A stretch of DNA of 64,000 nt from Meridianimarinicoccus roseus (GTDB lineage Bacteria; Pseudomonadota; Alphaproteobacteria; Rhodobacterales; Rhodobacteraceae), in the NCBI RefSeq assembly GCF_003172915.1, contig NZ_QGKU01000015.1, positions 62,001-126,000 of the forward strand, written 5' to 3'. This document shows positions 1 to 64,000 of this stretch, one piece after another. The position numbers and the translations under genes were made by a program. Below the pieces are notes generated by a model. That model saw nothing but the letters and a program-made list of their open reading frames with translations, was not told the DNA's origin and searched no databases. How positions within the stretch are numbered: position 1 is the stretch's first letter; every line of letters starts with the position of its first letter.

Positions 1-458
1 TCGGCGATATCCACGGTTTCGGGAGCGCCAAGGAAATCTGCCAGTTTGCCGGCTTGCAGCAGCGTCAGGTGATCGCCTTCGATCCCGATTCGCCGCACCC
101 CGCCCGAAAGGTCACGGACAGCGCGCCAGTAGTTGTCGCGCGCCCAGTCAGTGTAGATCACGTTGTCGCCCACCGATCGGCGCCACGGCTGGCCCGCGTC
201 GATATTCGCGCTGACCGTGGTGCAGGCGTCCTGCGTGACGACACAGCCATAGGGCCGACCGAAGCTGCAATAGAGGAACCCGCTGAAATACGCGATGTTG
301 TGCATGGAGGTGAGCAGGACAACGGGAATGTCCCGTGCAGCCATCGCGGCGCGCAGGGCGGCAAGGCGGCGGTCGTATTCCGTGCGGGGGAACGGAAGCG
401 GGCCCTTCTCGCCGTTGTGGCAGGTGAAGGTCGCGGGGCGGATAAGGGTGTTTGTCAT
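1..458 (-). CDS. Creatinase (creatine amidinohydrolase), 5' part only
   Basis: The reading frame starts at 458 and leaves the window at its left edge, so only about 152 N-terminal residues are present. The segment contains TSMHNIAYFSGFLYCSFGRP and, further on, SANIDAGQPWRR and YTDWARDNYW. These closely follow the N-terminal half of creatinase, the M24-fold enzyme that hydrolyses creatine to sarcosine and urea. The catalytic pita-bread domain would lie beyond the edge. Related M24 peptidases and ectoine/N-methylhydantoin amidases share the fold, but the CSFGRPYG stretch favours creatinase. Neighbours say little: the next gene on the same strand, ygfZ, lies 138 bp upstream, so the gene probably has its own promoter. 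The family call is fairly firm; the substrate is inferred. Confidence 0.85.
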   Translation of the reverse strand, partial: MTNTLIRPATFTCHNGEKGPLPFPRTEYDRRLAALRAAMAARDIPVVLLTSMHNIAYFSGFLYCSFGRPYGCVVTQDACTTVSANIDAGQPWRRSVGDNVIYTDWARDNYWRAVRDLSGGVRRIGIEGDHLTLLQAGKLADFLGAPETVDIA

Positions 459-596
459 GGCGATTGTCCCGAAACAGGCCGGGCTGCGACGCCCGGACAG
501 GGCGTCCCGGCGTGCAGGACTACGGAAGCCGCGCGGTGCGCGGAACCACGACGCCATCGTGGCTGACAGCAGCGTTAGAACCGGCCCGCGCGCCGG

Positions 597-1361
597 TCAA
601 GCGCCTTGCGCGGGCTCTGGCAGCCGGACGCGTGCATCGCCCGCTTCAAGGTCGCCTTGTGCCCGATCGAAGCGCAGATAGGCGATGCCGGCCCCGCCCG
701 ATTGGGTATAGAGCGTCCCGGCCGGCTTTCCTTCCGAGGTGATCGCCGTGCCCACCGGCGCGCTGCCGTCCACCGCCACACGCGCGAGCCCTTTGCGCAA
801 TTCCGTCTTGTGCTTCATCCTCGCGGTGACTTCCTGCCCGACATAGCAGCCCTTGCGGAAATCGACGCCGTTCAGCCGTTCGAACCCGGCCTCCAGAATG
901 AAGGTCGCGTCCGGCAGCAGCTCGATCCCGGTTTCCGGGATCATGTGCAGCACGCGCAGCGCGTCCCAGTCCGCGGGAGCGATGTCGCCGGTCTGCATGG
1001 AACCATAGGCGCGCCAGCCAAGCGCCTGGTGCCGTGGATCGGCGAACGCGCCGTCGGGCGCGTCGCCCGTCCCGCGCGAAACCTTCAGATCGGTCTGCGC
1101 GATCGTCACATCGGCGCGCAGCTTGTACATCGACAGGCGCTTGAACAGCCCCGCTGCGAGCGGTTCGGCCACGTCCAGCAGGATCGCGTCCGCGCCATCG
1201 GGCACCAGAAAGAAATCGGCCAGCAGCTTGCCCTGCGGGGTCAGCATCGCGGCATAGACCGCGCCTTCGTTCAGGCGGCGCACGTCGTTGGTGACAAGGC
1301 CCTGCAGGAACTGTATCCGGTCGGGCCCGGCAATGCGGAAGATGCGGCGGGATCGGGTCAT
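597..1361 (-). CDS. ygfZ: Folate-binding protein YgfZ (GcvT-like, Fe-S cluster maintenance)
   Basis: A 254-residue protein of the GcvT/YgfZ fold. Its hallmark is the KGCYVGQE motif at about residues 170-177, the conserved Cys signature of YgfZ. The N-terminal part (IAGPDRIQFLQGLVTNDV) matches the folate-binding half of the family. YgfZ is a cytoplasmic protein that helps maintain certain Fe-S enzymes with folate and is linked to tRNA modification by MiaB. The frame stays open further upstream into the phosphatase gene, but the start at 1361 is chosen because the family begins at this point (MTRSRR). The phosphatase gene lies 56 bp upstream on the same strand and may be cotranscribed. Confidence 0.88.
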   Translation of the reverse strand: MTRSRRIFRIAGPDRIQFLQGLVTNDVRRLNEGAVYAAMLTPQGKLLADFFLVPDGADAILLDVAEPLAAGLFKRLSMYKLRADVTIAQTDLKVSRGTGDAPDGAFADPRHQALGWRAYGSMQTGDIAPADWDALRVLHMIPETGIELLPDATFILEAGFERLNGVDFRKGCYVGQEVTARMKHKTELRKGLARVAVDGSAPVGTAITSEGKPAGTLYTQSGGAGIAYLRFDRAQGDLEAGDARVRLPEPAQGA

Positions 1362-1417
1362 CGCGGGTCCTTTTCCTTTCGGGTCGATATAGGCACGCGG
1401 ACGGTGCCGCGACAGGG

Positions 1418-2110
1418 TCAGGCGCGCTTCGCGTCCCAGCTTTCCGTCAGCGCCACGTGGTCGTACCGCGTTTCCAGCCAGGTTTCGAAGGACATCGGCT
1501 GCGTTTCCGTTTCCGCTTCGTAGACGTCGAAGACATGATCCAGCACGCCCGTGTCGGTGGAGGCGAGATGCATGTATTTCCAATGAAGTTGCCGACGCGC
1601 CAGTGCCACCGGCACGCCTTCGATCACCGCAAGATACAGCGCCGATGCGAAGCCGGCCCGATCCGCCCCCGACTTGCAATGCAGCACGAACGGCTTTTCC
1701 ACCGTCCGCATCAGCGCGATCAGTTCGAGGATGTTTTCGCGGGGGACCAGCTTGCGCGCGCTCAGCGTGATGTTGTGCAGATGCAGGCCCAGCCGTGCAC
1801 ATGCCTCCTGTTCGAACAGATAGGGGCTTTGCTGCACCGCGCCGCGCAGGTTGATGACGCTGCGGATCCCCATGCGGTGATAACGTTTCAGCCTGCGTGG
1901 CGACGGCTGGTTCGACCGCCACACTCCCGGCGCGATCTCGAACAGGTTCCACCACACGATCCGCAGGAATGCGTGGTCCAGCAACTGGAAATGCCACCAC
2001 GCCCGGCGCCGCGCGCGCGCGCCGTCGATGCTGCGGCCATAGCGGTCGCGCAAGGCGTGTTCGAGGGCGCGGAAACGGGACTTGAGCGACAAGGCGGCAG
2101 ACCATTGCAA
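1418..2110 (-). CDS. Tyrosine-phosphatase-like protein (dual-specificity/PTP fold)
   Basis: A 230-residue protein with the phosphatase P-loop HCKSGADRAG at about residues 144-153, which fits CX5R with Cys nucleophile and Arg. The upstream NQPSPRRLKRYHRMGIRSVI segment resembles the entry to bacterial DSP/DUF442-type phosphatase domains. No signal peptide or membrane segment is evident, so it is probably cytoplasmic. The likely reaction is dephosphorylation of a phosphoprotein or small phosphorylated metabolite, but the substrate cannot be read. It lies upstream of ygfZ on the same strand and is divergent from the aminotransferase at 2232. The start is the first ATG; an internal start would shorten the basic N-terminus. 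Confidence 0.75.
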   Translation of the reverse strand: MQWSAALSLKSRFRALEHALRDRYGRSIDGARARRRAWWHFQLLDHAFLRIVWWNLFEIAPGVWRSNQPSPRRLKRYHRMGIRSVINLRGAVQQSPYLFEQEACARLGLHLHNITLSARKLVPRENILELIALMRTVEKPFVLHCKSGADRAGFASALYLAVIEGVPVALARRQLHWKYMHLASTDTGVLDHVFDVYEAETETQPMSFETWLETRYDHVALTESWDAKRA

Positions 2111-2231
2111 GGGCAGGGTCCGGGGGATGTAACCTTCCCGCCCGCTGCGATCAATCTGTGGCGGCCACGTTGACCGCCGCGCGTGGCTGATCTACCTCGC
2201 TCCGGTCAGCCGAATTCCCAGAGGTTCCCCG

Positions 2232-3500
2232 ATGTCGCTTGCAAACGGACGTCCCTATCTTGCCATTCCCGGCCCGTCGGTGATGCCCGACCGCGTGCTG
2301 CAGGCGATGCACCGGCCAGCGCCCAACATCTATGAAGGCGCTCTGCCCGAAATGGTCGATACGATCTTCCCCGACCTGAAGGCGGTGGCGCGCACCCGCG
2401 GCGAGGTGGCGATCTATATCGCCAACGGTCACGGCGCATGGGAGGCGGCGCTGTCCAACGTGCTGTCGCGCGGCGACCGGGTGCTGGTGCTGTCCACCGG
2501 GCATTTCGCAAAGGGCTGGGGTGCGATCGCGGAACGGTTCGGCGCCGTGGTCGAGGTTCTGGATTTCGGCCCCCGCAGCGGCGTGGACGCGTCTGCGGTG
2601 GAAGAACGCCTGCGCGCCGATACAGGTCACGCGATCCGTGCGGTGTTGTGTGTGCAGGTGGACACCGCCAGCAGCGTGCGAAACAACGTTCCCGCAATCC
2701 GAGACGCGATGGACGCGGCCGGGCATCCGGCGCTGTTGCTGCTGGACTGCATCGCCTGCCTCGCCTGCGACGACCTGCGGATGGACGACTGGGGCGTGGA
2801 CGTGGTCGTGACCGGCAGCCAGAAGGGGCTGATGACCCCGCCGGGGCTGGGTTTCGTGTTCTTCAACGAAAAGGCGGCCGAGGCCCGTGCCCGCGCCGAT
2901 TGCGTGACGTCCTACTGGGACTGGGTGCCGCGCACGCGGGCCGACATATTCTACCAGTATTTCTTCGGGACGGCGCCGACTCATCACCTTTTCGCGCTGC
3001 GCGAGGCGCTGGACATGCTGGTCCGCGAAGAGGGGCTTGATGCCGCGCTGGCGCGCCATGCGGTTCTGGCTCGTGCGGTCTGGGCCGCGTTCGATGCCTG
3101 GGATACGCCGGGCGGAGTGTCGCTGAACATCGCCGATCCGGCCAGCCGCAGCCACGCCGTGACCGCGCTGCGCTGCACCGCGCCGCATGGGGCGCAACTG
3201 CGTTCGTGGATGGAACACGAGGCCGGGGTAACGCTGGGCATCGGGCTGGGTATGGCCGCGCCTGGAACGCCCGAAGCCGCAGGGTTCTTCCGCATCGGTC
3301 ACATGGGCCATGTGAACCCTCATATGGTGCTGGGCGTTCTGGCCTCGCTTCAGGCGGGGATGGCCGCGCTGGACGTGCCACATGCGCCGGGCGGGGTGGA
3401 CGCAGCGACACGGGTGATCGCGCAGGCCGCGCGTCCGGCTGGCAGCGTGGCCGCCGGGACCACGCCGGCCGGGCGGGTCAGCGTCTGCTGCGGCGACTGA
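2232..3500 (+). CDS. Class V aminotransferase (alanine/serine-glyoxylate type)
   Basis: A 422-residue PLP-dependent enzyme of fold type I, class V. Its N-terminus YLAIPGPSVMPDRVLQAM is typical of alanine-glyoxylate and serine-glyoxylate aminotransferases. The PLP lysine is Lys at about 198 in TGSQKGLMTPPG. The binding region YIANGHGAWEAAL lies near residues 60-70. The family transfers the amino group of alanine or serine to glyoxylate, so a role in glyoxylate or glycine/serine metabolism is likely, but donor specificity cannot be read. The last 23 bases overlap the convergent small membrane protein gene on the minus strand. A Ser/Gly/Arg-rich C-terminal tail ends in VSVCCGD and looks poorly conserved. 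Confidence 0.85.
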   Translation: MSLANGRPYLAIPGPSVMPDRVLQAMHRPAPNIYEGALPEMVDTIFPDLKAVARTRGEVAIYIANGHGAWEAALSNVLSRGDRVLVLSTGHFAKGWGAIAERFGAVVEVLDFGPRSGVDASAVEERLRADTGHAIRAVLCVQVDTASSVRNNVPAIRDAMDAAGHPALLLLDCIACLACDDLRMDDWGVDVVVTGSQKGLMTPPGLGFVFFNEKAAEARARADCVTSYWDWVPRTRADIFYQYFFGTAPTHHLFALREALDMLVREEGLDAALARHAVLARAVWAAFDAWDTPGGVSLNIADPASRSHAVTALRCTAPHGAQLRSWMEHEAGVTLGIGLGMAAPGTPEAAGFFRIGHMGHVNPHMVLGVLASLQAGMAALDVPHAPGGVDAATRVIAQAARPAGSVAAGTTPAGRVSVCCGD

Positions 3501-3693
3501 GCCTGCTGATCGCCCGGTCGAGCGCCCAAGCAGCGGCCAGCGGCGCAAGCAGGCCCCAGATCGCCCAGAGTGTCCCGAGCAGGCAGAACAGCAGCGCACC
3601 GGCGGTCACGAGGAAGGCGTTGGTATAGTTCTCAACCGGACGGCCGTGTCCCGGCAGGGGGGACCGGCTGTCCGACGGCTCGAATCGCGGCAT
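3478..3693 (-). CDS. Small membrane protein, function unknown
   Basis: A 71-residue protein with a polar N-terminus, then one or two hydrophobic stretches (residues about 27-57, containing FLVTAGALLFCLLGTLWAIW) and a strongly basic end (SRLSRRSRR). This fits an inner-membrane protein with a cytoplasmic basic tail. I do not recognise a named family. The start at 3693 is the ATG closest to the membrane segment; a longer frame to 3840 has an unlikely N-terminus. The 3' end overlaps the convergent aminotransferase by 23 bases. The aminotransferase at 3756-4877 lies just upstream on the same strand and could share its transcript. Confidence 0.65.
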   Translation of the reverse strand: MPRFEPSDSRSPLPGHGRPVENYTNAFLVTAGALLFCLLGTLWAIWGLLAPLAAAWALDRAISRLSRRSRR

Positions 3694-3755
3694 GGGCAGA
3701 CTCCGTGGACAGACTGCTTGGCTTTGCGCCATTGGGCCGCCAGGCTGCGCTTGCG

Positions 3756-4877
3756 TCAAGTCACATCCGTGTTGCGCAATTCTGCCAGCGTATCCTGAAG
3801 TGCGGCGGCGAAAAGGGCGTTCTCCTCGGTCCCGCCACAACTGACGCGGATGCAGCGGTCCAACGGAGGAACCGAGGGCATCCGCGCGAAGATCCCGCGC
3901 GCCAGCAGTCCGGCCAGGACCGCGCGGGCGAAAGTGCCGTCACCGCCGCAATCCATCGTCACGAAATTGGTCGCGGAGGGCAGCGGCGTCAGCCCGTTTT
4001 TCCTTGCGATGTCAGACAGTTCGGCGCGCGAAGCAGTGACATGCGCCTTGACCTGATGCAGCCACTCCACATCCTGCAGCGCTGCAAGCGCGGCTGTCTG
4101 TGCCAGCCGTCCAACCCCGAAATGGTCGCGGATGCGGTCGAACATGCGGATCGTCGCTGGCGCGCCGATGGCATAGCCGATGCGAAGTCCCGCCAGCCCG
4201 TGCGCCTTGGAAAAAGTGCGCAGCCGCAGGACGCGCGGATCGGCCACGTCGAACAGCGGCGCGGCCCCCGCCGGAGCAAGGTCGATATAGGCCTCGTCCA
4301 GCGCGAGCATGCAGTCCTCGGGTAGGGCCGAGATCATCTGCTGCATGACGGCGGCGCTGTGCCAACTGCCCATCGGGTTGTCGGGATTGGCGATATAAAC
4401 GAGTTTCGCCCCGGTCTCGCGGGCGGCGGCGACAAGCGCGTCCGGGTTCTCGGCGTCGCCCGCATAGGGCACGGTCCGCAGCGCGCCGCCATTCGCGGCG
4501 ACGTGGTATGCGAAGGTCGGATAAGCCCCGGCCGAAGTGACGATCGGATCGCCGGGTGCCACCAGCAGCCGCACCAGCGTGCCCAGCAGGCCGTCGATGC
4601 CCGCGCCAAGCACGATGTTCTCGGCCATGAGGGTATGGTGCCGGGCCAGCGCGGTGCGCAGGTCGTGACCTTCCGGGTCGCCGTACATCCAGGCCTCGGG
4701 TCCGGCAGCCGCGATTGCCTCGATCACGCGGGGGGAGGGGCCGAAGACGCTTTCATTGGCCCCCAGCCGCGCCGCGAAGGCCCGCCCGGAGGCGCGTTCC
4801 AGCGTTTCGGGGCCGGTGAAGGGCACGGTGGCGGGCAGCGCGGCGATCGTGGCAGTGTAACGAGGAGCACGGGTCAT
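3756..4877 (-). CDS. HisC-like pyridoxal phosphate aminotransferase
   Basis: A 373-residue fold-type I aminotransferase of the histidinol-phosphate/aromatic amino acid group. Visible landmarks are RLGANESVFGPSP near residue 40, NPDNPMGS at about 164-171, DEAY at 194-197 and the PLP lysine in TFSKAHGLAGLRIGY at about 224. It could be histidinol-phosphate transaminase, but no histidine genes are nearby, so an unassigned aminotransferase is the safer call. It lies 48 bp downstream of valS on the same strand. The start codon nearly touches a strong inverted repeat (4879-4917) whose proximal arm includes the purine-rich AGGGG that should act as ribosome binding site. Confidence 0.85.
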   Translation of the reverse strand: MTRAPRYTATIAALPATVPFTGPETLERASGRAFAARLGANESVFGPSPRVIEAIAAAGPEAWMYGDPEGHDLRTALARHHTLMAENIVLGAGIDGLLGTLVRLLVAPGDPIVTSAGAYPTFAYHVAANGGALRTVPYAGDAENPDALVAAARETGAKLVYIANPDNPMGSWHSAAVMQQMISALPEDCMLALDEAYIDLAPAGAAPLFDVADPRVLRLRTFSKAHGLAGLRIGYAIGAPATIRMFDRIRDHFGVGRLAQTAALAALQDVEWLHQVKAHVTASRAELSDIARKNGLTPLPSATNFVTMDCGGDGTFARAVLAGLLARGIFARMPSVPPLDRCIRVSCGGTEENALFAAALQDTLAELRNTDVT

Positions 4878-4878
4878 T

Positions 4879-4917
4879 CCCCTTGCCTAACGTGGAAAAC
4901 GCTTTTCAGGCAAGGGG
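4879..4917 (-). promoter_or_regulatory. Perfect 10-bp inverted repeat between valS and the aminotransferase
   Basis: CCCCTTGCCT at 4879-4888 is the exact reverse complement of AGGCAAGGGG at 4908-4917. The loop carries a second small palindrome (GAAAAC/GCTTTTC). In leftward transcripts the hairpin follows the valS stop codon and ends one base before the aminotransferase ATG. There is no U-tract, so it is a poor intrinsic terminator. It may be an attenuating or RNA-stabilising hairpin that also masks the ribosome binding site. Confidence 0.55.
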
Positions 4918-4925
4918 TTTGACGG

Positions 4926-8132
<3,207 letters not shown>

Positions 8133-8287
8133 GTGCGTGTCCCCGGTGCGTCAACGTGATTGCGCGGGACATAGCGAAGGACGCGGGCAAGGCCAAGGGC
8201 GCGCTTGGTGGCACGCGCGGGGCTGTGAGGAAACGTGGATCGGTCGTTAAGCGAATCGCGGCTAGTCTGGGAACGGGAGGGGCGGCG

Positions 8288-9415
8288 ATGGCGATGAGCG
8301 CTGGGCGGTACGGTGAGAGGAACGTGGACGGTGGCGGGACGACCGCCGCGGCTGATGTGCGTGACCTTGTCGTGATCCTCGACGGGACGCTGGGCCGCCG
8401 GGCGCCGGGCCGGATGACCCATGCCGGGCGGATCGCGCGGCTGCTTGAGGATGGCGGCCTGCGGCGGGCCGAGGTGTTCTATGAAGAGGGCGGCCAGTGG
8501 CAGGGCTGGCGCGACATGGGCCCGGTCATGACCGGGCGCGGGATCAACCGGCAGATCCGCCGCGCCTATGGCTTTCTCGCGGCCCGCTACCGGCCCGGCG
8601 ACCGGGTGTTCCTGCTGGGCTATTCGCGCGGGGCCTACGCGGTGCGCAGCCTTGCGGGGCTGATCGACCGGATAGGCCTGCTGCGCCCGCGCTGCGCGAC
8701 GGTTCCGATGATCGAGCAGCTTTACAGGCTTTACATGCTGGACCCGCACGGGCCCCATGCGCGGGCCTTCGCGCGGCGCTTCTGCGTGCCCGAGGCCGAG
8801 ATCGCCGCTGTGGGTGTCTTCGACACGGTGAAAGCGCTGGGCGTGCGGCTTCCGGTCCTGGCGGGGATCACCGAAAAGGCCCATGCCTTCCATTCGCATC
8901 ACCTGGGCGCGCGGGTGCGGCACGGCTTTCACGCGCTGGCGCTGGACGAGACGCGTGTCGCCTTTGCCCCGGTGATGTGGGCGTGCCCGCCGGGCTGGCC
9001 GGGGCACGTGGAACAGGTGTGGTTCCGCGGCACCCATGCCGATGTGGGCGGCCAGCTGGGCGGCCGGGAAACGGCGCGCCCGCTGGCGAACATCCCGTTG
9101 GTCTGGATGCTGTGTCGGCTGGAAGGCTGTGGGCTGCCGCTTGCGCCGGGCTGGCGGACCGGGCTGCCCTGCGATGCGTCAGCGCCAAGTTCGGGCGCGT
9201 GGCGCGGCTGGGGCAAGCTGTTCGCGCTGCGGCGGCGGCGCGCGGTCGGGCTGGACCCGTCCGAGCGGCTCCATGCCAGTGCGCAGGGACATCGCCGTGC
9301 CGGGCGGCAGGGCCTGCCGGTGACCGGCGCTGCACCCGGCGGGCTCGCGCCCGATTTCGCGCCCGGCCTGCCTGATCTGCCCGGCCCGTCAGCCCCACGC
9401 CTGCCACAGGGTTAA
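8288..9415 (+). CDS. DUF2235 alpha/beta-hydrolase-like protein (Tle1-related fold)
   Basis: A 375-residue protein. It begins with a conserved strand (DLVVILDGTLGRR) and carries the Ser-hydrolase elbow LLGYSRGAYAVRS near residue 112, the acidic motif GVFDTVKALG near 178 and a His motif RGTHADVGG near 248. These are the Ser-Asp-His landmarks of DUF2235, which includes type VI phospholipase effectors (Tle1) and many plain cytoplasmic homologues. No secretion signal and no type VI genes are nearby, so an effector role is not supported. The frame is open from 8156, but the ATG at 8288 is preferred because GGGAGG lies 7-8 bases before it. The C-terminus is Pro/Gly-rich and probably disordered. Confidence 0.8.
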   Translation: MAMSAGRYGERNVDGGGTTAAADVRDLVVILDGTLGRRAPGRMTHAGRIARLLEDGGLRRAEVFYEEGGQWQGWRDMGPVMTGRGINRQIRRAYGFLAARYRPGDRVFLLGYSRGAYAVRSLAGLIDRIGLLRPRCATVPMIEQLYRLYMLDPHGPHARAFARRFCVPEAEIAAVGVFDTVKALGVRLPVLAGITEKAHAFHSHHLGARVRHGFHALALDETRVAFAPVMWACPPGWPGHVEQVWFRGTHADVGGQLGGRETARPLANIPLVWMLCRLEGCGLPLAPGWRTGLPCDASAPSSGAWRGWGKLFALRRRRAVGLDPSERLHASAQGHRRAGRQGLPVTGAAPGGLAPDFAPGLPDLPGPSAPRLPQG

Positions 9416-9427
9416 CCAAAGGTTAAC
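9411..9427 (+). promoter_or_regulatory. Candidate CtrA box upstream of VPLPA-CTERM gene 1
   Basis: GTTAACC-AAA-GGTTAAC is a perfect 7-bp inverted repeat with a 3-bp centre and fits the CtrA consensus TTAA-N7-TTAAC exactly. It lies 58 bp before the start codon of the VPLPA-CTERM gene and overlaps the stop region of the DUF2235 gene. A near copy (15 of 17 bases) sits upstream of the second VPLPA-CTERM gene at 53339-53355. Confidence 0.6.
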
Positions 9428-9484
9428 TTGCGGAGGCTTCCGTGCTAGCATGCGAGCGTATGTCATTCACAAGGGGGACGCCGC

Positions 9485-10303
9485 ATGGCACGGGCGGACG
9501 AGACATCTGGTACACGTGGGCGCATCGGCGCGGCGGCAGCGGGACTGGCGCTGCTGCTGGCAGCGGGCGCGGCGCAGGCCGGGGTGGTCGAACTGATCAC
9601 GAACGGCGATTTCGAGACCGGTGATTTCACCGGCTGGAGCACGGCGAAGACGCCCGGATCGGCCGGCGATTTCCTGATCGTGCCAATCTCGCCCACGGGC
9701 ACGCCGTCACCGGTAAATGCGTTTCCGGTGCCGGGGAATCCCGCGGGCGGCAGTTTCGCCGCCATGAGCGAGCAGACCGGCCCGAACGCGGTCGCGCTGA
9801 CTCAGGTCTTCACGGTGCCGCTCGCAACGGTGAAGCTGGAACTGTCCTTCTCGAACTTCATCGACGATTATTCCGGCGCGTCGCCTGTGGGCCCGGCCTT
9901 TCCGGGCATCCCGGGCCAGTTGGGGCCGGGACTGGACGAAACGCCGACTTCGTCGACGCAGTTCGTGCTGTTCGACATCCTGACAGCCGGGGCCGACGCG
10001 CTGATGCCGCTGCCCGGCGACGTGGTGACGAGCATAACGAACCCGTTCCCGGCACCGGCCTTCGCGGCAGGGTCCAACCCCTGGCTGCCGAGCGGCGTTT
10101 TCGATCTGACCGGCGCGTTGGCCCCCGGCGGCACCTACCAGTTGCGCTTCGGCGAGGTGGACAATTCCGGCAACCTTCTGGCCGGGCTCGACAACGTGTC
10201 GCTTGTCGCCACGACCGCGCCCGTGCCCCTGCCGCCCGCGCTGCCGCTGCTGGCGGCGGGCGTGGTCGGGCTGGGCCTGTTGCGGCGCCATCGTCGCGGC
10301 TGA
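9485..10303 (+). CDS. VPLPA-CTERM sorting-domain surface protein (1)
   Basis: A 272-residue exported protein. An N-terminal signal peptide (basic start, then IGAAAAGLALLLAAGAAQAG) is followed by TNGDFETGDFTGWST, the entry of a carbohydrate-binding-like beta-sandwich common in sorted surface proteins. The C-terminus is APVPLPPALPLLAAGVVGLG followed by LLRRHRRG: the VPLPA-type motif, a transmembrane helix and an Arg-rich tail. In this family an exosortase-like enzyme processes the tail and the protein becomes associated with the envelope or extracellular polymer. No exosortase gene is in the window. The function of the mature domain is unknown. A CtrA-like box lies upstream and a strong terminator downstream. 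Confidence 0.85.
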   Translation: MARADETSGTRGRIGAAAAGLALLLAAGAAQAGVVELITNGDFETGDFTGWSTAKTPGSAGDFLIVPISPTGTPSPVNAFPVPGNPAGGSFAAMSEQTGPNAVALTQVFTVPLATVKLELSFSNFIDDYSGASPVGPAFPGIPGQLGPGLDETPTSSTQFVLFDILTAGADALMPLPGDVVTSITNPFPAPAFAAGSNPWLPSGVFDLTGALAPGGTYQLRFGEVDNSGNLLAGLDNVSLVATTAPVPLPPALPLLAAGVVGLGLLRRHRRG

Positions 10304-10328
10304 TCCCGCCCGACACCGCAGCCACGAA

Positions 10329-10358
10329 AAACGCGCGCCCGGTGAGGGGCGCGCGTTT
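10329..10358. terminator. Bidirectional intrinsic terminator between VPLPA-CTERM gene 1 and metF
   Basis: AAACGCGCGCCC (10329-10340) pairs perfectly with GGGCGCGCGTTT (10347-10358) across a 6-base loop. The A-rich left and T-rich right flanks give a short U-tract in both directions, so it can end both convergent genes. Confidence 0.88.
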
Positions 10359-10394
10359 CTTGGTTCAAGGCCGTTGCGCCGCCGGCGGCGTCGC

Positions 10395-11261
10395 TCAGGC
10401 CACATTCTCCAGCGTCGCGGTCTGCGTCACACCGAGCGCGTGGCAGATGTCGCGCGTCAGGTGCGGCTTGTTGAGCGTGTAGAAATGCAGGTCTTCGACA
10501 CCGCCTTCCATCAACTCGCTGCACAGTTCGGTGCACATGGCGATGGATAGATCAGCTTCGCGGCCGTCGCGGATCGCCTTGTCATAGGCTTCGTCCACCT
10601 CGGGGGGGATCACGGTGCCGCAGGCGACGGCGAACTTGCGCACGCCCTTCCAGTTGTCGATCGGCACGATGCCGGGAATGATCGGCGCGGTGATGCCCGC
10701 CGCCGCGCAGCGGTCGCGAAAGCGGAAGAACGTCTCGGCACCGAAGAAGAACTGGGTGATCGCGGAATGTGCGCCCGCGTCCAGCTTGCGCTTCAGGTAG
10801 TCCACGTCGGCGGTATCGGACGCGGCCTCGGGATGGCGGTCGGGATAGGCGCCGACGCGCAGCTTGAACTTGCCGGTGGCGGCCAGCGCCTCGATCAGTT
10901 CGATGGAGTTGTTGAACCCCTCGGGATGCGGCGTGAACTTGCCCGCGCCCTTGGGCGGGTCGCCGCGAAGTGCCACGATCTCGGTCACGCCCGCGTTCGA
11001 ATATGATTCGGCGATTTCCAAAGTCTCGGCGCGGCTGGCATCGACGCAGGTCAGGTGCGCGGCCACGTTCAGACCGTAATTCTTGTGGATCGCTTCCACC
11101 GCCTCGTGGGTCAGCTTGCGTGTCGTGCCGCCCGCGCCATAGGTCACCGACACGAAGCCGGGGTTCAGAGGGGCCAGCATCCGCACGGTTTCGGACAGCT
11201 TGAACGACGCGTCGAGCGATTTCGGCGGGAAGAATTCGAACGAGATGCGGGGAGCGGTCAT
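10395..11261 (-). CDS. metF: Methylenetetrahydrofolate reductase
   Basis: A 288-residue FAD-dependent TIM-barrel enzyme that reduces 5,10-methylene-THF to 5-methyl-THF, the methyl donor for methionine synthesis. Visible family segments are ISFEFFPPKS at the N-terminus, SVTYGAGGTTR near residue 40, VALRGDPPKG near 100 and ITQFFFGAETFFRFRD near 170. The start at 11261 is supported by AAAGGA about 10 bases upstream; the frame itself extends further. It is divergent from metR, with a 92-bp shared regulatory region, which fits MetR control of methionine-pathway genes. Confidence 0.95.
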   Translation of the reverse strand: MTAPRISFEFFPPKSLDASFKLSETVRMLAPLNPGFVSVTYGAGGTTRKLTHEAVEAIHKNYGLNVAAHLTCVDASRAETLEIAESYSNAGVTEIVALRGDPPKGAGKFTPHPEGFNNSIELIEALAATGKFKLRVGAYPDRHPEAASDTADVDYLKRKLDAGAHSAITQFFFGAETFFRFRDRCAAAGITAPIIPGIVPIDNWKGVRKFAVACGTVIPPEVDEAYDKAIRDGREADLSIAMCTELCSELMEGGVEDLHFYTLNKPHLTRDICHALGVTQTATLENVA

Positions 11262-11307
11262 GGATTTTTCCTTTTGAATTGCGCAAGACATGCCATGAAA
11301 CGAACTG

Positions 11308-11320
11308 TGAGCAAAATTCA
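11308..11320. promoter_or_regulatory. Candidate MetR-binding site
   Basis: TGAG-CAAAA-TTCA matches the MetR consensus TGAA-N5-TTCA with one mismatch and lies midway in the metF/metR intergenic region. A further TGAA half-site occurs at about 11295. Binding is inferred from position and consensus only. Confidence 0.45.
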
Positions 11321-11353
11321 TAATCCTCAAGAAGATGATGAAGGATTCGCGGT

Positions 11354-12271
11354 ATGTACCTTGAGCTGAAACACCTGCGGGCGGTGCGGGCGATCCACGA
11401 GGCGGGCGGACTGGCCCGTGCGGCGGAGCGGCTGAACCTCACGCAGTCGGCCTTGTCCCACCAGATCAAGGCCTTGGAGGAGATGGCCGGCGTCGAGTTG
11501 TTCCTGCGTCGGGCCAAGCCGATGCGGCTGTCACCGTCTGGGCAGAAACTGCTGCGCCTGGCGGAGCGCGTGCTGCCCGAGGTCGAGGCGGTGGAGGACG
11601 ATCTGCGCGGGGACGAGGCCGGGCGCTCGGGGAGGCTGCACATCGCCATTGAATGTCACGCCTGCTTCGACTGGCTGCTTCCGGTGCTCGAATCGTTCCG
11701 CAAGACCTGGCCAGACATCGACGTGGACATCCGGCCGGGCCTGAGTTTCGGCGCGCTTCCCGCGCTGGCGCGCGAGGACGTGGATCTTGTCGTGTCTTCG
11801 GACCCGGAGGATCTGGACGGGATCGTCTTCTCGCCCCTGTTCGACTACGACGCGGTGTTCGTGGCGGCCAAGGCGCATCCGCTGGCCGACCGCCCCTTCG
11901 TCGTGGCCGAGGATTTCCGCAACGAGACGCTGATCACCTATCCGGTGGACCGCGAGCGGCTGGACGTGTTCAGCCAGCTTCTGATGCCCGCCGGGGTCGC
12001 GCCCCGGTCGGTACGGCAGGTGGAACTGACCGCGGTGATCCTGATGCTGGTCGCGTCGAACCGCGGTGTGGCGGTGCTGCCGGACTGGGTGGTTCGGTCG
12101 GTGCGCACCAATCCCGACTATGTCACGCTGCCGCTGACCGAGGCGGGTGTCACGCGCCGCCTGTTCGCTGCGACGCGCGCGGCGGACGTGGCCAAGCCCT
12201 ATGTCGCGCAATTCCTGAAGCTTGCGCGCAGCGAGCCGGTCAAGCTGCAGCGCGCCGCATCGGCAGGATAA
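11354..12271 (+). CDS. metR: LysR-family regulator of methionine genes, MetR-like
   Basis: A 305-residue LysR-type regulator. The N-terminal winged helix-turn-helix covers residues 1-60 (AERLNLTQSALSHQIKALEE). The effector domain follows, with the segment AIECHACFDWLLPVLE near residue 100; this ECH-C-WL-P stretch is characteristic of MetR, which senses homocysteine. The divergent neighbour metF fits a methionine-pathway role. The start is the ATG at 11354. The next gene on the same strand follows 10 bp after the stop, so the two are probably cotranscribed. Confidence 0.88.
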   Translation: MYLELKHLRAVRAIHEAGGLARAAERLNLTQSALSHQIKALEEMAGVELFLRRAKPMRLSPSGQKLLRLAERVLPEVEAVEDDLRGDEAGRSGRLHIAIECHACFDWLLPVLESFRKTWPDIDVDIRPGLSFGALPALAREDVDLVVSSDPEDLDGIVFSPLFDYDAVFVAAKAHPLADRPFVVAEDFRNETLITYPVDRERLDVFSQLLMPAGVAPRSVRQVELTAVILMLVASNRGVAVLPDWVVRSVRTNPDYVTLPLTEAGVTRRLFAATRAADVAKPYVAQFLKLARSEPVKLQRAASAG

Positions 12272-12281
12272 GGGGGCCGCG

Positions 12282-12899
12282 ATGTATGTTCCGGACCATT
12301 TCGCCGAAACCGATCCCGCCGCGATCGCCGGGATCATGGAGGGCGCGCCGCTGGCCTGCGTGGTCGGGCACACGCCGGACGGGCTGATCGCGAACCATTT
12401 GCCGCTGCTTGCGGCACCGGACGGCACGCTGATCGGCCACGTCGCGCTGGCCAACGACATGCATCGGCGACTGTCCGACGGGCAGCAGGTTCTGGCGATT
12501 TTCCGGGGCGACGACGCGTATGTTTCGCCGAATTGGTATCCGGGCAAGCAGGTCACGCACCGCGCGGTGCCGACCTGGAACTACGAGGTGGTGCATGTGC
12601 ATGGCACGATCACGTTCGAGCACGATGTGGCGCGCAAGCGCGCGGCGGTGGGGTTGCTCACGCGGCTGCACGAGCGGCGGGTTAACGGGGCGGCGGCGTG
12701 GCGCATGAGGGATGCGCCCGCCGACTACATGGACGGGATGCTGGCCGCCATAGTCGCCTTCCGGGTGACCGCGGAACGTGTGCTTGCCAAGTCGAAGCTG
12801 AGTCAGAACCGCGATGCGGCGGATCACGCCGGTGCCATGGACGGGCTGCGCACCACCGGCCATGCGCGTATGGCGGACCGGATGGCGCGCAGGCCCTGA
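12282..12899 (+). CDS. FMN-binding PaiB-family protein
   Basis: A 205-residue protein of the PaiB/FMN-binding split-barrel family. Landmarks are MYVPDHFAETD at the start, NHLPLLA near residue 40, GHVALAND near 56 and the strongly conserved YVSPNWYPGK with VPTWNYEVVHVHG near 85-110. Bacillus PaiB was described as a negative regulator of sporulation and protease genes; other members bind FMN or heme. A regulatory role here is only a family inference. The gene follows metR by 10 bp and ends 3 bp before the convergent wrbA stop, with no visible terminator between. Confidence 0.82.
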   Translation: MYVPDHFAETDPAAIAGIMEGAPLACVVGHTPDGLIANHLPLLAAPDGTLIGHVALANDMHRRLSDGQQVLAIFRGDDAYVSPNWYPGKQVTHRAVPTWNYEVVHVHGTITFEHDVARKRAAVGLLTRLHERRVNGAAAWRMRDAPADYMDGMLAAIVAFRVTAERVLAKSKLSQNRDAADHAGAMDGLRTTGHARMADRMARRP

Positions 12900-12902
12900 G
12901 CG

Positions 12903-13520
12903 TCAGGCGGCTTCGCGCGTGGCGTCTGAGGTCACGAGCTTCGCCGTGACCTCCACCAGGCGGCGGGCTTGGTGTGCGACGGCGGCGCGGCCCGCGTCGT
13001 CGAACGCGCCCGCCGTGGTCGAGAAGCCGTAGGGGTTGCCCCCCGCCTTGGCGACGGCTTCGTCGGTGAAGCCCGGCGTGATGATGTAGGCGCCCCAATG
13101 CATGAACGTGGTGTAGAGCCCAAGCAGCGTGCTTTCCTGCCCGGCATGGGCATTGTTGGCGCTGGTCGCCGCGGTGACCGTCTTGTTCGCCAGCTTGCCT
13201 TGGAACCACAGCCCGCCCAGGGTGTCGATGAAGGCGCGCACCTGGCTGGGCATGTTGCCGAAGCGGGTCGGCGCGATGAAGAAATAGCCGTCCGCCCAGG
13301 CCATGTCGTCGGCGGTCGCTTCGGGGATGTGGGCCGTCTTCTCGACCTGGGCCTTCCAAGCGTCCTGCGTGTCGATGACCGATTGCGGCGCGGTTTCGGG
13401 GATCCGGCGCAAGCGGATCTCGGCGCCGGCGGCGCGGGCGGCTTCGGCGGCGGCTTCGGCCACGGCATGGTTGGTGCCGTAGGTCGAATAGTAGGCGATG
13501 GTGATCTTCGGCGCGGTCAT
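12903..13520 (-). CDS. wrbA: NAD(P)H:quinone oxidoreductase, WrbA type
   Basis: A 205-residue flavodoxin-fold protein. The FMN phosphate-binding loop is [15 protein letters not shown] near residue 10. The segments [23 protein letters not shown] and, later, [18 protein letters not shown] are typical of WrbA. The enzyme reduces quinones by two electrons in the cytoplasm and protects against quinone redox stress. The start at 13520 is preferred because GGAGG lies just upstream; the open frame to 13730 codes an unlikely N-terminus. It is convergent with the PaiB-like gene. Confidence 0.92.
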
Positions 13521-13683
13521 GGCGGCCTCCTTCTTCCGGTCTGGTGTTTTCATCTGGAGTTCACATAAGCGCGGCGCGCGCCGCTGTCCTGTGCGCCCGC
13601 GCAAGGGGGCTGTGCGTGGCGGCGCGCCCTTGGCAAGCGGGGCGGCGGCGCGTATACGCGCGCCCTGAACAAGGAGCATTCCA

Positions 13684-14505
13684 ATGCAGGGCAGCGCCAA
13701 CCTGAACATCATGATCAAGGCCGCACGCAAGGCGGGCCGGTCGCTGGTGAAGGACTTCCGCGAGGTGGAGAACCTTCAGGCCACGATGAAGGGGCCGGGC
13801 GACTTCGTGTCGAAGGCGGACCTTGCGGCCGAGGCGATCCTGAAGGAAGAGCTGATGACCGCGCGCCCCAGCTATGGCTGGCTGGCCGAGGAAGGCGGCG
13901 GCGAGGACGGCGAGGACCCGACCCGGCGCTGGATCGTCGATCCGCTGGATGGCACGACCAACTTCCTGCACGGCATGCCGCACTGGGCGGTGTCCATCGC
14001 ACTGGAACACAAGGGCGAGGTCGTCGCCGGCGTGGTGTTCGACCCGGCCAAGGACGAGATGTTCTATGCCGAGAAGGGCAAGGGCGCCTGGATGAACAAC
14101 AGCCAGCGCCTGCGCGTGTCGTCCCGGTCGCGGATGATCGAGGCGGTGTTCGCCACCGGTGTGCCGTTCGGCGGCGGGGCCTTCCTGCCCACGGTGCTGC
14201 AGGACCTTGGGCGGCTGATGCCGCAATGCGCGGGCGTGCGCCGCTGGGGTGTGGTGTCACTGGACCTGTCCTATGTGGCGGCCGGGCGCTTCGATGGCTA
14301 CTGGGAACGCGGCATTCAACCCTGGGACATGGCCGCGGGCCTCGTGATCGTGCGCGAGGCGGGCGGGTTCATCCTGCCGCTGCACGAGGGGCGCGGTATC
14401 TTCGAGGGGCGCGGCGTGATCGCCACCAACGACCCCTTGTCGCGGCCCTTCGTGGACACGATCCGCAACGTGGACAGCACCGCGCCCAAGACCTTCCCGG
14501 TCTGA
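13684..14505 (+). CDS. suhB: Inositol monophosphatase family protein (SuhB-like)
   Basis: A 273-residue metal-dependent phosphatase. The metal-binding motifs are LAEEGGG near residue 61, [15 protein letters not shown] near 81-95 and the C-terminal [22 protein letters not shown] near 203. The family hydrolyses inositol monophosphates or related sugar phosphates, and SuhB also binds the RNA polymerase/Nus complex in enterobacteria. A start at residue 1 ([18 protein letters not shown]) is supported by AAGGAG upstream. A weak terminator-like hairpin follows. Substrate is not resolved by sequence. Confidence 0.87.
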
Positions 14506-14520
14506 CCGCCGCGGCGGGTC

Positions 14521-14552
14521 CGTGCCTGCGGGCCTGGTCGCGTCCAGGCACG
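14521..14552 (+). terminator. Possible terminator hairpin after suhB
   Basis: CGTGCCTG at 14521-14528 pairs with CAGGCACG at 14545-14552 across a 16-base loop and is followed only by TCTT. The stem is good but the U-tract is poor, so termination is possible rather than clear. Confidence 0.35.
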
Positions 14553-14708
14553 TCTTGCATCGCCCAATTTCCGAACAGACCAGCGCCCGACCCGGCGTCG
14601 GCGCGCCCTTACGATAGGGCAGCCGGGGCATCCGTATGCCCTGTGCCCTTGCGGCGACCCCGTGCATCGGCGCAGGCTGGGCGTGCAACAAGCACAGGAG
14701 CCTTTGCC

Positions 14709-15968
14709 ATGAAAGTCGTCGTGATGGGGGCCGGCGTGATCGGCGTGACCACCGCGTACTACCTTGCGCGCGGGGGCGCCGAGGTGACCGTCCTCGACCG
14801 CCAGGCGGGACCGGGACTGGAGACGAGCTATGCCAACGCGGGCGAGCTGAGCTATGGCATGACTTCGCCCTGGGCGGCGCCGGGCGTGCCGATGAAGGCG
14901 CTGAAGTGGCTTTTCATGAAGCGTCGGCCGCTTTTTATCTGGCCGCTGATCAGCCCGACCATGTGGAAATGGGGCGTGCAGATGATCCGCAACTGCAACG
15001 AGGAAAGCTATCGCGTGAACAAGGGGCGCATGGTGCGGGTGTCGAACTATTCGCGCGACGTGATGCCCGACCTGATCGCCGAGACGGGCATTGAATATGA
15101 CGGCCGCGAGCAGGGCACCCTGCAGCTGTTCCGTACCGCCAAGCAGATGAAGGGCTCCAAGGCCGATCAGGAAATCCTGGCCGAGTATGGCTCGCCCTAC
15201 GAGGTGCTGGGGCGTGACGCATGCATCGCGGTCGAACCGGCGCTGGCAGAGGTGCGCAACAAGTTCGTGGGCGGGTTGCGCCTGACCGCGGACCGCACCG
15301 GCGATTGCCGTCTGTTCACCATCGCCCTTGCCGAGAGTTGCGCGGCGATGGGTGTCGATTTCCAGTACGGCCAGTCGATCCGCGGGCTTGCGGTGGAGGG
15401 CGGGCGCATCGCGGGCGTGGACACCGAGATCGCGGGCCGCATCACCGGCGACGCCTATGTCTGCGCGATGGGCAGCTACGCGCCGTCGGTGCTGAACCCG
15501 GTCGGGGTCAAGCTGCCGGTCTATCCGGTGAAGGGCTATTCGGTGACGCTGCCGGTCACTGACGACGCCTTCGCGCCGCAATCGACGATCATGGACGAGA
15601 CGCACAAGGTGGCGATCACACGGCTGGGCGACCGGATTCGCGTGGCGGGCACGGCCGAGATTGCGGGCTATTCCAACCGGCTCGGGCCTCACGCCACCGA
15701 CACCGTGCGCCACGTGATCGGGGACCTGTTCCCGAAGGGGGGCGATATCTCCAAGGCCGAAGGCTGGACAGGTCTGCGCCCCATGACGCCGGACGGCACG
15801 CCGGTGCTTGGGCCGTCGCGCTATGACAACCTGTTTCTGAACACCGGGCATGGCACGTTGGGCTGGACGATGGCCTGCGGGTCGGGCCGCGCCGTGGCCG
15901 ACGCGGTGCTGGGCAAGACGCCTGAGATCGACTTGGACGGGCTGACTGCAGCGCGCTACGGCGGCTGA
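14709..15968 (+). CDS. dadA: D-amino acid dehydrogenase
   Basis: A 419-residue FAD-dependent oxidoreductase of the DadA family. The dinucleotide-binding loop VMGAGVIGVTTAYYLARGG is at residues 5-23, followed by VLDRQAGPGLETSYANAGEL, typical of DadA. Near the C-terminus GWTGLRPMTPDGTPVLGPS and NTGHGTLGWTMACGSG complete the FAD site. DadA deaminates D-amino acids to 2-oxo acids and passes electrons to the respiratory chain at the inner membrane. The usual partner alanine racemase (dadX) is not adjacent. With dgcN, dgcA and the D-amino acid transaminase further right, the region is rich in D-amino acid genes. The stop codon abuts that of the convergent rhomboid gene. Confidence 0.9.
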   Translation: MKVVVMGAGVIGVTTAYYLARGGAEVTVLDRQAGPGLETSYANAGELSYGMTSPWAAPGVPMKALKWLFMKRRPLFIWPLISPTMWKWGVQMIRNCNEESYRVNKGRMVRVSNYSRDVMPDLIAETGIEYDGREQGTLQLFRTAKQMKGSKADQEILAEYGSPYEVLGRDACIAVEPALAEVRNKFVGGLRLTADRTGDCRLFTIALAESCAAMGVDFQYGQSIRGLAVEGGRIAGVDTEIAGRITGDAYVCAMGSYAPSVLNPVGVKLPVYPVKGYSVTLPVTDDAFAPQSTIMDETHKVAITRLGDRIRVAGTAEIAGYSNRLGPHATDTVRHVIGDLFPKGGDISKAEGWTGLRPMTPDGTPVLGPSRYDNLFLNTGHGTLGWTMACGSGRAVADAVLGKTPEIDLDGLTAARYGG

Positions 15969-16784
15969 TCAGCGGCGGCGGCGGACCACTGGCACCGCGC
16001 CCGGCGCCTTGCGTCCCGGTTCGGCGGAAGGCGCGGCGGACCGTGTGCGCGGAACCGTCGGCACGTCCGACCGGATGTAGCGGTAGCGCGCTTCGGGATG
16101 GGCCGGGGCACCGTGGGTGCGCCTCCAGTAGGCCGGTCCGCCCTTGCGAAGCCATGCCGGGACCAGCAGCGCCATGCCGATCAGGAACCCGCCGGCATGG
16201 GCCCAGTAGGCGACGCCGCCCGTGCCCGCCTGCGCGGCGGCGCCGTTGACCACCTGCATGCCGAACCACAGCCCGAGCATCATCCATGCGGGGACCGAGA
16301 TGATCCGCACGATCACGATCAGGAACAGCAGAATGTCGATGCGTGCGCGCGGGAACAGCAGCAGGTAGCCGCCCATCACCCCGGCGATGGCCCCTGAAGC
16401 GCCGACCACCGGGACAGCCGATCCGGGTTCCGCCAGCACCTGCATCAGACCCGCGCCGATGCCCGAGGCGAGGTAGAAGGCGGCATAGCCGAAATGGCCC
16501 AACTGGTCCTCCACGTTGTCGCCGAAAATGTAGAGGAACAGCATGTTGCCCAGAAGGTGCATCCAGCCGCCATGAAGGAACATGGAACTGACCAGCGCGT
16601 AGCTGTCCTGACCGGTGCTGACCTTGGCGGGCACGATTGCCCATATGTCGAAGAAGGCGGTCAGCGCGAAAGGGTTCGAGAAAAGCGGCAGGTAGGACAG
16701 GAATATGGCCACGTTCGCCGCGATCAGCGCGTAGTTCACGAAGGGCAGTCGGGCCGCCGGATTGTGGTCGCGGATCGGAAACAT
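15969..16784 (-). CDS. Rhomboid-family intramembrane serine protease
   Basis: A 271-residue membrane protein with about six hydrophobic segments. The catalytic serine lies in VVGASGAIAGVMGGYL (Ser about 130) and the catalytic histidine in YWAHAGGFLIG (His about 195). The upstream HGGWMHLLGN motif (residues 71-80) provides the conserved His and Asn of rhomboids. Such enzymes cut transmembrane substrates within the inner membrane. The C-terminal 50 residues are Pro/Arg-rich and cytoplasmic. The start at 16784 (MFPIRDHNP) is chosen because homologues begin there; the longer frame adds an unlikely Pro/Ala leader. Confidence 0.9.
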   Translation of the reverse strand: MFPIRDHNPAARLPFVNYALIAANVAIFLSYLPLFSNPFALTAFFDIWAIVPAKVSTGQDSYALVSSMFLHGGWMHLLGNMLFLYIFGDNVEDQLGHFGYAAFYLASGIGAGLMQVLAEPGSAVPVVGASGAIAGVMGGYLLLFPRARIDILLFLIVIVRIISVPAWMMLGLWFGMQVVNGAAAQAGTGGVAYWAHAGGFLIGMALLVPAWLRKGGPAYWRRTHGAPAHPEARYRYIRSDVPTVPRTRSAAPSAEPGRKAPGAVPVVRRRR

Positions 16785-16899
16785 GGACCAGAAGTGCGCG
16801 CGCGGTGCGGCCCGGTCAAGGGCGGCGGCGGGATATTCGGCGTCGGCACTGGACGGGCACTGGAAACGCGCGGGCGGACCGGCTAGCAAGGGGGCGCGT

Positions 16900-16985
16900 G
16901 CGGGCGTGATGGAATGGTAGACATACCAGACTTAAAATCTGAGGGGCGTAGGCCCGTGCGGGTTCGAGTCCCGCCGCCCGTACCA
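16900..16985 (+). tRNA. tRNA-Leu (anticodon TAA)
   Basis: An 86-nt gene including an encoded CCA end. The acceptor arms GCGGGCG and CGCCCGT pair, with one G-T wobble at the end. The D-arm region reads TGGAATGGTAGAC. The anticodon loop CTTAAAA carries TAA for codon UUA. The long variable arm expected of a class II tRNA (GAGGGGCGTAGGCCCGT) is present, as is the T-arm GGTTCGAGTCC. One mismatch (C-A) is seen at the top of the anticodon stem. Confidence 0.95.
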
Positions 16986-17098
16986 CCCCTCGACAGCCGC
17001 GGCGTTCGCCTCTGCACGTCGGAAAACCGGGCGCGCGCCGCGACAGCGAGGCCCCGGACGCGATCCCAGGCCTCGCCGTCGCCGGGACCGCGTCACGG

Positions 17099-18064
17099 TC
17101 AGGTCAGCGCGTCGCGCGGCCTCTCGCCACGGAAGAAAGCATCGAGATTGTCGAGCGCCCGAAAGCCCATCGCGTCGCGGGTCTCACGCGTAGCGCTGCC
17201 CATATGCGGTGCCATGAACACGTTGTCGAACCGCGCGAAGGCCGGGTTGCCGCCCGGTTCGGTGACGAAGCAATCCAGCCCCGCCGCCGCCACGTGCCCG
17301 CTGTCCAGCGCCGCGACCAGCGCGTCTTCGTCCACCAGCGCCCCGCGCGCCGTGTTCACGAGGATCGCGCCCTTGGGCAGCTTGCCCAACGTTTCGGTAT
17401 TGATCATGCCCTTTGTTTCGGGCGTCGCGGGGCAGTGCAGCGCCAGGAAATCCGCAACCGGCAACAAGCTGTCCAGCGTTTCGTGATAGGTCGCGCCGAC
17501 CTCCTGCTCGGGCGTCAGGCGCGAGCGGTTATAATAGTGGATGTCCATGTCGAAGCCGCGGCACATGCGCGCGAAGGCGCGCCCGACGCGGCCCATTCCG
17601 ACGATGCCGATCCGTGCGCCGCTGACTTGCTTGCCGACCATGAAGGCGGGGGACCAGAAGTCCCACTGCCCGGAGCGCACGATCCGGTCGGCCTCCACGG
17701 CGCGGCGCGCGGCGCCCAGCATCAGAAGCATGGCGATCTCGGCGGTGGCGTCGGACAGCACGTCGGGCGTGTTGGTCACGACGATGCCCTTCTTCGCGAA
17801 CGCCTCGAGGTCGCAATGGTCGGTGCCGACCGAATGGTTCGCCACGATCTTCAGCCGCGGATCGAGCCGCGCCACCGTGTCCGCATCGAAGCGTTCCGAA
17901 TGGCAGGGCAGGATCGCGTCCACCTTGCCGCTCATCTCGACGATCTGTTCGGGCGTGCCCGCGGTGTCGGTGTCGTTCAGGATCACATCGTAGTCCCGGC
18001 GCGCGCGTTCAAGCGTCGCCGCCGACAGGTGCCTGGGGAGCCAGAGAACGGGTTTGCCGGTCAT
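17099..18064 (-). CDS. D-isomer-specific 2-hydroxyacid dehydrogenase
   Basis: A 321-residue NAD(P)-dependent dehydrogenase. The Rossmann loop GIVGMGRVG lies near residue 155. The catalytic residues sit in VNTARGALVDEDAL (Arg near 238), CFVTEPGGNP (Glu near 267) and APHMGSATRETR (His near 285). The closest families are glyoxylate/hydroxypyruvate reductases, which reduce a 2-oxo acid to a D-2-hydroxy acid. It is the last gene of the leftward TRAP/amidase operon, 3 bp after the small membrane protein gene. The context suggests it acts on a product of the amidase reaction, but the actual substrate is unknown. Confidence 0.88.
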   Translation of the reverse strand: MTGKPVLWLPRHLSAATLERARRDYDVILNDTDTAGTPEQIVEMSGKVDAILPCHSERFDADTVARLDPRLKIVANHSVGTDHCDLEAFAKKGIVVTNTPDVLSDATAEIAMLLMLGAARRAVEADRIVRSGQWDFWSPAFMVGKQVSGARIGIVGMGRVGRAFARMCRGFDMDIHYYNRSRLTPEQEVGATYHETLDSLLPVADFLALHCPATPETKGMINTETLGKLPKGAILVNTARGALVDEDALVAALDSGHVAAAGLDCFVTEPGGNPAFARFDNVFMAPHMGSATRETRDAMGFRALDNLDAFFRGERPRDALT

Positions 18065-18067
18065 GGA

Positions 18068-18229
18068 TCAGTCCTTCTTGTCGCGGGCGGAGGTCGCGAA
18101 ATCGTAGGCGACCAGCAGGAATGTCAGCAAGGCCACGCTCATCAGGTCCGGTTGCGGCACTTCCATCACGAGGATGCCGATGAAACCGCCGATGGCGACG
18201 AAGGCGAGCAGGGCGAGAAGCTTGTTCAT
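18068..18229 (-). CDS. 53-residue two-helix membrane protein in the TRAP/amidase operon
   Basis: A short protein with two hydrophobic helices, residues about 4-22 (LLALLAFVAIGGFIGILVM) and 28-45, and a charged tail ending in ARDKKD. The two helices are joined by a short Pro-containing loop. I do not recognise a named family. Its stop codon is 3 bp before the dehydrogenase ATG, and its start is 19 bp after the amidase stop, so it is clearly part of the operon. It could assist the transporter or anchor an operon enzyme to the membrane; neither can be shown from sequence. Confidence 0.7.
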   Translation of the reverse strand: MNKLLALLAFVAIGGFIGILVMEVPQPDLMSVALLTFLLVAYDFATSARDKKD

Positions 18230-18248
18230 GGATTGGGTCCTTCGCGTG

Positions 18249-19592
18249 TCAGGGCTGGTCAAGCCGGGTGTGCAGCCAGTGCGCGTTGCGCAGAAGCCGT
18301 GCGTCATTTCCGCGGGCCGCCACAAGCTGCAGCCCCATCGGCAAGCCGTTCGATGCCGTCAGCGCGGGCACGGTGACCGCGGGCGTGCCACACAGGGTCC
18401 AGAGCCCGTTGAAGATCGCGCTGCCAGTGCTGTCCAGACCCTTCGGCGCGGGGCCGGGCGCAGCTGGGCACAGGATCGCGTCGCAGCGGTCGAAGATTTC
18501 GTCGAGCGCGGCATTCAGAACCTTGGGCATGTCCAGCGCGGACAGGTAGTCGCGTGCGAGGATGCCGTTGCCGGTTTCGATGGCGTCCCGCACATGCGGG
18601 CCCAGAACGTCGCCGCCATCCCGCCCGTAGGTGTAGTAGCAGCGCGCCATCTCGGCGAAGTTGATCCTCTCGCGGACCGCTGCCGCATCGTCGAACAGTT
18701 TCGGCAGGGGGGCGACGAACGCCTGATCGCCCAGTTCGGCGGCCAGTTCGTCGAAGGCGTCGCGCAGGTCCTGGTCCGCTTCGTTCCAGCCGGGCGGCTG
18801 AACGATGGCGAAGACGGGTGCCAGCGGCGGTTCGCTTGTGGCGATGCGGTGCAGGTCAGGATGCGGCGCAAGCCGCGTCGCCGGGTCGCCGACGTCGTAA
18901 CCGAACAGCACCTCGCCGAGCATCGCCGCCTCGGCGGGGGACCGGGCGAACACCCCCACCGTGTCGAGACTGGGAGACTGCGCGAGGATGCCCCGGCGGG
19001 GGATCGCTCCGAAAGTCGGTTTGTAGCCGGTCACGCCGCAGAACGAAGCGGGCCGGATCACCGACCCGCCGGTCTGCGTGCCGATCGCCAGCGGCACCAT
19101 TGCCGCGGCCACCGCCGCCGCCGATCCCTGCGACGAGCCGCCGGGCGTGTACGCCGGATCGTGCGGATTGGTCGTCGGCCCGGGCGTCATGAACGCCAGT
19201 TCCGTGGTTACCGTCTTTCCGAAGATCACAGCGCCCGCCGCTTTCAGCCGTTCAGTCACGAAGGCGTCGTGCATCGGCTTGCGCCCCGCATCGAGCGCGC
19301 AGCCGTTTTCCGTGGGAATGCCAACGGTGTCGATGATGTCCTTCAGCGCGACCGGCACTCCGTGCAGGGGGCCGGTGGGCCGACCCCGCAGGCGGTGTTC
19401 GTCAAGCGCGCGGGCCTGCGCGCGGGCGTGCTCCGGGTCGATCCAGGCGAAGGCCCGCACCTCCGGGTCACGCTCGGCCACCTGCGCGAGGCAGGCCTCC
19501 ACCAGGTCGATCGCGCGGATCGCCCCGGTGGCCAGCCTGTCGCGCAGGGTGCAGGCGTCGATCGCCAGAAGGCTTGCGCGATCAAGAGCCAT
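18249..19592 (-). CDS. Amidase signature family enzyme
   Basis: A 447-residue amidase with the full Ser-cisSer-Lys triad: Lys about 84 in VALKDIIDTVG, the Ser pair in PGGSSQGSAAAVA (about 153-154) and the nucleophile Ser about 177 in TQTGGSVIRPASFCG. The family hydrolyses carboxamides to acid plus ammonia. Without GatB or GatC neighbours this is a catabolic amidase rather than a GatA subunit. It overlaps dctM by 11 bases and is followed by a small membrane protein and a 2-hydroxyacid dehydrogenase, which points to breakdown of a compound imported by the TRAP system. The substrate cannot be named from sequence. Confidence 0.9.
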   Translation of the reverse strand: MALDRASLLAIDACTLRDRLATGAIRAIDLVEACLAQVAERDPEVRAFAWIDPEHARAQARALDEHRLRGRPTGPLHGVPVALKDIIDTVGIPTENGCALDAGRKPMHDAFVTERLKAAGAVIFGKTVTTELAFMTPGPTTNPHDPAYTPGGSSQGSAAAVAAAMVPLAIGTQTGGSVIRPASFCGVTGYKPTFGAIPRRGILAQSPSLDTVGVFARSPAEAAMLGEVLFGYDVGDPATRLAPHPDLHRIATSEPPLAPVFAIVQPPGWNEADQDLRDAFDELAAELGDQAFVAPLPKLFDDAAAVRERINFAEMARCYYTYGRDGGDVLGPHVRDAIETGNGILARDYLSALDMPKVLNAALDEIFDRCDAILCPAAPGPAPKGLDSTGSAIFNGLWTLCGTPAVTVPALTASNGLPMGLQLVAARGNDARLLRNAHWLHTRLDQP

Positions 19593-21000
19593 AGAACAGT
19601 TCCGGCAGGTAGAAGACGATCTGCGGGAACAGGTACATCAACACCATTGCCACGATCACGCAGAACAGGAACGGCATGCAGCCCGCGAAGATCTGCGTCA
19701 GTTTCACCTCAGGTGGCGCGATGCCCTTCAGGTAGTAGGCCGACATCGCCATTGGCGGGGTAAGGAAGCTGGTCTGCAGGTTCAGCGCCACCAGCACGCC
19801 GAAGAACAGCGGGTCGATCTCGAAGAACACCAGCAGCGGCAGGAAGATCGGCACGAAGATGATGATGATCTCGGACCATTCCAGCGGCCAGCCCAGAAGG
19901 AAGATGATGATCTGCGCCATGATCAGGAACTGCACCGGCGTCAGGTCGAGCCCCTGCACGAATTCCGAGATCACGTGTTCGCCGCCGAGATACGAGAACA
20001 CCGCCGAGAAGGTGTACGAGCCGACGAACAGCCAGCACACCATCGCGGTCGTGCGCAGTGTCAGGTACACGCTTTCCCGCAGCCGCTGCCAGGTCATCGC
20101 GCGGTATATGAAGGCGAGCAGGATCCCTCCAAGCGCCCCGATGGAGGCGGCTTCGGTCGGGGTGGCGAGGCCGAACAGGATGGAGCCGAGCACCGCGAAG
20201 ATCAGGAAGGCCAGCGGCACGAAGGATGTGACGATCATCAGAAGCAGCTTGCCCATCGGAACGTCCGGCACCTCTTCCGCGGTGGGGCGCGGCGCGACGG
20301 AGGGCTGAAGGATCGACCGGCCCACGACATAGGTAAGGTAGAGCGCGACCAGCGTCAGGCCCGGCAGCAGCGCCCCGGCATAGAGCCGCACGATCGATAC
20401 GTTGGAAGCTGCGGCATAGACGATCAACATGATCGAGGGCGGGATCAGGATCCCCAGCGTGCCGCCCGCGCAGATGATGCCGGATGCGAAAGAGCGGTCA
20501 TAGCGCGCCTTGAGCATCGCGGGCAGGGCCAGCAGACCCATCAGCGTCACAACGGCGCCTACGATGCCGGTGGCGGTGGCGAACAGTGCGCAGGTGATCA
20601 GCGCCGCCACGCCCATCGAGCCCGGAATGTTCTTGGACGCGATGTTGAGCGTGGTGAACAGACGGTCCACGATGTTGGCACGTTCGACGATGTAACCCAT
20701 GAACAGGAACAGTGGGACGGCGGTCAGAACCTCGTTCGACATGACCGTATAGGTCTGGTTCACGAACAGGTCGAATATTCGGTTGTTGAAGAAGCCTTCT
20801 ATGTAGGTGGACGTGCTGTCCCACCAGGACGCGGTCTCGTCCAGCCGGAAGTATTCGCGCCACATGCGGCGTTCTTCGAAATAGGCGTAGTAGCCAAAGC
20901 CGATGCCCATCGCCATCAGCGTGAACGCGATGGGGAACCCTAGGAACACGAAGACGATGAACAGCCCCAGCATCATCAGGGCAATCTGGGGGTCGGTCAT
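19582..21000 (-). CDS. dctM: TRAP transporter large permease (DctM type)
   Basis: A 472-residue protein with about 12 hydrophobic segments, including GTLGILIPPSIMLIVYAAAS and ATPTEAASIGALGG, which are conserved in DctM subunits. It forms the main channel of the Na+-driven TRAP system in the inner membrane. The start at 21000 lies inside the dctQ stop region (4-base overlap), the usual arrangement in TRAP operons; the open frame extends farther but codes an Arg-rich leader. The 3' end overlaps the amidase by 11 bases, so translation of the two is likely coupled. Confidence 0.92.
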   Translation of the reverse strand: MTDPQIALMMLGLFIVFVFLGFPIAFTLMAMGIGFGYYAYFEERRMWREYFRLDETASWWDSTSTYIEGFFNNRIFDLFVNQTYTVMSNEVLTAVPLFLFMGYIVERANIVDRLFTTLNIASKNIPGSMGVAALITCALFATATGIVGAVVTLMGLLALPAMLKARYDRSFASGIICAGGTLGILIPPSIMLIVYAAASNVSIVRLYAGALLPGLTLVALYLTYVVGRSILQPSVAPRPTAEEVPDVPMGKLLLMIVTSFVPLAFLIFAVLGSILFGLATPTEAASIGALGGILLAFIYRAMTWQRLRESVYLTLRTTAMVCWLFVGSYTFSAVFSYLGGEHVISEFVQGLDLTPVQFLIMAQIIIFLLGWPLEWSEIIIIFVPIFLPLLVFFEIDPLFFGVLVALNLQTSFLTPPMAMSAYYLKGIAPPEVKLTQIFAGCMPFLFCVIVAMVLMYLFPQIVFYLPELFYGS

Positions 21001-21581
21001 GGATGCGCGTCCTTTTCGGCCTTCGCGGCCTGTTGCATGAGCAGGTCTTCGGTTTCGAACACGTCTTCCTCGGCTTCGACCCACTGGTTGGTGCGGATTG
21101 CGATCAGGCAGCGCATCACCTGCGCGATGCCCTGCACGAACAGCAGGATACCGGCGACGACGATGACGGTCTTGAACTGGTAGATCGGGATGCCGGCCGG
21201 GCTGTTGACCGAAACCTCGCCGTACTGCCAGGACCGTGCAGCGTATTTCCAGCCCGCGAAGATCAGGGCGGTCACGCCGGGAAAGAAGAACAGGATGTAA
21301 AGCACCAGGTCCACCTTGGCCTGGGTCTTCGGTTGCCAGAGCCGGTAAAGAAAGTCGCCCCGTACGTGCCCGCCGCGTGACAGCGTGTAGGCCCCGCCCA
21401 TCATGAACAGCGAACCGTACATGATGAAGGACACGTCGAGCGCCCAGGCGGTGGGGCTGTTCAGGACGTATCGGACGAACACCTCATAGCCGGTTCCGGC
21501 GGCCATGAAGATGATGAGCCAGGCGAAAGCCTTTCCGAACCACGCCGACAGGTTGTCGGCGAATCGTATGAAACCGATCAC
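20997..21581 (-). CDS. dctQ: TRAP transporter small permease (DctQ type)
   Basis: A 194-residue protein with four hydrophobic segments and the family-typical LNSPTAWALDVSFIMYGSLF stretch near residue 40, followed by a GG-VRGDF motif. It partners the large permease. A strong hairpin (21607-21631) separates it from the upstream binding-protein gene, probably lowering its expression relative to dctP. The acidic C-terminus (residues about 170-190) is cytoplasmic. Confidence 0.9.
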   Translation of the reverse strand: MIGFIRFADNLSAWFGKAFAWLIIFMAAGTGYEVFVRYVLNSPTAWALDVSFIMYGSLFMMGGAYTLSRGGHVRGDFLYRLWQPKTQAKVDLVLYILFFFPGVTALIFAGWKYAARSWQYGEVSVNSPAGIPIYQFKTVIVVAGILLFVQGIAQVMRCLIAIRTNQWVEAEEDVFETEDLLMQQAAKAEKDAHP

Positions 21582-21606
21582 GGGGATGTCTCCGCATGTA
21601 AGGGAA

Positions 21607-21631
21607 ACCCCGGCAGCAAAGCCGCCGGGGT
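21607..21631 (-). terminator. Hairpin between dctP and dctQ (partial terminator or mRNA stabiliser)
   Basis: ACCCCGGC at 21607-21614 pairs with GCCGGGGT at 21624-21631 across a 9-base loop. In the leftward transcript it is followed by UUUCCCUU. Such a hairpin after a binding-protein gene commonly keeps that product in excess of the permease subunits. Confidence 0.6.
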
Positions 21632-21658
21632 GAAAAACGCACTACGCCACGAGGCGGC

Positions 21659-22783
21659 TCAGATCTTGAGCTTGCCGGGGAAGTAGTGGTTGTACGCGAG
21701 TGCGTAGTCGGGCGAGTTCATGAGTTCGTAGTAGGCGACCTGCTCCACCCAGGCGCGCTGGCTGTCGAGGCACTTCTTCATGAACGGATCGCTTTCCAGT
21801 TCCGGGATCAGCTGGTCCCATGCCTGGATCTGACCGTCGAGGATGTCCTGCGAGGTGCGATGGACGGTGACGCCCGCCTCTTCCTGCAGCCACTTCAGGT
21901 CGGCCGAGTAGCGGCGCATCGCCTTGGCGGTGTTCGCGGTGGACACGGCTTCGACTGCGTGGATCATGATCGCCCGCAGGTCCGGTTCCAGTTCTTCCAT
22001 GAAGAAGCGCGAGAACAGGAATTCGAAGCTTTCCGACGCCTGGTGATAGGACGACAGGTAGTAGTTCTTGGCCACGTCCTGCGCACCGAAATCCTTGTCG
22101 GACGACGGGTTGTTGAACTCGAACGCGTCGATCACGCCGCGTTCCATCGCCGGGACGATCTCGCCGCCGGGCAGCTGTGCGACCGACATGCCCATCGACT
22201 GCAGAAGGTCAGCGGCAAGACCCACGGTGCGGTACTTGAAGCCGTCCAGGTCCGCGACGGTATTAACCTCGCCCTTGAACCAGCCGAACGGCTGCGCGAA
22301 CATCGGGAAGCCCAGATAGCCGTCCACGTCGAGGCCCATGATGTCCTGGGTCAGTTCGTCGTACAGCTCCTTGCCGCCGCCTTCGTAGAACCACGACAGC
22401 ATCGTGGTGGCGGACCCGCCGAAGACCGGGCCGGTGCCGAACAGCGACGCTGCCTTGTTCTTGCCGTACCAGTACACCGGCACCGAGTGGGCCGCGTCCA
22501 GAACACCGTCATTCACCGCGTCCAGCACCTGGAACGCGCCGACGACCGCGCCCGCGGGCAGCAGGTCGATGGTCAGGCGACCGCCCGACATCGCTTCAAC
22601 GCGGTCGGCATAGTCCTTGGCGAATTCCTGCCAGATGTTGGATGCCGACCACGAGGTCTGCATCTTCACGACCTGCGGCGCCTGCGCCAACACCGCCGGT
22701 GCGGCAAGCGCGCCGACGGACGCGCCGCCTGCCAGCGCGGTTTTGCGCAGGAACGAACGGCGGTTGATGGATTTTGTCGTCAT
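21659..22783 (-). CDS. dctP: TRAP solute-binding protein (DctP family, TakP-like)
   Basis: A 374-residue periplasmic binding protein. The N-terminus NRRSFLRKTALAGGASVGA is a twin-arginine type signal, cleaved near AVLAQAPQ. The segments AAHSVPVYWYGKN near residue 110 and FYEGGGKELYDEL near 139 recall the TakP subgroup, which binds 2-oxo acids and similar monocarboxylates. GEIVPAMERGVIDAFEF near 212 is a general DctP motif. GGAGGAAG lies directly upstream of the ATG at 22783. It heads the operon with dctQ, dctM, amidase, the small membrane protein and the dehydrogenase. The ligand is inferred to be a carboxylate or carboxamide; the exact compound is unknown. Confidence 0.92.
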   Translation of the reverse strand: MTTKSINRRSFLRKTALAGGASVGALAAPAVLAQAPQVVKMQTSWSASNIWQEFAKDYADRVEAMSGGRLTIDLLPAGAVVGAFQVLDAVNDGVLDAAHSVPVYWYGKNKAASLFGTGPVFGGSATTMLSWFYEGGGKELYDELTQDIMGLDVDGYLGFPMFAQPFGWFKGEVNTVADLDGFKYRTVGLAADLLQSMGMSVAQLPGGEIVPAMERGVIDAFEFNNPSSDKDFGAQDVAKNYYLSSYHQASESFEFLFSRFFMEELEPDLRAIMIHAVEAVSTANTAKAMRRYSADLKWLQEEAGVTVHRTSQDILDGQIQAWDQLIPELESDPFMKKCLDSQRAWVEQVAYYELMNSPDYALAYNHYFPGKLKI

Positions 22784-23171
22784 TGTCTTCCTCCCTGAAG
22801 CCACGCCGGGATGTTTCCCGGCACGTTGCGCGGCGGCATTCGCCGACCGCGCATCTTTTTCGAGCGCTTTCGCACCTGTGGCAATTGGTAACACAAACTA
22901 TCCAAAACACAAGATCGCGCGGGCGCATTGTATACAAAAATTTGCATACCGCACATTCGACCTGAGTTTCGGTATCCTGATGTTCCGCTTCCCCCCGGAG
23001 ACGGGCCCAGCCGGACCGTCGCGCCGTGCTCACCATACCGCGATGCCACGCTGTTGCAATTGTCAACTTTCCAAAGGCGCGCACAGGCTTGCGAGGGGGT
23101 ACTGCGGTTGAATCCTGCGCCCTTCTGTGACAGCCAGACGGCTTTTGATCCCAAACTGCGAGAGGCCCGCG
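22784..23171. other. Divergent intergenic region upstream of the TRAP operon and GNAT gene
   Basis: This 388-bp region holds no convincing gene. Its middle (about 22870-22990) is visibly AT-rich compared with the flanks and contains the perfect palindrome TTGTATACAA. Two CAATTG-containing stretches (near 22882 and 23055) may be further protein-binding sites. It should carry the promoters for both the leftward operon and the rightward acetyltransferase gene. Confidence 0.7.
22928..22937. promoter_or_regulatory. Perfect palindrome TTGTATACAA, candidate GntR-family operator
   Basis: The 10-bp palindrome lies 145 bp upstream of dctP. TNGT..ACNA palindromes, and the TTGTATAC core in particular, are typical operators of FadR-subfamily GntR regulators, which often control TRAP transporters for organic acids. 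No GntR gene is in the window, so the regulator would be encoded elsewhere. Confidence 0.45.
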
Positions 23172-23630
23172 ATGGCAGACCTGTCCGCACGACACAACAT
23201 TCCCTTCGATCTTGCGCCGCTGGCGCGGCTGCTGACCGACGACACCGATGTCGCTCTGGTCAACCCGAACGCCAAGCAGCCCTTCGACCCGCTGGAATGG
23301 CAGGAGAAGTGGCTGAACGAACCGGACGATGCGTCCTACTACCTGCTGGACGAACAGGGGCACGAGGTCGGCTTCTTCGCCCTTCGCGTCGGGATCGGGC
23401 CCGAGGTGCGGCACCTGACCTACGTGTTCGTCGCCGAAGAGGCGCGCGGCGGTGCCGGGGCGCAACTCGCGGCCGAGGTGGAGGCCGCCGCCCATGAGTT
23501 GGGCGCGCTTTCGGTCACGTTGAAGGTCGAACTGGATAATGAGGCCGCGCTGAACGCCTATCGCGCCGCCGGCTTCGAGGAACTTGCCCGGCGCGGTGGC
23601 ATGGCCACGATGCGCCGCGATCTGGACTGA
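23172..23630 (+). CDS. GNAT-family N-acetyltransferase
   Basis: A 152-residue protein with the GNAT acetyl-CoA-binding region VFVAEEARGGAGAQLAAEVE near residues 84-103 and a later DNEAALNAYRAAGFEEL stretch, both characteristic of the fold. The acceptor is unknown. The start at 23172 (MADLSARHN) is preferred over the upstream ATG at 23127, whose extension contains no conserved sequence. It lies about 105 bp upstream of lysA on the same strand. Confidence 0.85.
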   Translation: MADLSARHNIPFDLAPLARLLTDDTDVALVNPNAKQPFDPLEWQEKWLNEPDDASYYLLDEQGHEVGFFALRVGIGPEVRHLTYVFVAEEARGGAGAQLAAEVEAAAHELGALSVTLKVELDNEAALNAYRAAGFEELARRGGMATMRRDLD

Positions 23631-23735
23631 CCTGAAAGGGACCGGCCGGATCTGCCCGGTCCGCGGCGCATTGCAAACCCGCCGCGCTTTTGCCATGAGG
23701 CGCGAGGCCGCGAACGGAAGGCACGGGGGCGCAAA

Positions 23736-25019
23736 ATGGACCATTTTCTCTACAGGGACGGCGCGCTTCACGCCGAGGATGTTCCTCTCGCGGCCATCGC
23801 TGCCGAGGTGGGCACGCCATTCTACTGCTATTCCGCCGCCACGCTGCTGCGCCACTACCGCCTTTTCGACGAGGCTCTGAACGGGATGGAGCATCTTGTG
23901 TGCTTCGCCATGAAGTCGAATTCCAACCAGGCGATCATCCGTCTGCTTGCCGATGCGGGGGCGGGGATGGACGTGGTGTCTGGCGGAGAATACGCCCGCG
24001 CCCGCGCGGCCGGGGTTCCGGGGAACCGGATCGTGTTTTCCGGTGTCGGCAAGACCGCGGCCGAGATGCGCACGGCGCTGGAGGGCGGCATCCGGCAGTT
24101 CAACGTCGAAAGCGAACCCGAACTGGAACGCCTTTCGGCGGTCGCCGCCGCAATGGGATCCCGCGCGCCGATCACCCTTCGGATCAACCCGGACGTGGAT
24201 GCCAAAACCCATGCCAAGATTGCCACGGGCAAGTCCGAGAACAAGTTCGGGATTCCGATTGCGCGTGCCCGCGAGGTCTATGCGATGGCCGCGCGACTGC
24301 CGGGGATCGACGTCATCGGCATCGACGTCCATATCGGCAGCCAGTTGACCGAGCTTGCGCCCTTCGAGGTCGCCTATCGCAAGGTTGCCGACCTGACCCG
24401 CGCGCTGCGCGAGGACGGGCATGATATCCGGCGGCTCGATCTCGGGGGCGGGCTCGGGATTCCCTATACCCGATCGAACGAAGCGCCGCCGCTGCCGCGC
24501 GACTATGGCGACCTGATCCGCCGCACGGTGGGCGATCTGGGTTGCGAGGTCGAGATCGAACCGGGGCGGCTGATCTCGGGCAATGCCGGTGTGCTGGTGT
24601 CCGAGGTGATCTATCTGAAGTCCGGCGAGGGGCGTGATTTTCTGATCCTCGACGCGGCGATGAACGATCTGGTCCGCCCGTCGATGTACGATGCGTATCA
24701 CGACATTGTGCCGCTGCGCGAACCTGCGCCGGGCGCGCCGCAACAGCCTTTCGATGTGGTCGGCCCGGTTTGCGAGACCGGCGACACCTTCGCGCGCGGC
24801 CGCGAGTTGACCGCGCTCGCGGCGGGCGACCTCGTGGCGTTCCGGTCGGCAGGCGCCTACGGCGCGGTGATGGCGTCGGAATACAATTCGCGCCCGCTGG
24901 TGCCCGAAGTGCTGGTACAGGGCGACCGCTGGGCGGTGATCCGCCCGCGCCCCACTCTCGACGAGATGATCGCGCGCGACACCGTGCCGGACTGGCTGGA
25001 CGGCGCGGGCGCGGACTGA
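23736..25019 (+). CDS. lysA: Diaminopimelate decarboxylase
   Basis: A 427-residue fold-type III PLP enzyme that converts meso-diaminopimelate to L-lysine, the last step of lysine synthesis. The PLP lysine is Lys about 60 in VCFAMKSNSNQA. HIGSQL near residue 198, the glycine loop LDLGGGLGIPY near 232 and the substrate-binding EPGRLISGNAG and CETGDTFARGR complete the family signature. The downstream TIGR02302 gene follows by about 150 bp; this pairing is common in Rhodobacterales. Confidence 0.96.
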   Translation: MDHFLYRDGALHAEDVPLAAIAAEVGTPFYCYSAATLLRHYRLFDEALNGMEHLVCFAMKSNSNQAIIRLLADAGAGMDVVSGGEYARARAAGVPGNRIVFSGVGKTAAEMRTALEGGIRQFNVESEPELERLSAVAAAMGSRAPITLRINPDVDAKTHAKIATGKSENKFGIPIARAREVYAMAARLPGIDVIGIDVHIGSQLTELAPFEVAYRKVADLTRALREDGHDIRRLDLGGGLGIPYTRSNEAPPLPRDYGDLIRRTVGDLGCEVEIEPGRLISGNAGVLVSEVIYLKSGEGRDFLILDAAMNDLVRPSMYDAYHDIVPLREPAPGAPQQPFDVVGPVCETGDTFARGRELTALAAGDLVAFRSAGAYGAVMASEYNSRPLVPEVLVQGDRWAVIRPRPTLDEMIARDTVPDWLDGAGAD

Positions 25020-25166
25020 TCGCCCGCCGCTGCCTGAAACGCGGGCAGAAGACGTGGTCCGTTGGCTGGTCTTCGCGCATTGTGAACACGCACCCCTTTG
25101 ACCTGCCAGCCCGGCGCGATACCATTCCCGAGCGGTCCGTTCCGGCCGCCTTGCCCGGAGGCCCGC

Positions 25167-27755
25167 ATGGCAGACCTCTCCAGACGCCCGTTCGACCCGA
25201 TCCGCCGTGTGCGCGGACCGCTTCTGCTGACCCGCATCGGGATGGTGGCCGAACGGCTGACCCGCGCCTTCTGGCCGCTCTGGGCTGTGCTCTTGTTCGC
25301 CGCCGCCGGCGTGTTGCTGAACGTGCCTTCGATGTTGCCGCTGGAAGCGTTCTGGGCCGCCGCCCTTGCGGTGTGTGCGGCGCTTGGCTGGACTGCATGG
25401 CGCGGGTTGCGGGCGTTCCGCTGGCCGTCCCCGGACGACGCTGCGGCGCGGCTTGATGCGACGCTGGCCGGGCGTCCGCTGACCGCGCTGGCCGACAGGC
25501 AGGCGATCGGTGCCGGCGATGCCGCCTCCGAAATGGTGTGGAAAGCGCACATGCGCCGGATGATACTGCGCCTGTCCGAGGCGCGCCCGGTGCGCCCGGA
25601 CCTGCGCCTGTCGCGCTTTGACCGCTATGGTTTGCGCTATGTCGCGCTGACGCTGTTCGTGATCGGCGCCCTGTTCGGGTCGTTTCTGCGGATGGATGGC
25701 GGCACCGGCAGCCTGACGGGCGGCAGCGGAGCCGCCGTCGCGGCGGGGCCAAGCTGGGAAGGCTGGGTCCAGCCGCCCGCCTATACAGGCCAGCCGAGCC
25801 TTTACCTGAACGACCTGCCTCCCGGCCCGCTGGATGTGGCGGCGGGCAGCCACGTGGAACTGCGCCTTTACGGCGAGGTCGGGGCGCTGACAGTCGCGGA
25901 ATCCGTGTCGGGCCGCACGGGCGAGGTGGAAAGTGCCGCAGCGCCCTCGCAGGGGTTCGACATCGTGCAGGCCGGACGGCTTGAGATCATGGGTCCGGGC
26001 GGCGCGGCATGGGACATCGTGCTGACCCCCGATTCGCCACCCAGCATCGCGCCGGACGGCACGCTCAGCCGCACCGCGTCGGGCGAGATGACCCAGCCTT
26101 ACACCGCATCGGACGATTTCGGCGTGACCTCGGCCACGGCGACGATCCGGCTGGATCTGGACGCGGTTGCGCGGGTCCACGGGCTGGTGGCCGAACCCGA
26201 CCCGCGCGAGCCGATCACCGTGCAGTTGCCGCTGCCCATCACCGGCGACCGGGCCGAGTTCACCGAAGCGCTGGTGGAGGATTTTTCGAAGCACCCGTTT
26301 GCGGGCCTGCCCGTCACCGTGCTGTTCGAGGCACAGGATGCCGCCGGGCAGATCGGGCAGTCCGTGCCGCTGGAGCTTGCCGCGCTGCCGGGGCGGCGCT
26401 TCTTCGATCCGCTGGCCAAGGCGATCATCGAACAACGTCGCGATCTGCTCTGGGCGCGCGAGAACGGTCTGCGGGTCGCGCGCCTGATGCGTGCCGTGTC
26501 GTTCCGGCCGGAAGACATGTTCCGGGTGGAGGCAGATTACCTGCGCACCCGTTTCATCGCCCGCCAACTCGAGGCCGCTGGTCCGCAAGGCCCCGCCGAA
26601 TCGTCCCGTGCCGAGATCGCAGAAGCGATGTGGGAGCTGGCCCTGCGGATCGAGGAGGGCGACCTTTCCGACGCGATGGAGCGGCTGCGTCGCGCGCAGG
26701 ACCGTCTGTCAGAGGCGATGCGCGACGGGGCCAGCAACGAGGAAATCGCAGAGTTGATGCAGGAACTGCGCGAGGCGATGGCCGACGTCATGCGCCAGAT
26801 GGCCGAGCAGATGCAGAACCAGGACGGCCCGCCGCAGGACCTTGCCGACATGCAGGAGTTGTCGGGTCAGGATCTGGAGGACATGCTTCAGCAGTTGCAG
26901 GATCTGATGGAACAGGGCCGCATGGACGAGGCGCAGGCGCTGCTCGATCAGCTGGCGCAAATGATGCAGAACATGCAGATGGCGCAGGGCGGTCAGCAAG
27001 GCCAGCAAAGCCCCGGCGAGCAGGCGTTGCAGGGGCTTCAGGAAACGCTGCGCAACCAGCAGGACCTGTCGGACGATTCGTTCCAGGGAATGCAGGGGCA
27101 GGGGCAGCAGGGCCAACAAGGGCAACAGGGCCAAGGTCAGCAAGGTCAGGGCCAGCAAGGTCAGCAAGGCCAGGGACAAGGGCAGGGCGAGGGTTTCGCG
27201 CAAGGCCAAGGCCAGGGACAGGGGCTTGGTGAAGGCCAAGGCGAAGGCCAATCGCTCAGCGACAGCCTTGCCGACCGCCAGAACGCCCTGCGCAACGAGC
27301 TTGACCGTCAGCGCGACGGCTTGCCGGGTCTGGGCCAGGGCGCCGAGGATGCGCGCCGATCGCTCGACGAGGCCGGGCGCGCCATGGACAACGCCGAACA
27401 AGCGCTGCGCAACGACGATCTTGCCGGTGCGATGGACAGCCAGGCCGAGGCGATGGACCGCCTGCGCGACGGCATCCAGAGCCTTGGCGAAGAACTTGCC
27501 CAGAACCAGCAGCAGCAAGGGCAGGGCCAACAGGGTCAAGCCGCCGGGCAAGCCGGGCAGAATGGTCAGCAGGATCCGCTGGGCCGCGATGCGGGGGGTC
27601 AGGGGCGGCTCGGAACGCGGGACAACATGCTTCAGAACGAAGACGTGTACCGCCGCGCGCGCGATCTGCTGGAAGAATTGCGCCGCCGGTCGGGTGATCA
27701 GACCCGGCCGGAGGAAGAACTGGATTACTTGCGCCGTCTGCTCGACCGGTTCTGA
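25167..27755 (+). CDS. TIGR02302/DUF4175-type membrane protein with Q/G-rich tract
   Basis: An 862-residue protein. Hydrophobic helices occupy residues about 32-75 and 155-172, followed by a large periplasmic part. From about residue 480 to 630 it is helical and rich in Met, Gln and Glu. A Gln/Gly low-complexity tract (about 643-695) follows, then another helical stretch and a second Q-rich tract near 780. It matches the layout of alphaproteobacterial TIGR02302 proteins, whose function is unknown. The start at 25167 has GGAG a few bases upstream and replaces the open frame from 25098. Its position after lysA is conserved in relatives. A structural role in the envelope is possible but unproved. 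Confidence 0.85.
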   Translation: MADLSRRPFDPIRRVRGPLLLTRIGMVAERLTRAFWPLWAVLLFAAAGVLLNVPSMLPLEAFWAAALAVCAALGWTAWRGLRAFRWPSPDDAAARLDATLAGRPLTALADRQAIGAGDAASEMVWKAHMRRMILRLSEARPVRPDLRLSRFDRYGLRYVALTLFVIGALFGSFLRMDGGTGSLTGGSGAAVAAGPSWEGWVQPPAYTGQPSLYLNDLPPGPLDVAAGSHVELRLYGEVGALTVAESVSGRTGEVESAAAPSQGFDIVQAGRLEIMGPGGAAWDIVLTPDSPPSIAPDGTLSRTASGEMTQPYTASDDFGVTSATATIRLDLDAVARVHGLVAEPDPREPITVQLPLPITGDRAEFTEALVEDFSKHPFAGLPVTVLFEAQDAAGQIGQSVPLELAALPGRRFFDPLAKAIIEQRRDLLWARENGLRVARLMRAVSFRPEDMFRVEADYLRTRFIARQLEAAGPQGPAESSRAEIAEAMWELALRIEEGDLSDAMERLRRAQDRLSEAMRDGASNEEIAELMQELREAMADVMRQMAEQMQNQDGPPQDLADMQELSGQDLEDMLQQLQDLMEQGRMDEAQALLDQLAQMMQNMQMAQGGQQGQQSPGEQALQGLQETLRNQQDLSDDSFQGMQGQGQQGQQGQQGQGQQGQGQQGQQGQGQGQGEGFAQGQGQGQGLGEGQGEGQSLSDSLADRQNALRNELDRQRDGLPGLGQGAEDARRSLDEAGRAMDNAEQALRNDDLAGAMDSQAEAMDRLRDGIQSLGEELAQNQQQQGQGQQGQAAGQAGQNGQQDPLGRDAGGQGRLGTRDNMLQNEDVYRRARDLLEELRRRSGDQTRPEEELDYLRRLLDRF
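27093..27250 (+). repeat. Degenerate CAG/GGN tandem tract coding Gln-Gly repeats
   Basis: The tract is an imperfect tandem array of 6- and 9-base units such as CAGGGGCAG and CAAGGCCAG, encoding GQQGQ-type repeats. Synonymous variation between units suggests old repeats kept by selection on the protein rather than fresh slippage. A shorter related tract lies at about 27510-27575. Confidence 0.85.
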
Positions 27756-27789
27756 GCTTTCGGTGCCGCGCACTCGGCGTCGGCGCGCC

Positions 27790-28692
27790 TCAGGCGTCGT
27801 CGGGCATCGCCCGCCGCAGCAGGTCCACCAGCGCGGCCTGAAAGCGGTCGCCTTGGGATTGGATCTGTGCTGCCAAGGGCAGCGTGCTTGTTTCGGGCAT
27901 GCTTGCGACCAGCAGGTACAGCGCCAAGGCAGCGCATGACAGTCCCGCCGTGCCCGCGAAGCCCAGACGGAAGCCAACGCGCCGCCGCCGTTCGGCAACA
28001 ACGGCGGGCGGTGCGGGAGGCGTTCTGACAGGCAGGTGCCGCGCTTCGGAGGTCGCCCCCTGTTCCGCTGCAGCATTCGGCAGGGCCGCCATAAGAGGTG
28101 GGCGCGGATCGCGAGTCGCTGCGTGCGGGTCTTCGACCAGTCCTTCGTCATTGTCCGGCGCGGACCCCGTGCCGGGCCTTGCGGCCGACCTTTCCGCCTC
28201 GGCCAGCCGGGCCAGTCGCCCGCGCGCGCCATCGCCGCGGTCGGCACCGGGCGGCGGCATCGCGCCGGAAGCCGGGATCGGTGCGGCGCGTGCCGCCTTG
28301 CGGGCCTTCACCTCCGCCTCCGCCTCCTCGCGCAGGATCGCCAGCACGGACGGGTCCACCTTGCGGCGCGGCGGTGAGTCCGGGCCCGGCTCCGGCTGGA
28401 TATCCTGATCGGTCGCGTCGGTCTCGGGCGCCGTGACGCGGGCGACCGGACCGGTGTCTGCCGGGCGCGGCGAAGGGGATGCCGCCTTGGCGGTTTCCGT
28501 GGCAGACCCATCGGGCGGGTCCTGAGCGGGCGTTGCGGCGGGGCGGGGCGCCAGGGCGGCAGGGCCATGCGCGGCCCGGAGCAGGAACCACGCCGTACCG
28601 CAGGACGAACACTGCACGTCGCGCCCCGGATCGGGCACCGCGCGTTCCGGTATGTCATAGCGTGCCCCGCAACCCGGGCATTCGATCCGCAT
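27790..28692 (-). CDS. MJ0042-type zinc-ribbon membrane protein
   Basis: A 300-residue protein beginning MRIECPGCGARYDIPERAVP with a second Cys pair in VQCSSCGTAWF, together a four-Cys zinc ribbon of the MJ0042 type (residues 4-43). A long Pro/Ala-rich, probably disordered, region follows. One transmembrane helix lies near residues 240-262 (GFAGTAGLSCAALALYLLVA). The C-terminal 35 residues contain a short amphipathic segment. The function is unknown. It is convergent with the TIGR02302 gene. The start at 28692 puts the zinc ribbon at the very N-terminus as in homologues. Confidence 0.8.
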   Translation of the reverse strand: MRIECPGCGARYDIPERAVPDPGRDVQCSSCGTAWFLLRAAHGPAALAPRPAATPAQDPPDGSATETAKAASPSPRPADTGPVARVTAPETDATDQDIQPEPGPDSPPRRKVDPSVLAILREEAEAEVKARKAARAAPIPASGAMPPPGADRGDGARGRLARLAEAERSAARPGTGSAPDNDEGLVEDPHAATRDPRPPLMAALPNAAAEQGATSEARHLPVRTPPAPPAVVAERRRRVGFRLGFAGTAGLSCAALALYLLVASMPETSTLPLAAQIQSQGDRFQAALVDLLRRAMPDDA

Positions 28693-28872
28693 TCGCGCTG
28701 GTCCTTCCACTGGCTCGGACAGAGCCTATCAGCCCGTGCGGGCGGGGCAAAGCGGCAGCGCGCTTGAACCGGCCCCGCGCGTCGGGCACAAGCACGCGAG
28801 CGGGATCTGGCGCAGCCTGTCCCCAAGCCCGGTTCCCGTCCCGTTTCGGTACTGCCCACAGGAAAGCCCGCG

Positions 28873-29616
28873 ATGATCCTTCTGCGCTATTCCGCCTCTC
28901 TTGTGTTCATCGCGCAGATGTATCTGGCGATGCTTCTGCTGGGCATCGCCTTCACGCCGTGGGCGGTTCTGGACCGGCGCGGCGCGAGCACCGGGATCCG
29001 GGTCTATTGCCGCTATGTGCGGCTGACCGCGCGGCTGATCTGCGGACTGCGGTCCGAAGTGCGCGGGACGGTCCCGTCCGGCGAGGTGCTGGTCGCCTCG
29101 AAGCACCAGAGTTTCTTCGACATCATCCTGCTGTGTTCGGTCCTGCCTAGCCCCAAGTTCATCATGAAGACTGAACTGCGCCGCGCTCCCGTGCTGGGAT
29201 GGTATGCCGGGCGCATCGGCTGCGTGCCGGTGGACCGGGGCCAGCGCGGGCAGGCGATCAACCAGATGCTCGCCGACGTCGCTGCCGGGCGGTCGCTGCC
29301 GGGCCAGCTTGTGATCTACCCGCAGGGCACCCGCGTGGCGCCCGGCGACAAGCGGCCCTACAAGATCGGCACTGCGGTGCTCTATGCCGAAAGTGGGCAG
29401 GCTTGCGTGCCCGCCGCCACCAATGTCGGCCTGTTCTGGCCGCGCCGCGGTATCCTGCGCAGACCGGGCCTTGCGGTGGTGGAGTTCCTGCCCCCGATCG
29501 CGCCTGGCCTGCCCACGCAGGTCTTCATGCAAAAGCTCGAATCGACGATCGAGGAAGCATCTGATCGTCTGGCGCTAGACACCGGGATGGCAATCGATTC
29601 GGACAATGCCCGATAG
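28873..29616 (+). CDS. plsC: 1-acyl-sn-glycerol-3-phosphate acyltransferase
   Basis: A 247-residue inner-membrane acyltransferase that adds the second acyl chain to lysophosphatidic acid. The HX4D catalytic motif is SKHQSFFDI (His 78, Asp 83), the glycerol-phosphate-binding block is IYPQGTRVAPG near residue 154, and an N-terminal hydrophobic helix spans residues 8-30. GGAAAG precedes the ATG by about 8 bases. It is divergent from the zinc-ribbon gene. Confidence 0.92.
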   Translation: MILLRYSASLVFIAQMYLAMLLLGIAFTPWAVLDRRGASTGIRVYCRYVRLTARLICGLRSEVRGTVPSGEVLVASKHQSFFDIILLCSVLPSPKFIMKTELRRAPVLGWYAGRIGCVPVDRGQRGQAINQMLADVAAGRSLPGQLVIYPQGTRVAPGDKRPYKIGTAVLYAESGQACVPAATNVGLFWPRRGILRRPGLAVVEFLPPIAPGLPTQVFMQKLESTIEEASDRLALDTGMAIDSDNAR

Positions 29617-29776
29617 GCAGGCAGATTCGCCCTTATCATCAGCAATTTGGCTGTCGGCATAACAGATAAACCATACCTCAATCCTCTTTTGCGATCCCTG
29701 TTTCAGACAGACGATCGGGTGGATCTATGCTATGCACAGGGCAGGTTTCGGCGGATTCTCGCCGATGGAGGAGTGT

Positions 29777-30436
29777 TTGACGCAGATACGCCGCAGCCTT
29801 CCGCAGGGTCTTGCTGCCTGCCGTATCGCCGTTCTGGCGCTGATCTGGGCGCTTGGCCCGGCGGCGGCGCAGGATCCGGGCGAGGTGGGCGTGACCCTCG
29901 GTGTCAGCACACTGGGACCGACTGTGGAGGGCAGCTACCGCATTTCCGATCGGCTCGGCGTACGGGTGCCGGTCGGCTATCTCGGAACCGACCTCGACGA
30001 AAGCGAGGACGGGATCGACTACGACCTTGATCTCACCATTGGCGGTGTCGGGCTTCTGGCGGACTACTATCCGGGGCTTGGAGGACTGCGCGTATCCGGC
30101 GGCGCGTTCCTCGGGCAGTACGAAGCCGACGGCGGCGGGCGCGGCAGCGGCCGGATCGGCGGCACTGATTACACGAATGTCGACATGGCTCTGGACGTGC
30201 ACGCGCGCAACCGTGTCATGCCAGCGCTGTCGCTTGGGTATGACGGTACCCTCGGACGGCGCTGGTTGCTGTCCGCCGATCTCGGCGCGATGTATACCGG
30301 TGGCTTCGACGTTAATCTGACCGATCGGACGGGGCAGGTGTCACAGTCTGATCTGGACGCGGAAATCTCTGATCTGGAAAGCGACATCCCGGACTTCCTG
30401 CCTTACGTTAAACTGTCGGTCGGGTTCCGCTTCTGA
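29777..30436 (+). CDS. Putative outer-membrane beta-barrel protein
   Basis: A predicted exported protein of about 219 residues. A signal peptide (QIRRSLPQGLAACRIAVLAL, then IWALGPAAAQ) is followed by alternating hydrophobic/polar strands such as GVRVPVGYLG, LDLTIGGVGLLADYY and LSLGYDGTLG. The protein ends in VKLSVGFRF, the terminal aromatic typical of outer-membrane beta barrels. I do not recognise a named family. The frame is open from 29732, but a TTG at 29777 has a GGAGGAG ribosome-binding sequence just before it and gives a normal-length signal peptide; ATG at 29765 is an alternative. The region upstream is AT-rich and could hold its promoter. Confidence 0.6.
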   Translation: MTQIRRSLPQGLAACRIAVLALIWALGPAAAQDPGEVGVTLGVSTLGPTVEGSYRISDRLGVRVPVGYLGTDLDESEDGIDYDLDLTIGGVGLLADYYPGLGGLRVSGGAFLGQYEADGGGRGSGRIGGTDYTNVDMALDVHARNRVMPALSLGYDGTLGRRWLLSADLGAMYTGGFDVNLTDRTGQVSQSDLDAEISDLESDIPDFLPYVKLSVGFRF

Positions 30437-30778
30437 ACCCTGACATCCTGTCTGGTGCCCGCGCATGGCGCGCCGGGCGGGTCGTTTTGCGCCGGGCATC
30501 CGTGCCGGACCGTCAAACGGAAGACGCGTTGCGACGGCCGGTGCTGGGCACATCTTTTTCGAACGGCGCAGACCGCGCGCCACTGCGAGACGGTTTATTC
30601 CCTAAAGAGCCGCGCCATGGCCTGCGTGCAGGCCGAAACGGCCGGAAGGCCAGACGGAATCGAGCGGCTCAAACCCGCAGGTATGGCAAGGGTGCGCGCT
30701 CCGGCATCCGTCCGGTTCTGGCTATGATCAGGCCGCAGAACGACGCTTTTGCGGTTCCACCCCGCACACGGGGGCACC
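30437..30778. other. 342-bp intergenic region, nothing recognised
   Basis: The stretch separates the convergent outer-membrane protein gene and accA. The open frames it contains lack ribosome binding sites and conserved features. No clear terminator, repeat or RNA structure was seen. Confidence 0.6.
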
Positions 30779-31741
30779 CTAACCCGCGAGTGACATCTGC
30801 CCCATGTCGAGATACTTGCGGCGCCTTTCGGACACGAGCGTCGCGCGGTCCTTTCCGTCAAGCTGGGCGAGCATCCGGGCAATTTCCTTGCCGACGCGGC
30901 TGATCGTCTGCGAGCGGTCGCGCTGCGCCCCGCCCACGGGTTCGGGAATGATCACGTCCGCCACGCCCAACTGCCGCAGATCCTGCGCGGTCAGGCGCAG
31001 CGCCTCAGCGGCCTCGCGCATCTTCTCGGCGTTCTTCCACAGGATGCTGGCACAGCCTTCCGGCGAGATCACCGAATAGACCGAGTGTTCCAGCATCGCG
31101 AGCCGGTTGGCCGTGGCGAAGGCCACCGCGCCGCCGGACCCACCCTCGCCGATGATGACCGATACCAGAGGAACGCCAATCTGCAGGCACGCCTCGGTGG
31201 AGCGCGCGATCGCCTCGGCCTGGCCGCGCTCTTCGGCGCCCTTTCCGGGATAGGCGCCGGGCGTGTCCACCAGCGTGATCACCGGCAGGCCGAAGCGGTC
31301 CGCCATCTGCATCAGCCGCACCGCCTTGCGGTAGCCTTCGGGCCGCGCCATGCCAAAATTGTGCTTGAGCCGCGTCGCGGTGTCGTGGCCTTTCTCATGG
31401 GCTATGACCACGACCGGCGTATCCTCGAAACGCGCCAGCCCGCCCAGAACCGCGTGATCATCCGCGAAATTCCGGTCGCCCGCCAGCGGCGTGTACTCGG
31501 TGAACAGTGCCTCGATGTAGTCCTTGCCATTCGGCCGGTCCGGGTGGCGCGCGACCTGGCATTTCCGCCAGGGTGTGAGCTTGCGGTACAGGTCGGCCAG
31601 CAGGTCCGCCGCCTTTCGGTCCAGCGCGGCGGCCTCCGCCTCGATGTCCATCTCCTCGTTGGCCCGCGCCATCGCGCGCAACTCGTTTGCCTTGCCTTCG
31701 ATCTCGGCAAGGGGTTTCTCGAAGTCGAGGTAATGGGTCAT
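30779..31741 (-). CDS. accA: Acetyl-CoA carboxylase carboxyltransferase subunit alpha
   Basis: A 320-residue subunit that, with AccD, transfers the carboxyl group from biotin to acetyl-CoA in the first step of fatty acid synthesis. It begins with the family-typical [19 protein letters not shown] and contains the crotonase-like core [20 protein letters not shown], with [17 protein letters not shown] next in line. The C-terminal [13 protein letters not shown] is also characteristic. AccB, AccC and AccD are not in the window. The gene appears to be monocistronic. Confidence 0.97.
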
Positions 31742-31836
31742 TCAGCGGTCCCGGGTCGTGGCAACGCCGCACATATGGACCCTGCGCCGCGCTTATGCAA
31801 TCGGCCCGGCGCGCTTTGCACAGGGCCGAAGCCGGG

Positions 31837-32262
31837 TCATTCCACGGTGATGGTGATCGGGTCTGACATCACCGGCGGATCGTGCGGGACATGGCTGTAA
31901 TCCCCAAGCAACAACCGCAGCGTGTGCGTGCCAGCTGGAAGCTCGCGGGTCATCTCGGTCTGGCCGCCGCCGAAATGCACGATCTGGTCGGTTGCGGGCA
32001 GGCTGGTGGTCATGTCCACGTCGCCCGGTTCGAGGTTGATCAGAAGGTGATGGTGGCCGGTGTTGTCCACATCGTAGCCGGCCGGGGCGATGCCCATGCC
32101 GCTCAGTCCGAAGCGGATCGTGACCGGGTTCGACACGGTCGCGCCGTCGGCAGGCGAGATAAAATAGACCTCGGCGCCGTCGGGGGCCGGTGTCTGCTGG
32201 GCCAGAAGCGGCGCGGCGAAAAGCCCCGCGGCGAGAAGGGCAGCAAGTGACGTGAGTTTCAT
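31837..32262 (-). CDS. DUF4399 exported protein
   Basis: A 141-residue protein with a clean signal peptide (KLTSLAALLAAGLFAAPLLA) cut before QQTPAPDG. The rest matches the DUF4399 pattern: VYFISPADGATVSNPVTIRF, GHHHLLINL and LPAGTHTLRLLLGDYSH. The conserved His cluster GHHHL suggests metal binding, but no function is established. Homologues are sometimes mislabelled as RodA. It lies about 95 bp upstream of accA on the same strand. A GGAGG ribosome binding site precedes the start. Confidence 0.82.
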   Translation of the reverse strand: MKLTSLAALLAAGLFAAPLLAQQTPAPDGAEVYFISPADGATVSNPVTIRFGLSGMGIAPAGYDVDNTGHHHLLINLEPGDVDMTTSLPATDQIVHFGGGQTEMTRELPAGTHTLRLLLGDYSHVPHDPPVMSDPITITVE

Positions 32263-32388
32263 GGTCGTCCTCCCTGATGTGGGCGGCGATCCCGCCCTGA
32301 AGGAAGTCTAGGGCGCGCGCGCCGCCGCACAAGCACGGCGTGCAATCCGCGCTGCCCCTTCTTGCACGCTGGGCCGCCGGCCCGCCGG

Positions 32389-33345
32389 TCAGCCCGCGAT
32401 CATTTCGGACTGGCGCACGATGACTTCGGCCTGCTTGATCGAGGCGATGTCGACCAGCCGCCCCTTGTAGACCGTCGCGCCCTCGCCGCTGGCCTTGGCC
32501 GTCTCCATCGCGGCCAGGATCTCGCGCGCTTCGCTGACGGCAGCATCGGAAGGCGTGAACACCTCGTTGGCCAGCGCGATCTGCTTTGGATGGATCGCCC
32601 ATTTTCCCACCATGCCCAGCGTGGCCGACCGCAGCGCCTGGGCGCGGTAGCCGTCGTCATCGCTGAAATCGCCGAACGGGCCGTCCACCGGCAGGATGCC
32701 GTGCGTCCGGCAGGCCGCGACGATGGCGGCCTGCGCCCAGTGCCACGGGTCCGACCAGTGCTTCACGCCGCCCTGCAGCATGTAATAGTTCTCCTGTGTC
32801 CCGCCGATCCCGGTGGTCTGCATCCCCATGGAGGCCGCGAAATCCGCCGCCCCGAGGCTCATGGCCTGAAGCCGGCGCGAGGCAGCGGCGATGGCTTCCA
32901 CATGGGCGATGCCGGCCGCAGATTCGATGATCACCTCGAAACCGATCGGTTTCGTGCGGCCCTTCGCGCGTTCGATGGCGGTCACCAACGCGTCCACGGC
33001 ATAGACGTCCTCGGCGCAGCCCACCTTGGGTATCATGATCAGGTCCAGCCGGTCGGAGGCCTGTTCCAGCAGGTCCACCACGTCGCGGTACCAGTAGGGC
33101 GTATCGAGCGAGTTGACCCGCACGCTCAGCGTCTTGTTGCCCCAGTCATGGGCGCCGATCGCTTCGATCACGTTTGCGCGCGCGATGTCCTTGTCGCTGG
33201 GCGCGACCGAATCCTCGAGATCGAGGTTGATCACATCCGCCGCGCTCGCCGCCATCTTGGCGAACAGCTTGGTGTTGGACCCGGGCCCGAACAATTGGCA
33301 GCGATTGGGACGTGCCACCGGCTGCGGCTGGATACGGAAACTCAT
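32389..33345 (-). CDS. mcl1: L-malyl-CoA/beta-methylmalyl-CoA lyase
   Basis: A 318-residue CitE-like lyase, the same length as the Mcl1 enzyme known from Rhodobacter. Motifs include RSQLFGP-type CQLFGPGSNTKLFAKM near residue 17, INLDLEDSVAP near 39 with the acidic metal ligands, GFEVIIESAAGI near 137 and GKWAIHPKQIALAN near 258. It cleaves malyl-CoA to acetyl-CoA and glyoxylate and methylmalyl-CoA to propionyl-CoA and glyoxylate, as used in the ethylmalonyl-CoA pathway. GAAAGG lies a few bases before the ATG. It is divergent from dgcN, with palindromes in between. Confidence 0.92.
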   Translation of the reverse strand: MSFRIQPQPVARPNRCQLFGPGSNTKLFAKMAASAADVINLDLEDSVAPSDKDIARANVIEAIGAHDWGNKTLSVRVNSLDTPYWYRDVVDLLEQASDRLDLIMIPKVGCAEDVYAVDALVTAIERAKGRTKPIGFEVIIESAAGIAHVEAIAAASRRLQAMSLGAADFAASMGMQTTGIGGTQENYYMLQGGVKHWSDPWHWAQAAIVAACRTHGILPVDGPFGDFSDDDGYRAQALRSATLGMVGKWAIHPKQIALANEVFTPSDAAVSEAREILAAMETAKASGEGATVYKGRLVDIASIKQAEVIVRQSEMIAG

Positions 33346-33371
33346 GCAGGCACCTTTCGGGTTCTTTAGTT

Positions 33372-33388
33372 GCGCGAAGATTTCGCGC
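33372..33388. promoter_or_regulatory. Inverted repeat in the mcl1/dgcN promoter region
   Basis: GCGCGAA-GAT-TTCGCGC is a perfect 7-bp inverted repeat with a 3-bp centre, 27 bp upstream of the mcl1 start codon. It is a candidate operator overlapping the mcl1 promoter or leader. Confidence 0.45.
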
Positions 33389-33400
33389 TTGGATAGAATG

Positions 33401-33418
33401 TTGCGCAATGCTGCGCAA
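33401..33418. promoter_or_regulatory. Paired TTGCGCAA/CTGCGCAA motifs upstream of mcl1
   Basis: TTGCGCAA (33401-33408, itself a perfect palindrome) and CTGCGCAA (33411-33418) lie with starts 10 bp apart, one helical turn. They resemble the paired TTTGCAAA-type sites of short-chain acyl-CoA regulators (ScfR/PccR) that control propionyl-CoA genes in Rhodobacter, though with GC in the centre. Assignment to that regulator is tentative. Confidence 0.4.
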
Positions 33419-33504
33419 GCACTGTTTTGTTGCGGCGCAGCATCGGCGCGGGTCTGGGCAATCCGGGCGATCTCTGACAGCCTGCCGCGGAAAGGAGCCA
33501 TGCC

Positions 33505-34506
33505 ATGATACGCACCCCTTACCTGCTTTTCCTCGGCGATGCGCCCGATCCTCTGGCGGCGAAGGTCGCACAGGGCATCCGCGACTGGCGACCCGATCAT
33601 TGCGTCGGGCAGTTGCGCCTGCCCGGATGCGAGGCGGACATGGGCTTGCCTGACATGACGCTGGAAGAGGCGCGCGCCGCGGGGGCCGAAACGCTGGTGA
33701 TCGGCGTGGCCAACCGGGGGGGCACCTTTTCGGCGACCTGGAAGGAGGTGCTGACGCAAGCCCCTTCCGCGGGTTTCGACATCGCGTCCGGCCTGCACAC
33801 CCTTCTGCGGGACGATCCCGACCTCGTTTCGGCTGCGCAAGCCGCGGGGCGAAGCCTGCACGATGTGCGGCTGCCCGCGGTGAAATACCCGATCGCCGAC
33901 GGGGTGCCGCGCAGCGGCAAGCGGTGCCTTGCGGTCGGTACCGATTGCTCGGTCGGCAAGATGTACACTGCGCTGGCGATGGAGGCCGAGATGCGGGCCC
34001 GGTCGATGCCCGCGACGTTCCGCGCCACGGGACAGACCGGCATCCTGATCACCGGCGAGGGCGTGCCGCTGGACGCGGTGATCGCCGACTTCATGGCCGG
34101 GTCGATCGAGTGGCTGACACCGGCGGGCGATCCGGATCACTGGGACCTGATCGAGGGGCAGGGCAGCCTGTTCCACGTGTCCTACTCGGGGGTGACGCTG
34201 GCGCTGATCCACGGCGGGCAGCCCGATGCGCTGATCCTGTGCGACGAGCCGACCCGCCCGCACATGCGCGGCCTGCCCGGCTACAGGGCGCCGTCGCTGG
34301 AAGTGCTGCGCGACACGGCGCTGGGGCTGGCGCGGGTGGCGAACCCGGCCTGCGAGGTCATAGGCGTTTCGGTCAACACCCAGCACCTGAGCGAACCCGC
34401 CGCGCTAGCCCATCTTTCGGAGGTCGAGGCGCGGATGGGGCTGCCTGCGGTGGATCCCTACCGGCAGGGCGCGGGCCGACTGGTCGATGCGCTAGCGGCC
34501 GTGTGA
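33505..34506 (+). CDS. dgcN: D-glutamate N-acetyltransferase DgcN (DUF1611 family)
   Basis: A 333-residue DUF1611-type protein. It starts with TPYLLFLGDAPDPLAAKVAQ and carries a phosphate-binding-like loop AVGTDCSVGKMYTALAM near residues 149-165, with the later block GQGSLFHVSYSGVTLALIHG. The family member DgcN has been shown to acetylate D-glutamate to N-acetyl-D-glutamate in marine bacteria, acting with the racemase DgcA. Here the two genes are adjacent with a 4-bp gap, which supports the assignment. Older annotations of the family as ATPase or NAD-dependent epimerase are alternatives. Confidence 0.85.
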   Translation: MIRTPYLLFLGDAPDPLAAKVAQGIRDWRPDHCVGQLRLPGCEADMGLPDMTLEEARAAGAETLVIGVANRGGTFSATWKEVLTQAPSAGFDIASGLHTLLRDDPDLVSAAQAAGRSLHDVRLPAVKYPIADGVPRSGKRCLAVGTDCSVGKMYTALAMEAEMRARSMPATFRATGQTGILITGEGVPLDAVIADFMAGSIEWLTPAGDPDHWDLIEGQGSLFHVSYSGVTLALIHGGQPDALILCDEPTRPHMRGLPGYRAPSLEVLRDTALGLARVANPACEVIGVSVNTQHLSEPAALAHLSEVEARMGLPAVDPYRQGAGRLVDALAAV

Positions 34507-34510
34507 CGCC

Positions 34511-35476
34511 ATGCATCTGCACGTGAGCTATGACGATTTCCGGTTGGCCGAAGCGTTCACCATCTCGCGCGGGACCAAGACCGCCGCCGAAGTGGTCACA
34601 GTGCGGGCCGAGGCGGACGGGATGCGCGGCTATGGCGAATGCGTGCCCTACGCCCGCTACGGCGAGAGCCGTGCTTCGGTGAAGGCGCAGATCAAGGGGC
34701 TGCCTGCGGACGTGAGCCGCGATAGCCTGCAGGACCTGCTGCCGCCGGGCGCGGCGCGCAATGCCGTGGACTGCGCACTGTGGGATCTTGAGGCGCGTAT
34801 CGCGGGTTGCCGGGTGTGGGAACTCGCGGGTTTGCCTGAACCGGGACCCGAGATCACCGCCTTTACCTTGTCGCTCGACACGCCGGACGAGATGCGCCGT
34901 GCCGCGGAGCGGCACCGGCACCGGCCGCTGCTGAAAATCAAGCTCGGCACGCCGGACGATCTGCCCCGGCTGGAGGCTGTGCGCGCCGGCGCGCCGCGCG
35001 CGCGGATCATCGTCGATGCGAACGAGGGCTGGAGCGCGGCGGCCTACGCTGAGCTTGCCCCGCATCTGAAGGCGCTGGGGGTGGACCTTGTGGAACAGCC
35101 GCTGCCCGCGGGGGACGACGGCGCGCTGGCCGGGATCGACCGTCCCGTGCCGGTGTGCGCCGATGAAAGCTGTCACGACATCAACTCGTTGCCCGCACTG
35201 CGCGGCAAGTATGACGTGATCAACATCAAGCTGGACAAGACCGGTGGGCTGACCGGTGCGCTGGCGTTGCGGGCGGCGGCGCGGGCCGAGGGGTTCGGGG
35301 TGATGGTCGGCTGCATGGTCGGCTCGTCGCTGGCGATGGCACCGGCCGTTCTGGTGGCGCAGGGGGCGCTGGTGACCGATCTCGACGGCCCGCTGCTGCT
35401 GGCCGAGGACCGGGCGCATCCGCTGGCCTATGATGAGCGCGGTGTGCATCCTCCCGACCGGGCCCTGTGGGGGTGA
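34511..35476 (+). CDS. dgcA: N-acetyl-D-glutamate racemase DgcA (enolase superfamily)
   Basis: A 321-residue enolase-superfamily protein of the dipeptide-epimerase group. The catalytic KxK motif is LLKIKLG (Lys 142 and 144). The metal ligands are Asp 169 (VDANEGW), Glu 195 (LVEQPLP) and Asp 218 (CADES), and the second catalytic lysine lies in NIKLDKTGG (about 240). DgcA converts N-acetyl-D-glutamate to the L form, which is then deacetylated. The pairing with dgcN favours this over L-Ala-D/L-Glu epimerase, a close relative. A hairpin follows 53 bp after the stop. Confidence 0.85.
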   Translation: MHLHVSYDDFRLAEAFTISRGTKTAAEVVTVRAEADGMRGYGECVPYARYGESRASVKAQIKGLPADVSRDSLQDLLPPGAARNAVDCALWDLEARIAGCRVWELAGLPEPGPEITAFTLSLDTPDEMRRAAERHRHRPLLKIKLGTPDDLPRLEAVRAGAPRARIIVDANEGWSAAAYAELAPHLKALGVDLVEQPLPAGDDGALAGIDRPVPVCADESCHDINSLPALRGKYDVINIKLDKTGGLTGALALRAAARAEGFGVMVGCMVGSSLAMAPAVLVAQGALVTDLDGPLLLAEDRAHPLAYDERGVHPPDRALWG

Positions 35477-35529
35477 GGCGTTGGCGCCGAACGCGCAGAG
35501 CGCCGGTGGCGGGCTGCCGGGAGACAATT

Positions 35530-35547
35530 GGGTGGACTGTTCCACCC
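35530..35547 (+). terminator. Hairpin after dgcA, possible terminator
   Basis: GGGTGGA-CTGT-TCCACCC is a perfect 7-bp stem with a tetraloop. It lacks a U-tract, so it would act as a weak terminator or as a 3' end stabiliser of the dgcN-dgcA transcript. Confidence 0.45.
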
Positions 35548-35737
35548 GGTTGCGCGGCGCGCCGACCCTTACATCCTGCGAGCGCGCGGGCGAAGCGGCA
35601 GGCGGTCAAAGGTGCCGGGCCCGCTCTCGAACCGCAGCGAAAAGCGTGTCGGAAAGCTGGAGAAGTCCCTGATGAGTCTGGTCCCGCTGCGGCCGGGGCC
35701 GTGCAAGGTGCCGCCGGGCGCCGGGACGCCGGTGAGG

Positions 35738-35809
35738 GGGCACTCCCGCCCGTTTTCGGCACCCTGCAGGATGCCTCATCCCGTTGGGCCCCGCAGGCTG
35801 CGCCTGCGG
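35738..35809 (-). repeat. Dispersed 72-bp repeat, copy A
   Basis: Read on the minus strand it runs from CCGCAGGCGCAGCCTGC through GGCCCAACGGGATGAGGC to CGAAAACGGGCGGGAGTGCC. Copies B (35872-35941) and C (40957-41028) share this order of blocks with scattered differences. A and B face each other and their outer 20 bases are inverted repeats with one mismatch. Confidence 0.85.
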
Positions 35810-35871
35810 GCGGACGGGATGGAGGGCGAAGCACCCCGCAACACTTGGGGTTCGGGCGGCCCTTGTGCCGA

Positions 35872-35941
35872 CCGCAGGCGCAGCCTGCACGGCCCAACGG
35901 GATAAGACGCGCGCAGAGGGTCGAAGACGGGCGGGAGTGCC
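35872..35941 (+). repeat. Dispersed 72-bp repeat, copy B
   Basis: Read on the plus strand it has the block order CCGCAGGCGCAGCCTGC, GGCCCAACGGGATAAGAC, CGAAGACGGGCGGGAGTGCC. The middle (CGCGCAGAGGG) differs most from copy A. With copy A it forms an inverted pair separated by 62 bp, able to fold as one long hairpin. Confidence 0.85.
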
Positions 35942-36116
35942 ACTTTCCCTCTGGGGCGCTTTTCCATCATCATCCCCGTGGCGCCCTTTCCCGCCAGCCA
36001 ATCTTTGCGGTCTGCGTCCCTCCTGTACCGCCGCGCGCCGAATAAGCCGCGATACCCCGTGGACCTTGCGGGATGGGCGGGTTACCTCAGCCCCGAGCAA
36101 GGATCAGGAGGCCGCC

Positions 36117-36971
36117 ATGAGCCGCATCGTCTATGTCAACGGAGAGTTCCTGCCCGAGGAGGAGGCGAAGGTTTCGATCTTCGACCGTGGCTTCCTGATG
36201 GCGGACGGCGTCTACGAGGTGACCTCCGTCCTCGATGGCAAACTGGTGGATTACGACGGACACCTCACGCGGCTGGAACGGTCGCTGGCCGAGCTGGACA
36301 TGCCCGAGCCAGATGGCATGGACGCTCTGCTGGAGATTCACCGCGAACTCGTCAGCCGCAACAACCTGAAGGAAGGCTGCGTCTACCTGCAGATCACCCG
36401 CGGCCCGGCTGACCGGGATTTCCTGTACCCCGAAACGCCCAAGCCGACGCTCGTCCTGTTCACTCTGGCCATGACGCTGCGCCGCTCGCCCAAGGCCGAG
36501 AAGGGCCTGCGCGTCATTTCCATCGATGATTTGCGCTGGGGCCGCCGCGACATCAAGACGGTCCAGCTTCTCTACCCCTCCATGGGCAAGATGATGGCCA
36601 AGCACGCGGGCGCGGACGATGCCTGGATGGTGGAGAACGGCCACGTCACAGAGGGCACGTCCAACAACGCCTATATCGTCACCCAGGACGGCACGATCGT
36701 CACCCGGCAGTTGTCGCACGACATCCTGCACGGCATCACCCGCGCTGCCGTGCTGCGCTTTGCCCGCGAGGCGCAGATCAAGGTCGAGGAGCGGCCCTTC
36801 ACCCTGGACGAGGCGAAGGCGGCGTCCGAGGCGTTCATCACCTCCGCCACCACGTTCGTCACCGGTGTGGTGGAGATCGATGGCGTGCAGCTTGGCGACG
36901 GCACGCCCGGGCCTGTATCGCGCCGTCTGCGCGAGATCTACCTTGAAGAAGCGGCGAAGCAGGCGGTGTGA
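36117..36971 (+). CDS. dat: D-amino acid transaminase (class IV aminotransferase)
   Basis: A 284-residue fold-type IV PLP enzyme. The PLP lysine is Lys 147 in RRDIKTVQLLYPSMGK; FDRGFLMADGVYEVTSV near residue 22 and NGHVTEGTSNNAYIV near 174 are conserved in D-alanine aminotransferases. The enzyme swaps amino groups between D-amino acids and 2-oxo acids, linking D-Ala and D-Glu pools. AGGAGG lies just before the ATG. Branched-chain aminotransferase and aminodeoxychorismate lyase are related alternatives, but the overall pattern fits D-AAT best. It sits 640 bp after dgcA, adding to the D-amino acid theme. Confidence 0.85.
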   Translation: MSRIVYVNGEFLPEEEAKVSIFDRGFLMADGVYEVTSVLDGKLVDYDGHLTRLERSLAELDMPEPDGMDALLEIHRELVSRNNLKEGCVYLQITRGPADRDFLYPETPKPTLVLFTLAMTLRRSPKAEKGLRVISIDDLRWGRRDIKTVQLLYPSMGKMMAKHAGADDAWMVENGHVTEGTSNNAYIVTQDGTIVTRQLSHDILHGITRAAVLRFAREAQIKVEERPFTLDEAKAASEAFITSATTFVTGVVEIDGVQLGDGTPGPVSRRLREIYLEEAAKQAV

Positions 36972-36975
36972 CGAC

Positions 36976-37752
36976 ATGACGGTACATTTCATCGGTGCCG
37001 GGCCAGGTGACCCGGAGCTTCTGACGCTCAAGGCGCTGCGCTTGATCCGCGCCTGCAAGGTCTGCCTTTATGCCGGATCGCTGGTCCCGGCCGAGGTCGT
37101 GGCCGAGGCGCCAGCGGGCGCGCGCGTCCTCGACACGGCGCCGATGACGCTGGACGACACCCATGCCGAGATCGTCGCCGCCCATGCCGCGGGCCTTGAT
37201 GTGGCGCGGGTGCATTCCGGTGATCCGTCGCTCTACGGGGCCATCGCCGAGCAGATCCGCCGCCTGCGGGCCGACGGCATCCCGTATGATATCGTGCCCG
37301 GCGTGCCTGCCTATGCCGCCGCCGCCGCCGCGCTGGGGCAGGAGTTGACGGTGCCCGAGGTCGCGCAGTCGATCGTACTGACGCGGGTGTCCATGAAGTC
37401 GACCTCCATGCCCGAGCATGAGACGCTGGAGAATTTCGCCCGCAGCCGCACCACGCTGGCGATCCATCTCGGGGTGCGCAACCTGCGCGAGATCGAGCGT
37501 GTGCTCGTGCCGCACTACGGCGCTGACTGCCCTGTGGTGGTGGCCTATCGCGTCGGCTGGCCGGACCAGATGTTCCTGCGCGGCACGCTTGCCGACATCC
37601 GCGAGAAGGTGCGCGCGGCCAAGATCACCCGCACCGCGCTGATCCTTGTCGGCCCGGTTCTGGGCGAGGTGCGCGATTTCCGTGACAGCGCGCTTTACGA
37701 TCCGGCCAGCCCGCACGTACTGCGCCCGAAGGTGCGCGGCGCCGCCGTATAG
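36976..37752 (+). CDS. cobM: Precorrin-4 C11-methyltransferase
   Basis: A 258-residue SAM-dependent methyltransferase of the cobalamin pathway. It starts with VHFIGAGPGDPELLTLKALR and contains YAGSLVP near residue 34, VARVHSGDPSLYGAI near 75 and the specific block VLTRVSMKSTSMPEHETL near 135, which marks CobM/CbiF. It methylates C-11 of precorrin-4 in aerobic B12 synthesis. The rest of the cob operon is absent here. The start is 4 bp after the transaminase stop, so the two are cotranscribed. Its last 58 bases overlap the convergent DUF502 remnant. Confidence 0.92.
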   Translation: MTVHFIGAGPGDPELLTLKALRLIRACKVCLYAGSLVPAEVVAEAPAGARVLDTAPMTLDDTHAEIVAAHAAGLDVARVHSGDPSLYGAIAEQIRRLRADGIPYDIVPGVPAYAAAAAALGQELTVPEVAQSIVLTRVSMKSTSMPEHETLENFARSRTTLAIHLGVRNLREIERVLVPHYGADCPVVVAYRVGWPDQMFLRGTLADIREKVRAAKITRTALILVGPVLGEVRDFRDSALYDPASPHVLRPKVRGAAV

Positions 37753-38401
37753 GCGCTGGGCCCAGGGCCGGTTCGGGAGCCAGTCTGGACGTCGGTCCGT
37801 GGGCCTGTGGGTGTGTCCGCAGGCGCGGCGATGGCGCGCTCGTTCAGCGCAGCCGCCGCGCCGAGCCCGAGCGTGCGCATCAGCTTGCTGACCGGGTGCA
37901 CCGGCAGATCGAGCGCGGTGACGCGCCCCTGCGGCACCGCCACGGACTGCCCGGACCATGCCGAGGGCGCACCGGGCAGGAACACGATCACCCGCGCCGC
38001 CGTGCGCTCCACCTGTAAGCCGATCGCCTTGTGATCGTCGAACGCGACGAGCACGGTCCGCAGCAGTGACGCGCGGTCGTCCACCCCGGCCAAGCCGCTG
38101 GCCATGCTCTTGGCGATGGTTAAGCCTGAAAAAACTCCACCAGCAGCGCCTCCACCCGCTGCACGTGGCGCGCGAAGAAAGCGCGCCGCGCGGCCAGCCC
38201 TGCCGCATAGCACACCGCGAGGATCAACAGCACCGCCAGCGCGTCGGCCAGCAGCACCCCGGCAAGCCCGTCCTCCGGCGCGACGCGCGCGATGGCGTGC
38301 GCGACGCCGCTGGAGGTCTCGAACGCCTTGGCGAGAATGTAGATCACGAAGACGACCGGGATCAGGAAGATGGCGCCGCCGATCAGCGTGGTCCGGATCA
38401 T
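37695..38401 (-). pseudogene. DUF502 membrane protein gene with a frameshift
   Basis: Two overlapping frames together make one DUF502 protein. The first (from 38401) codes MIRTTLIGGAIFLIPVVFVI, two membrane helices, and stops after VEALLVEFFQA. The second continues without an ATG as SGLTIAKSMASGLAG, then FLPGAPSAWSG, which is the conserved C-terminal half. The break lies in a run of six A on the plus strand (38129-38134); a seventh would restore VEALLVEFFSGLTIAKS. It is therefore a recent one-base deletion, a sequencing error, or less likely a -1 recoding site. The family is of unknown function. The C-terminus overlaps cobM by 58 bases. Confidence 0.8.
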
Positions 38402-38414
38402 CGCGCGCCTCGGC

Positions 38415-39587
38415 CTATTGCAGGTCGGCGAAGGCGGCGCGCAGCCGGGTGACGGCCTCTTCCACGCGGGCGCGGGGCATGGCGATGTTGAAGCGCAGGA
38501 AATCCGCGCCGCCCTGTCCGAAACTGGGCCCGTGGTTGGCCGCGATGCGGGCGTCGCGTTCGACCCGGCGTGTGAACTCGGCCCTGTCCATGCCGGTGCC
38601 GGAGAAATCGACCCACGACAAATATGTCGCCTCCAGCGGCATGGAGCGCAGGCCGGGGATCGCGGCGATGCCCGCGTCGAACACCGCGCGGTTGCCGTCG
38701 AGATAGCGCATCAGCGCATCCAGCCATTCGGCGCCTTCGGGGCTGTAGGCGGCCGTCACCATGTGCAGACCGAACGCATTGGGCGAACTGCCCATCGCCG
38801 CCATGCGCGCGGCGAACTGAGCGCGCAGATCCGGGTCGTGGATGATGACGTTGCCGACATGCGCGCCGGCGGTGTTGAAGGTCTTGGAGGCGGCGGTTAG
38901 CATCACCAGTCGGTCAGCGATGTCGGGCGCGGCCAACGGCATCGGCACGTGGCGCGCTCCCGGATAGACGAGGTCGTGGTGGATTTCGTCCGAGACGAGA
39001 AGCAGGTCGTGGCGCTGCGCGAAATCGGCCACGCCGCGCAACTCCTCGGTGGTCCAGACGCGCCCGCCCGGATTGTGCGGCGAGCACAGGATCACCATCT
39101 TCTCGCGCCCGGTCATCTGCGCGTCATGTGCCGCGAAGTCCATCTGGTAGCGGCCGTCGCGTTCGGTCAGCGGACATTCGACCACGTCGCGCCCGGCGGC
39201 GCGGATCACCCGTGCGAAGGCGTGGTAGACCGGCGTGAAAAGCACCACCCCGTCTCCCGGCGCGGTCCAGGTGTCCACACACATGGCAACGCCGTTGACC
39301 AGCCCGTGCGTGGTGAAGATCGCGTCCGGGTCAACCTGCCAGCCGTGGCGCGTGTCCATCCAGCCGCAGATCGCCGCGCGGTATGCGCTGTCATCGGCGA
39401 AATAGCCGAATACACCGTGATCGGCCATGCGCCGGACCGCGTCACGGATCGGGTCCGCGGCGGCGAAATCCATGTCGGCGACCCACATCGCGAGCCCGTC
39501 GTCGGGCGATACGCCATAGAGCGGCTGCATCGCGTCCCACTTGGAGCAATGGGTGCCGCGCCGGTCGATCAGGGTGTCGAAGGTCAT
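38415..39587 (-). CDS. patB: PatB/MalY-type cystathionine beta-lyase (C-S lyase)
   Basis: A 390-residue PLP enzyme of fold type I. It opens with FDTLIDRRGTHCSKWD and contains WVADMDFAAADPI near residue 35, LCSPHNPGGRVWT near 167, SDEIHHDLVYPG near 199 and the PLP lysine in TAASKTFNTAG (Lys 235). This pattern is typical of MalY/PatB, which cleaves cystathionine and other C-S bonds, releasing pyruvate and ammonia. Some members also influence regulators, but this cannot be inferred. It lies 13 bp upstream of the DUF502 gene start on the same strand and is divergent from def. Confidence 0.9.
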   Translation of the reverse strand: MTFDTLIDRRGTHCSKWDAMQPLYGVSPDDGLAMWVADMDFAAADPIRDAVRRMADHGVFGYFADDSAYRAAICGWMDTRHGWQVDPDAIFTTHGLVNGVAMCVDTWTAPGDGVVLFTPVYHAFARVIRAAGRDVVECPLTERDGRYQMDFAAHDAQMTGREKMVILCSPHNPGGRVWTTEELRGVADFAQRHDLLLVSDEIHHDLVYPGARHVPMPLAAPDIADRLVMLTAASKTFNTAGAHVGNVIIHDPDLRAQFAARMAAMGSSPNAFGLHMVTAAYSPEGAEWLDALMRYLDGNRAVFDAGIAAIPGLRSMPLEATYLSWVDFSGTGMDRAEFTRRVERDARIAANHGPSFGQGGADFLRFNIAMPRARVEEAVTRLRAAFADLQ

Positions 39588-39683
39588 TGTATTCTCCGTA
39601 AGCTGCGGGCGAAGCGTAGGCCTCCTGTCGGCGGGTGCAAGGCGTGATTGCACGCGCGGGCGGCTTGGCCTACATGCACGGCC

Positions 39684-40205
39684 ATGAGCGTGAAACCGAT
39701 CCTGATCCATCCCGATCCCCGCCTGAAGAAGGTCGCCGACGCGGTCCCGGACCTGAGCGACGCGCTGCGTACGCTGGCCGACGACATGCTGGAAACGATG
39801 TATGACGCGCCGGGAATTGGGCTTGCGGCGCCGCAGATCGGCGTGGGCAGCCGCCTGATCGTGATGGATTGCGAAAAGGAAGAAGGCGCGGAGCCAAAGC
39901 CGATGGTGATGTTCAACCCGCGGGTTCTGGCGGCGTCCGACGAGATGAACACATACGAGGAAGGCTGCCTGTCGATCCCCGACCAGTTTGCCGAGGTGAC
40001 ACGCCCGGCCGAGGTGACGGTGGCGTGGATCGACCGCGACGGGGTCGAACGGCAGCAGGATTTCGGCGGGCTTTGGGCGACCTGCGTGCAGCACGAGATC
40101 GACCACCTCGACGGCAAGCTTTTCATCGATTACCTCAGCCCGCTAAAGCGCCAGCTGATCACCCGCAAGATGGTCAAGCTCAAGCGTGACAAGGCGCGGG
40201 GCTGA
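39684..40205 (+). CDS. def: Peptide deformylase
   Basis: A 173-residue metalloenzyme that removes the formyl group from nascent proteins. All three motifs are intact: GIGLAAPQIG near residues 44-53, EEGCLSIP with metal-binding Cys 95, and QHEIDHLDG near 137 with the two metal His and the catalytic Glu. The start at 39684 (MSVKPIL) is preferred over an ATG 36 bases earlier. It begins the def-def2-fmt cluster. Confidence 0.95.
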   Translation: MSVKPILIHPDPRLKKVADAVPDLSDALRTLADDMLETMYDAPGIGLAAPQIGVGSRLIVMDCEKEEGAEPKPMVMFNPRVLAASDEMNTYEEGCLSIPDQFAEVTRPAEVTVAWIDRDGVERQQDFGGLWATCVQHEIDHLDGKLFIDYLSPLKRQLITRKMVKLKRDKARG

Positions 40206-40423
40206 CCGGTGCACCATGGCTGTCGCTCTTGCCGCCGTCCGGACGCCGCCACGCACAAAGGCCGGCCTCGACGGACATCGCGCGCGCGCGGCCCTGAGAC
40301 CGGCGTAACCCGGATGCCGTGCGGTGGCCTTCGATGTTGGCACGCGGGTGTGCGTAATCCGCTAGCATCCGGGCCGAAGGCGCAGGCCAAGCCGACCTAT
40401 CCGGACCGAACGGGCAGGCGGGC

Positions 40424-40945
40424 ATGACCGTCCGGGCGATCCTGCTCTGGCCGGATAAGCGGCTGCGCACCCCTTGCGCCGAGGTGGAGGCGGTGGATGA
40501 TGTGGTGCGCGCGGCCTGGGACGACATGATCGACACGATGGACGCGATGCCGGGCGTGGGGCTTGCGGCCTGCCAGATCGGCGTGATGCGGCGACTGGCC
40601 GTGGTGGATGCGTCCGAGGCGCGCGGGCAGGCGGTGCGGATGGCCAACCCGCATGTGCTGCATGCGAGCGTGGAGCCGCGTGCCCATGACGAGGCCAGCC
40701 CGTGCCTGCCGGGTGTGTCGGCGCAGGTGATGCGCCCTCGCGCCGTCACCGTGCGTTTCCTCAATGCGGACGGGCTGGTGGAGGACAGGGATTTCGTCGG
40801 ACTTTGGGCGGTGTCGGTGCAGCACCAGATCGACCACCTGGCGGGGCGGATGTATTTCGACCGGCTGAGCCGGACGCGGCGGGCGATGCTGCTGCGCAAG
40901 GCGGAAAAGGCGGCGAAGACCGGGAAAGCCGGGCGCAGCGGCTGA
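40424..40945 (+). CDS. Peptide deformylase-like protein lacking the catalytic Glu
   Basis: A 173-residue paralogue of the upstream def. Motif 1 is kept as [10 protein letters not shown] (Pro to Cys). Motif 2 reads DEASPCLPG rather than EEGCLSIP: a Cys remains at position 94, but the EGCLS frame is lost. Motif 3 is QHQIDHLAG, so the catalytic Glu of HEIDH is replaced by Gln 135. The metal His 134 and 138 remain. The enzyme is therefore probably inactive as a normal deformylase or has changed activity. It keeps an intact frame and the def-fmt context, so it is likely expressed. Its function is unknown. Confidence 0.82.
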
Positions 40946-40956
40946 TGCGGGCGGGA

Positions 40957-41028
40957 CCGCAGGCATAGCCTGCCGGGCCCAACGGGATGAGACATCCGGC
41001 AGGATGTCGAAGACGGGCGGGAGGTCCC
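40957..41028 (+). repeat. Dispersed 72-bp repeat, copy C, just upstream of fmt
   Basis: The order CCGCAGGCATAGCCTGC, GGGCCCAACGGGATGAGAC, ATCCGGCAGGAT, CGAAGACGGGCGGGAG is the same as copies A and B in the dgcA/dat gap 5 kb away. It starts 11 bp after the deformylase-like stop and ends about 23 bp before the fmt ATG, so it forms most of the fmt leader. Confidence 0.85.
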
Positions 41029-41051
41029 CCGCCCAGCGAAAGGAAGCGATC

Positions 41052-41951
41052 ATGCGGCTGATTTTCATGGGCACGCCGGACTTCTCTGTGCCGGTTCTGG
41101 ACGCGCTGATGCAGGCCGGGCACGAAATCGCTGCGGTCTATTGCCAACCACCGCGGCCCGCCGGTCGGGGCAAGCGCGACCGTCCCAGCCCGGTGCAGGC
41201 GCGGGCCGAGGCGCTGGGCCTGCCGGTGCGCCACCCGCGCAGCTTGCGCGGCGCGGATGATCAGGCGGCCTTCGCCGCAATCGGGGCCGAGGCGGCGGTG
41301 GTCGTGGCCTACGGACTGATCCTGCCGCAGCCGATCCTCGACGCGCCCGCGCGGGGTTGCCTGAACATCCACGCCTCGCTGCTGCCACGCTGGCGCGGGG
41401 CGGCCCCGATCCAGCGCGCCATCATGGCGGGCGACGCGGAAACCGGCGTGTGCATCATGCAGATGGAAGCCGGGCTCGATACCGGGCCGGTGCTGCTGCG
41501 CGAAGCGGTGGCGATCGGTCCAACCGACACCGCCGCCGACCTGCACGACGCACTGTCAAGACTGGGCGCGCGGCTGGTGGTGACGGCGCTGGCGCAGATC
41601 GACACGCTTGCCCCGCAGCCCCAGCTTGATACGGGCGTGACCTATGCCGCCAAGATCGACAAGGCCGAGGCGCGGATCGACTGGACCCGCGCCGCCGCCG
41701 AGATCGACCGGCAGGTGCGTGGCCTTGCGCCGTTTCCCGGCGCCTGGTGCCTTGCGGGGGGCAGGCGGCTCAAGCTGCTGCGCACGCGCTGTGTGTCTGG
41801 CTCCGGCCCGCCGGGCACCGTTCTGAACGGATTTACCGTGGCCTGTGGGAGTGGGGCAATCGAGGTTCTGGAGGCGCAGCGCGAGGGCAAGCGCCCGATG
41901 CCCGCCGCCGAGGTGCTGCGCGGCGCCCCGCTGCCCGCCCGGCTGGACTGA
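41052..41951 (+). CDS. fmt: Methionyl-tRNA formyltransferase
   Basis: A 299-residue enzyme that formylates initiator Met-tRNA using 10-formyl-THF. Family signatures are [19 protein letters not shown] at the start, the active-site segment [20 protein letters not shown] near residues 106-125 and [13 protein letters not shown] near 136. The start at 41052 has AAGGAAG upstream; the frame itself is open from 41004 within the repeat. The context with def is the usual one for formyl-methionine metabolism. Confidence 0.96.
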
Positions 41952-42060
41952 CCGCGCCGCCCATTCACGAAGGGTTGAGCGTGCGGGGCTATGCGGCGTC
42001 GGCGTTTGCGGGCACTGATGGCGGAAAGACCGCAAGAAACGCCCCGAGCAGGAGTGCCCC

Positions 42061-42657
42061 ATGACCGACCCGATCACCCGCCGCCGCCTGATGGCGGGGG
42101 CTGCCGCCCTTGGCCTGACCGCCCGCGCGGCAACCGCCCAGACCGCCCCGGCGGACGCAGGCGCCACCGCCACCGCCGACGCCCCCGCCCGCGCTGCACG
42201 CAACCTTGCCGGGTTCCGCAGCCATGACTGGCGCGAGCATTTCGACAACCGCGCCACCGACCTGCTGCTGGCCGATACGCGCACCCGGACGCTGCATTTC
42301 TGGCACCGGGACGGCCGACCGGTGCAGGTGTTTCCGACAAGCGTGCCGATCTCGCCCGAATTGACACGGCTCGGCTATACCGAAATCACGCAGAAGGTCG
42401 AAGGGCCGAGTTGGCGCCCCACCCCGTCCATGCGCGAGCGCAACCCGGAATGGCCCGCCGTGGTCGGCCCCGGCCCCGACAATCCGCTTGGCAGCCATGC
42501 GCTGTACCTGTCGTGGCAATATTACCGCATCCACGGCACCCATGACGTGCGCAAGATCGGGCGTCCTTCGTCGGATGGGTGCATCGGGCTGTTCAACGAA
42601 CAGATCGCGCTGCTGTACGATCAGGTCGAAGTGGGCGCGCAGGTCCGCCTTATCTGA
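42061..42657 (+). CDS. L,D-transpeptidase (YkuD family)
   Basis: A 198-residue exported protein. The N-terminus TRRRLMAGAAALGLTARAAT resembles a twin-arginine signal, followed by an Ala/Thr-rich linker. The YkuD active site is present: His in YRIHGTHDVRKIG and catalytic Cys in PSSDGCIGLFNEQ, matching the HG..SDGC(I)(G/R) pattern. Such enzymes form 3-3 peptidoglycan crosslinks or attach proteins to the wall in the periplasm. The usual C-terminal Arg after SHGC is replaced by Gly (CIGL), a common variant. AGGAG precedes the ATG. Confidence 0.9.
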   Translation: MTDPITRRRLMAGAAALGLTARAATAQTAPADAGATATADAPARAARNLAGFRSHDWREHFDNRATDLLLADTRTRTLHFWHRDGRPVQVFPTSVPISPELTRLGYTEITQKVEGPSWRPTPSMRERNPEWPAVVGPGPDNPLGSHALYLSWQYYRIHGTHDVRKIGRPSSDGCIGLFNEQIALLYDQVEVGAQVRLI

Positions 42658-42753
42658 TCAATAGGATCGCGGCTGATCCGGCGGGCGGGCCTGCGGCCCG
42701 ACACGACCCCGGCAGCGCGCCCGCGCGCTGCGCCGCTTGTTGCTGGCGGGGGT

Positions 42754-43380
42754 CTACTTGTGCCGGGGCGGACGCGGCTTGTAGGCCTGAAGCCGCCAGC
42801 CCAGCCGGATCGACCCTGCGCGAAGCGCGAAGGTCACGGCCATGCAGGCCGCCAGCGGCAACCATGGCATATCGGTCAGGGTGAAGGCCAGTTGCGCCGC
42901 GATCGCCCCGGCGAAGGCGGCGGTGACATACAGTTCTCCCGCCTTCAGCACCAGTGGCACCTCGTTGCACACCACGTCGCGCATCAGCCCGCCGAAGCAT
43001 CCCGTGATGACACCCATGAGCGTCACGATCACCGGGCCGTGCCCCGTTCCGATCGTCGCGGCGACCCCGGCGGCCACCGCCACCGACAGCGCTACCGCGT
43101 CGAGCCAGAGCAGAACGCGATACCGGCTTTCCAGGAAATGCGCGGTGAAGAAAACCAGGACCGCCGCGGCCGAGGCCAGCAGCACGAAATGCGGCGCCTG
43201 CACCCAGAACACCGGCGCCCGATCCAGCAGGAGATCGCGCACGGTGCCGCCGCCCACCGCCGTCAGGCAGGCCACGAACAGGAAGCCCACGAGGTCGAGC
43301 AGCGCGCGGCTTGCCACAAGCGCGCCGGTCAGCGCGAAGACGAAGACGGCGGCTAGATCGAGAAGCGCGGGTGGGCTCAT
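42754..43380 (-). CDS. TRIC-channel/UPF0126 family membrane protein (YadS/YicG-like)
   Basis: A 208-residue protein with about seven hydrophobic helices and internal duplication: the [12 protein letters not shown] motif in the first half is matched by [13 protein letters not shown] in the second. These duplicated GG..RD motifs define UPF0126, related to trimeric intracellular cation channels. It probably moves cations (or glycine, in some members) across the inner membrane. Its start overlaps the rnhA stop by 4 bases (ATGA), so it is the last gene of a GST-rnhA-TRIC run. Confidence 0.87.
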
Positions 43381-43844
43381 GCGCCACCCCGGCCCGGTTT
43401 GAACGGTGCCATGCCTGCGCGCGCCAGTTCGTCCGCGCGTTCGTTCTCCGGGTGGCCCGCGTGGCCCTTGACCCATTCCCAGGTCACGTCATGGCGCGCG
43501 GCGGCGGCGTCCAGCCTGCGCCAAAGGTCCTCGTTCTTGACGGGTTTCTTCTGCGAGGTCTTCCAGCCGTTGCGCTTCCAGCCGTGGATCCACTGGGTCA
43601 CGCCGCCCTTCACATAGGCGCTGTCGGTGACCACCGTCACCGCCGAGGGCCGGACGAGGGTCTCCAGCGCGTGGATCGCGGCCAGCAGTTCCATCCGGTT
43701 GTTGGTGGTGTCGGCCTCGCCGCCGCTCAATTCCCGCTCGCGCAGCACCGCTTCTCCGTCGCGCGCGATCAGCAGCGCGCCCCAGCCGCCGGGTCCCGGA
43801 TTGCCGCTGCACGCGCCGTCGGTATAGGCGTAGAGCCGGGTCAT
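43377..43844 (-). CDS. rnhA: Ribonuclease HI
   Basis: A 155-residue endonuclease that cuts RNA in RNA-DNA hybrids. The catalytic carboxylates lie in [16 protein letters not shown] (Asp 8), [10 protein letters not shown] (Glu near 51), [10 protein letters not shown] (Asp near 73) and [15 protein letters not shown] (Asp near 137). It overlaps the neighbouring genes by 4 bases at both ends, so the three genes are likely translationally coupled. Confidence 0.96.
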
Positions 43845-44464
43845 GCGGGCACCTGAAGCGGCACGTAACCGGGCAGGGCGGCGATGCGTGCGCACCAGGC
43901 GGCGATGGCGGGAAAGCGGTCCATGTCGTAGCCGCCGCGCGATCCTGAAGAGTGTGTGTATCCGTAGACCGCGATATCGGCGAGGCTGGGCGCGTCCCCC
44001 ACGAGCCAGTTGCGCCCTGCGAGGTGGGCATCGAGCAGCGCCAGCAGAGTGTGCCCGTCCTCCAGAAGCGCTGCGAGCCGTTCGGGCGTCGCCTGCGCCG
44101 CGCGCTCGGGGTAGCAGCGCAGCGAGGCGCGCACGGCGATCACGCCTTCCAGCCGGTTCTGTTCGAAGAACATCCATCCCAGCATCTGCGCCTGCGCCAG
44201 CGGGTCCGCCGGGATGAAGGCTGAACCTTGCGCGAGATACCACAGGATCGCGCCGGATTCGGACAGGATCGTACCGTCTGCGAGGTGCAGCGCGGGCACC
44301 TTGCCCAGCGGCAGCGCGCCTGCTGCGCGGGCTTGCGCCAGCGCCGAACTGGCGTTTTCGCAATCCACCTGCCGGTAAGAGCGGTGCAGGAGCCCCAGCA
44401 GCAGTTGCACCTTGTAGCTGTTGCCGGAGGACGGCATCGCGTAGAGCGTCAGATCTTGGGTCAT
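43841..44464 (-). CDS. Glutathione S-transferase family protein
   Basis: A 207-residue protein with a thioredoxin-like N-terminal domain ([19 protein letters not shown], the glutathione-site Ser/Asn region; [20 protein letters not shown] near residue 53, with the conserved cis-Pro and ESGAI) and an all-helical C-terminal domain containing [12 protein letters not shown]-type [20 protein letters not shown]. The likely role is conjugation or peroxide detoxification; the substrate is unknown. It overlaps rnhA by 4 bases and lies 1 base from the DUF3429 gene. Confidence 0.9.
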
Positions 44465-44465
44465 G

Positions 44466-44942
44466 TCAGAACAGCAGTCCCAGTGTGAGGCAGCCCACCA
44501 CGAGCACGGTCAGCAGGCTGCGCAGGTTCATCCACCAGGGCGGCGCGAGGCCGACGCGGGCGAAGCCGTAATCGAGGCCGAGCAGCCCGAGGAAGCCCGC
44601 GATCAGCGCCCAGGTCGCCCGGTCCTCGCCGCCGCCGACAAGAAAAAATGTCCAAAGTGCGGGGATCACACTGACCGTGAATCCGATGGCGGCCGTGCGC
44701 CCTTCGGTCCGGGCGGCGAAGCCCCACAGCACCCCGGACATGAAAGACAGGATCACCGCGCCGTAGAAGATGAGCACGTATTGCCCGGCGAAGCGCGGTC
44801 CTAGGGTGCGCACCGCCCAGCCGTGCAGGGCCGGGTTCATGTCGGTCAGCGCCCCCCAGACGAAGGGCAGCACCCCGGCGAGCCCCAACGCGAGAGCAGC
44901 GGTCGGGATACGCGGCTCGCCTCCCGGCGGGCGGTTGGTCAT
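44466..44942 (-). CDS. DUF3429 membrane protein
   Basis: A 158-residue protein with about five hydrophobic helices. The stretch AALALGLAGVLPFVWGAL at the start and VILSFMSGVLWGFAA near residue 64 are the recognisable DUF3429 features. The function is unknown. The start at 44942 overlaps the LysE-family gene stop by 4 bases, so it is translated with it, and the stop lies 1 base from the GST start. Confidence 0.8.
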   Translation of the reverse strand: MTNRPPGGEPRIPTAALALGLAGVLPFVWGALTDMNPALHGWAVRTLGPRFAGQYVLIFYGAVILSFMSGVLWGFAARTEGRTAAIGFTVSVIPALWTFFLVGGGEDRATWALIAGFLGLLGLDYGFARVGLAPPWWMNLRSLLTVLVVGCLTLGLLF

Positions 44943-45553
44943 GCCCGTTCCACCGCCAGACGGGCGGCAAGCGCCGCGAAGACCCCGGCGAAGCCGCGGT
45001 TCAGCCAGCGCAGCACGCCGGGCCGACCAAAGAGCCGCACACGCACCGCGTCTGCAAACAGCCCGTAGCCGACGAAGACGGCAAAGGTCAGCGCCATGAA
45101 CACCGCGCCCATCGCCGCCATCTCGGCGCTGGCGCTGGACGGATCGCCCGACAAGAAGGGCGGCAGGAGCGCGAGGAAGAAGATCGACAGCTTGGGGTTC
45201 AGGATGTTGATGAGAGCGCCGCGCACTGCGATCGCGGTGGCGGGGGTGGCGCTTCGGTCGGGCGCAACGGACAGGGCGCCGTCCGATTTCAGGGCCTGCC
45301 ACGCAAGCCACAGAAGATAGGCGACGCCGGCGAACTTCACGATCTGGAACGCCAGCGCGCTGGTATGCAACAGTGCCGCCAGCCCCAGCATCGCCGCGGC
45401 GAGGTGCGGCACGATGCCGAAGGTGCAACCCGTCGCGGCGGCGATGGCCGCGCGGCGGCCTTGCCCGAGACCGATGGCAAGGGTGTAGATCACGCCGGTG
45501 CCGGGGGCGATGACGACGACGAAGGCGGTCAGCAGGAACTGGAGCGACAGCAT
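44939..45553 (-). CDS. LysE-family amino acid exporter
   Basis: A 204-residue inner-membrane protein with about six helices. It has the family-typical VVVIAPGTGVIYTLAIGLGQG near residue 14 and the ILNPKLSIFFLALLPPFL block near 115. The family exports amino acids or homoserine lactones; the substrate is not known. GAGGAG precedes the ATG at 45553. It follows ispH by 10 bp on the same strand; wait-free coupling is likely as all four downstream genes overlap or nearly touch. Confidence 0.88.
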   Translation of the reverse strand: MLSLQFLLTAFVVVIAPGTGVIYTLAIGLGQGRRAAIAAATGCTFGIVPHLAAAMLGLAALLHTSALAFQIVKFAGVAYLLWLAWQALKSDGALSVAPDRSATPATAIAVRGALINILNPKLSIFFLALLPPFLSGDPSSASAEMAAMGAVFMALTFAVFVGYGLFADAVRVRLFGRPGVLRWLNRGFAGVFAALAARLAVERA

Positions 45554-45563
45554 GGAGGACTCC

Positions 45564-46514
45564 TCAAGCCGGTGCGCGCAGCACGCGCGGCACCTTGAAT
45601 TCGACATTCTCCTGCGCGGTTTCGACCAGTTCCACGGTCACGTCCCAACGAGCGCGGAAGGCGTCGATCACCTCGGTCACGAGGGTTTCGGGGGCCGAGG
45701 CGCCGGCCGTGACGGCCAGCGTGCGGATGCCGTCGAGGGCGCGGAAGTCGATATCGGCGGCACGCTGGACAAGCTGGGCGTAGGCGCATCCGGCCCGCGC
45801 GCCGACATCGACAAGGCGTTTCGAGTTGCTGGAATTCGGTGCGCCGACCACGAGCAGCGCATCGGCGCGAGGGGCAGCCGCCTTCACCGCCTCCTGCCGA
45901 TTGGTGGTGGCATAGCAGATGTCTTCCTTGTGGGGGCCGACAATGGCGGGAAAGCGCGCCTTCAGCGCGGCGACGATGCCGGCGGTGTCGTCCACCGACA
46001 GCGTGGTCTGGGTGACGAAGGCAAGCGCCTGCGGGTCGCGCGGCGCGACAGTGGCCACGTCCGCCTCGGTTTCGACCAGCAGGACGTCGCCGTCGGGCAA
46101 CTGGCCCATCGTACCGATCGTCTCGGGGTGGCCTGCATGGCCGATCATGATGATCTGCAGCCCGTTCTCGGCGTGCCGGGCGGCTTCGATATGGACCTTG
46201 CTGACCAGCGGACAGGTGGCATCGACATAGACCATGCGGCGGCGTTCGGCCTCGGCCGGTACGGCCTTGGGCACGCCATGTGCCGAGAAGATGACCGGGC
46301 GGTCGGGCGGGCAGTCGTCCAGTTCCTCGACGAAGACGGCGCCCTTGGCGCGCAGCCCATCGACGACATACTTGTTGTGCACGATCTCGTGCCGGACATA
46401 GACAGGCGCGCCCCATTTCTCGATCGCCATCTCGACGATCTTGATGGCGCGGTCCACGCCGGCGCAGAAGCCGCGCGGCGCGGCGAGCAGGATCGTGAGG
46501 GGGGGTAGGGTCAT
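45564..46514 (-). CDS. ispH: 4-hydroxy-3-methylbut-2-enyl diphosphate reductase
   Basis: A 316-residue Fe-S enzyme, the last step of the MEP pathway, giving IPP and DMAPP. The three cluster cysteines lie in [12 protein letters not shown] (Cys 17), [12 protein letters not shown] and [12 protein letters not shown]. The substrate-binding IFSAHGVPK and the SSNSKRL stretch are also conserved. The start at 46514 is used because upstream sequence lacks conserved features. The downstream LysE gene is 10 bp away. Confidence 0.96.
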
Positions 46515-46818
46515 GGCAGTCTCCGGGTCCTGCGACAGACCTAAGCGACCGCGCCGCGCGGGTCCAGAGGGCAGGGCGCGGCCGGGGCCGAATGGCGCGG
46601 GGCTGGCGCGGGCGTGACGTGATCTTGCCGGCAGGGAAGGTCGGACAACGGCGGTGCGCCGAGGGACAAGGGAGGGCCGGACTGCAGGGATTGCAACGCG
46701 GGGACGACGCGGGGTGGTCCGGCACGAGCGGACGCGGGAGCGCCGTACCAAGGTCGACAGCGATGCGCGCAGCGGCCATCGCGGCGGTGTCTGCCAGCAA
46801 TTCGGGGTGCGTCGCATG
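46515..46818. other. 304-bp gap upstream of ispH, nothing recognised
   Basis: Between ispH and the YqaA-like gene (both leftward) no supported gene is visible. Several frames are open across it, as expected at this GC content, but without ribosome binding sites or conserved motifs. It should contain the ispH promoter. Confidence 0.6.
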
Positions 46819-47268
46819 TCATCCGCCGGCCGCGTGTACCGTAACCCAGGCCAGCACGGCGTAGCGGCCTGTCTTCGCCAGCGCCACCAGCCCGAGAAAC
46901 AGCCAGAACGGGGTGCGCATGATCCCGGCGACAACGGTGAACCCGTCTCCGAACGGGGCCCATGACATCAGCAGCGTCCATACTCCATAGCGCGCGTACC
47001 ATCCCTGGGCGCGCTCCAGCTGGCGGTCGCTCACCGGGAACCAGCGGCTGCCGCGGAACCGTTCCACCCCGAGGCCCATCGCGTAGTTCACCACCGACCC
47101 CGCGGTGTTCCCGATGCTCGCCACGGTCACGATCAACCAGAGCGGCGCCGTGCCAGCCACCTGCAGCCCGACAAACACGATTTCGGACTGGAACGGCAGA
47201 AGCGTTGCCGCGCCGAACGCGGCTGCGAACAATCCGGCCAGCGCTCCGGCGGCGGGCAGGCTCAGCAT
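46819..47268 (-). CDS. YqaA-like membrane protein (DedA/SNARE-associated type)
   Basis: A 149-residue protein with about four hydrophobic segments. The sequence [17 protein letters not shown] near residue 23, [20 protein letters not shown] near 53 and [20 protein letters not shown] near 101 match YqaA-like relatives of DedA, with the conserved E, N and G/D residues. DedA proteins are lipid flippases or scramblases in some bacteria; a lipid or proton-coupled role is a family inference. The start at 47268 is the ATG nearest the first helix. The NYN gene ends 25 bp upstream on the same strand. Confidence 0.85.
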
Positions 47269-47293
47269 CGTGCCGCCGCCCCGGATCCCTGCG

Positions 47294-47890
47294 TCAACGC
47301 GACTGCGTTTCGGTCGGCGCGCTGCCCCCGTTTCCGTTGCCCTCGTACTCGCGCGCAAATTCGCGCGGGGGGCGACCGATCACGTCCTTCAACTCGTCCA
47401 GTTCGATGAAATTGTCCGCCTGCCTGCGCAGGTCGTCCGAGATCATCGGCGGCTGGCTGCGGATCGTCGAGACGACGGACACCCGCACACCCTTGCGCTG
47501 CAACGCCTCTATCAGCGGCCGGAAGTCGCCGTCGCCAGAGAACAAGACAATGTGATCGACATGGGGGGCAAGTTCGAGCGCATCGACCGTCAGTTCGATG
47601 TCCATGTTCCCCTTGACCTTGCGTCGGCCCTGACTGTCCGTGTACTCCTTGGCCGGCTTGGTGACCATGGAGAAACCGTTGTAGTTGAGCCAGTCGACAA
47701 GCGGCCGTATCGGGGAGTATTCTTCATTCTCGAGCAGCGCAGTGTAGTAGAACGCACGCAGAAGTTTGCCCCGCCGCATGAATTCCTGGCGCAACAGCTT
47801 GTAATCGATATCAAAACCCAAAGCGCGTGCAGCTGCATACAGATTTGCCCCGTCAATAAACAGGGCAAGACGTTCGTCACGATAAAACAT
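47294..47890 (-). CDS. NYN-domain (LabA/DUF88) putative ribonuclease
   Basis: A 198-residue protein of the PIN-like NYN fold. Acidic active-site residues are visible in LALFIDGANLYAAA (Asp 14), KGNMDIELTVDAL (Asp near 97) and VLFSGDGDFRPLIEAL (Asp near 120 and 122). Homologues are putative RNases; the cyanobacterial LabA protein affects circadian output. The C-terminal 20 residues are Gly/Asn-rich and variable. It is divergent from folK across a 121-bp AT-rich region. Confidence 0.88.
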   Translation of the reverse strand: MFYRDERLALFIDGANLYAAARALGFDIDYKLLRQEFMRRGKLLRAFYYTALLENEEYSPIRPLVDWLNYNGFSMVTKPAKEYTDSQGRRKVKGNMDIELTVDALELAPHVDHIVLFSGDGDFRPLIEALQRKGVRVSVVSTIRSQPPMISDDLRRQADNFIELDELKDVIGRPPREFAREYEGNGNGGSAPTETQSR

Positions 47891-48011
47891 CCAACCTTCC
47901 CTTCGTAATATCCCGGGGCAGGCAATGCTGGTTGCAAGCCACAGAATGATAAGGTCTTAGGCAAATATGACAGTTACGCAACACGAAAAACCTGAAAGAG
48001 AACTGTAGCAG

Positions 48012-48587
48012 ATGCCTCGGGCCAATGCACTGATAGCGCTGGGCGCGAACCTCAAGTCACGAATTGGTGTGCCTTTGGACACACTTGCGGCGGCCCTGAA
48101 GTTGCTTTCGGCCGACGGCTACACGGTCGAAAAGGCGAGCCTGTTTTATGCCACACCGTGCTTTCCGGCAGGCGTGGGGCCTGACTACGTGAATGCCTGC
48201 GCCGTGCTTAGCCTGCCCGAAGCGGCCGGACCGGACGATGTTCTGGCGCATTTGACCGCGGTCGAATCCGCATGTGGGCGCGCGCGCACGGATCGCTGGG
48301 GCGCGCGGACGGCCGATCTGGACCTGCTGTCGCTGGGCGAGGCGGTGCTGCCCGATGCCGAAGAGCAGGCGCGCTGGCGCAACCTGCCGCTGGAGGAACA
48401 GATGGAGCGCGCGCCGGACCGGCTGATCCTGCCGCATCCGCGCCTTCAGGACCGCGCCTTCGTGCTGGTCCCGCTGGCCGAGATCGCGCCGGACTGGCGC
48501 CATCCGCTGCTGGGCCGCACCGTCGCACAGCTTTGCGCCGCGCTGCCCGAGGCGGACCGCGCCGCGGTGCGCCAGCTGGCCGCCTAG
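48012..48587 (+). CDS. folK: HPPK: 2-amino-4-hydroxy-6-hydroxymethyldihydropteridine pyrophosphokinase
   Basis: A 191-residue kinase of folate synthesis. Recognisable family blocks are [17 protein letters not shown] at the start, [20 protein letters not shown] near residue 45, [12 protein letters not shown] near 97 with the Mg-binding Asp pair, and [19 protein letters not shown] near 137. It pyrophosphorylates the pterin before DHPS acts. folB and folP are not in the window. It lies 83 bp upstream of rpoZ. Confidence 0.94.
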
Positions 48588-48670
48588 CCGCGCTGCGGCG
48601 CCGGGTTGCATCCGGCGGGGATTTGGTCTAGCCGTGCGATTCCCGTATTCCTTGCTACAGGAGCCGAATC

Positions 48671-49024
48671 ATGGCCCGCGTCACCGTTGAAGACTGCGTC
48701 GACAAAGTTCCGAACCGGTTCGAACTGGTCATGCTTGCCGCCCATCGCGCCCGTGAAATCACCTCCGGCTCGCCAGTGACGGTGGATCGTGACAACGACA
48801 AGAACCCCGTCGTCAGCCTGCGCGAGATCGCCGAGGAAACCCAAGGCGCCGACGCTCTGCGCGAGCGGATGATCGAAAGCCACCAAACCCAGATCGAAGT
48901 CGACGAACCCGAGGACGACCAGATGTCGCTGCTGATGGGGGTCGAGTCGGACCGTCCGGCCGAAGACGATCTGTCCGAGGAGAAGTTGCTGCGCGCGCTG
49001 ATGCAGGCGCAGGAAAACGGCTGA
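48671..49024 (+). CDS. rpoZ: RNA polymerase omega subunit
   Basis: A 117-residue protein with the omega core [20 protein letters not shown] at the N-terminus and ARDITSG-like [12 protein letters not shown] near residue 31. The acidic C-terminal tail is typical of alphaproteobacterial omega. It stabilises RNA polymerase assembly and, in many bacteria, forms part of a ppGpp site. Its position directly before rsh, 24 bp away, is a widely conserved arrangement. Confidence 0.95.
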
Positions 49025-49048
49025 CCCACCGGTCGGGCGCGGAGCGGC

Positions 49049-51178
49049 ATGGAACAGCTGATCCCGATCAACGAGCTTGTCGCCCGCGTCAAGGCCTACA
49101 ACCCGCATACCGACGAACCCCGCCTTCGCGCGGCATATGATTATGCCAAGCAGGTTCACGCCGGCCAGAAGCGCCGGTCCGGGGAGCCGTATTTCACCCA
49201 TCCCGTCGCCGTCGCCGCGCTGCTGGCCGAACAGCGCCTCGATGACGCGACGCTGATCACCGCCATCCTGCACGACACGGTCGAGGACACCGCGGCAACC
49301 TATGCCGACGTGACCGATCTGTTCGGCCGCGAGATCGCCGAGCTGGTGGACGGCGTGACCAAGCTGACAAACCTTCAACTCACCTCGACCGAGACCAAGC
49401 AGGCCGAGAATTTCCGCAAGCTGTTCATGGCAATGTCCAAGGACCTGCGGGTGATCCTCGTCAAGCTGTTCGACCGGTTGCACAACATGCGCACCATCAA
49501 GTCGCTGCCGCCGGAAAAGCAGGCCCGCAAGGCGCGCGAGACGATGGACATCTACGCGCCGCTGGCGGGCCGCATGGGCATGCAGTGGATGCGCGACGAG
49601 CTGGAGGACTTGTCCTTCCAGGTGCTCAACCCCGAGGCGCGGGTGTCGATCATGCGCCGCTTCGTCAAGCTGACCGGCGAGGCGGGGAACGTGATCGACA
49701 AGATCAAGCAGGACATCGAGACGGAGCTCGCCGCCGAAGGCATCACTGGCGAGGTGATCGGCCGGGCCAAGAAGCCCTATTCGATCTGGCGCAAGATGGA
49801 ACAGAAGGAAACATCCTTTTCGCGCCTGTCGGATATCTACGGGTTCCGCGTCATAACTGACGGGCAGATGGAGTGTTATCACGTTCTGGGCGTGATCCAT
49901 CGCCGCTGGCGCGCTGTGCCGACCCGGTTCAAGGATTACATCAGCCAACCCAAGCAGAACGGCTATCGCAGCCTGCATACGGCAGTTCTGGGCCGCGACG
50001 GCAAGCGCGTGGAGGTGCAGATCCGCACCCGCGAGATGCACGAGGTCGCCGAGGCCGGTGTCGCCGCGCACTGGGCCTACAAGGACGGCGAGCGCGCCGA
50101 GAACCCCTTCGCCGTGGACCCCGCCACCTGGATCGCCGGGCTGGCAGAGCATTTCGAAGCGTCCGCCGACGACGACGAGTTCTTCGAGGCCGTCAAGCTG
50201 GAGATGTATTCCGACAAGGTGTTCTGCTTCACGCCCAAGGGTGACGTGGTCAAGCTGCCGCGCGGGGCGACGCCGCTGGACTTCGCCTTCGCGATCCACA
50301 CGCGGATCGGGTCGGCCTGCGTCGGGGCGAAGATCGACGGGCAGCGCGTACCGCTGTGGACGCAGGTGCGCAACGGTCAGTCGGTCGAGATCATCACCGC
50401 CGAGGGTCAGAGCCCGCAGGCCACCTGGATGGACATCGCGGTCACCGGCAAGGCCAAGTCCGCGATCCGCCGTGCGCTACGGGCCGAAAACCGCTCGCGC
50501 TTCGTCAAGCTGGGCCGCGAGCTGGCGCGCGTGGCGTTCGAGCAGCTCGACAAGCGGGTGACGGAAAAGGCGCTGATGACTGCCGCCAGCCGCATGGGCC
50601 TTGGCCGCGATGCCGAGGAGCTGCTGGCCCGGCTCGGTTCGGGCGAAGTCACGGCGCGCGACGTGGTTACGACCCTTTACCCGGAACTCGCCGACCGGCG
50701 GGGCGAGCAGATCGAGGCGCGGCGCGCCGTCGTCGGGCTGGAGGCGGACCAGACCTGGGATCGCGGCGCCTGCTGCAAGCCGGTGCCGGGCGAACGCATC
50801 GTGGGCATCACGATGCCGGGCCGCGGCGTCGTGGTCCATGCCATCGACTGCCCCTGCCTTGCCCAGTTCGAGGACGAGAACGACCGCTGGATCGACCTTC
50901 ACTGGCATTCCGGCCCGCACATGCCGGTCCACCCCGTGACCTTCGATATCGTGCTGAGCAACGACGCCGGCGTACTGGGACGTATCTGCACATTGATCGG
51001 CGAGCAGAAGGCCAATATCTCGGACCTCGTGTTTCTCGACCGCAAGCCGGATTACTACCGGGTGCGGATGGACGTTCAACTGAGCGATACCGAACATCTG
51101 CACCGGGTGACCACCGCCCTTGAGGCCGAGAGCAATGTGGCGGCGTTGTCCAGGTACCGGGACGCGCCGCAGTCTTAA
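49049..51178 (+). CDS. rsh: Bifunctional (p)ppGpp synthetase/hydrolase (RelA/SpoT)
   Basis: A 709-residue stringent-response enzyme. The N-terminal HD hydrolase domain is intact (YFTHPVAVA near residue 48 and ILHDTVEDT with His 75-Asp 76). The synthetase domain has RFKDYISQPKQNGYRSLHTA near residue 292; the basic RFKD motif marks a bifunctional rather than synthesis-only enzyme. TGS (CFTPKGDVVKLPRGATPLDF, near 391) and a C-terminal ACT domain (about 635-709) follow. It makes and breaks (p)ppGpp during starvation. rpoZ precedes it and the DUF2062 gene follows by 30 bp. Confidence 0.96.
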   Translation: MEQLIPINELVARVKAYNPHTDEPRLRAAYDYAKQVHAGQKRRSGEPYFTHPVAVAALLAEQRLDDATLITAILHDTVEDTAATYADVTDLFGREIAELVDGVTKLTNLQLTSTETKQAENFRKLFMAMSKDLRVILVKLFDRLHNMRTIKSLPPEKQARKARETMDIYAPLAGRMGMQWMRDELEDLSFQVLNPEARVSIMRRFVKLTGEAGNVIDKIKQDIETELAAEGITGEVIGRAKKPYSIWRKMEQKETSFSRLSDIYGFRVITDGQMECYHVLGVIHRRWRAVPTRFKDYISQPKQNGYRSLHTAVLGRDGKRVEVQIRTREMHEVAEAGVAAHWAYKDGERAENPFAVDPATWIAGLAEHFEASADDDEFFEAVKLEMYSDKVFCFTPKGDVVKLPRGATPLDFAFAIHTRIGSACVGAKIDGQRVPLWTQVRNGQSVEIITAEGQSPQATWMDIAVTGKAKSAIRRALRAENRSRFVKLGRELARVAFEQLDKRVTEKALMTAASRMGLGRDAEELLARLGSGEVTARDVVTTLYPELADRRGEQIEARRAVVGLEADQTWDRGACCKPVPGERIVGITMPGRGVVVHAIDCPCLAQFEDENDRWIDLHWHSGPHMPVHPVTFDIVLSNDAGVLGRICTLIGEQKANISDLVFLDRKPDYYRVRMDVQLSDTEHLHRVTTALEAESNVAALSRYRDAPQS

Positions 51179-51208
51179 GCGGGTGACCGAGTTCAGGAGA
51201 GCGGACCG

Positions 51209-51850
51209 TTGGTCTTCAAACGGCGCGACAAGCAGAGCAATTCCCAACGCCTTCGCGCGTTGGTCTATCCGCCGGGCGGCTGGCGCCGGTCCTTCCACTA
51301 TGTATGGCTGCGGTTGCGGCGGCTTCCCGACCGGCCGGGGCGGATCGCGCGCGGCATCGCCTGCGGCGTCTTCGTGTGCTTCACGCCGTTCTTCGGGTTC
51401 CATTTCCTGCTGGCGGTGCTGCTGGCCTGGATGGTGCAGGGCAACAAGATGGCGGCGTTCTTCGCCACGCTGGTCGGCAACCCGGTCACTTTCCCCGTGA
51501 TCGCGGCGATGTCGATCCAGCTGGGCGAGGTGATGATGCAGGTGGACACGCCGATCCCGCTCAGCCAGGTGCTGGGCACCTTCGCGCTGGCCTTCGGCGA
51601 ATTGACCAGCAACCTCGTCAACCTTGCCACGCGCGGCAGCGCCGAATGGGAAAAGCTGCACAGCTTCTTTCACGGCGTGTTCCTGCCCTACGCGGTGGGC
51701 GGGCTGATCCCTGGGATCCTCGCGGCGGCGGGCAGCTACGCGCTGTCGCACAAGATCATCGTCGCCTACCAGAACCGCCGCTCCGCGCGGGCGCGGCTTG
51801 CGGCGGGCAAACGGGCGCGGGTGGCTGACAACGGGCGCGGGACGCCCTAG
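51209..51850 (+). CDS. DUF2062 membrane protein
   Basis: A 213-residue protein starting MVFKRRDKQ with three or more hydrophobic segments. RIARGIACGVFVCFTPFFG near residue 45 and FFATLVGNPVTFPVIAAM near 84 are DUF2062 hallmarks. The C-terminus is basic. The start is TTG at 51209, supported by AGGAGAG upstream; no ATG is available before the conserved part. The function is unknown. It lies between rsh and pdxJ, which is the usual rhodobacterial order. Confidence 0.85.
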   Translation: MVFKRRDKQSNSQRLRALVYPPGGWRRSFHYVWLRLRRLPDRPGRIARGIACGVFVCFTPFFGFHFLLAVLLAWMVQGNKMAAFFATLVGNPVTFPVIAAMSIQLGEVMMQVDTPIPLSQVLGTFALAFGELTSNLVNLATRGSAEWEKLHSFFHGVFLPYAVGGLIPGILAAAGSYALSHKIIVAYQNRRSARARLAAGKRARVADNGRGTP

Positions 51851-51886
51851 GTTCTGCCGCGAAGCCCGTTTGAAAGGACCCGCGGC

Positions 51887-52636
51887 ATGTCAGCCCATCC
51901 CCTCCGCCTAGGCGTGAACATCGACCACGTCGCCACCGTGCGCAACGCGCGCGGCAGTGCCTATCCCGACCCGCTGCGCGCCGCGCTGCTGGCCGAAGCC
52001 GCCGGCGCCGACGGGATAACCGCCCATCTGCGCGAGGACCGGCGCCACATCACCGATGCGGATATAGAGGCGCTGTCGGCCGGATTGTCGGTGCCGCTGA
52101 ATTTCGAGATGGCGGCAACCGATGAAATGCAGGCGATCGCGCTGCGCCATCGTCCCCATGCCGTGTGCATCGTGCCCGAGAAGCGCGAGGAGCGCACGAC
52201 GGAAGGCGGTCTGGAGGTCGCCCGCGAGGAAAACCGGCTGGCCCATTTCATCGCGCCTCTGCGCGAGGCGGGCTGCCGGGTGTCGATCTTCATTGCCGCC
52301 GATCAACGCCAGATCGAAGCCGCGCACCGGATCGGCGCGCCGGTAATCGAACTGCACACCGGCGCCTATTGTGACCTCCATGCCGAAGGCCGTCACGCCG
52401 AACGCGATGTCGAACTGGCGCGGTTGGCCGAGATGGCCGCCTTCGCCCACGACCTCGGGCTGGAAGTCCATGCCGGCCACGGGCTGACCTACGACACGGT
52501 GGCGCCTGTGGCCGCGTTTCCGCAGGTGCGGGAGTTGAACATCGGACATTTCCTGATCGGAGAGGCGATATTCACCGGTCTGGAGACCGCCATCGGCGAA
52601 ATGCGTGCCCGGATGGACGCCGCCCGCGCGCCGTGA
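51887..52636 (+). CDS. pdxJ: Pyridoxine 5'-phosphate synthase
   Basis: A 249-residue TIM-barrel enzyme that forms pyridoxine 5'-phosphate in the DXP-dependent B6 pathway. Signatures are [16 protein letters not shown] near residue 7 (His 14), [12 protein letters not shown] near 44, [10 protein letters not shown] near 70 (Glu), [14 protein letters not shown] near 95 and [10 protein letters not shown] near 192 (His). AAAGGA precedes the ATG. In relatives acpS and lepB often follow; here the next gene is the convergent VPLPA-CTERM gene 2. Confidence 0.96.
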
Positions 52637-52639
52637 TCG

Positions 52640-53260
52640 TCAGCGGGTGTGACGCCGCGCGCGGCTTGCGCCCAGCAGGCCAATCGTGCTGCCAAGAAGG
52701 AAGATTCCTGCGGGCAGAGGCACCGTGCCGGGCTGTGGTGCGTCGGAGGTGACCGCGCCGAACACGATGTCGCGCAGCCCGCACCTAAGGTCGAAATTGA
52801 AATCGCAGGTGAAGACAACCGACCCGATGGCAGCGGTCGTGGTGATGCCGCCGAAGACCAGCGATGGCCCGAACCCGGCGCTGCCAAGAAGGCTGCCGGA
52901 CCCGTCTGGGCCGGAATAAATCAGGATGCGGCCGCCATCGACCGGATTGGTCTGCACCCCGACGCCGTTCACCGGGTCGCTGAAGGTCAGCCCGACATGC
53001 GGGGTGGCCGACCCGAAGAACCCTGCGCCGTTGAGAATAAGATCGTCGCTGCGTACGCTGGAGAGGGCGCCGAAGAAGGTTGCACCCGGTGTGGCGGCAC
53101 TGATGTCGGCGGTGGTCTGACCGATGAAGGTCGAGGTGTCGATCAGGGTGTACCCCGGATCAAGCGCTGCAGTGAAGGTTGCGCGGTCGGTGAAAGTGGT
53201 GGCCCCGGCCGGAGCGACAGCCCCGAGCAGGGTCGCAAGCGTCAACAGATTACGGATCAA
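52640..53260 (-). CDS. VPLPA-CTERM sorting-domain surface protein (2)
   Basis: A 206-residue exported protein. The best start is TTG at 53260, with GGGGAGGA 7 bases before it; it gives the signal peptide IRNLLTLATLLGAVAPAGA. The mature part is Gly/Thr/Ser-rich with beta-strand character and one Cys pair (TCDFNFDLRCG). The C-terminus GTVPLPAGIFLLGSTIGLLG followed by ASRARRHTR is an exact VPLPA-CTERM tail: motif, helix, basic end. An exosortase-like enzyme elsewhere should process it. Its function is unknown. A CtrA-like box lies 79 bp upstream and nearly matches that of VPLPA-CTERM gene 1. Confidence 0.82.
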   Translation of the reverse strand: MIRNLLTLATLLGAVAPAGATTFTDRATFTAALDPGYTLIDTSTFIGQTTADISAATPGATFFGALSSVRSDDLILNGAGFFGSATPHVGLTFSDPVNGVGVQTNPVDGGRILIYSGPDGSGSLLGSAGFGPSLVFGGITTTAAIGSVVFTCDFNFDLRCGLRDIVFGAVTSDAPQPGTVPLPAGIFLLGSTIGLLGASRARRHTR

Positions 53261-53338
53261 CGGTCGTCCTCCCCTCAATGGCGATATCGGTGAGTGTCGC
53301 GCAAACATGACCCAAGGGCAAGCTGTGGCAGGGTAAAA

Positions 53339-53355
53339 GTTAAGCAATGGTTAAC
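53339..53355 (-). promoter_or_regulatory. Candidate CtrA box upstream of VPLPA-CTERM gene 2
   Basis: GTTAAGC-AAT-GGTTAAC fits TTAA-N7-TTAAC and matches the box at 9411-9427 in 15 of 17 positions. It lies 79 bp before the TTG start codon of the leftward gene. The xerC stop is about 130 bp away on the other side, and xerC reads towards the box, so VPLPA-CTERM gene 2 is the only plausible target. Confidence 0.6.
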
Positions 53356-53486
53356 CAGCATGTCGCCAGCCCGACCGCGCCCCGGTCGTCGATACGGCAA
53401 CATACCTGCGGGCGTTGCAGGCGCGGGGGCAGCGCCCCTCCGGCCCCTGTCACGAGCAGGGACGCACGTATCGGGCGTGCCGACCC

Positions 53487-54407
53487 TCAGGCGCGCGGGT
53501 GGGCGGCGCGGTAGACTGCCATCAGCCGCGCCGCGTCGACCGAGGTATAGGCCTCGGTCGTGGCAAGGCTGGCATGGCCCAACAGCTCCTGGATCGTGCG
53601 CAGGTCGCCGCCCCGGTTCAGCAGGTGCGTGGCGAAGGAGTGGCGCAGCGCGTGCGGCGTCGCCGTGGCCGGCAGGCCAAGTTGCATGCGCGCCGCGCGC
53701 ATCGCCTTCTGCACCAGCGACTGCGACAGCGCGCCGCCGCGCACGCCCCGGAACAGCGGCCCGTCCGGGTTCAGATCGTGCGGGCAGGCTCGGCGATACG
53801 CCTCCACCGCTTCGACGGCGGCGGGTAGCACGGGTACCATGCGCTGCTTGCCGCCCTTGCCGGTGATGCGCAGCATTTCGGGCAGCGGCGCGTCGCGCCC
53901 GGTCAGCGACAGCGCCTCGGAGATGCGCAGCCCGCAGCCGTAAAGCAGCGTCACCACCGCCGTGTCGCGCGCCGCGACCCAAGGCTCCATCGACTGCAGG
54001 TCCACCTGTGCGATGACCGCGCGCGCCGCGTCCTCGTCCAACGGACGGGGCAGCTTGCGCCGGAAGCGAGGTGCGCGGGTGGACAGGACCGGGGTTGCGT
54101 CGAACTCCTCGCGGTCGGCCCACCAGCGATAGAAGCTCTTGACCGCGGACAGCCCGCGGGCCAGCGACCGCGCCGACCGGCCGCGCGCGCGTTCCGACGC
54201 CATCCAGGCGCGCATCTCGCCCAGGCCCAACCCGCGCAGCGCCGCCGGATCCGCCGCGCCGCCGAGGTGCCGGCCCATGAAGGAAAGGAACCCGGCCACA
54301 TCCGCGCGGTAGGCGGTGATGGTCGAGGGCGCGGCGTCGTCCAGCGCTGCCAGCGCCGTCAGCCAGTCCGCCAGCCGGTCCGACATGGCCGGGGCGATCA
54401 GGCTCAT
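53487..54407 (-). CDS. xerC: Tyrosine recombinase XerC
   Basis: A 306-residue site-specific recombinase. The N-terminal SAM-like domain covers about 1-100 (STITAYRADVAGFLSFM). Catalytic residues are visible: Arg in YGCGLRISEALSL, Lys in ITGKGGKQRMVPV, His-X-X-Arg in PHALRHSFATHLLNRGG, His in LLGHASLATTEAY and the nucleophile Tyr in TEAYTSVD. It resolves chromosome dimers at dif with XerD. The start overlaps the DUF484 stop by 4 bases. The DUF484-xerC pairing is common in proteobacteria, so the assignment as XerC rather than an integrase is firm. Confidence 0.93.
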   Translation of the reverse strand: MSLIAPAMSDRLADWLTALAALDDAAPSTITAYRADVAGFLSFMGRHLGGAADPAALRGLGLGEMRAWMASERARGRSARSLARGLSAVKSFYRWWADREEFDATPVLSTRAPRFRRKLPRPLDEDAARAVIAQVDLQSMEPWVAARDTAVVTLLYGCGLRISEALSLTGRDAPLPEMLRITGKGGKQRMVPVLPAAVEAVEAYRRACPHDLNPDGPLFRGVRGGALSQSLVQKAMRAARMQLGLPATATPHALRHSFATHLLNRGGDLRTIQELLGHASLATTEAYTSVDAARLMAVYRAAHPRA

Positions 54408-55120
54408 CCCAGCCAGCCGCGCACCAGCCGCTCGCAGACCCGCGCGAAAAGCTCCAGCAGGTCGGTCGCCTGGCCCGGGGCGAAATGGCCCGGATCGTCG
54501 GCGCCCAGAACCAGCAGGCCGGGCGCGCGAGTCTCGCCGAGGTTCAGTTGCACAACGGCTTCGGACCGGATGTCCGCCGCGGCGGTGCCATAGACCCGCG
54601 GCGCGCCGGACCCGACCTGCCGCAGGATCACCGGATAACGGCGGGCCGAGGTGCTCCCGCCGCTCTGGACCTGCGCAACGCCCCCCGCGGGCAGCACGCT
54701 GAGCGCGCCCGAGATCGGATTCAGGTCGCTGTCGGGATTCTCGGTCTCGGCCTCCATGACCAGCCGCACGGCGCGGATGCGCAGACAGTCGGCGACATGC
54801 GTATCGAGGTTTTCGAGGAACGCGTCGAAATCGGTCGGCGCGATCATGGTCAGGATCGCGCGATGGACCTGGCTGGTGGTCGAGACGTTGTAATAAGCCG
54901 CTGCGATCACGTTCTGGTGCTGGTTCTCCAGCGCATCGAGCCGCGATTCGAGCCGCTGCATCGCCAGCCCGCGCATATCGCGCACATTGGTGCCGCGGGC
55001 CGCTTCCTCCGCGCCGACAAGGGCGCGCAGGATATCGGGATCGTCCAGAACGATGCCGGGGTCGGAAATGAGCTGGTCGCGCAGCGCCGGTGCGGCGCTG
55101 CCGATCTGGGTGGTGGTCAT
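54404..55120 (-). CDS. DUF484 family protein
   Basis: A 238-residue protein with an N-terminal coiled coil (MRGLAMQRLESRLDALENQH near residue 46) and a GAF-like C-terminal domain ending in SDPGHF-type GADDPGHFAPGQATDLLELF. This is the DUF484 pattern, of unknown function, found beside xerC in many proteobacteria. It overlaps xerC by 4 bases. An imperfect inverted repeat (GCTGCC...GGCAGC, about 55127-55157) lies just before its start. fsa ends 42 bp upstream on the same strand. Confidence 0.87.
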   Translation of the reverse strand: MTTTQIGSAAPALRDQLISDPGIVLDDPDILRALVGAEEAARGTNVRDMRGLAMQRLESRLDALENQHQNVIAAAYYNVSTTSQVHRAILTMIAPTDFDAFLENLDTHVADCLRIRAVRLVMEAETENPDSDLNPISGALSVLPAGGVAQVQSGGSTSARRYPVILRQVGSGAPRVYGTAAADIRSEAVVQLNLGETRAPGLLVLGADDPGHFAPGQATDLLELFARVCERLVRGWLG

Positions 55121-55162
55121 GCTGCTGCCTCAAGCGTTTTTTGTTTGGGGCAGCCTAGCACA

Positions 55163-55816
55163 TCACAGAATCGTCTGTCCCGTCTTTTCCCAATCCGCCA
55201 TGAACGCGGCGAGGCCCTTGTCGGTCAGCGGGTGACTGGCCAGTGCCTTGATCACGGCGGGCGGCGCGGTGATCACGTCCGCGCCGATCCGGGCGCTTTG
55301 CGCGACATGGTTGGGGGTGCGGATCGACGCGGCCAGGATCTGCGTCTCGAACCCGTAGTTGTCATAGATCTCGCGAATGTCCGCGATCAGGTCCATTCCG
55401 TCGAGATGGATGTCGTCCAGCCGCCCGATGAACGGCGAGATGAAGGTCGCGCCCGCCTTGGCAGCGATCAGCGCCTGGTTGGGCGAGAAGCACAGCGTGA
55501 CGTTGACCATGCGGCCTTCGTCCGAGAAGGTCTTGCAGGCCTTCAGCCCGTCCCAGGTCAGCGGCACCTTGATGGCGATGTTGTCCGCGATCTCGGCCAG
55601 CTTGCGTCCTTCGGCGATCATGTCGTCCGCCTTGGTGGCGACCACCTCGGCGCTGACCGGGCCGTCCACGAGCGCGCAGATTTCCTTTGTGACCTCAAGA
55701 ATGTTGCGGCCCGACTTGGCGATCAGCGACGGGTTGGTGGTGACGCCGTCGACCATGCCAAGCGCGTTCAGTTCGGCAATGGCGTCGATCTCGGCGGTGT
55801 CCACGAAGAATTTCAT
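55163..55816 (-). CDS. fsa: Fructose-6-phosphate aldolase / transaldolase-like (TalC type)
   Basis: A 217-residue TIM-barrel enzyme of the short transaldolase group. [20 protein letters not shown] at the start, [13 protein letters not shown] near residue 25, [12 protein letters not shown] near 83 with the Schiff-base Lys and [14 protein letters not shown] near 123 are family signatures. Short members are either fructose-6-phosphate aldolases or transaldolases; sequence alone does not separate them. Its role lies in pentose phosphate or sugar metabolism. It is divergent from priA. Confidence 0.92.
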
Positions 55817-55941
55817 GGCGGTCTCCCTGCTTGACGTGGGTGGGACATGTCCCTGCGCGCCCCGATACCGCAGCGGGCGCGCGGGGGGAAGGGCGCGCTT
55901 GCGGTCTTTCCGGCGCGGGCGGGCTTGGGTAAGCGGGGGGC

Positions 55942-58134
55942 ATGGATGATCTGCACTTCGCCTCCGGGGCCGTCGTGGCCGTGCTGACCGCGCAGCCGCT
56001 GGACGGGTGCCTCGACTACATCGCGCCCGAAGGCGGTTGCGCGACCGGCGACTTCGTGGAGGTTCCGCTGGGTCCGCGCCGCGTGTTGGGCGTGGTCTGG
56101 GGGCCGGGTGAAAGCGGCCTGCCGCGCGAGAAACTGCGCCGGGTGGGGCGGATGCTGGATGCGGCCCCCATGCAGGCGGGGCTGCGGGCCTTTCTGGAAC
56201 GCGCGGCGGAATACACGCTGACGCCGCTGCCGATGATGCTGCGGCTGGCGACGCGGGTACCTGGGCTGGGCAGCGAGCAGGCGCTGCGGCGGGTCTATCG
56301 GCGCGGTGTGGCGGAGCCCGATCGGATGACCGATGCGCGGGCGCGGGTCCTCGACGCGCTGGAAGGCTGGGACGGCGCGCCGGTGACGCAGGCCGAACTG
56401 GCCGCAGCGGCGGGCGCGTCCGGGTCGGTGATCAAGGGGCTGGTGGCGCAGGGCGTGCTGGAAGCCGTCGACCTGCCCCGCGATCCGCCCTATCCGCGGC
56501 TCGATCCGGCACGGCCGGGCCACCCGCTCTCCGCCGACCAGGGCGTTGCGGCGTCAAGCCTGCGCGCCGCTGTCGCGTCGGGCGCGTACGGGACGACGCT
56601 GCTGCAGGGTGTCACCGGGTCGGGCAAGACCGAGGTCTACCTGGAGGCTGTGGCGGAATGCCTGGCGCGCGGGCGGCAGGCCTTGGTGCTGCTGCCCGAG
56701 ATCGCCCTGACCGCTGAATTCCTGACGCGGGTGGAGGCGCGGTTCGGCGCCCGGCCCGCCGAGTGGCATTCCGGCGTGACCATGGCCGAGCGGCGGCGCG
56801 CCTTCGCGATGATCGGGCAGGGGCAGGCGCAGCTTGTGGTCGGGGCGCGTTCGGCGCTGTTCCTGCCCTATCGCGAGCTTGGTCTGATCGTCGTCGACGA
56901 GGAACACGACACCTCGTACAAGCAGGAGGAGGGCGTGTTCTACAACGCCCGCGACATGGCGGTTCTGCGCGCCTCGCTGGAGCGGTGCCGCGTGGTGCTG
57001 GCCTCGGCCACGCCGAGCCTTGAAAGCTGGGTGAACGCGCAGTCGGGCAAGTACGACCGCTGCGTGCTGACGGCGCGGCACGGCACCGCCGCGCTGCCCC
57101 GAATGGCGGCGATCGACATGCGCGGCGAGGACCTGCCGGGTCAGTCCTGGATATCGCCCAGCCTGCGCCGGGCGGTGGCCGCGCGGCTGGAGGCGGGCGA
57201 GCAGGCGCTGCTGTTCCTGAACCGGCGCGGCTATGCGCCGGTTACGCTGTGCAGGGCCTGCGGGCACCAGGTGGGCTGCGCGGACTGCGACGCGCGGATG
57301 GTCGAACACCGGTTCCTGAAGCGGCTGATGTGCCACCAGTGCGGCGCGTCGCGCCCGATGCCCGAGGCCTGCCCGGCCTGCGGCGCGGAGGGGCGCATGG
57401 CCGCCGTCGGTCCGGGGGTGGAGCGGCTGGCCGAGGAGGCGGCGGCGGCGTTTCCGGATGCGCGCCTCGCGGTTCTGTCGTCCGACCTGTTCGGCACCAC
57501 GCGCGAGTTGAAGGCGCAGATCGAGGCGATCGCCGAAGGTGCGGCGGACATCATCATCGGCACGCAGCTTGTCGCCAAGGGGCACAATTTCCCGCTGCTG
57601 ACGCTGGTGGGTGTGATCGATGCGGATCTGGGCCTGCAGGGGTCGGACCTGCGCGCGGCGGAACGCACGTTCCAGCTGATGCGGCAGGTGGCGGGGCGCG
57701 CGGGCCGCGCGGACCGGCCGGGGGAGGCGCTGCTGCAGACCTTCCAGCCCGAGCATCCGGTGATCCGCGCGATCCTGACCGGCGCGGAGGACGCGTTCTG
57801 GAACGCCGAGGCGGACGAGCGGCGGGCGCTGGGCATGCCGCCCTTCGGGCGGATGGCGGGGATCATCCTGTCCGGGCCGGACGTGCAGGCGGTGTTCGAC
57901 CTTGGCAACGCGCTGGCCCGCAACGCGGATCCGCTGCAGCGGATCGGGGCCGAGGTCTGGGGCCCCGCGCCCGCGCCGATCGCGCGGATCCGCGGGCGGC
58001 ATCGGGTGCGGCTCCTGGTGCGGGCGCCGCGCGCCGCGCCGCTCCAGGCGGCGCTGGCGCGCTGGATCGCGCCGCTGAAGCTGCGCGGTGGGCTGCGGCT
58101 GGCAGTGGACATCGATCCGCAGAGCTTCCTGTGA
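55942..58134 (+). CDS. priA: Primosomal protein N' (replication restart helicase)
   Basis: A 730-residue superfamily 2 helicase that restarts stalled forks. The Walker A motif is [11 protein letters not shown] near residue 222, Walker B is [12 protein letters not shown] near 317, and the zinc-binding cysteine cluster [13 protein letters not shown], with [18 protein letters not shown] after it, lies near 438-490. The helicase C domain includes [20 protein letters not shown]. The N-terminal 3' DNA-binding region is present, so the protein is full length. A perfect 7-bp stem (CCCCCGC/GCGGGGG, 58180-58197) follows the stop. Confidence 0.95.
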
Positions 58135-58347
58135 CGCGGACAGCCCCGCGCGCCGCGCGGCGCTGACGCCATGTCCCCACCCCCGCCTGCGCGGGGGCGG
58201 GTCCCGCCGCGCGGACCGGCCGGCGGACACGGGAGGATGCGGTCGCGCGCGCCCGGCGCCGTTGGCCCGGGCAGCACCGGCCGGCTTGCGGGCGGGAGCG
58301 GTTTTCGCACTCGCCGCCGACGCAGCTTCGCGTTATGGCATGCGCCC

Positions 58348-59583
58348 ATGCGCCGTTCCGTCCTGCCCCTTGCCGATGCCGCCGCCCTCCCGGCCTGGCG
58401 GCGCCCCGCCGCACTGCTGGTTCTGATGGCGGCCGCGATGCCGATCGCCTTCGCCACCTGGTCGGCGCTGCTGAACAATTTCGTTGTCGAGGTCGCGGGG
58501 TTCGACGGTTCGGATATCGGCTGGCTGCACACGGTGCGCGAGATCCCCGGTTTCCTTGCCGTCGGGGTGATCGCCCTGCTGATGTTGGTGCGCGAGCAGG
58601 TGCTGGGGCTTGTCGCGCTCGTGCTGCTGGGGGTCGCCACCGCCCTGACCGCGCAGTTCCCCGGCCTTGGCGGCATCCTTGCGATCACGCTGCTCAGTTC
58701 CATCGGCTTCCACTACTTCGAGACGGTGAACCAGTCGCTGCAACTGCAATGGCTGCCGGTGGACAGCGCGCCGCGGATGCTTGGCTGGCTGACGGCGGTC
58801 GGGTCGGCCGCGGCCTTCGTCTCCTACGGGGCGGTGGTGGCGAGCTGGACCGCGCTGTCGCTCGATTTCAACACGGTCTACATGGTGTCGGGCGGCATCA
58901 CCGCCGCGCTGGCGCTGGCCGCGCTGCTGCTTTATCCGAACTTCGCCGCTCCCGCGCCGCAGTCCCACCGCATGGTGCTGCGCCGCCGCTACTGGCTGTA
59001 TTACGCGCTGCAATTCGTGGCCGGCGCGCGGCGGCAGATCTTCGTCGTCTTCGCCGCCTTCATGATGGTCGAGAAATTCGGCTTCGAGGTGCACGAGGTC
59101 ACCATGCTGTTCCTCGCCAATTTCGTCGCCAGCGCCGTCGCGGCGCCGCTGATGGGCCGCGCGGTGGGACGCTTCGGCGAACGCGCGGCGCTGAGCGCGG
59201 AGTATGTCGGCCTGAGCCTCGTGTTTCTCGCCTACGGCGGACTCTACCTTTTCGGCTGGGGCGTGACGCTGGCGATCGCGCTTTACGTGATCGACCACCT
59301 GCTGTTCTCGCTCGCCTTCGCGCTGCGCACCTATTTCCAGAAGATCGCGGACCCCGCCGACATCGCACCGACCAACGCCGTCGCGTTCACCATCAACCAC
59401 ATCGCCGCCGTGTTCCTGCCCGCGCTGCTGGGCTACCTCTGGCTCACTTCGCCCCCCGCCGTGTTCGGGCTGGCGGCGGGCTTGGCGGTTGTCTCGCTCG
59501 GTCTTGCGCTGATGATCCCGCGCCATCCCGGCCCGGGTCGGGAAACCGTGTTCGCCGCCCCCGCCCGCCCGCTGCAGACGTGA
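58348..59583 (+). CDS. MFS-type transporter
   Basis: A 411-residue protein with about 12 hydrophobic segments, e.g. [20 protein letters not shown] near residue 22 and [17 protein letters not shown] near 310. The layout fits a major facilitator superfamily carrier, but no substrate motif is recognised. The start at 58348 (MRRSVLP) is preferred over an in-frame ATG at 58171, whose leader is Pro/Arg-rich and overlaps a GC hairpin. It lies between priA and msrA on the same strand without overlap. Confidence 0.75.
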
Positions 59584-59648
59584 CGCGATGGCGTGTTTCC
59601 CGACCTGAGAATCGCGCTATACTGCCGGGTCAAGAGGGGGATCTACGA

Positions 59649-60311
59649 ATGTTCTTTTTTCAGACCAAGAAAGCGGTGATGGTGAAGCCCGAACACGCGC
59701 TGCCCGGCCGTTCGGCACCCATCGAGACAGCCGAGACGCATTTCCTGACCGGCCGTCCGCTGGCCGCCGCCGTCCCCGATGGCATGGCCGAGGCGATGTT
59801 CGGCATGGGCTGCTTCTGGGGCGTGGAGCGGATGTTCTGGCAACGTCCCGGCGTCTGGCTGACGATGGTCGGCTACGCGGGCGGGTTCACGCCCAACCCG
59901 ACCTACCAGGAGGTCTGCACCGGCCGCACCGGCCACAACGAGGTCGTGCGCCTGATCTTCGATCCCGCCGAGATCGGCTATGGCGACCTTCTGAAGGTTT
60001 TCTGGGAAGGCCATGACCCCACGCAGGGGATGCGGCAGGGCAACGACGTAGGCACGCAGTACCGTTCGGGCATCTACACCTACGATGCCGCCCAGCAGAA
60101 GGCGGCGCAGGCGTCGCTCGCTGCGATGGCCCCGCGCTTCGAGGCCGCCCGCTTCGGCGCCCCCACGACCGAGGTGCTGCCCGCCCCGACCTTCTACTTC
60201 GCCGAGGATTACCATCAGCAATACCTCGCCAAGAACCCCGGCGGCTATTGCGGGCTGGGCGGCACCGGCGTGACCTGTCCGGCGGGGGTGCTGGGCGTCC
60301 CGCAGGCCTGA
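59649..60311 (+). CDS. msrA: Peptide methionine sulfoxide reductase A
   Basis: A 220-residue repair enzyme that reduces methionine-S-sulfoxide. The catalytic Cys lies in [13 protein letters not shown] near residue 55; YAGG with the conserved Glu region and [21 protein letters not shown] near 180 are typical. Recycling cysteines follow: GGYCGLGG and VTCPAG. The length is close to the E. coli enzyme. A T-run lies just after the ATG (TTCTTTTTTCAG). Confidence 0.95.
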
Positions 60312-60415
60312 GCCGCGACCGGCATCTTGCGCCGCGACGGGGGACATGACATGCCACCGCCTGCCGGGCCCGCGCGATGGCGCCCGGCGGGACCGCCAAC
60401 GATAGGTAGCTGACC

Positions 60416-61285
60416 GTGACCACCTGGACCGCCCTGACCACGCTCGATTCCGGCGATGACGCCCGCACGCTCGCTGATGCGCTGGAAGACTTCAGCCCCG
60501 AACCCACCGGCATCGGCGCCTTCGAGATGGAGGACGGGTCCGGCCTGTGGGAAGTCGGTGCCTATTTCGAACAGGCCCCGGACGAGATCGGCCTCGCGCT
60601 GCTGGCCGCCGCGCACAATGCGCGCCCCTTCACCGTGTCGGAACTGCCCGAAACCGACTGGGTGGCAAAGGTCCGCCGCGAACTTGCCCCGGTCGAGGCC
60701 GGGCGCTTCTTCGTCTACGGCAGCCATGACGCTGACAAGCTGCCCGAGGACCGCATCGGCCTGCTGATCGAGGCGTCGATGGCCTTCGGCACCGGCCATC
60801 ACGGCACCACGCTGGGCTGCCTGCGCGCGCTAGACCGGTTGGTCGACAAGGGCTTCACCGCCTACCGCGTGGCCGATATAGGTTGCGGCACCGCGGTCCT
60901 GGGCATGGCGGCCGCCGCCGTTTGGAACATCACGGTGGTGGCGGGCGACATCGACCCGGTCGCGATCGAGGTGGCCGAGGCGAACCTCGCGGCGAACGGC
61001 ATGACCGGCCGCGTCAAGTGCTTCGTCGGCGCCGGGTTCGAACATCCAGACTGCACCGCGCAGATGCCCTACGACCTCGTGTTCGCCAACATCCTGAAGG
61101 GCCCGCTGGTGGAGCTTGCGCCGCGCATGACACCGGCGGTCCGTCCCGGCGGGCGGGTGATCCTGTCGGGCATTCTGAACGATCAGGCGACCGAAGTGGT
61201 GGCCGCCTATGGCGACGCCGGGTTCACCCCGGACGAGACGGATGTGATCGGCGACTGGACGACCCTGACGCTCACCCGCGCCTGA
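60416..61285 (+). CDS. prmA: Ribosomal protein L11 methyltransferase
   Basis: A 289-residue SAM-dependent methyltransferase. The SAM-binding motif is VADIGCGTAVLGMAAA near residue 153, and the catalytic-domain motifs FGTGHHGTT near 124 and VFANILKGPLVELAP near 222 are typical of PrmA. It trimethylates ribosomal protein L11. The start is GTG at 60416 (the frame has no ATG before the conserved N-terminus). It is separated from msrA by about 100 bp. Confidence 0.92.
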   Translation: MTTWTALTTLDSGDDARTLADALEDFSPEPTGIGAFEMEDGSGLWEVGAYFEQAPDEIGLALLAAAHNARPFTVSELPETDWVAKVRRELAPVEAGRFFVYGSHDADKLPEDRIGLLIEASMAFGTGHHGTTLGCLRALDRLVDKGFTAYRVADIGCGTAVLGMAAAAVWNITVVAGDIDPVAIEVAEANLAANGMTGRVKCFVGAGFEHPDCTAQMPYDLVFANILKGPLVELAPRMTPAVRPGGRVILSGILNDQATEVVAAYGDAGFTPDETDVIGDWTTLTLTRA

Positions 61286-61953
61286 CCGCGCGGCCTGTCA
61301 CGGCCCGCTCCTGCGCGTGCCGCCGCGTTGTTCCAGTTCCAGGACAGCGCCTCCGGATCGCGCTTGTAGACGATCAGGGAGGCCCGCGCCCCGACCCTGA
61401 ACGCTGTGATCTCGCCCTGAAGGCGGCCGCCCACGCGCGACACCGCGGCGACGGCAGCAGGCAGTTCCGCGACCTTGAAGGGAAGACGGGCAAGGTGGAG
61501 CCCGTTCACGGGCATTGGGCGCCGGTCGGGTGGCGCAGCGTAGCGCATGGTTCCAAGGAACGGGCCGTCGTTCGGGCTATCTGCGGATCGGCCGTCCGCG
61601 GGGGGGATCCAGGCGGATCACGCGGAGGTCCGTCCAGACATACCGTTGCCGCGTGACACCGCCACGCCGCTGCCGTGGCGCGCGCCGGTTCCCTATGCCG
61701 AACGTCGGCCGTCAGATCGCCGCCAGTGTGTCCGCATCGGGCGAGGTGATGCTTGCGCGCGGCAGTCTCAGGGCGCGCCCTTCATCCACCGTTCCGCCGC
61801 TCAAGCGTCCCGTCGCCGGTCCGGGCCACCAAGCCCGCGCGCTGCGCCCGCGCCCGCCCGCACGCCGGTCAAGAAAAGGGCCGCGCGATGGGGTTCCATC
61901 GGCGGCCCGGTCCGGATCCTGTCCGGGGTGCGCTTGCACCGCTGCGGCTGCTC
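61286..61953. other. 668-bp region after prmA, no confident gene
   Basis: No gene can be supported. A minus-strand frame at 61207-61548 has an internal ATG at about 61515 leading a plausible sequence (NGLHLARLPFKVAELPAAV), but it runs into the 3' end of prmA and resembles no family I know. Another minus-strand frame ends at 61712 with LRLPRASITSPDADTLAAI and could be the tail of a decayed gene. The region is GC-rich throughout. Confidence 0.5.
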
Positions 61954-62163
61954 TCACAGCCCGGCGCTGCGGCGCGCGACACGGTCGATATCGGCCAGGG
62001 TGACGCCGATGTCTTCCAGCTCGCGCTGGGTCAGGCGCGCAAGGGCGCGGCGGGTCTTGTAGGCCACGTGCTGCGCGCGAAGGCGGCGGATCAGGCGCCC
62101 GAGGGCGGCCGGGGACTGGCCCAGGGCGAAGCCGGGCGAAACGGTGTGGGCATGGGACAACAT
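61954..62163 (-). CDS. DUF1127 small protein
   Basis: A 69-residue protein. Its C-terminal half, AYKTRRALARLTQRELEDIG, then VTLADIDRVARRSAGL, is the DUF1127 core: a short Arg-rich amphipathic region with the conserved L..L...EL.DIG pattern. Such proteins bind RNA in some Rhodobacter and Agrobacterium systems and influence sRNA turnover and phosphate or stress adaptation; here that is inference. The start at 62163 has AGAGGCTTCC upstream. It is divergent from ruvC across a 351-bp gap. Confidence 0.85.
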   Translation of the reverse strand: MLSHAHTVSPGFALGQSPAALGRLIRRLRAQHVAYKTRRALARLTQRELEDIGVTLADIDRVARRSAGL

Positions 62164-62514
62164 GGAAGCCTCTTGGGTCGATGATGGACGATCTGCTGAA
62201 TCGTTGTGCGGTTTGAAAAGTGCAGCTAAGCCGCGCCAGCGGCCGCCGCAATGGTTCAGAATGCAAGGCACACATGCACACGGCGCATGGCTGGGAAGCC
62301 GTTAACTTACTGTCATAATTGTGAAAATGTCGCGTGCTTGGGGTGTCGTTTTCAGGCGTTCGCAGCCAGCTTCATGTCGCTTTCAAGCCATTCGGCGCGG
62401 TGCGGCGCCTCCGCGCGCCGGGGCCGCGACAGGCCGCCGCGCCGGGCAAGGGCCTTGGCGTATGTTCCTGTTTCGTGCTAGCCGTTGCAAAAGAAACACG
62501 GGGCAGGGCGCGGC
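62164..62514. other. 351-bp divergent promoter region between DUF1127 and ruvC
   Basis: No gene is seen. The middle (about 62295-62335) is AT-rich and contains CTGTCATAATTGTGAAAAT, a likely promoter element for one of the flanking genes. A candidate LexA box lies close to ruvC at 62464-62478. Confidence 0.6.
62464..62478 (+). promoter_or_regulatory. Candidate LexA (SOS) box upstream of ruvC
   Basis: GTTC-CTGTTTC-GTGC matches the alphaproteobacterial SOS pattern GTTC-N7-GTTC in 7 of 8 fixed bases, and the related Rhodobacter form GTTC-N7-GATC equally well. It ends 36 bp before the ruvC ATG. ruvCAB is SOS-regulated in many bacteria. Confidence 0.4.
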
Positions 62515-63021
62515 ATGCGGATTTTGGGGATCGATCCGGGGCTCCGGCGGTTGGGCTGGGGCATCGTTGACGTGGACGGGTCCCGCTTCCGCCACCGCGC
62601 GCATGGCACCTGCCTGTCGGGCGAGGGCGATCTGGCCACACGCCTGCTTGCGCTGCACGGCGCGCTCAGCGCGGTGGTGGCGCGCCACGCACCGACCCAC
62701 GCGGCTGTGGAGCAGACCTTCGTGAACCGCGACCCCGTCGGCACGCTGAAGCTGGGGCAGGCCCGCGCCATCGCGCTGCTGGTGCCCGCGCAGGCAGGGC
62801 TTCCGGTGGGTGAATACGCGCCCAATGCCGTGAAGAAGGCGGTGGTCGGCGTCGGCCACGCGGACAAGGCACAGATCGCGCACATGATCGGGTTGCAGTT
62901 CCCGGGCGTGCAGGTGGACGGCCCCGACGCCGCCGACGCGCTGGCGATCGCCATGTGCCACGCGTGGCACCTGCAATCCTCGGGTCGGCTGGCGGCCGCG
63001 CTGAAACGGGCGGCGTCATGA
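62515..63021 (+). CDS. ruvC: Holliday junction resolvase RuvC
   Basis: A 168-residue endonuclease that cuts Holliday junctions. Catalytic acids lie in [15 protein letters not shown] (Asp 7), [12 protein letters not shown] (Glu near 69) and [16 protein letters not shown] (Asp near 141 and 144). The start at 62515 is the ATG before the conserved strand; the frame extends 30 bases further. The stop overlaps the ruvA ATG by 4 bases, so ruvCAB is one operon. Confidence 0.95.
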
Positions 63022-63692
63022 TCGGGCGGCTGTCGGGGCAACTGGCCTATCGCGCCGCCGATCACGTGATGATCGACGTGGGTGGGGTCGGGTATCTGGT
63101 CTATTGTTCCGACCGTACGATGGCGGGGCTGCCCGCCAAGGGCGGGTTCGTGTCGCTCTATACCGATCTGTTGGTGCGCGAGGACCTGTTGCAGCTGTTC
63201 GGGTTCCAGACGCTGGCGGAAAAGGAATGGTACCGCCTGTTGACCACGGTGCAAGGTGTCGGCGCCAAGGCGGCTGTGGCGATCCTCGGCACGCTCGGGC
63301 CGGACGGGGTGAGCCGCGCCATCGCGCTGGGCGACGCCGCTGCGGTAAAGGCCGCGCCGGGTGTCGGGCCCAAGATAGCGCAGCGCGTCGTGAACGAGTT
63401 GCGGGACAAGGCGCCGTCGATCATGGCGATGGCGGGGGTCGGAGCGCAGCCCGCAGCGCCCGCCAGCCCGCACGCCGGGACTGGTGCCGCGGCCCCGGTG
63501 CCCGCTCCGCAGGCGGCCGCCGCGCCCGCCAATGCCACGGCGCAGTCTGACGCGCTGTCGGCGCTGACCAATCTGGGCTACAGCGCCTCCGATGCCGCCG
63601 CCGCCGTTGCGCAGGCTGCCGGAGAGGCGCCGGACGCGCCGACAGAAACCCTGATCCGCGCCGCGCTGCGCCTGCTGGCACCGAAGGACTGA
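63018..63692 (+). CDS. ruvA: Holliday junction DNA helicase subunit RuvA
   Basis: A 224-residue protein that binds the four-way junction and loads RuvB. The N-terminal domain starts [20 protein letters not shown]; the paired helix-hairpin-helix region is [20 protein letters not shown] and [20 protein letters not shown]. The C-terminal domain III ([19 protein letters not shown]) follows an Ala/Pro-rich linker longer than in E. coli RuvA. The ATG lies within the last codons of ruvC. Confidence 0.95.
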
Positions 63693-63696
63693 CCCG

Positions 63697-64000
63697 ATGA
63701 CGGACGCGCCCGATCCGGCCGAAGGTGCCCGTGACGGGCTGAACCCCGACCTGCGCCCCGACCCGCTGCCCGAAGACCGGGATCGCGCCCTGCGCCCGCA
63801 AAGTCTTGACGAATTTACAGGGCAGGCCGAGGCGCGCGCGAACCTGCGGGTATTCATAGCCTCCGCCCGTCAGCGCGGCGAGGCGATGGACCACACGCTG
63901 TTCCACGGCCCGCCGGGGCTGGGCAAGACCACGCTGGCGCAGATCATCGCGCGCGAGCTGGGCGTGAACTTCCGGATGACCTCGGGGCCGGTGCTGGCCA
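63697..64000 (+). CDS. ruvB: Holliday junction branch migration ATPase RuvB, 5' part
   Basis: Only the first 101 codons are present; the gene leaves the window on the right. After an acidic 30-residue leader come [20 protein letters not shown], the typical RuvB start, and the Walker A motif [15 protein letters not shown] near residue 72. RuvB drives branch migration with RuvA. The ATG lies 4 bp after the ruvA stop. Confidence 0.95.

Follow-up and report, generated by a model that had tools for sequence, protein, structure and literature searches.

A predicted CtrA-type box upstream of a VPLPA-CTERM gene and a half-site motif shared by this gene set in Meridianimarinicoccus

Two VPLPA-CTERM-like genes in a 64,000-nucleotide stretch of the Meridianimarinicoccus roseus genome (positions 62,001 to 126,000 of contig NZ_QGKU01000015.1; hereafter, the window) are each preceded by a 17-base sequence that resembles a CtrA binding site. 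This raises the question of whether the second of these sequences (site 2) is a genuine regulatory element, whether it serves a regulator that sorted surface proteins have in common, and whether that regulator could be CtrA. Site 2 and its surroundings comprise the following features.

53339..53355, minus strand: box (site 2), GTTAACCATTGCTTAAC in gene direction and GTTAAGCAATGGTTAAC on the plus strand; a full TTAA-N7-TTAAC together with a TTAACCAT variant
53268..53274, minus strand: Shine-Dalgarno sequence GGGGAGG before the TTG start of gene 2, read from the sequence
52640..53260, minus strand: VPLPA-CTERM gene (gene 2), 206 aa, with a signal-peptide-like start and a TTG start codon
52649..52723, minus strand: VPLPA-CTERM sorting tail of gene 2, VPLPAGIFLLGSTIGLLGASRARRHTR; 24.9 bits, or 25.5 with neighbours (cut-off 25.35)
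53487..54407, minus strand: xerC-like tyrosine recombinase gene upstream of gene 2 (TIGR02224, 307 bits, cut-off 335)
51887..52636, plus strand: pdxJ-like gene, convergent with gene 2, named by eye

Site 2 contains an exact TTAA-N7-TTAA at positions 53340-53354, flanked by a C on the strand of the gene and on the opposite strand, in agreement with the CtrA operator consensus; the sequence TTAACCAT is given as an ungapped variant of the CtrA motif in an excerpt of PMC6180460. In 100 shuffles of the window, no match was obtained either to the 17-mer with up to 3 mismatches or to TTAA-N7-TTAA, and the box is confirmed as real and beyond chance. The likely start of gene 2 is the TTG at 53258-53260, located behind the Shine-Dalgarno sequence, and the distance from site 2 to the gene is therefore 78 bases. 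The original prediction had correctly placed the box upstream of this gene, at a distance that it gave as 79 bp.

The second window site and its gene are as follows.

9411..9427, plus strand: site 1, GTTAACCAAAGGTTAAC, with a 5-base overlap with the end of the gene upstream
9485..10303, plus strand: VPLPA-CTERM-like gene behind site 1 (gene 1), 272 aa; 17.2 bits, under the cut-off

The VPLPA-CTERM label of the two window genes is borderline. Scored against the TIGR03370 model (cut-off 25.35), the gene 2 protein reached 22.7 bits alone and 25.5 bits only together with its neighbours in frame, and the gene 1 protein gave no match at E 0.001 and 17.2 bits in the genome scan described below. A VPLP tail, a hydrophobic stretch and a basic end can be made out in both proteins, and the gene 2 protein begins with a signal-peptide-like stretch, as judged by hydropathy and by eye. 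Agreement between the two sites had been put at 15 of 17 bases, which holds when both are read on the plus strand; the two genes are encoded on different strands, and comparison in each gene's own direction (GTTAACCATTGCTTAAC versus GTTAACCAAAGGTTAAC) gives 14 of 17. That the genes are otherwise unlike was borne out, as their proteins showed no significant similarity (best E 0.55) and are unrelated outside the tails. No ortholog of gene 1 was found in six other genomes of the host genus.

Upstream regions of the VPLPA-CTERM set of the host genome were also analysed. A scan with TIGR03370 returned 56 matches at E <=1, 27 of them above the cut-off; one more VPLPA-CTERM gene lies at C50:12687. 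The genome total is put at about 50, and a single exosortase D is encoded (TIGR04152, 661 bits, cut-off 400). Genes were called with a small custom script and not a standard program, and starts were chosen by a custom score for a hydrophobic N-terminus and a Shine-Dalgarno sequence. Nine of the 56 matches, which had no believable start, were left out, and the remaining 47 upstream regions were compared with those of 104 control genes from ten regions. Seven of these ten regions had been fetched for their full boxes, and the choice of controls therefore works against the finding. The half-site TTAAC/GTTAA was present between -160 and -15 in 32 of 47 VPLPA-CTERM upstream regions versus 11 of 104 controls (Fisher's exact test, p = 1.6e-12), and the hexamer GTTAAC in 23 of 47 versus 4 of 104. 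The half-site was absent from 15 of the 47 regions, or about one third.

A de novo motif search with a custom script recovered GTTAACcTTt with a weak second half. Half-sites kept a promoter-like position, as 123 of 160 occurrences begin between 120 and 21 bases upstream of the start codon. Of the 25 genomic occurrences of AGGTTAAC, eight lie 17-74 bases before VPLPA-CTERM genes and one lies 57 bases upstream of ctrA. We regard a shared promoter motif of the VPLPA-CTERM genes as near certain. As a separate observation, AAAGGTTAACCT is found at C42:89505-89514, upstream of a called frame of 134 aa, with a VPLPA-like tail in a different short frame some 700 bases beyond it; this gene looks broken or wrongly called.

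Could the enrichment reflect base composition or chance? Upstream regions of VPLPA-CTERM genes do have a lower G+C content than those of other genes (57% versus 64%). However, shuffles that preserved dinucleotide frequencies (n = 300) placed GTTAAC in 1.4 regions, with a maximum of 5, against the 23 of 47 observed, which made it the most enriched hexamer, while TTAAT and TTAAG stayed at the shuffle level and TTAAA fell below it. An origin in low G+C or chance is scarcely credible given these numbers, and chance and base composition were rejected as the source of the motif on the basis of the window shuffles and the dinucleotide shuffles.

The half-site count was extended to five genomes of the same genus (G002-G006). 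TIGR03370 gave 119 matches in these genomes at E 0.002; part of these were fetched, and 68 genes with the tail pattern were used, while G001, with 12 matches, was left out of the count. Half-sites preceded 41 of 68 VPLPA-CTERM genes versus 18 of 213 others, with p <0.02 in each genome, and plain gene-caller starts gave 31 of 68 versus 18 of 213. The proposal that sorted surface proteins have a common regulator is supported by the difference seen in the host (32/47 versus 11/104) and by its repetition in the five relatives. In four genomes of other genera the corresponding counts were 10 of 27 versus 15 of 86 (p 0.06), and one of these genomes, G013, gave 4 of 9 versus 3 of 33 when taken alone (p 0.03). 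The link between half-site and gene family may be lineage-specific, or too weak to be seen in a four-genome sample of other genera.

The full box TTAA-N7-TTAAC is found at nine places across the 4.29 Mb and 69 contigs of the genome, three of which lie directly before VPLPA-CTERM genes: site 1, site 2 and C39:12395, the last centred 28 bases before the gene start. The probability of three such placements by chance is about 4e-4 if 10% of the genome is taken to be intergenic, and 4e-7 over the whole genome. The other six boxes are located 44 bases before a kinase gene, whose best family matches are to CckA, under their cut-offs; 178 bases before an autoinducer-binding LuxR gene; 61 bases before a ribosome hibernation factor gene; 33 bases before a gene for an ExeM/NucH-like extracellular nuclease of 1746 aa that has a 5′-nucleotidase domain (L070:7440-12680, C27); in the interval that a monooxygenase-like gene shares with a divergent gene; and at C47:33271-33287, in the interval between dnaA and rpsT (rpsT read by eye). 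Corresponding full boxes were found in relatives for three of these six, with eight of 30 relative loci inspected. G005 has boxes at the corresponding places of the dnaA-rpsT interval and the monooxygenase pair, and G006 has one in the luxR neighbourhood, where luxR itself was not called by the custom gene caller. The dnaA-rpsT box, with its counterpart at this position in G005, may be relevant to replication control.

Spacings of 3 to 13 between the two halves were compared genome-wide, and the 14 places obtained comprised nine N7, two N4, two N12 and one N9, a preference of exact boxes for N7 that is predicted by the CtrA consensus. In the spacing scan a reversed-pattern control gave 44 matches versus 20 for the pattern itself; this control has little meaning because AATT is not TTAA, and the distribution of spacings was therefore used instead of the total. 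Across 31 genomes, several other genera had as many matches to the reversed control as to the box. The distribution in relatives covers G001, G003, G005 and G006. N7 was the commonest spacing in the first three, which together account for 23 N7 boxes among 86 places, and ranked second in G006 with 10 of 39 places, behind N8 with 12, nine of which are copies of one sequence. The nine copies of this sequence, TTAACGACGTCGTTAAC, are spread over different contigs of G006 and probably represent a repeated element.

Is the box retained when the gene is found elsewhere? The xerC and pdxJ-like genes are directly adjacent in Phycocomes zhengii, separated by 95 bases, and gene 2 with its box therefore has the appearance of a single insertion in the window, judging from gene order. 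Among the six other genomes of the genus, a single ortholog of gene 2 was identified, in G001 (51% identity; the genome is 74% complete), where it sits between other neighbours. The sequence GTTAACCTTGACCTTAGGTTAAC, 46-68 bases before the start of this ortholog, holds an N7 box with one mismatch, and a further GTTAA lies at 80. Absence of the box from orthologous promoters had been named at the outset as an observation that would count against the prediction; at the sole ortholog found, the box, with one mismatch, and further half-sites are present.

An apparent insertion, together with an ortholog that carries the motif at a different location, might also be expected if GTTAAC were a border or integration mark that travels with mobile VPLPA-CTERM genes and has no operator function. 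The promoter-like position of the half-sites argues against this, as does the presence of the motif before ctrA and other genes outside the family, and we consider an integration mark very improbable.

Is CtrA, a phosphorelay protein that controls motility, the cell cycle and quorum sensing, the regulator that recognizes this motif? The host genome encodes CtrA (NF045991, 425 bits, cut-off 350), the only one of 38 matches to this family that exceeds the cut-off; the others are related response regulators. Its promoter contains AGTAACCGAAGGTTAAC, which agrees with site 1 at 14 of 17 bases, and a second GTTAAC 36 bases before the start. Boxes precede ctrA, the CckA-like kinase gene, luxR and the fliF/fliL pair, two of them exact and two with one mismatch. 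The one-mismatch box in the divergent fliF-fliL interval on C33 is CTTAACAATCGGTTAGC (fliF identified by family match, fliL by eye), and it resembles the arrangement of the fliF2/fliL2 promoters of R. sphaeroides, which are CtrA-controlled according to an excerpt of PMC6180460. A second flagellar cluster on C27 has no box at its fliF, so that of the two fliF genes only the C33 copy has a CtrA-type box. For D. shibae, an excerpt of PMC4046655 likewise reports predicted CtrA sites upstream of ctrA, cckA and luxR2, and a CtrA site of the form TTAA-N7-TTAAC was derived from ChIP-seq in Hyphomonas (PMC7200025, excerpt). Quorum sensing in Cereibacter is the subject of a further paper (PMC11655674).

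The boxes found here are like the known CtrA site of Caulobacter, Hyphomonas and Dinoroseobacter, as far as it is described in excerpts of PMC6180460, PMC7200025 and PMC4046655, in sequence, in spacing, in position before genes and in their presence before ctrA, the CckA-like kinase gene, luxR and fliF/fliL. They differ in that the targets in the host are VPLPA-CTERM surface protein genes, mostly with half-sites, at which CtrA binding is a prediction. Because the genome encodes CtrA and boxes precede these four loci, CtrA is the best candidate, and a likely one, for the regulator of the VPLPA-CTERM set.

The architecture of the VPLPA-CTERM promoters bears on how far this assignment can be taken. 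Exact N7 boxes are present in 3 of 47 upstream regions in the host and 1 of 68 in the relatives (4 of 115 together), and when one mismatch was allowed in the 115 regions, N7 (23 boxes) was closely followed by N6 (22) and N3 (20). When VPLPA-CTERM promoters were examined for a second half spaced at N7 after TTAACC, the signal did not reach significance (p 0.055, and 0.28 when the exact boxes were removed). Strand preference of the half-site was weak over all VPLPA-CTERM genes (41 TTAACC versus 21 GGTTAA, p 0.015) and absent in the host genome (15 versus 14), and no clear -10 element at a fixed distance was seen by eye or by column information. CtrA is not certain as the regulator because most of these promoters have a half-site only and the signal for a second half loses significance once the exact boxes are left out. 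Among the VPLPA-CTERM genes a half-site in place of the full box is the rule, about a third have neither form, and the link is not clear outside the genus.

The dominance of half-sites and the lack of a significant second half would also fit another regulator, OmpR-family or dedicated, that recognizes a single GTTAACC(A/T)T site, with the full boxes as its double sites, and the further CtrA-related response regulators of the genome would offer candidates. However, the same motif and flank are found before ctrA, full or near-full boxes lie at the CckA-like kinase gene, luxR and fliF/fliL, and half-sites have been described for CtrA as well (PMC6180460, excerpt). On balance, a different regulator appears rather unlikely, and we consider it probable that site 2 is a two-half-site CtrA-type operator, among the strongest members of a genus-wide set of VPLPA-CTERM promoters with TTAACC/GTTAAC half-sites.

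If CtrA is the regulator, its phosphorylated form would bind the half-sites or full sites of VPLPA-CTERM genes, usually located 20 to 120 bases upstream of the start, and would switch this set of surface proteins together with motility and quorum-sensing genes. An excerpt of PMC6180460 describes activation by CtrA when its site is near -35 and repression when it is over -10; the same rule would presumably set the sign of regulation here, and both outcomes are possible given the range of half-site positions. The VPLPA-CTERM proteins are presumed substrates of exosortase D, which would sort them. The exosortase D gene itself has no promoter-near site, only a TTAAC about 168 bases upstream. We give roughly even weight for and against a broader model for the host genus, in which CtrA would govern much of a surface proteome of about 50 proteins sorted by exosortase D. 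Each gene would carry its own half-site or full site and retain it after relocation, which would bring a newly acquired surface protein into the regulon upon its arrival.

In the open-licence literature we found neither a link between CtrA and exosortase-sorted proteins nor a description of how such surface proteins are controlled in Rhodobacterales. Because two thirds of about 50 VPLPA-CTERM genes have a promoter element in common, their regulation can be tested, and if CtrA is the regulator, the surface coat, motility and quorum sensing would depend on one switch. Genes for exosortase-sorted proteins are likewise under regulated promoters in Aquincola, where an excerpt of PMC9850573 describes PEP-CTERM genes that depend on RpoN; a different factor, a sigma factor, is named there, and the de novo motif of the host is GTTAACC. 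The size of the gene set differs among relatives, with about 50 VPLPA-CTERM genes in the 4.3 Mb host genome versus 10 to 40 matches in G001-G006 at a stricter threshold.
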